Shown piece after piece: positions 1 to 27,152 of a stretch of 27,152 nucleotides of DNA. The stretch spans positions 1 to 27,152 of the forward strand of contig JAHLTZ010000105.1 of the NCBI GenBank assembly GCA_025786725.1. Reading direction: 5' to 3'. The first letter of the stretch is position 1; every line of letters begins with the position of its first letter. The notes under the pieces are model-generated. The model was not told the origin of the DNA. It saw only the letters and a program-made list of their open reading frames with translations, and did not search any database. The stretch is from Syncephalis fuscata. Lineage: Eukaryota; Zoopagomycota; Zoopagomycetes; Zoopagales; Piptocephalidaceae. A program made the position numbers and the translations under genes.

Positions 1-647
1 GTCATCATCATTCTTCTGAAGATGAAAAAAGCCAAGGTCATAGTTCAGCTGTGGCTTCAAGCGATAATAACAATAATAGCACAGGACGTAAACGTAAATC
101 AAATAAATCGACATCAGCCAATGGATCATCAACTAACAGTGAAGTGTCAAAAAACACAGCTGCTTCATTTTCATTACAATTAAGCGCATATCTTAATCTA
201 CTTGCTGATGCTACACACAATTTTACTGATGGATTGGCTATGGCAGCAGCATTCTACGCTTCTCGTTCACTTGGTGTTACAACAGCAGTAGCCTGCTTTT
301 TCCATGAAATCCCACATGAAATTGGTGATTATGCTATTCTGTTGCGTAGTGGATTTGGTAGATTCCGTGCGGCCGCTGCACAAGCTATTACTGCTCTTGG
401 TGCATTTGCCGGCACTGCTGTTGGTATTTGGCTAAAGTCGGGTGCACATCATGATAATGCCGCTAAAGAAAACGATGTTGACTTGGTTATGCCATTCACA
501 GCCGGTGGATTTATCTACGTGGCAACAGTAGGTGTGGTACCGGAGTTACTAGCTGCACGCGGAGTTACACTTCGACACTCTATAATGCAAGTCATTGCCA
601 TGTCGATTGGCGTAGCATTAATGACACTAATTGCTCTTAACGAATAG
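1..647 (+). CDS. ZIP-family zinc transporter, LIV-1/ZIP7-like, C-terminal part (5' end outside window)
   Basis: The frame is open from base 3 to a TAG at 645-647, so the window cuts into the gene. The first residues are a His/Ser-rich and then Asn/Ser-rich hydrophilic stretch, typical of the cytosolic loop between membrane helices 3 and 4 of ZIP proteins. After that come the two metal-site helices: HNFTDG (bases about 216-233) and HEIPHEIGD (about 303-330), the HNxxDG and HExPHE signatures of the LIV-1 subfamily. Three more hydrophobic segments lead to a C-terminus ending ALNE. By family knowledge this moves zinc into the cytosol, probably from ER or Golgi as in ZIP7, ZIP13 and yeast Yke4; the compartment is inferred. 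Its stop lies 69 bp from the stop of the convergent carrier gene, so the 3' UTRs probably overlap. Confidence 0.92.
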   Translation, partial: HHHSSEDEKSQGHSSAVASSDNNNNSTGRKRKSNKSTSANGSSTNSEVSKNTAASFSLQLSAYLNLLADATHNFTDGLAMAAAFYASRSLGVTTAVACFFHEIPHEIGDYAILLRSGFGRFRAAAAQAITALGAFAGTAVGIWLKSGAHHDNAAKENDVDLVMPFTAGGFIYVATVGVVPELLAARGVTLRHSIMQVIAMSIGVALMTLIALNE

Positions 648-716
648 TTGGTTATCATTACATGTGTCTATAGACACCAATAAACCATTTTAAATAGTAG
701 CAATTTATTTATAAAT

Positions 717-2472
717 TTAATCAAAGTAATTTTTAGTTTTTTCATAAACAGTGTATGAAATACCCACAGCCGGTACCACCTAAATAAATAAATAATAAAA
801 ATAATTCATTAATATTATTAACAGATTAACAAATAAATACACTTTAAACCTACCTTAACTAATGTAGGTACTAAACCTTTATAAAATCCACGAATACCTT
901 CACGTTGTAGTGTAACGCGTACAACATCAAATGCACCGCTATAAGTTCTTGGATGGCCCGGTGTGCCTTGTGCTTGTAGACGAGTACGTACTAGAGAAAG
1001 TGGATAGACGGCCACTGCACCGGTTGTGCCGGAAATCATACCACAAATTAACGTACCCAATACTGAAGGTTCAAACGGTTCATTAGCTGGCATCTTCGCT
1101 TGGCCACGTTTAATATAGGCAGTTTTTAACGTTTCAAAGCAAGCTAGATCGATAGCGGCAAATGGAAATACACCAACGAGCGATGGTACAACACCGCGGT
1201 AATAGGCGCGGAGGCCAGCTTCACGCCACATCTCACCGGCTACACGAAGCATAACGTTTGAGGATACAACGCCGGAAGAGGCGCTGACTCCAGAACTTGC
1301 CATCATTCTAGTCTTTAATGTTTCTAGTGGATAAATTGAGCCTTGTGAAATAACACCCGCTGTACCACCCGCCATAAATTTACTGATTAAACCGAGCTCA
1401 ACGGGTGTACCATCGCTATTAAATTGGCCTGCGCCAAAGAGTCGTTTACAGCGATCATAAGTAAGAAATTTAATACCCGTTTCAGGAGCAATCTTGAGTA
1501 CATTCAAACCATTGCCACGGAAAAAGTTACGAATGCCGCCTGACGTGTAGAGTTCACGTATACCATTAACGAGTGGATTGCCTTGTCCTGGTTGTGGTCG
1601 ATGTGTTTGCAGGTAAATCTTCAATCGATCAAGGGGTGCTGTTGTTGTTCGTGATATGGTACCAGCAGTGGCACCGGCAATTAAATGGGTCCATACGCTT
1701 TTGGTGGCGACATCTGAAGTAATAATCACTTCACCATCACTGTAATTTGGGCCATGCTGCGTAAATGTCGGTAAATGTTGCTTAAATTGATTTCACGGGG
1801 AAGGAATACGAGAAAATTACGCCATTCATCAAATTGAATACTGCCATCACCGTTTGTATCAAGTAGACGCATAAACCGATCAACATCCGCGTCACTTACG
1901 GTAATGCCCGCTCGTTGAAGGCTTTCCTTTAACTCGTTCGATTGCAGCGCTTCATCGTGGCTAACATCCATTTCATCAAATATTTGCCGTAAAGCGCGCT
2001 CCTTGCGTTCAATAAACGCACGAAACTCGTCATAATCAATAATACCGTCTTTTGTGCGATCAGCTACGCGAATAAGTTCGGATGCGGCAAATGCGCCATA
2101 GGATTGCCCGGTAATTTCACCAACGCCTTCTTCAATGTCTATTGGTCGTAAAAAGCCCGATCGACTTATATCCATACGTTCAAATAAAGCACGTATACGC
2201 TTTTCTCGTTCATAAGGTGTCTCGGCGTCTTTACGAGCTAAGGTCGAGATAGTTTTGGGTGAAACTTTAATGGCATTACTACTGTCGCCGTCATTGCCAT
2301 CAGCAGTAGCCACCGGTTCGGACTTTTCGTCTTGTAATTTTGCAGTTAACCGTGTGCGCGCCAAGCCAGTTGCCGCGGCGGCGATATCTGCTGAAGATGA
2401 CTCGGCCGTCACGACTTTTTCCTTGTTTTTATTTGAGCCTGAAGAAAACCACGGCACAGAAAAAGAAACCAT
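717..2472 (-). CDS. Calcium-dependent mitochondrial carrier (SCaMC / ATP-Mg-phosphate type), one apparent frameshift
   Basis: The chosen start is the ATG at 2472, in an AAACATGG context; the upstream in-frame ATG at 2544 would add an unlikely leader. The N-terminal half has four EF-hand loops beginning near residues 101, 138, 169 and 205; only the fourth (DTNGDGSIQFDE) is fully canonical. The C-terminal half has the three mitochondrial-carrier repeats: TAPLDRLK, YPLETLKTR and YPLSLVRTR. The frame then runs into a 74-base intron at 780-853 (GTAGGT...TTTAG, phase 0), and the last exon 717-779 supplies the classic carrier end with VVPAVGISYTVYE. Family role: Ca-gated adenine nucleotide/phosphate exchange across the inner mitochondrial membrane. 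The EF-hand and carrier halves are in different frames, meeting near 1740-1750. One missing base in an A-run explains this; no plausible intron does. Length would be about 560 residues, normal for the family. Confidence 0.9.
780..853 (-). other. Intron of the carrier gene
   Basis: The donor GTAGGT follows an AAG codon at 854-856 and the acceptor is TTTATTTAG. Splicing is phase 0 and restores the conserved C-terminal carrier sequence. Without it the frame stops at 818 after residues unlike any carrier. Confidence 0.88.
1738..1750 (-). other. Frameshift site between EF-hand and carrier halves
   Basis: The EF-hand frame ends at a TGA near 1727 just after the conserved NIYRHLRS segment. The carrier frame is open across the same bases and reads NYSDGEVIITSD upstream of the first carrier repeat. 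One extra A in the AAA run (TTT at 1746-1748 on the + strand) would join the frames with family-like sequence on both sides. The available GT-AG pairs would give introns of only 21-27 bases. A sequencing or assembly indel, a recent mutation, or recoding are all possible. Confidence 0.7.
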
Positions 2473-2767
2473 GTTTACAGATCTAATGAAATCTAATATA
2501 AAACGTTGTTGAAATAAAAAAAAGCTATAAGCGAGTACGTACACTTCAACGAAAGTACAACGTCGAATATTGGAAAAGAAAACTTCAATTGCGACAAATT
2601 TGTCAATGCTATCTATCTATGTTCTATATATACATATTTATTCTATACATGTAAACTGTAATACGATTGGACCCTTCATTTTCTCTTTCTCTCTTTTTCT
2701 GTTTGCGTCTGTGTGTGTGTGTGTCTATCTATCTCTGTATCTATCTTGCTTTAATTTCATTGGAGCA
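2473..2767. promoter_or_regulatory. Upstream region of the carrier gene with pyrimidine-rich tract and GT/CTAT microsatellites
   Basis: This spacer contains a CT-rich run at about 2681-2701, a (GT)n run at about 2709-2723 and CTAT repeats at 2724-2746, followed by an ATG in a good context at 2768. Pyrimidine-rich tracts just before start codons recur in this window (also before 10599), so this looks like a promoter and leader on the + strand as well as the carrier's own upstream region. No precise TATA element could be assigned. Confidence 0.4.
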
Positions 2768-2825
2768 ATGGAAGGAGCAAATAAACGCCCAAGTGCATTG
2801 CAAAGGTTGAATAGCGTTGCCACAG
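2768..2825 (+). pseudogene. Possible orphan first coding exon (MEGANKRPSALQRLNSVAT...)
   Basis: An ATG with a good context follows a pyrimidine-rich leader. It opens a short hydrophilic reading frame of about 19 codons that reaches CAG|GTAATA, a fair donor in phase 1. Without splicing the frame runs into AT-rich sequence and stops at 2872. I found no convincing downstream exon in the following 2 kb. It could be the first exon of a gene that I cannot trace, a remnant of a lost gene, or chance. I do not recognise the peptide. Confidence 0.25.
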
Positions 2826-4873
2826 GTAATAATATTATCAATGATATCATTTACAACTTGTATATTACGTAGTATTTATCAATGCATGAGTCAGAATAGG
2901 CCTTTACAAATTGTTATTTATTAAATTTAGTGGATCGTATTTTGATAGTACAAAGTGTATTGGTTAAGTTGTACTTTGCATCTCTCAAGGCAATAAATCT
3001 TTTTACGCAATTGATTGTAATGATTTGCTTAGATTGCTTTGTGTTCAAACCATCATTCATAGTAAACATTAACATAATATTGTTGTCCATTATCGTTTTC
3101 ATAAAGTAAAATAGATTAATTGTAACAAAACATTGTATCAGTAGATGATATTTTAAACATTTAAATAAAAAATGTAACATACTATTTGATTTCATTGAAA
3201 CATTTGAGACCAATTGTTGTTGTTGGCCATGCATAGGAAAATTGATTGAATGTTAATAGAAGCCATTGATTGCAATTCCATGCCATTGTGCATGTGTTGT
3301 TGCATCTATGTACATCATTGATTATTATGTTTGAATGGTCTCTTCTATTTTCCAATTTTCTACTATTGCATTTTGGATATATTTGTAATGTAAGGCCAAG
3401 ATTAATATAATTATTATAAAAGTCGTTTATTAAACAGTTACTTCCCCTATAGCCAATCTGACTAAATAAATGGTATTTTTAACGATTAATATCATAATGA
3501 CAATGTATATATTAAAGCAATAATGATGATAATTAATTGATTAAATTATTGTATTAATAATTACACATGAATTAATTAATGTTGGATGTAATATTATACA
3601 TGCTATAGTAATGAGTGAGTGTTTAATTGTATTTAAAAGTGAAGGGGTGAAATGGATAAATGAAAATGTAAGAGTCAAAATACAATAACTTCCTTTACTT
3701 AATAGTTAATAAATAGACTCATGTAATTCAGTGTCAAAAGATCAAAATTGACATTCTTTACTTGATTGAACTACACATTGTTGTTCTACTAAACAAGGAA
3801 CTGAATGGTGAGTGACATTAAGTATCGAATTATAATGCTTGAATACTTTACAACAACAATAATATGGATCAACATTTATTTATTGCTACCATTTATCTAT
3901 TTATTATATTTTATTGTAAGTAGCATGAAATAGTATAACATTATTAACACTGACATCAGATATTGAAAATTGTGCTGTTTAATTAAGTTGTCACATATTA
4001 CTTTTGCTGTACATTGCGAATCATGTTCTTTCCACATCTAATCTTATTAAAAGATTGCTTATTCAGCTTAATTGCTTAAACGTTTTTTATTTTTATTAAT
4101 TTCAACAAAATGTTTATTTGATATAACAGCAATATTATAGGATATTGCATAATTGATTAATAAATAGCTGTAATAATAATAAAGTTATAGCATATTTATG
4201 TTTATACAATATCACTTTGTTATAAATAGACTAAATAACTATTATCTATTGGCTAAGCATTGTTAAATGTATATAGCAGATTATTATTACAACAGAAATA
4301 TAAAGCCATTGTATTGATTAAAGGATCTAAAAATAAACCATTGTTACTACCTTGCTTGCTTATTATAATGTTGTGATGGTATGACTAAAAACGCATTGTA
4401 TTCTGAGTGTTAGGCAAGTGTTAATAGGCATCAGTAATTAACGGTATGGAATAACCCCAGGATAAGGTGTTGCTTGGCCATCTAATTTGCAATTTAAAAA
4501 TTAGAAACATAACAATATAAGTCTCGTTTTTATAAAATGTATAAACCATTACCTTTAAATAGCGAAAATCGTAATAAAGATTAAAAGTAAACAGGTTGTG
4601 CATGTGATTAACACCAAGTGCGATAACTGTTGAAGCAGATGAATACATTTAAACTGGATAACATTGCAGCCAATAATAGAATATTGTTTAATGGAAAATT
4701 AATGGCTATAATAAGGTAATAGCAAATTGAGTAGACAAATAAACAGTTTGTTTGGTTCATTAATTGCAAATAGTAATAATTTTGATTTTAACAAATAAAA
4801 TGTTGCTGTTTTATTTGGTACCATAAGCTGCGTTTATTAGCTTACAGCACTTTTAATCTCAAATCAAAACACT
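2826..4873. other. AT-rich spacer, no gene recognised
   Basis: Apart from the dispersed repeat copy at 3212-3705, I see no coding region, RNA gene or element. The short open frames at 2914-3234 (-) and 4421-4648 (-) have AT-driven composition and no recognisable motif. Confidence 0.6.
3212..3705 (+). repeat. Dispersed repeat, copy A (partner at 14152-14715)
   Basis: Two blocks match the partner in the same order and orientation. The first, 3212-3376, aligns with 14152-14319 at roughly 75% by eye and is almost gap-free over its first 70 bases (shared core ATTGATTGAAT, then AAGCCATTGAT, then GCAATTCCAT). The second, 3643-3705, aligns with 14650-14712 (shared GGTGAAATG and AAAATGT). The middle does not align well. 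There are no obvious terminal repeats or coding capacity. It may be an old segmental duplication, a degraded mobile element, or a conserved non-coding transcript. Confidence 0.6.
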
Positions 4874-6681
4874 TTAGGCTTGCTTTTGTTTCTTCTGCTT
4901 AAGACGCAGTATACCAAATCCATATCTCACGACAGAAACAAACAGATAGATTGATGTAGCAACAATTAAAAGTATAAAGACGTATAGATCATAGTTGCCG
5001 GCTTTCCACCATGGCATGCGGAAATCCGCACTTTCGTGTGCTAGAATAGCACCGGGGATGGCGGCCAGCTCAACAAGATCAGCACCACGATTGTGATCAC
5101 GATTAGCCATATGAAACATACGCTGAAGACGGTTAATGTTGGTACGGATCTCTTTAGCTTCCTCCGATCCAGGTGACAGTAGTCGATGGAAGGCATCGCT
5201 CAAAGTGTCATGGCTAATCTTCTTCTTAGACAGCCATAAACCTGCTTTGTGTTTGGACATTTTGTTTGCATTGATTGTTTGATCACCAAAGCCTGGAAGG
5301 CCAAGAACTGGCACTCCAGCGTAAAGTGTTTCGTAAATAGAGCTAATGCCGCAGTGTGTAACAAACAGTTGAGTAGATGGATGCGCTAATACAGCACGCT
5401 GTGGTGCATTATCAAGCAGACGAATTACTGGATGCTTTCCAGAACGCATATCCTCAACACTATGGTCAACACCATCAATGGTAATTGTTTGCGGTATTGA
5501 TTCTTTGTTATCAGCTGTCCGCATTAATCCCCAGATAACACCGTCAAGCAGACCATCTCTATGAGCAGCAAGCAATGAATAAAGTATTTTTGAAACACGA
5601 TGAATTGGCAAAACAGAGGCAGTCCCAAATCCTACATAAACGGTGCGTTTATGGGTATCCAAGAATTCGGCAAGCTCGTCAGGCAGTGCTTCAACGGCAT
5701 TTGATATGTGCGGACCAATCATAAATGTGTTGGATGGCAAAGGTCGAGGAGTCTACACAGAACATTGTTAGAAATTATTAAAAGCGCAATCGTGCCATTA
5801 CCTCAAAGCCAATAAAGTTATTAACCAATATAAATCCGTGTCGCCAAAGATCCGTGAATCCACTGTATGGTGTAATACCCGCCTTGGACATTGTAGCCTC
5901 TCTCTTTTTCAAAATCTCTTTTGCAGCAAAAAATACTTTTCCAGGGAAGATAATTTTGTCGTATAGACGATCAATAAATCCTACATTCTCATATGTGGGT
6001 GGCATATGTTGCATGCTGTTTGGTATATAAGGTTGCGCCGCATGGCCTAGATATTACATTGTTACATATAATTACATTCTTTCTAATACACTTACCATTT
6101 GTTCCCAACATATGCATGGTAATGACAAACGGACAGCCAACATCGTGTGCAGCATCAACACAAGCAGGACTGCTAAAGTCGCATATGATCACGTCAGCCG
6201 AGTTGTCACGAATCCATTGACGATAGAATTGAACATTTTCAACGTAGTTTTCTATGATTATGTTAAGTATCCAATTAATTAAGTCCGTTAATTTCATTTC
6301 TTCATCGGAAAATAAAGCCTGACGAGACATTTCTAAAAACACAGCTTTATCCATTGGGTTGGCGCCCATATCTACAGGACGTAACATAGGATGGTCCTTC
6401 AGCCACGAAGACAACGTATCGTTGTAGCCGGCAAATGCTACTTTATGGCCGCGTGCAGCCAGGATATTGCCTATAGATAGCTGGGGCACTGCATGGGACT
6501 TGGTGCCTATCGCAGTGCTAATAAGAACATTCAACGGACGGCTGCCGAAGCTGGCGGGTGTTGGCCCAGAAGTATTCTGTTTGGTTGGTGCATTTGCGCT
6601 TTTAGCGGATATATACGTTGACTTAGAACACAATATGCAACTAAGTGCAAGAAAACAAAATAGCAACTTTTTACAAAGCAT
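4874..6681 (-). CDS. UDP-glycosyltransferase, GT1 family, single-pass membrane type
   Basis: Three exons, 6681-6096, 6046-5802 and 5752-4874, give 569 residues, usual for animal-like UGTs. The start ATG at 6681 opens a hydrophobic signal peptide (MLCKKLLFCFLALSCILC). His63 in GTKSH fits the catalytic base of the family. Exon 3 holds the UDP-sugar-binding region: NAPQ at about 392, VTHCG at about 408-412 (most members have HGG) and FGDQ at about 432-435. A hydrophobic helix lies near residues 531-555, followed by a short lysine-rich tail (KQKKQKQ) that could be cytosolic and act in ER retention. By family knowledge it transfers a sugar from a UDP-sugar to a small lipophilic acceptor in the ER lumen; the sugar and acceptor cannot be told. 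Both introns are 49 bases. Confidence 0.9.
5753..5801 (-). other. Intron 2 of the glycosyltransferase gene
   Basis: Donor GTAATG and acceptor GTGTAG, 49 bases, phase 0. It joins NFIGFE to TPRPLPSNTF, a conserved-looking UGT junction before the GPH motif. Confidence 0.88.
6047..6095 (-). other. Intron 1 of the glycosyltransferase gene
   Basis: Donor GTAAGT and acceptor ATCTAG, 49 bases, phase 1. Joining restores a Gly codon and the run GHAAQPYIP. Confidence 0.88.
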
Positions 6682-8230
6682 ATTGCAGTAACCAACGAAT
6701 AAACAGTAAAAAGAGAAGTTGGGCTCAATTCCTTGATAATCCATTCCTTTTCAAAGGCAATGTTCACTCTGGTAAACCTCGTGTTTATCGTTACACCAAC
6801 GTCGGCATAACATGTACGGTTGCAACGTCATGCTGATGATGAGTCAATATGAATAATCTATTAGTGTAAAAATATGCTATAATATGGTACAATATTTAAT
6901 ATCACGAATGCCCGTATTTTATTGTATCTAAAGCGTAAGAGTATATATATTAATGGATGTTATACCAAAAATCATCAATAAAATTTTGTAATTGAGTGAC
7001 GTAGCCTTTGGTGTTACACTATCCACATTCATTGATATGACAGCTGTCAAAATAAAATGATTACATATAAAAACAATATAATCGTAATTACTATTTTTGT
7101 AATTAAATCATTATATTGCAACCACTGTGCTTAACTATTTATTAAATGAAATATCAGTATTAGCATTTATAAACTTAAAATACAGTAGGTTATTTTCTGA
7201 CCTTGATAATTAAACAAAAATACAAGTTACTATTGCTTAAATTGCATAATTCAACGAAGTTCAGTTTAAGCCTCGTTGTACTTAAATTAAGCTTTTCTCG
7301 TCAGGCTTCTTTGCCTGACTCTCCATTTTAATTGCTGACAGCATTACAAATACTTAATGCTGCCGGCCAAACATTAAATAAACAACTTTTTCTACTTCCA
7401 ATTACTTTTAGCTTATTTTCAGGTTTACACAGTTGAGACTTTTGTTTAAATTATTGAATAAAGCTATTTATTGCTAATAAGAGTTGTTAGCTATTAAATT
7501 AATAAACTTTATTAATTTTATTAATTAACAATTGACTAAGCTACCTCTGTTACTCTCTCTTTTTCTATTCAGGTTGCTTAGTAAAGCTTACAAGATCATA
7601 AACCGTGATTTTGTAACAATATGTTTCAATATAATTTACTCAGTCTACTCATTAAATTATATGAACTATACCTTTAACATTGCTTTATATGATTTCTTAC
7701 CGTACATTTGTTATTTTATATACGATTCTAGACTTATTTACCCTTCCTTTATCCAATGCTATTTTTATTTTTGTTCTAACTGTATTATTAATAAATGTCC
7801 ATTAATATCGGTCATCTGCTCATGCATACATGCTTAATAACTTTAACATTGCTAATCTCGTTCAATATTGCATATTTATTATAATGTTTATCATTTTATT
7901 ATATATTGGTCATACGCTGTTTATAGCCGTTGTCGGTATGGTTCCGACTCTTTTATTAATAAAATTGACATATTGCACTTAGTTTGTTCACTGAGTTATA
8001 TTGATAGAACAAACAACATGAAGATGAACAGAGTTATGTTTTATTAAGATTATTTATAAATAAACTAGATCATGTCAATTAGTTATGATTTTAATGTTGA
8101 TCAAGCAAAATGACGGGTATACATAGTAATAATACATATTGTGCTGATATATGCATATTGGATAATAAATCTACAATGATGGGTATTTGATGATTGATGT
8201 CACTTACCACCCATCATGTTCAACAGATTA
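6682..8230. other. AT-rich spacer, no gene recognised; one small perfect hairpin
   Basis: No coding exon could be supported. The open frame at 7532-7837 is AT-driven and lacks motifs. A perfect 7-bp stem with a 6-base loop lies at 7300-7319 (GTCAGGC / GCCTGAC); its role is unknown and it may be chance. Confidence 0.55.
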
Positions 8231-8245
8231 AATGTTATTAAAATA
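8231..8245 (+). repeat. SINE target-site duplication, left copy
   Basis: The 15 bases AATGTTATTAAAATA are identical to 8551-8565. A perfect duplication means a fairly recent insertion. Confidence 0.9.
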
Positions 8246-8550
8246 TTCGGGAGAGTCGTGGTGGCCTAAACAGTCAAAGCGTCTTCCCTTAGTAGGAAAG
8301 TGTTGGTTCGCCTAGTTCGAATCTTGTTTTCAGAAAATGCGTGATGAATCCTTCCGTAGAAGAAATGGTCGATATTCCAACACGTGAGGAGAGCCACCAA
8401 CGGTTTCAGTTGTAGATGGCAGGTTCTGCGTTGCGCGCGAATAGGTTCGAAATGAACCGTCTATTCTCCTAGGGTGGCAGGCAAATGCTGCAAATGCACG
8501 GTTAGGTCCTACGGACCGTTGTCTCACTCAAGCTAATAAATCCGAACTTG
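8246..8550 (+). mobile_element. tRNA-Leu-derived SINE, about 305 bp, full copy
   Basis: The element is bounded by perfect 15-bp direct repeats and is clearly richer in GC than its surroundings. Its 5' part (about 8254-8333) is tRNA-like. There is an A-box-like TGGCCTAAACAGT at 8262-8274, and an anticodon-type stem TTCC/GGAA around the loop CTTAGTA at 8288-8294, which would place UAG (leucine) as the anticodon. A B box AGTTCGAATCT lies at 8314-8324. The long A-to-B distance fits a class II tRNA such as Leu. The remaining 220 bp or so are not tRNA-like and contain a small inverted repeat (GGTCC..GGACC near 8505-8517). It has no coding capacity; such elements are transcribed by RNA polymerase III and copied by a partner LINE. 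I see no poly-A tail. Confidence 0.87.
8262..8324 (+). promoter_or_regulatory. Internal RNA polymerase III promoter of the SINE (A and B boxes)
   Basis: A box at 8262-8274 and B box at 8314-8324, separated by 39 bases as expected for a tRNA with a long variable arm. The B box keeps the GTTCGAATC core, so the copy may still be transcribed. Confidence 0.75.
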
Positions 8551-8565
8551 AATGTTATTAAAATA
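8551..8565 (+). repeat. SINE target-site duplication, right copy
   Basis: Identical to 8231-8245, directly after the element's last bases (GAACTTG). Confidence 0.9.
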
Positions 8566-10454
8566 GTCATTTAATCACAAATCATACTACAATAATTGAT
8601 AAATTTAATTAGATTGTATAATAATGTCAAATGCCACACAATATTTTATATGATGCTGCAGTTTATTTAGCCAATTAACAAGTACTAAAAGTTAAAAGCT
8701 AAAAATGAAATAGTACATAGCATGTATATATTAGTGCAACAACAACAATTGCGGAATGACATATAATTGCAATCATATGAAATTTATCAATATTTAATCA
8801 ATATTTCTATCGTGGCCAGTAACGACAGCAATAATCAATCTTAAACGTTTCAATGAAATTAAATAGTATGTTACATTTTTTATTTAAATCAATTTATTAA
8901 CAACATTTTAATAGAAAGTAATATAGTTGTGATGTGCATAACCACACGACTTCAATTGGAATAAATCTACTTTGTGGACTCAAATGTGAGAGTCAAAGTA
9001 AAAATGACTTGATTATGTAAATATTACGTGCTTAATCCAATATTTTGTTTTATTTTAATATATAGCTATACAGCTCTTATTAATGCTTAATAAACAAAAT
9101 TAATATTTCTTCCTATTACTATAATAATGTATAATATTAGTCGCTTACTTTGATAAATAATTAGATTAAGCCTTGTAATAGTTGGATTAGTTGGTAGTCG
9201 TATAAATGTAAGTATATAAGAAGTTACAGTGTGATTGTAGATATTTATCCATACAAGCAACCATAATTATAAATTATAATGACAATAATAAATGATTTAA
9301 TTACTAAAATTGTTAATTCAATTTTATTTACATTTCTCTGTTTTCTGTGCATTATCTCGGTTTAACGTTGCTGCTGTTTTGGTCACATTAGCAACAGCCA
9401 ACTTTTGATAAACGCAGTCCATTTTAGCATAGTTATAATGATTTGTTATAGGTCAAACCATTAATCCTTTGAGCTGCCAATTGTTTTTCCATTGGTTTCT
9501 GCTTTGACTTGTTCGTCTATATTCTATTTTGCTTAACTTGCTAGGATTGGTTTCGAAAATGTAAGTAGTACCTAGACCTTGGATGATTACCAGTTGATAT
9601 GCAATCCATCGACACTATGCACTGAAATTGGTAATATTTGAGCAAAACTTTCTATTGTGTTTAATCTAGTGTTTGCATATTGTATTGCGTGTAATCTAGT
9701 CAATGCAATCTAGTTTACAGCTGAAAACTGATGACGAAAATGACTTGTTGGAATGTTCCATTGCTCAAAATGCTGTGATGCATTATGCTACAAACAATAC
9801 TTATTGTATATTTAATTTCAGGTGATTTAGATTAGTCGCCATTTGAATGATGGTAGTTGCACAACATGTGGCATGATATGCCTGGATGTAATGCGTTTGT
9901 GAATTCAAAGCAATGATTGCCCCATAACAATGGGCATAGTGTCGAATGAAATGTATACATGCATCAATCAACACACTTTATAATCTAAAATTACAGCTGA
10001 CCTATGTATGGCAGTAAAACCTGTATAAAATACCAGTTTAACATATTAAACTTGTTTTTGCATCAGTGTTGTTGTGTGTTATTCTGTATGCAACAGATAT
10101 TGAGAATCAAATCGGTAGAAATGGCAGCAAAGACTTCATTATCGTTTTTACCAAATAGTTAAATCGTGTAACAAAAAATTCAGGCTAATATGTCTATTTT
10201 TATCCCATATTACTGGATTACGAACATTGTTACATCATTCGTGTAAATAACTAGCAGATTGAAGTAAAGACCGGGCAGGTTAAAATCAAGACCGAGCAGA
10301 TTAAAAGCAAGGCTGAGATACATTCTATTACGGCATGAGTCTATTGGTACACGCGCACCTCAGTTCATTGTTTGGATTGCTTTATTGGTTCATATTATAC
10401 ATTAATGGTATATATCGTATACTACAGTATACTAGTACTCAGCATAATCATAAG
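8566..10454. other. AT-rich spacer upstream of micro-exon gene 1
   Basis: No coding exon or RNA gene is supported. It contains the short degenerate tandem repeat at 10264-10324. Confidence 0.5.
10264..10324 (+). repeat. Degenerate 21-bp tandem repeat, about three units
   Basis: Units begin at 10264, 10285 and 10306. The first two share AAGACCGxGCAGxTTAAA and the third is more diverged. It lies about 275-335 bp before the ATG of micro-exon gene 1, so it could be an upstream regulatory repeat. No equivalent was found upstream of gene 2. Confidence 0.5.
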
Positions 10455-10482
10455 TTTAAATAGCCCACAAAATATACACAAA
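10455..10482 (+). promoter_or_regulatory. Core promoter box of micro-exon gene 1
   Basis: TTTAAATAGCCCACAAAATA starts 144 bp before the ATG and is followed by TACACAAATA. The same box, with one or two changes, lies 143 bp before the ATG of gene 2 on the other strand. Conservation of both sequence and spacing, with little else alignable around it, marks it as a shared core promoter (TATA-like TTTAAATA). A CT/CA-rich leader follows at about 10500-10570. Confidence 0.7.
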
Positions 10483-10598
10483 TAACTGCGATATCATCAT
10501 CCCACTCTACTTCTTATTAAACACACACTACTCTCCACTCTATACCAACCGCACTCTACTATCTCTTTATTTGTTTGTCTCAACAAATTAATATTACC

Positions 10599-12528
10599 AT
10601 GAAGCTTTCCATTGCCGTCGTTTGCACCATTGTCGTCGCGCTTGTGGCCGCTACAGCCATTGTGGATGCTGATCCAGCTTTAGTTCGTCGTGGTATGTTG
10701 CAATAACAATAAATATGCCATAGCATTTGCTTACCAATAATATTGCTAACTAATGATGATATTAGATTGTAAGTTGTATTGCTTATTAACTGTAATTACT
10801 CATTAATTGCATGTTATATACTATGTGTATTATTAACTTAATGCTAATAGGCGGTAAGTGATATTGTATATTACTGGCTTATAAATTAATTAATAACATG
10901 TATTACGTGTATACATAACTTAATACCATAGATGGTAAGATGTATTGTGTATTAACCGACTATGTGCTAATTTTATGTGATACATTGTGTGTATCAACAA
11001 CTTAATATAATAGATTGTAAGTCATATTGTACATTAATTGAGCATTGGCTAATTATATATTATGCACTATGTGTATTAATGATTTAATATTAATAGGCAG
11101 TAAGTAGCATTGTATGTTACTGACTTATAAATTAATTGTATACCATGTATTGTGTGTATTAACGACTTAATATAATAGAAAGTAAGTTGTATTGTATATT
11201 AACTGCCTATGCACTAATTATATATTGTGTATTATATGTATCAATAACTTGGCACTAATTACGTGTTATATATTGTGTGCATCAACAATCTTATTAATAG
11301 GCAGTAAGTGGTATTGTATATTAGTTGACTATATATTAACTGCTATTTATTAATAATACCAATTATTTAATATTAATAGAATGTAAGTGATATTGTATAT
11401 TAGCTGACCATAGATTAACTACATTGTTTACTAATGGTATTAATTATTTAATATTAATAGCTTGTAAGTGATATTGTATATTAACCGACTATACATTAAC
11501 TATACTGTTTACTAATGGTATTAATTATTTAATATTAATAGGGGGTAGGTAATATTGTATATTAACCGACTATACATTAACTATGTTATTTACTAATGAT
11601 ACCAACTATTTAATATTAATAGATCGTAAGTGATATTGTATATTAGCTAACTATACATTAACTATACTATTTACTAATTGTATTAATTATTTAATATTAA
11701 TAGTTGGTAAGTGCTATTGTATATTAAATGACTATACATTAGCTATACTGTTTACTAATGGTATTAATTATTTAATATTAATAGGCGGTAAGTGATATTG
11801 TATATTAATTGACTATACATTAACTATACTATTTACTAATGGCATTAATTATTTAATATTAATAGTTGGTAAGTGATATTGTATATTAGCTGACTATACA
11901 TTAACTATACTATTTACTAATTGTATTAATTATTTAATATTAATAGAATGTAAGTGTATTGTATATTATGTACCGTTTACTAATTATATATTATGTACTC
12001 TATGAATCAACAACATTATTGATAGATTGTAAGTATAATTTTATATTAATTGACTATGTACTGACCACATGCTATATAATGTGCGCATCAACAACTTAAT
12101 ATAATAGGCAGCAAGTAGTATTGTATATCACTTGACTATTTACTAATTATATATTGCATTTTGTGTATCAATAACTTGCTACTAATAGATAGTAAGTTGT
12201 ATTGTATACTAACTGGCTACTCACTAATTACATGCTATTTATTGTATCCATCAACAACTTAATATCAATAGAGCGTAAGTTGTATTGTATACTAACTGGC
12301 TACTCACTAACTAAATGTTATTTACTATATTCACCAACAATTTAATATTAATAGAATGTAAGTAGCATTGTATATTAATTGACTATGTACTGACCAAATG
12401 CTATATACTGTGTGTATTAATAACTTAATATAATAGGCAGTAAGTAGTACTGTATATTAATAGATTATACATTAATTATATGACATGTAATATCTTTCTT
12501 TATAAATGCAGATAACCCACAACCATAA
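10599..12528 (+). CDS. Micro-exon gene 1: secreted four-cysteine peptide built from 21 single-codon exons
   Basis: Exon 1 (10599-10692, 94 bases) encodes a signal peptide, MKLSIAVVCTIVVALVA, then AIVDADPALV and the dibasic pair RR at 30-31. It ends in phase 1 at GTATGT. Twenty-one three-base exons follow, first bases at 10766, 10851, 10932, 11014, 11097, 11179, 11301, 11380, 11461, 11542, 11623, 11704, 11785, 11866, 11947, 12026, 12108, 12189, 12272, 12355 and 12437. Each sits between TAG and GTAAGT or a close variant. The last exon 12512-12528 (after ATGCAG) ends N-P-Q-P-stop. The joined frame has 57 residues and no internal stop. After RR there are 26 residues with cysteines at 2, 5, 17 and 21 (C-x2-C-x11-C-x3-C), completed by exons 2, 5, 17 and 21. 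Only 174 of 1930 bp would be coding. Inferred: secreted, Kex2-type processed, disulfide-bonded. Function unknown; the architecture, not homology, is the evidence. Confidence 0.78.
10693..12511 (+). repeat. Tandem array of 81-bp intron/micro-exon units (array 1)
   Basis: Micro-exon spacing is 79-85 bp except one step of 122. Units from 11380 to 11947 are exactly 81 bp apart seven times running and nearly identical. Each intron is about 78 bases: GTAAGT, a GATATTGTATATTA block, a CTAAT branch-like motif (TACTAAT in the recent units, about 30 bases before the acceptor) and TTAATATTAATAG. Comparing neighbouring recent introns by eye I count about 4-9 differences in 78, while neighbouring triplets differ at 2-3 of 3 bases. 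Older units at both ends are more diverged. The array clearly grew by tandem duplication of an intron plus one codon-sized exon. Confidence 0.9.
12111..12116 (+). other. GC-AG donor within array 1
   Basis: The unit at 12108 is followed by GCAAGT instead of GTAAGT. GC is the commonest non-GT donor, and the rest of the site is a perfect consensus, as functional GC donors require. Gene 2 has the same variant at 18473. Confidence 0.65.
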
Positions 12529-12690
12529 GAGCATCAGCATCGGTAGTACAATCAAACCGCTAGTACAATACACTTTAGATATATATTCGGTAAAAATCAA
12601 GACCATTTGACAACTACGCCGTCCAGTCTATTTATATATCAAGTTTTGGCCAATGCTCTGGTTTATCCAGTCTTTAATCAATGGGATCAT
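12529..12690 (+). other. 3' UTR of micro-exon gene 1 with block conserved in gene 2
   Basis: From about 12592 to 12690 the sequence aligns with the minus strand of 17210-17111. Shared pieces are AAGACCATTTGACA, then CAAGTT, then TGGTTTAT and TAATCAATG, in the same order and spacing. This supports common ancestry of the two genes and perhaps a conserved mRNA 3' element. Confidence 0.65.
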
Positions 12691-14151
12691 TATTTTACCA
12701 CCAAGCTTGCATCTAGTTGTTTCTATTCAACTGTGCAAGTTTATTGTAATAAACCTATGGTTCCATTCTAACTATATACAATCAAATAGCTATATTTATA
12801 ATCATGTTTTATTGATATCTAAAAACCGATAATTATTAATTATTAGTCAAACTAACAAAAGACATGTACGATATATTGTATTAGCTATAGGCATAGGTTG
12901 GTATGAATAGTAGCAAAACTATTATTACCATATAGCCAAATAATATTATAAAACGAATTAAATAGAGAAATTCAATACGTGAATAGTGATAGTGAGACTA
13001 TACTGTATACAATTAACCAAGAGTAATGAACAAAATGAATTAAAATCTACTAAAAGAATACAGTTAGCAATAAAATTTTAGCTTTTGTTAATGTAATTTT
13101 TGCAATATACACTATTAATGATATAGACGGACATATAGTATATGTATACAGAATAGATATGTACAGTACAATAATAATGATAAATAAATAGCTTAATGAC
13201 CAATGACACTCACCACTCAATTTCATCTTTAATAAAGCAAATATCTTGTTTAAATGTATGGCTATTATAGCTATTTAACTGCCAAATCACATTAAATAAC
13301 CAATAGTGTACTTAATATTGTGTAAGAGTTGTTTTTATTTAGCTAATAAAAGTATTATAATATTTAGTACAAATCAAGTGGTTTAAATGATCTGTCACAA
13401 CACCCTTTTAAGCTTCTTTCGCCATGTTCCACAACTTTTTTAAATTAGAACATTGGCGTGGCTATTGTGAAATTTAGGAATGAATATTACAAATAGCTTG
13501 TTTTAGTTTATCAATGGAAAATGCCATGTTGGCGGCTTTATTTTGCATATCTTTACTCATGTTTGATACACCAGCTAGTTAATTTGAGTTGATCAAAGCA
13601 ATAACACTTTTATGTAATTCGGAATTATTTAATTGCTAAATCTTATATCTGAAACGCTCCAAGCCAGTCTAATTTTATTTTTTAATTAAATCATTTTTAT
13701 TTGCATTACACTTTATTCATTTTAATAGTTGCTTCATTAGTAGTTTGTATTTGTTTTTCAATAAAGACATTTGTTTTAACATTAACTACCAGTTCAATAT
13801 TAATACTAATTCCTACAGAACCTATTCTTGTATTATATTTTTGCGTTACATTTGCCATCAGTATATTATTGAAAGTTTTTTAAAAAGCACAATTGGCGTT
13901 GCTGTTAACATTGCTACAATTAACTAAATTACGCAAATAAGCAAAGTTTTAAATTAAAATTGTTGCATTTATTGTAATTAACTTTTTCCCTATCAGGCAT
14001 TTTTAGCTTTTTCAAAATTCCTCAATTTTGCTTTAACTTTTCTATTTTGAATTCTCAAAGCAAAATTAGTTCCAATCAAAAACATGTTATTATGTACAAC
14101 AAACATAGTCATAATGTTTTCATTGACTAATTTAAAATCTGTGAGGCCGAT
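12691..14151. other. AT-rich spacer, no gene recognised
   Basis: No motif-bearing frame is present. The overlapping 60-codon frames at 13701-13927 are hydrophobic only because the DNA is AT-rich. The region probably contains the 3' end of the gene 1 transcript. Confidence 0.5.
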
Positions 14152-14715
14152 CATTATTGTTGTTGGTTATGCGTAGAAAGATTGATTGAATATTAATAAA
14201 AGCCATTGATCGCAATTCCATATTGTTCCGCAGTTGTTATTGTTGTCAGTACGTACAGTGTGGTTTCCTTGCGTCTGAATGGTTTATTTTATTATTCAAT
14301 CTTCTACTATTGCATTTGAGCATTTTTGGTATCAAATTGGTAGGTGCAAATTATTTGCCAACCATTGATAAAACAAATGACCTCCACCATATGCAATAAT
14401 GATAAGTTGAGCGTTTTCACTAGGAAGAACTTGTGGCAACAGCTGTAACCAGAATATACGGCATACCGTTGAGGTTACTTGAACAAATATTGATGCAAAA
14501 TAAGAGAAATAAAGACTAGGAATTGAATAGTGTTTTTTATTGATGTTCAAATACACATGCTATTTATATTGTTATATTCAACATTATTGTATAATATGTT
14601 ACTGAATAGAATATTTAAAAAAATAAGACGACAAGATAGTAATGAGAAAAAGGCGGTGAAATGAGTCAATAAAAATGTGAAAATCAAAGTACAGTAGTTC
14701 CATCTTTTTAATTTA
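14152..14715 (+). repeat. Dispersed repeat, copy B (partner at 3212-3705)
   Basis: The blocks 14152-14319 and 14650-14712 match copy A. The middle (about 14330-14560) differs from copy A and carries an unexplained 74-codon minus-strand frame with no recognised motif. The right end lies within 20 bp of the stop codon of the kinase gene, so part of the second block could be that gene's 3' UTR. Confidence 0.6.
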
Positions 14716-14731
14716 AATAATACAGAAACAG

Positions 14732-16596
14732 TTAAGCATTAAATGCTGACATATCAACGGAAATACCAAATTCTTTTTGCATTGCCATATTTGCTTGTGC
14801 ATCTAAGGCATCTTCAAATCCTTGGACGTTTTGGCCCAAAAACCATGAACATATGTGTTGCCATAGACGCATTGCCACAAATGAAATGTTAATTAAAGCC
14901 ATTGTTAGTCGGAAATGAATATAAGCAAGTCGCGCCCGAGTACCACTTATAATATACTGTAACATATTTTCTTCTCGTCTTTGGCCAATAACGCGTGAGT
15001 AGGCTGGTGATATTGCTGGTCCATTCGTCGTAGATTCATTGCTATTAGAGTCGGATTGTGTTGATGTTGGCCATTCAGTCCAATCGGTGCCAAGGCCACG
15101 GGCTGCCCAATCGGCCATACGGCCAATACGATTGACTGGTGAGCCTAAAGCTTGATTATACGCACGTATCATATTCATATTGCGTCCTACAAGTATAAGC
15201 TCGCGCGGAAACTGTTGTTCGTTTATTAATAAGTCGCGGGCCCGTTTTTTTGCTTGTAGTTGCATCTCGTATACATCATGGGCTCTTATTGGCGCATTTA
15301 ACGTGGCTGCAGACTGGCCTTGTTGATAGGGGCGCATTAGTGTAGCACTGGCGAACATACCTACTTCTTTAATACCCCACTGGTGACATATCTCTGTTAA
15401 TCGGCGATGATCATTAGTAAATAGCGATTTCCATAGTTGGCAATGTTCACGACGGAAACTATCACGGCAACGAAGATACAATCCATGATCAAGTAAAACA
15501 AGCTGTGGTCGTCTCGGTGGCCCACTAGGATGAGGGCGTACTAATAAATTACCCGGATGTGGATCACCTAGAATTTACTTGCTTATTATTACAATGACAT
15601 TTGAACTAATAAATAGCTTACAATGAACAAATCCAGTTATAAATATTTGATGGGAAAATAAATCAACCATAATACGCATAATTTCTGTCATGTCGTAGTT
15701 CATCGCACGCAATTCGTCAATATCGGCCAGACGTCGACCATCGATCCATTCACAAGTAAGTACTCGATCGGCTGAATAGTCCCAAAAGACACGCGGCACA
15801 TAAACTTCCTCTCGTAGTTTTGGTTCGCTAGCAATGGCTTGTGCGCACATTTCGGCATTTCTGCCTTCGCGTGCAAAATCGATTTCTTGACGTAAATGCT
15901 CTTGTACAAATTCTCCTGCCCAGGTAATTGGTAAATCAAAAGTCCATTCAAAAAATTTCATTAGTAAAGTATGAGCACGTAAATCCCATTCAATTTGTCG
16001 TTGGATTTCTGGCTTTTGCACTTTAACAGCTACACGCGTGCCATCATTTAAAGTAGCCTGATGTACTTGCGCGATTGAAGCGGATGCGATAGGCAGCCGA
16101 TCAAAGGTGCAGAAAAGCTTTTCGGGTACATCGCCAAGCTCTTCTCTTATAATACGCTCGACTTCATCATACGATGAAAAAGGCGCGTCGTCAAGTAAAA
16201 CCTTCATTACTTTATTGTACTCGGGCGGTAGTACGGCCGATTGTAAAGCCAATGCTTGTCCGAATTTTGTATAAAGACCGCTATATTGAATATCGATTAG
16301 CGGGCCGTTTGTTTTCTATATATTAGTGTAAACGTTAATGCGTACCCGTTTTTCTGGCAAACATCGAGAATACACTCGGCGGCTCGTTGGTGCAACGCGG
16401 ATAGCTCTTCGGCTGACCGGTCAGCTTGGAAATTCCACTTGTAATCAAAAGCAAGTCGGCCGGCTCCCCAAAGAGCCCGTCCGTTGCGGCTTAGCACACG
16501 TGCGCCATACGAACGGTCCCAGGCCCAAAGAGCAGTGCCGGCAAGCGCGCACGGCATAACTGCTTTGACCGTCCAATAGCCTAGTCTCGACTGCAT
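14732..16596 (-). CDS. ABC1/UbiB-family atypical kinase, ADCK1/Mcp2-like
   Basis: Three exons (16596-16346, 16280-15622, 15567-14732) give 581 residues. Near the N-terminus is a hydrophobic segment (AVMPCALAGTALWAW). The family KxGQ motif appears as KFGQALALQSAVLPPEY near residue 88, assembled across intron 1. Later come ASIAQVHQA, the VAVK lysine near residue 170, EIDFAREGRNAE, HCDPHPGNLLV (assembled across intron 2) and DHGLY in place of DFG. This order is typical of the ADCK1 branch of the UbiB family. Those proteins are mitochondrial and take part in coenzyme Q and lipid homeostasis; localisation here is inferred. The C-terminal third has a Ser/Asn/Thr-rich insertion followed by hydrophobic stretches. 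The gene is transcribed towards gene 1 and lies between the two micro-exon genes, with no sign of a functional link. Confidence 0.92.
15568..15621 (-). other. Intron 2 of the ADCK1-like gene
   Basis: Donor GTAAGC, acceptor TTCTAG, 54 bases, phase 1. Splicing rebuilds the catalytic HCDPHPGN motif. Confidence 0.9.
16281..16345 (-). other. Intron 1 of the ADCK1-like gene
   Basis: Donor GTACGC, acceptor CAATATAG, 65 bases, phase 2. An earlier ATATATAG is passed over because only the later acceptor rebuilds KNGGLYTKFGQ. Confidence 0.87.
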
Positions 16597-17110
16597 AGCT
16601 TATAGATAGTAATCGTAGCAATCGTAGTAAATAAAATGAAAAGATGCCACTGCACGACAGCTACTTTCCTTGAGTCTTGATGCGTCATCTTTATCACGTG
16701 ATGTTCGACAGTCAAAGTAAAGTCATTCCATTTGTCGATTAGTAACTTGATAGTGACGACTTTATTTATATATAGAAGTGTTTTGTAAAAGTTTTGTTAC
16801 GTATTGTGTTTAGCCTTGCACCCAAAATATTATGGTAAATCGTTCCATCTACAAAATGGATCATTACCATTTACCACTTGAATCTATTACGTAAATTATG
16901 TTACAAATCATAATAATAAGGCATGTAACAATTTAGTAATATTTGGCCCATGATGATTAGTCGTTTTTATTTTATCCATCCATTTCAGTAGCATTTTAAA
17001 TCATTTTTAGTCGCATATATATGATAAAGGTAAAATTATGAGTTTATTACTACGAATTTGCATAGTTGAGTAAACATAACTAAGTCCAGATTTGTTGATA
17101 ATATAATAAA
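16597..17110. other. Spacer between the ADCK1-like gene and micro-exon gene 2
   Basis: It contains the E-box and otherwise AT-rich sequence. It probably includes the polyadenylation region of gene 2 and the promoter of the kinase gene. No further gene is seen. Confidence 0.5.
16693..16702. promoter_or_regulatory. Palindromic E-box upstream of the ADCK1-like gene
   Basis: ATCACGTGAT is a 10-bp perfect palindrome with the CACGTG core bound by bHLH factors of the Cbf1/Pho4/USF kind. It lies about 100 bp before the ATG. Confidence 0.5.
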
Positions 17111-17427
17111 TTCATTGATTACAAGTTGAATAAACCAAAGCATCAAATATAACTTGGTATGCGTATGGGCTAGAGGAAAACTGTCAAATGGTCTTAAGTT
17201 TTTTGATTATGTCTAAAATATATTAAACCAAAAGTTCAATCAATCTAACAGCACTAATGTTTTGCAAGCATCGATTACATTAGTTTATAAACAAAAAACA
17301 GTATGTGTTATATAATTCGTGAGTATTCAATTAATATACAACATCACTTACTGCCTATTATGTGAGGTTTTTATACATACATCACATAATATAAAATTGG
17401 CGTATAGTCAACGTGTATACCGTATTA
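17111..17427 (-). other. 3' UTR of micro-exon gene 2, with conserved block and relict last unit
   Basis: The block 17210-17111 aligns with the gene 1 3' UTR (12592-12690). Between it and the predicted stop there is one more intact-looking unit, a three-base exon at 17354-17352 with GTAAGT. The position matching the gene 1 terminal acceptor (TTTATAAATGCAG) reads TTTATAAACTAATG and has lost the AG. This fits the coding region now ending earlier. Confidence 0.55.
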
Positions 17428-19438
17428 TTAGCCATCTATTGATATTGAGTCATAGATGCACACAGTAAATAGCATGTGATTAGTGTCGAGTCGATTAATA
17501 TGCAATGCCACTTACCGCCTATTAATATTAAGTTGTCAATACACATAGTTCATAGTATATAATTAGTGCATATTTAGTTGCTATACCATGTCACTTACAA
17601 TCTATTAATATTAGTTTGTTGATGAGCACAGTTCATAGCATTTAATTAATGCATAAGCAATTAACACACAGCAGCACTTACTCTCTATCAATAACAGATC
17701 ATTGATACATGCAATACATATTATGTAGTTATTATATAGTCAATTTATATAAAACTACACTTACCGGCTATTAATATTAAGTTATTAAGGCACACATAAC
17801 AGAAAAATATAATTAGCGTATAATTAATTGATATACAATGTTACCTACGGCCTATTATAATAAATTTTAGTATACAAAGTACATGGCATATAATTAGCGT
17901 ATAGTTAATTGATATAAAATGATTCTTACAAGCTATTATAACAAGTTGTTGATGCACATGACACATATCATTTGATGAGTGTATTTCCATAAATATATAT
18001 TAGCACTTACATTCTATTAATATCAAATAGTTAAATATACACATTTTATAGCATATAATTAATTTAAGGCCAACTATGCATATATATATATATCGTCACT
18101 TACTAACTATTATATCAGTTGTTTGTAATATAGTATATGGTGGATAGTTAGCGTATAATTAGCTGATATGCAATGGCACTTACTGCCTATTATGTTATAT
18201 TGCCAATATACATATTATAAAATATATAGTCATTACATAGTTAATTAGTAAATAATAGTATTGAGAGTACACTAGCTCTCCAAACTAGCTATTATACAAT
18301 AACACTTACAAGCTATTGATGTCAAATTGTCAGATATGCGCATTGCATAGCAGCGATTAGTGTATAATTACTTAGCATATAACAGCACTTACGAACTATT
18401 GATATTAAGTTTTATGTATATAGTATCCAATGTGTAATTAGCGCATATTCAAGTGTTATTAAATAACACTTGCCAACTATTAATATTAAATTATCAAACG
18501 CACGCATTATATAGTATGTGGTTAGTGTGTGGTCAGTTAATATACAAACTACTAACAAACTATTAATATTGTGCCGTTTATACAGGCGGCAAATAGCATT
18601 TAATTAATGTATAGCTAAAAAGTATAAGTATCACTTACAGCCTATCAATTTTAAGTTATTGGTAGAAACATTATACAAAATGTAATTAGTATAGAACTGA
18701 TTAGTATACAATGGCACCTACAATCTATTATATGAGATTTTGATACACCCATATAGTATATAATTAGTTCGTATATAAGCAGTACATAGTTCCACTTACA
18801 CCCTATGAATATTGAGTTATTGGTAAAATAGTAAATAAGTGTAATTAGTACAAAGCTAGCTAGTTTACAATGTCACCTACATCCTATTATATTATATTTT
18901 AAATAAATAAAATTTATAAAATACAGTTAGCACATAGCTAATCAGTGCGCAGCTTCACTTACGTCCTATTAATATTATGTTGTTGATAGATATGACAGAC
19001 AACATGCAGTTAGGCTATATTCAATTAGTATACAGTCTCACTTACGTCCTATTAAAGTTATGTTGTTAACGCATGTAATACATAGCATATAATTGGTAAG
19101 TAATCAATTAATATAAATAACACTCACCGTCTATTGGTATTAGTTAGTTGATATAATGGCATATACCATACCATTAGTGTGCAATCAATAAATATACAAT
19201 GCTACTTACGGGCTATTGATATTAGGTTGATAAATGAATACAATAATTAGTTAGATTGCTATTAAGATACAATACCACTTACTATCTATTTATGTTGATT
19301 TGGCAAACAAAAGCAATGTTCAATTAAATCTTAATTAATATGTAATATTACTTACGTGCTATTAATGTTGATTCAGCATTGGTTAAACATAATACTAGTA
19401 AGCATAAATTATTGTTTAGTTATTTTAAGTGCACATAC
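17355..19438 (-). repeat. Tandem array of about 82-bp intron/micro-exon units (array 2)
   Basis: Spacing is 73-93 bp, mostly 80-84, with one step of 126 between the units at 18312 and 18186. The introns belong to the same family as array 1: GTAAGTGnnATTGTATA at the start, CTAATTATA in the middle, and TTAATATTAATAG or TATAATAG at the end. Array 2 is more diverged throughout than the recent part of array 1, so it looks older. Variant donors are GTGAG (19127), GTAGG (18880, 18721, 17848), GTTAG (18556) and GCAAG (18473). Confidence 0.87.
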
Positions 19439-19532
19439 GACGACCTTCTTGATTTGGCGTAGCATCCACTATGGCTATATTAGCTACAAAAGCCACGAAG
19501 AAAGTAAAAAAGACGACAATGAAAAGGTTCAT
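17428..19532 (-). CDS. Micro-exon gene 2: secreted four-cysteine peptide built from at least 23 single-codon exons
   Basis: Exon 1 (19532-19439) is 94 bases, as in gene 1, and aligns residue for residue with 16 of 31 identities, including AIVDAxP. It ends in phase 1 at GTATGT. Three-base exons between TAG or a close variant and GTAAG or variants begin (minus strand) at 19358, 19285, 19212, 19130, 19048, 18965, 18883, 18802, 18724, 18641, 18559, 18476, 18395, 18312, 18186, 18106, 18013, 17932, 17851, 17767, 17684, 17601 and 17518. A unit at 17435 has lost its donor (GCTAAT); reading through gives D-G-stop at 17430-17428, about 56 residues with no earlier stop. Skipping it and using 17354 gives a similar end. 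The RR pair is at residues 37-38, made by units 6 and 7. Then follow 18 residues with cysteines at 3, 8, 12 and 16 (C-x4-C-x3-C-x3-C). Function unknown. Confidence 0.73.
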
Positions 19533-19645
19533 GGTGATTTTGCTTGGATAGAAAAGAATCAAACCTAACACTAAAATGTATTTAGTATGAAGCAGGCAGT
19601 AGTGAATACTTGGCAAAATTAAAGGGCGGTGATGGTATTACCAAG

Positions 19646-19675
19646 GGTTTATGTGTATTTTGTGAGCTATTTAAA
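19646..19675 (-). promoter_or_regulatory. Core promoter box of micro-exon gene 2
   Basis: On the minus strand TTTAAATAGCTCACAAAATA, followed by CACATAAA, begins 143 bp before the ATG. It matches the gene 1 box at 10455 in sequence and distance. Confidence 0.7.
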
Positions 19676-20929
19676 TATTTAATTATAATGAGACAACGCC
19701 AATATGTATTGTATGGAATATGCCATTAAAACACAATGTAAGCTAATAGTGCATGTCTACACGATGCTTTGAAGCGTGTGTATACTAATAGATCAATGGA
19801 GTATTAGTATATAATCTAGCTCTTTGTTTCACTCTACTTGGCACTTGTACAAACAATACAATGATATCAGCTATACAGTGCATTTGTGATATAAATAAAT
19901 ATGCCAATCTACACTGTGCTTTGTACAATACGACAATATCATAACAAAGGACGGCAAATTTATAGGAACAATGATAAAGCATTGCTGCATCTTGTTCCTG
20001 ATTTTTCAAAAAGCCTCAATAGCAAATACCTGCTTGTGTTCCAAACAAAAAGTGTTATGTTGCAGCATATCCAATACATTGCACTGATTTTGTGTAAACT
20101 AATCATAGTACTGAACTATAAGAATAATAAGTACGCAAATAAATAGTAAACTGTATCTGCAAATGCATTATATTCAAGTATATCATACATCACATCATTT
20201 AACCATTAACATTTAAAACAATAAATTTTTATACTTGACTGGACATTGGCGGTAAAATAAACTTTGTTTGTGCTGTAGTGCATCATGACATTTTAACAAT
20301 AAAACATTCCGTCCAGTCATTGATGAATCAATTGTTTGTCTGTAAGCTAGCTTTCATCATCTAAATTACGTGCAATACAATTTGCAGATATCAGGCTGTG
20401 CACACCACCTCATTACAAACACAAGTTGTTTTTTTTAAATGTACAATGACAATGGTTGCATACCAACTAGTGACCATTCAAAAACTAGCTAGTGTTTAAT
20501 GCTTCTAAATTTAACTCTGACGACAAACAATACAATTTTTTTACGAAAATAACAAACAAAACAGGTAACAATAAAAAAACAATTAGCAACTTCAATTACA
20601 TGGATTAACTTTGTAAAACCACACTGTAATCAAAAGCAAATCATGCGATTATTCCAATTAGGCTGAAAACAACGAACAGCACACCGTCGCAGCTTAAATT
20701 TATTTTTTAGTAACTTTAAACTCCGACAAAAAATTAACATATTTATCCACACCAAACTTCGTGATCATGCCGAATGCATTCTATCCGACTCCGAAGATCG
20801 TCGTGTAGTGACATGCAGGAAGAACGTCGAAAATACACATGCGATAAACTGCAAGACTCAACATATTGCTCACTATATCTATAATAAATGAGGGTGTTGA
20901 ATGACAGCATTTTATATTCATAATGCCTA
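19676..20929. other. AT-rich spacer, no gene recognised
   Basis: The short frames here (19785-20009, 19901-20146) lack motifs. An 8-bp inverted pair GACTGGAC/GTCCAGTC lies about 74 bases apart at 20237-20318 and is too short to call an element. Confidence 0.5.
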
Positions 20930-21420
20930 CCAAGGCCGTTGCACGAGGCTTAATGGTGGCTAGAAATGAATAGAAACGCTATCCTTTGCCTCGATCCAAT
21001 GGTACATGTTATCGCCATGTCTATCCTCATCCTATCAATATCGCTTGTCGATGGATACATAAATCCATTAGTGATCTATAGATAACTTTACCTGCTCAGC
21101 CTGTGTAGTCTTATCAGAGCCAATTTAACTGTTCAAGTCAATTCTGTGACTTGGCCAAGGCACATGCTTTTCTACAAATTACATGCTTGAACCGGTTTGC
21201 CATGACCGTTGGATTAATTAGTGATCATCAGGTTAAAAGGATGCCTCACAAGGGACACAGGTTGTCTACAGCTTCGCCTAATGCTGGCCAGCGTCATTGG
21301 ACGGAGCTGGACCACTACAACAGGCGTCGAGGACCTGTCGCGTGGATGTTGTTGTATAGGTAAAGAGCATGTGTATGTAGGTGTGGGCTCTTTTAAAGAA
21401 TACTAACGTGGCTGTAAGTA
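20930..21420. other. Higher-GC island of unknown nature
   Basis: Base composition is visibly more balanced than in the flanking spacers. Two overlapping plus-strand frames (21151-21363, 21221-21406) occur but neither has a recognisable domain. Possible explanations are a degraded mobile element, an untranslated exon of the RasGEF gene, or an unrecognised exon. Confidence 0.3.
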
Positions 21421-23291
21421 GTAATTTACGCTTAGTGCAGCCATTTCCTCGTCTCGTTTTTCTCTCTCTTTTCTCTCTCTCTCTCTCTCTCTATCTATTC
21501 CATACCATCCATTATTTATCTATTGAAAGTTCTTTATTGTTGCCGTGCGCTGTTGTTAGTAAACTCCGCCTGTTGACCCGTTGAATATACACACATACAC
21601 TGTCACCACTAGTCTATTATCTTTATTACTATCACTACCACCAACGCACCCACACCTGTTTCAACGACAATTACACCACTTACTCCCTTTTCCTAGTTCT
21701 TCTTCTACTTTTCTTCTTCTACTTTCTTCTTCTTCTTCCGTTCTATTCCTACTATCTTTGCCGCTGCAAACTGTTAACGCAGCAGTTTTGCTTGTCGACA
21801 TTGGGCAGGCACACGTTTATCTTCCGTGTATTGCCACACAGTCTAGTTCGTGTTCCTTTCTCACCTCCCTTTTTGTTGTCACAGGCTCCTTTTAGTGCCT
21901 TTTTACGCTATCAGCTGACTGAAGGCTGGCCCGTACCACGGTTATTCCTCACGTTTCCTCTTCATCTCTGCACTATTTAGTGTAAAAGTATCCGGCTGTA
22001 AATTACTTTTAGTTGCGCGAACTGTAGTAACAGTAACGGTGCCATTTTTTTTCAAAGTGGCGTGCCATTGAGGTACGTATGTGTAAGTGTGTTTGTGTGT
22101 GTTTGTGTGTGTTTGTGTGTATTTGCGTATGTGAGTGGTACTTTGTTAAAGGAAGGTGAGAGAAACTATAGATTTTTAGTTAAAAATTTCCGACAGTTTA
22201 GTATATAATAATTATTATGCTTTACTGTGGATTCGATTTATTTTGTTGTAAATACAATCATAGTAGCAGTAGTAGTAGTAGTAGTAGTAGTAGTAGCAAT
22301 AGCAGTCATATGTAAGTAACTGATAATTTGAATTTGAATTGCCTTAAACAATTGTCAGTTTATTGGTCACTTGAGCTATTGCTGAGCTTCAAATTGGTCC
22401 AATATCATAGGTAGTGCTAATAATGATAGAACAAAGATTTTAAATGTGTGCACGCATGAATTGAAACATATTTTTATTATTATGGAGTATATATATATTA
22501 TGAATAGGTTAACTGAGCAATATAAAAAGCAATATATATATGTGGAAGGATAAGCATCTGGTATTAACAATATCAATGAAATAGTCATAGCTTATCAGTT
22601 AAAGATCATGAAACTACACTTTCTCGTCTTTAGTATAGATAACAAATATAATAATGGTTTCATGTTCTTTGTCTTTACCCCGACTATCGTTTACTAGTAT
22701 TTATTATTAGTACATATATAATTGAATTATACATAGTTATATTACTGCTTTGCTGTACTAGTCCATCTCTAGATGGCCCTGCTAATTCGGGTTCTTTGTT
22801 CGTATTCTACATTGTGTTATTTCATATAAAAAATGCAACATTTGCTCTAACTTGGTATACTAACTGAATTTACATTCTATTTATCCATTTAGATATAAAC
22901 CGTTGCGTTAAATAGTCTACTTGATGAACTTTGGATTTGACAAGTGTACACCATCTATTCATCGCTATTTGCAGATACTGAGCCATCTCAATATTGATTG
23001 GAAGGCTAAGCGGCCATAAAAGGTAGTATTGATAATTAGCATCATAAAATGTAAATACTAATATATTATTATTATTATAGTACAACCATTGGATTTGATA
23101 CCTATTATTATATTTTAGTATTATTATTTTATTTTTATTTTTATTTAAACTGCCACAATGACGTGGAGTCTTTCTGATGTGATTAAATTAAACCTTACTC
23201 GGGTCAAGGTAGATAGAATAATAGCATTCAAATCACTTAACATTATATTAATCCACCTTGCTATTACTACCACTAGTCCCAACGTGAATTG
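21421..23291 (+). promoter_or_regulatory. Probable promoter and leader region of the RasGEF gene, with microsatellites
   Basis: A strongly pyrimidine-rich tract at about 21445-21760 (CT repeats at 21473-21492, CTT repeats at 21715-21740) resembles the tracts before other starts here. A GTGTGTTT-type repeat lies at 22085-22130 and an (AGT)n repeat at about 22263-22297. A good donor-like GAG|GTACGT near 22071 could begin an intron in the 5' UTR, but I cannot fix its acceptor. No other gene is seen. Confidence 0.4.
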
Positions 23292-26200
23292 ATGTCGCCA
23301 GAGGATGAAATCGATGAGAACAATGTGGATGTAGCTGATTCAACAGCCGCTCATCCCATCGGTGTCATGACCCGTGCTGACTCTGCCCCCACTATGAGTG
23401 CATCAACAGAAGCCGACAGTCCAGACGAACCGCGTAAAAGTCTAAGTAAACACCGTACAAATCAATCGGTATCTACACTGCCATTTGAAGAACTCAGCAC
23501 GCCCAATACCAATAATACCAATATGAATAGCTTGCCTAGCTCTTTAAAACTTGTGCCACGACCAAAAGGTAGCTTGTCATCGATCACCTCGGCTAGCGAG
23601 AATTCATCAAGTGCAGTAGCATCTCCTATATCTTCCTCTTTCCCAACTTCGCCTACTAATGCGACAGTTACATCGCCAATGATGCGTATGCCATCATTGA
23701 CCGATCTAGCACTTACTGCTCAAGCAGCCCATCATCGAGAAGTAGTCACCACGGCAGTGAGTCGTCTTCTTACAACGCTACAGTCAATATCTACTGCTTT
23801 TGAGTCCACTGAAACAAATGATACCGATCAACCTGAGGATAATTTAAATGTATTTGCCACCAATCCCGATTATATGAGACTTACTGGCTCATTAACCGCC
23901 CAAGCAGTCGCAGTCTATGGCACGGTCCAGCAATTATACTCGGCATTATCTGGTGTTATGCTACCAAAGTCGCTTATTAATACAGCGGCCATCTCCACTC
24001 ATGCAGATCGTGGACAGCGATTGATGGATGCATTTCGCGAATTAGACGGTATTCGTTCACAGTTACTACAAGAGGCCCAATTACAATCGTCAACGATCAG
24101 AAAAGCCCGAAATGCCGGTGAAATCATGCCAGTAGCCGAGCTTATTAGCCGGGCTAATCGAATCCTTCAAACGGCCGATGCTGCTGTTGCTGGTGCCCGT
24201 GCAGTAGCTCGACAAAAAGAAGTACTATCCCGGTTACTAGCTCGTGACCAAGTACCTACTGTAACAACACCTACTACAGAAACAGATGAATCAGCTTCAG
24301 CTGCAACAAGTCCATCTGGTGATGGTTTTGGTCAACGCATACCTAATGCTACAAATGGCACATCACCAACCAGCTCTAACGCTGGATCACCACCCGGTGC
24401 TAGTCCATCAGTAATGAGCTTTGAAGCACGTATGCTGACTAGTCGACGTGCTAAAAGTATTGGCCAGTTACGCAACGGTGTGCCGAGTGATAATAGTAAT
24501 AATAATAGCACAACATCCATACTAGCCCGCAATGCACAAACGGCAACTGGCATGTCAGCCAGTACAACCAATCTATCTATTACTTCACGTAGATCTGCGT
24601 CACATCGTCGTGGCACACCTTCAGAAGGACAGGTGGCCATTATTGGACTGGCATCAAGAGCTATGGTTGTTGATACAATGCATAGTCCTACTGTGCCACC
24701 TACACCTACATTCACCACCTCACCTATACATGATAACAACCTTGCTAATACTAATGGTAGTGACCGACAAACGCCATCGAATGAAACGAATAATGACATC
24801 AACTATGTACCTTTATTAAAATCAAGAAGTTCAAATGGCAATTCACAAGGTGGGCTGCCGACTCGTCCTATGTTTAATCGTAATCATACGGTGGATGTAT
24901 TGCCAGATAGTGCTCGTATAGGTGCTCGTGGCCGTTCCAATAGTGCATTGCCGATGCATGGTGCACCTTCCTCACCACTATTATCGCCGATTGAGTATTC
25001 TAGTTCATTGCCTGAACATCTACGCATTGCTTCGCAACGTAATGCTGAAAGACTAGCCCATGACTCACTCGTATCGCGTATGACTCGACCACGCCGAGTT
25101 ACTGATGCGAGTGTTGTCATTCTACCACCACCACCATCCACTACCCCGCCATTTACCGCAGAGAGTCGCCGTAACAACGGTGCCAATTATGGCTCACTTT
25201 CACCACACTCACCACACTCACCTTCATTGTCACCGTCCGGTACACGGTCACCAGGTGCACAGCCACGCCGACGATCACCGAGTCAGCGTCGTCCTTCAAT
25301 GCCATTTATTATTGTACCATCACGTACCGCACCCACCTCACCTAATATACGCCCATTAATGTCTGAACCGCCTAAAAGTGCCGGCCCACATAGTCGATCA
25401 TTTCCGATTAGCTTATCAGATGATATACCATCACCAGGCCTACCATTACCCGGGCCTAACCAATTTGCATTCTTAACGGAGCGTAGTGGATCCAAGACTA
25501 AAGCATACAATGCACGGGCCCGTAGTTGTAGTGTGGGTTCACTTAATGAATTTATTGCTATTGGCAGTTCACCCCGACCTGGATTGAATTCAAATCACAT
25601 TAATGCATCACAGCGCCGTCCACCACCCATTGGTTCATTTGCGACGACCACATCTCCTGTGACTGAAGAGTCAACACTCAGCAAAACAGATGGTGTAGAA
25701 TCGCAATTAACAATGACACAACTTGATGTTCGTCGTCAATCAGTCATATCCAACGCTTCTAATAATCGATCACGTAATTCTATCGATACAATGACCAGTT
25801 CATTATACGGTTATGATGCTATGGAATTGACACCAGATAATATAGAGTCAGATCAGCACTTGTCTAATACTGCACCAGCTAGTGCAGCTGTAGACGATAC
25901 AGCAGCTCTATCTAATTTCGGTGCACTTCCTACAAGTATATTTAATGACGCGATATCCAATACGAGTATTGCATCTGCATCAACACCAAAGGATGAATCT
26001 GACCAATCTGTATTTATTAATTCATCAGATAATTCAGTAGTCATTACTACAGCCAATACTACTACAAATACCATAACAAGTCCATTAAATGATAGCTTTG
26101 ATCGACAAGCCATGACTTTACCAGATACCGGTAATGTAGCCAGTGATGAATGTGAAGATGATGCAGATGATGATGAACAACAACAACAACAACAACAAGA

Positions 26201-27134
26201 GACGGCAACAACGAGTGATGACAAGGATAACAGTAATACAACAGAAGATATTACCGATTCAAGTCCATTTAAATCTACTCGTTCTCGTGTTACATTTATG
26301 CCAACTGTTTGTCAACCAACAGAGAATAGTGAAGAATTAACAGTGGAACAACAACCAATTGATACAGCACTATTAACTGAGAATGATAGTGGTGTGCCTG
26401 GTATCAATGACAATAGTGACGAGTCAGATCCTGATGATAGTCAAATATTGTCACCTAAACGAGTACAATTCTCTGTAGAAGCAGCAGATTCAGATTCAGA
26501 TAGTAAATCTGATGAAGACGAAGATGAAGATACTAAAGAATACTGATCATAAGAAACACTGGAAGACGAAGAGGAGGAGGAGGATGAAGATAACGAAGAA
26601 GAAGAAGAAGAAGAAGAAGAAGAAGAGCCAACAGCAGCACTTTCACCAACTTTCCTTGAGGTAAGTTATTAAAAATATTAATATTAATATTATATTATAT
26701 ATATATATGTTAATGTATATTGTATATTAGAATATTCCAAAGCCAAAGGGATGGTATCTTGGATATGATTATCGTACACAAGATATTATGTTCAATAATA
26801 ATAAAGTCAGTGGTGGTACTTTAGAAGCCTTGGTAGAACGATTAACGCTACACGATCAAGCAGCTGGTAAGCTAAATAGATAGATAGATAGATAGATAAA
26901 TTTATTATATTAAATGTATTATTAACAAAATAACCATATTACTATATTACTATGTAACTATATTATAGATATGGATTTTACTAAAGCATTTTTATTATGT
27001 TTCCGTTGTTTCTGTCCACCACAACATCTTTTGAATTTGTTGATTGAACGATTTACACTTCAACCGCCCAATGGACTTACTAATGAAGAGAAAGAAGAAT
27101 GGCACACTAAAAAATTGGTACCATTAAGACTTCG
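23292..27134 (+). CDS. Ras guanine-nucleotide exchange factor (Cdc25-like), N-terminal part; continues past the window
   Basis: Exons are 23292-26502, 26554-26660, 26731-26866 and 26969-27134; the last ends at a phase 2 donor. Exon 1 encodes 1070 residues of mostly disordered Ser/Thr/Asn/Pro-rich sequence. It includes a helical, Ala-rich segment (about residues 137-320), many SP/TP sites (around 640-700), an acidic region and a poly-Gln run. Exon 2 adds a long poly-Glu tract. Exons 3 and 4 encode the RasGEF N-terminal domain: KVSGGTLEALVERLTLHD, AFLLCFRCF, LTNEEKEEW and KLVPLRLR. The catalytic domain must lie downstream. By family knowledge it loads GTP onto a Ras protein at the membrane. The start is the first ATG of the open frame; an upstream coding exon is not excluded. 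Confidence 0.9.
26175..26199 (+). repeat. CAA repeat encoding poly-Gln
   Basis: Eight consecutive Gln codons in the acidic region of the RasGEF N-terminus, flanked by Asp/Glu-rich sequence. Confidence 0.8.
26503..26553 (+). other. 51-base intron 1 of the RasGEF gene, removing two in-frame stops
   Basis: Donor GTAAAT, a TACTAA-type branch motif (ATACTAAAG) and acceptor CATAAG. It is phase 1 and a multiple of three. It removes TGA (26544) and TAA (26550), which lie in the same frame as the acidic sequence on both sides. If retained it truncates the protein before the GEF domains. Confidence 0.75.
26570..26627 (+). repeat. GAA/GAG repeat encoding poly-Glu
   Basis: A purine-only triplet repeat inside exon 2 of the RasGEF gene encodes about 19 mostly acidic residues, including nine consecutive GAA codons. 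Likely length-polymorphic. Confidence 0.8.
26661..26730 (+). other. Intron 2 of the RasGEF gene
   Basis: Donor GTAAGT, acceptor TATTAG, 70 bases, phase 0, very AT-rich. It joins the poly-Glu exon to the start of the RasGEF N-terminal domain. Confidence 0.9.
26867..26968 (+). other. Intron 3 of the RasGEF gene with ATAG microsatellite
   Basis: Donor GTAAGC, acceptor TTATAG, 102 bases, phase 1. It contains about five ATAG repeats at 26876-26898. Confidence 0.88.
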
Positions 27135-27152
27135 GTAAGTCATAGATGACTA

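Follow-up and report, generated by a model that had tools for sequence, protein, structure and literature searches.

The gene at positions 10599 to 12528 on the forward strand of the analysed DNA belongs, with little doubt on our part, to a Syncephalis fuscata family that would encode small secreted cysteine-rich peptides, with roughly one exon per residue in the mature part. The window, i.e. the whole stretch of 27,152 nt that was analysed, contains an array of units with an exact spacing of 3 nt between splice-like signals. Arrays of this kind recur on the scale of the genome, the joined triplets carry a coding constraint in one frame, and intronless paralogs exist.

The array in the window

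The preliminary description had listed 21 consecutive units, each with exactly three bases from the end of a TAATAG-type acceptor to the start of a GTAAGT-type donor. All 21 were found at their places, with triplets from 10766-10768 through 12437-12439, and the pattern was present in each of them (donors: 18 GTAAGT and one each of GTAAGA, GTAGGT and GCAAGT). The units follow each other at about 79 nt. The internal introns are 76-82 nt long with the sole exception of one of 119 nt (11182-11300), and the first and last introns have 73 and 72 nt. Exon 1 comprises 94 nt and thus leaves one base over, which places the introns in phase 1. Spliced accordingly, the predicted sequence of 174 nt has the open frame that had been proposed, with 57 amino acids, four cysteines in the mature part and a stop at 12526-12528. 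The predicted features of this gene, and of a second array in the same window, are as follows.

10599..10692, +, exon 1: signal peptide ending ...ALVRR and first base of the next codon (phase 1); from translation, donor position and DNA matches
10693..10765, +, first intron, 73 nt, GTATGT donor, conserved in the family; from the first-intron motif genome-wide
10766..10768, +, micro-exon 1, ATT
10851..10853, +, micro-exon 2, GCG
10932..10934, +, micro-exon 3, ATG, GTAAGA donor
11014..11016, +, micro-exon 4, ATT
11097..11099, +, micro-exon 5, GCA
11179..11181, +, micro-exon 6, AAA
11301..11303, +, micro-exon 7, GCA, preceded by the 119-nt intron
11380..11382, +, micro-exon 8, AAT
11461..11463, +, micro-exon 9, CTT
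11542..11544, +, micro-exon 10, GGG, GTAGGT donor
11623..11625, +, micro-exon 11, ATC
11704..11706, +, micro-exon 12, TTG
11785..11787, +, micro-exon 13, GCG
11866..11868, +, micro-exon 14, TTG
11947..11949, +, micro-exon 15, AAT; 9-nt in-frame alternative to 11955
12026..12028, +, micro-exon 16, ATT
12108..12110, +, micro-exon 17, GCA, GC donor (GCAAGT)
12189..12191, +, micro-exon 18, ATA
12272..12274, +, micro-exon 19, AGC
12355..12357, +, micro-exon 20, AAT
12437..12439, +, micro-exon 21, GCA
12512..12780, +, last exon: end of the frame, stop 12526-12528, 3′ UTR (12780 is the end of the stretch compared); from the DNA match to intronless paralogs
17352..19532, -, second single-codon-exon gene, exon 1 to last triplet; diverged signal peptide, phase 1

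At unit 15 the position-weight model favoured a 9-nt reading (11947-11955). Both the 3-nt and the 9-nt reading are in frame, and we think that the preference arises because the intron of this unit lacks one base after GTAAGT. The second array gene has its exon 1 at 19532-19439 and 24 triplets, from 19358-19356 down to 17354-17352, with two long introns of 123 and 161 nt. Its exon-1 frame is open and reads C-x4-C-x3-C-x3-C; one of the other two offsets contains a stop. The neighbouring genes in the window are ordinary: a ZIP zinc transporter (3-647, +), a mitochondrial carrier (821-1729, -), a UDP-glycosyltransferase (4877-5740, -) and an ABC1 kinase-like protein (15578-16252, -). A 21-bp tandem repeat (2.8 copies) lies at 10253-10311, upstream of exon 1 of the window gene.

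A family of array genes

The search of the S. fuscata genome (Zoopagales, Piptocephalidaceae; 28.95 Mb in 299 contigs) revealed that the window gene is not alone, being one member of a large family of arrays in which some exons have 6 nt. Allowing up to 3 mismatches, the exon-1 motif occurs in 221 copies (control 0) and the first-intron motif in 168 (control 7). We estimate about 160 array genes from this, an estimate rather than a count, since some genes may hold the first-intron motif twice and others have diverged. Tandem TAG-N3-GTAAG pairs at a distance of 60-90 nt number 2,904 (1226+1678), with none for the reversed pattern, whereas the same search with N4 gave 2 pairs (reversed control 0); the N3 array is not a product of chance. 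Pairs of an N6 followed by an N3 unit were found 86 times (control 2), and a stricter motif for the single unit 1,617 times (control 1).

With a 111-base query that spans exon 1 and runs into the start of intron 1, at least 40 genome matches were obtained (the best 40 of 219 candidates scored). For further analysis, 39 loci were taken from these matches and two additional stretches were included. Of the 41 exon-1 loci examined, the window gene and L049 counted, 40 have five or more units within 4.5 kb, a share that is biased because the query included the start of the intron; the one exception, L045, is intronless. Some array loci form large duplicates in inverted or direct orientation, separated by tens of kb (contig C1 at about 475-477 and 531-534 kb, and at 575 and 610 kb; contig C2 at about 226 and 245 kb). 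In the array L048 (C1:574000-577500), exon 1 has diverged (MKFSIAVVCAILVAIVAS...) and the triplets differ as well.

For 38 of the 41 loci (all except L026, L042 and L045), exon chains were modelled from 20-base donor and acceptor scores and intron length, with exons of 0-60 nt allowed and no rule on 3 nt or on frame. The scoring tables were trained on the flanks of 3-nt units, which favours this class of splice site but not the distance between sites. Among the resulting 811 internal exons, 771 have 3 nt, 32 have 6 nt and 3 have 9 nt; the remainder are two of 2 nt and one each of 5, 27 and 48 nt. Hence, 808 of the 811 are multiples of 3. The longest run comprises 47 consecutive 3-nt exons (sometimes 6 nt), and half of the 6-nt exons (16 of 32) stand in third position. 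Several chains end early (e.g. L028, L031, L033 and L046) or skip a likely exon, as seen from introns of 150-170 nt.

Coding constraint across the triplet joins

When the modelled micro-exons of 33 genes are joined, one stop is found in 710 codons of the frame set by exon 1, compared with 8 in 743 and 77 in 710 in the other offsets. Shuffling of exons within genes gave a mean of 39.4 stops and a minimum of 24 in 2000 shuffles. The 33 genes are what is left of the 38 models without two whose modelled exon 1 is out of phase and three that have fewer than five usable exons. In a non-redundant set of 21 genes the result is similar, with 1 stop in 520 codons against 27.4 in shuffles. It is also obtained independently of the models: strict runs of at least four units contain 2 stops in 658 codons (shuffled mean 41.0), and 34 non-redundant strict runs contain none in 353 (shuffled 20.8), in both cases with 0 of 2000 shuffles as low.

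The two stops in the strict runs fall in L009 and L032. L009 (C135:363489-368489) closely resembles the window gene but has ACG in place of ATG and a stop in the coding frame; it is probably a decayed copy. Other copies that look decayed are L026 and L047, with exon 1 out of frame, L032 with its stop, and L011, in whose model the first exon, of 27 nt, contains a stop and another exon has 2 nt.

Apart from stops, the joined triplets contain 130 cysteines where 63.2 are expected, C..C 25 times (4.4 expected) and C...C 39 times (4.3 expected); none of these three values was equalled in 2000 shuffles. A codon-usage score trained on 492 codons of the intronless paralogs described below was positive in the coding offset for 21 of the 23 genes tested, and in each of the other offsets for 0 of 23. 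The triplet bases themselves hold 0.06-0.15 bit of information; many flanking positions outside the search pattern reach at least 1 bit.

The array of the window gene is a tandem repeat with 81/243-bp repeats, and joining exon 1 directly to the last exon would likewise keep the frame and soon reach a stop. Both would suit a non-coding minisatellite within one long intron, in which the TAG-NNN-GTAAGT units were decoys or remnants. Such a minisatellite, however, gives no reason for the avoidance of stops over the joins in the exon-1 frame only (2 in 658 codons against 41), for the kept spacing of cysteines or for a codon usage like that of the intronless paralogs, and we regard it as highly improbable. 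Since stop avoidance, cysteine spacing, codon usage and the intronless paralogs agree, the triplets are very probably exons that are joined one codon each.

The one-codon splicing in phase 1 that the preliminary description had put forward for the window gene is supported at the level of the family, on these same four grounds. Taken by itself, the window gene says little on this point: a run of 20 codons without a stop over its triplets can readily arise by chance, and against the profile of the intronless paralogs the spliced peptide scored -2.1 bits, with 184 of 200 triplet shuffles as good.

Intronless paralogs and public protein models

A search with one spliced peptide delivered contiguous matches that extend past exon 1 (best 150 of 310 candidates scored). 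The intronless set consists of 14 members, namely L045 and the 13 of 14 fetched stretches that have the signal-peptide frame (L059 is without it). Their signal peptide is the one found in array genes, and their mature parts have at least six cysteines, mostly as C-x2-C-x3-C and a second cluster. Beyond its own stop, each of the 14 matches the last exon of the window gene with a DNA identity of 80-90%. This test reveals homologous 3′ UTRs and not the point at which homology begins, because the stretches were cut at the stop (for L054 further upstream). With homologous ends at the signal peptide and the 3′ UTR, the same family thus has a contiguous peptide in some genes and an array in others.

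A profile of the intronless mature peptides gave more than 5 bits for 13 of 23 spliced array peptides and 5 bits or less for the other 10, compared with more than 5 bits for 166 of the 4261 triplet-shuffled peptides listed (4600 were made). L014, L020, L027, L035, L037 and L039 outscore all 200 of their own shuffles of both kinds. As judged from these predicted peptides, the cysteine scaffold may be common to the intronless paralogs and about half of the tested array genes.

The public protein models of S. fuscata include 11 members of the family. In two of them, P0003 and P0004, the signal peptide is followed by RKLYC..., which corresponds to the translated GTAAGTTGTATTGT start of an intron of the GTAAGT type; these two models therefore seem to read into introns. 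P0008 and P0010 combine this signal peptide with mature parts that differ greatly, so that the signal sequence is common to several types of peptide. Among solved structures, 17 matches were obtained, none of them significant (best E 0.12). The Pfam model of scorpion short toxins hit 1 of 19 members (E 2.5e-4), which we take as a chance likeness of cysteine spacing. A structure predicted for the intronless P0001 with the help of one homolog (mean pLDDT 56, pTM 0.30) was not used.

Evolution of introns and triplets

Introns at different places of an array are alike, with mean identities of 0.59-0.65 at separations of 1-15 units. Of 286 introns with a match of at least 85% inside their own gene, 83 have the neighbour as best match (ties assigned to the nearest), which makes the neighbour the commonest best match. 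The triplets behave differently: for units of the same gene with flanks at least 95% identical, the triplets are only 49% identical (51 pairs from 15 genes; chance 28%). In paralog pairs aligned over stretches with an identity of 80% or more, differences affect 98 of the 769 bases in triplets and 644 of the 16319 in introns (14 of 15 pairs, one pair being without a model). In the ten pairs with an intron difference below 4.5%, the values are 29 of 521 (5.6%) for triplets and 300 of 11194 (2.7%) for introns. For single pairs the triplet values lie between 0 of 63 and 13 of 69; some loci occur in more than one pair, and misalignment of units may have raised the triplet difference. By this comparison, the excess of triplets over introns between recent copies appears to be about twofold.

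Hypermutation of the triplets was considered and rejected, as the excess in recent copies is about twofold and the larger contrast within genes is better explained otherwise. For this reason we favour a model in which introns would be homogenised or duplicated and codons kept or changed by selection. Each unit of intron and triplet would then represent an in-frame cassette for one residue, which could be duplicated, lost or exchanged via recombination between similar introns.

The arrays might also have originated by invasion, with introner-like elements breaking an intronless cysteine-rich gene at every codon and no duplication of units. In its favour, there are paralogs that lack introns but share signal peptide and 3′ UTR with the array genes, and introns are alike across array places (0.59-0.65). 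However, the best match of an intron is most often its neighbour (83 of 286), which fits local duplication of units, as do the 81/243-bp repeats of the window array, and the intronless copies could instead be retrocopies. An origin by invasion alone is thus possible but doubtful, and unit duplication and intron invasion may both have acted. Introner elements are introns inserted in near-identical form at many loci that are unrelated to each other, and they carry terminal repeats or target duplications. In comparing the S. fuscata arrays with them we looked at the pairing of intron ends alone, and the best-paired register had no support. A hairpin from paired intron ends was rejected, since in the best register 81.5% of positions were paired as against 80.8% with shuffled partners (z 2.0; non-redundant set of 279 out of 621 distinct introns). 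In a few registers with poor pairing there was a small excess (best 54.2% against 51.3%, z 4.6), which we take as a sign of relatedness.

Splicing of the arrays and possible function

In the proposed mechanism, which is derived from genomic DNA, exon 1 would encode the signal peptide up to the dibasic RR, a putative cleavage site of the Kex2 type. The mature peptide would be assembled from 3-nt exons, each flanked by its own complete spliceosomal intron of about 79 nt in phase 1, and a short last exon with the stop would close it. Each triplet would have to be included in the mRNA by the spliceosome. The array introns have about 79 nt, GTAAGT donors and TAATAG acceptors, which suggests that splice sites are recognised across the intron. 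The introns are probably removed one after another, because two splice-site complexes cannot sit on a 3-nt exon at once. Several observations speak against the one-codon reading: P0003 and P0004 seem to read into introns, the window gene and others among the 10 of 23 genes at 5 bits or less do poorly on the profile, some copies look decayed, several modelled chains end early, and one intron of the window array has 119 nt.

We infer that inclusion of the triplets is mostly constitutive and that full inclusion gives the main product, since skipping would break the cysteine spacing. For schistosome micro-exon genes, a combinatorial splicing of cassette exons has been proposed. Alternative splicing of this kind could skip single codons and create many peptide variants per gene in S. 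fuscata too: 808 of 811 modelled internal exons are multiples of 3, so that skipping one keeps the frame, and a few donors of the window gene (GCAAGT, GTAGGT and GTAAGA) depart from GTAAGT. On the other hand, frequent skipping would scramble both the C..C and C...C spacings, which are far above shuffles, and the intronless scaffold that about half of the tested genes appear to fit, and the flanks of the units are strongly conserved. We therefore consider a combinatorial use of the triplets unlikely.

Syncephalis species are parasites of other fungi. RNA reads of S. fuscata may exist, as a survey that combined transcriptome mining with cultures reports a virus from it (PMC7482067); exons of 3 nt are beyond the reach of ordinary aligners. 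As the predicted peptides are secreted, cysteine-rich, variable and multi-copy, the data suggest an action outside the cell, perhaps on host fungi.

Relation to other micro-exon genes

The preliminary description knew of no array of single-codon exons. The titles and abstract beginnings of the literature matches listed, a collection outside of which lie preprints and most subscription journals, report neither runs of single-codon exons nor introns of secreted-peptide genes in Syncephalis. A database search for relatives of the family at E values up to 10 gave 11 sequences, all from S. fuscata, and no match to schistosome micro-exon genes (MEGs) or aphid bicycle genes, as far as a database search can tell.

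The schistosome and aphid genes are nevertheless the nearest in kind. MEGs of schistosomes resemble the S. fuscata arrays in encoding secreted proteins with many short symmetric exons, in forming fast-evolving families and in belonging to a parasite. Symmetric exons, by which MEGs are characterised, make up 808 of the 811 modelled exons in S. fuscata. However, the exons of MEGs are described with 6-36 bp (PMC5825161), whereas 771 of 811 have 3 nt in S. fuscata and 32 have 6 nt. The bicycle genes of aphids, putative gall effectors, share with the arrays many micro-exons, a rapid evolution and a putative role as effectors. Their micro-exons are larger than single codons, in contrast to the internal exons of S. 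fuscata, which are almost all single codons. Nearly all bicycle micro-exons start at codon position 2, there named exon phase 2 (PMC9168663). This start is shared with the S. fuscata triplets, as exon 1 leaves one codon base, and we take the likeness to be convergent.

Exons of comparable size are known singly. One-nucleotide exons are described for Arabidopsis APC11 and for CYP621A of Fusarium, the fungal one with transcript support (PMC4674806, PMC12940212). They show that exons this small can be spliced, but each is one tiny exon in an ordinary gene and not one of dozens. Ultra-short microexons of 1-15 nt are collected for plants in MEPDB (PMC12409088), and alternative exons of 3 nt occur in animals (PMC4674806). 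These belong to the same size class; in the sources consulted, they stand isolated in larger genes and do not form long single-codon runs. If all micro-exon genes are counted as one kind, the arrays may be seen as an extreme variant of it. In our view the S. fuscata arrays would differ in kind from other micro-exon genes, in that their predicted coding region is built from single codons as its units.

In the wider reading towards which we lean, S. fuscata would encode on the order of at least 100 secreted peptides residue by residue, with thousands of constitutive 3-nt exons serving as independent codon cassettes, and recombination between similar introns would add, delete and swap single residues of disulfide peptides in an arms race with host fungi. 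If this is true, there is no useful lower limit on exon size, even with dozens of tiny exons in a row, and models of splice-site pairing must account for such rows. Each residue would be a separately duplicable genetic unit, and peptides would evolve codon by codon. Since a layout of one-codon exons would escape standard gene-finding, a large repertoire of secreted peptides might be hidden from gene finders and read aligners, here and perhaps elsewhere.
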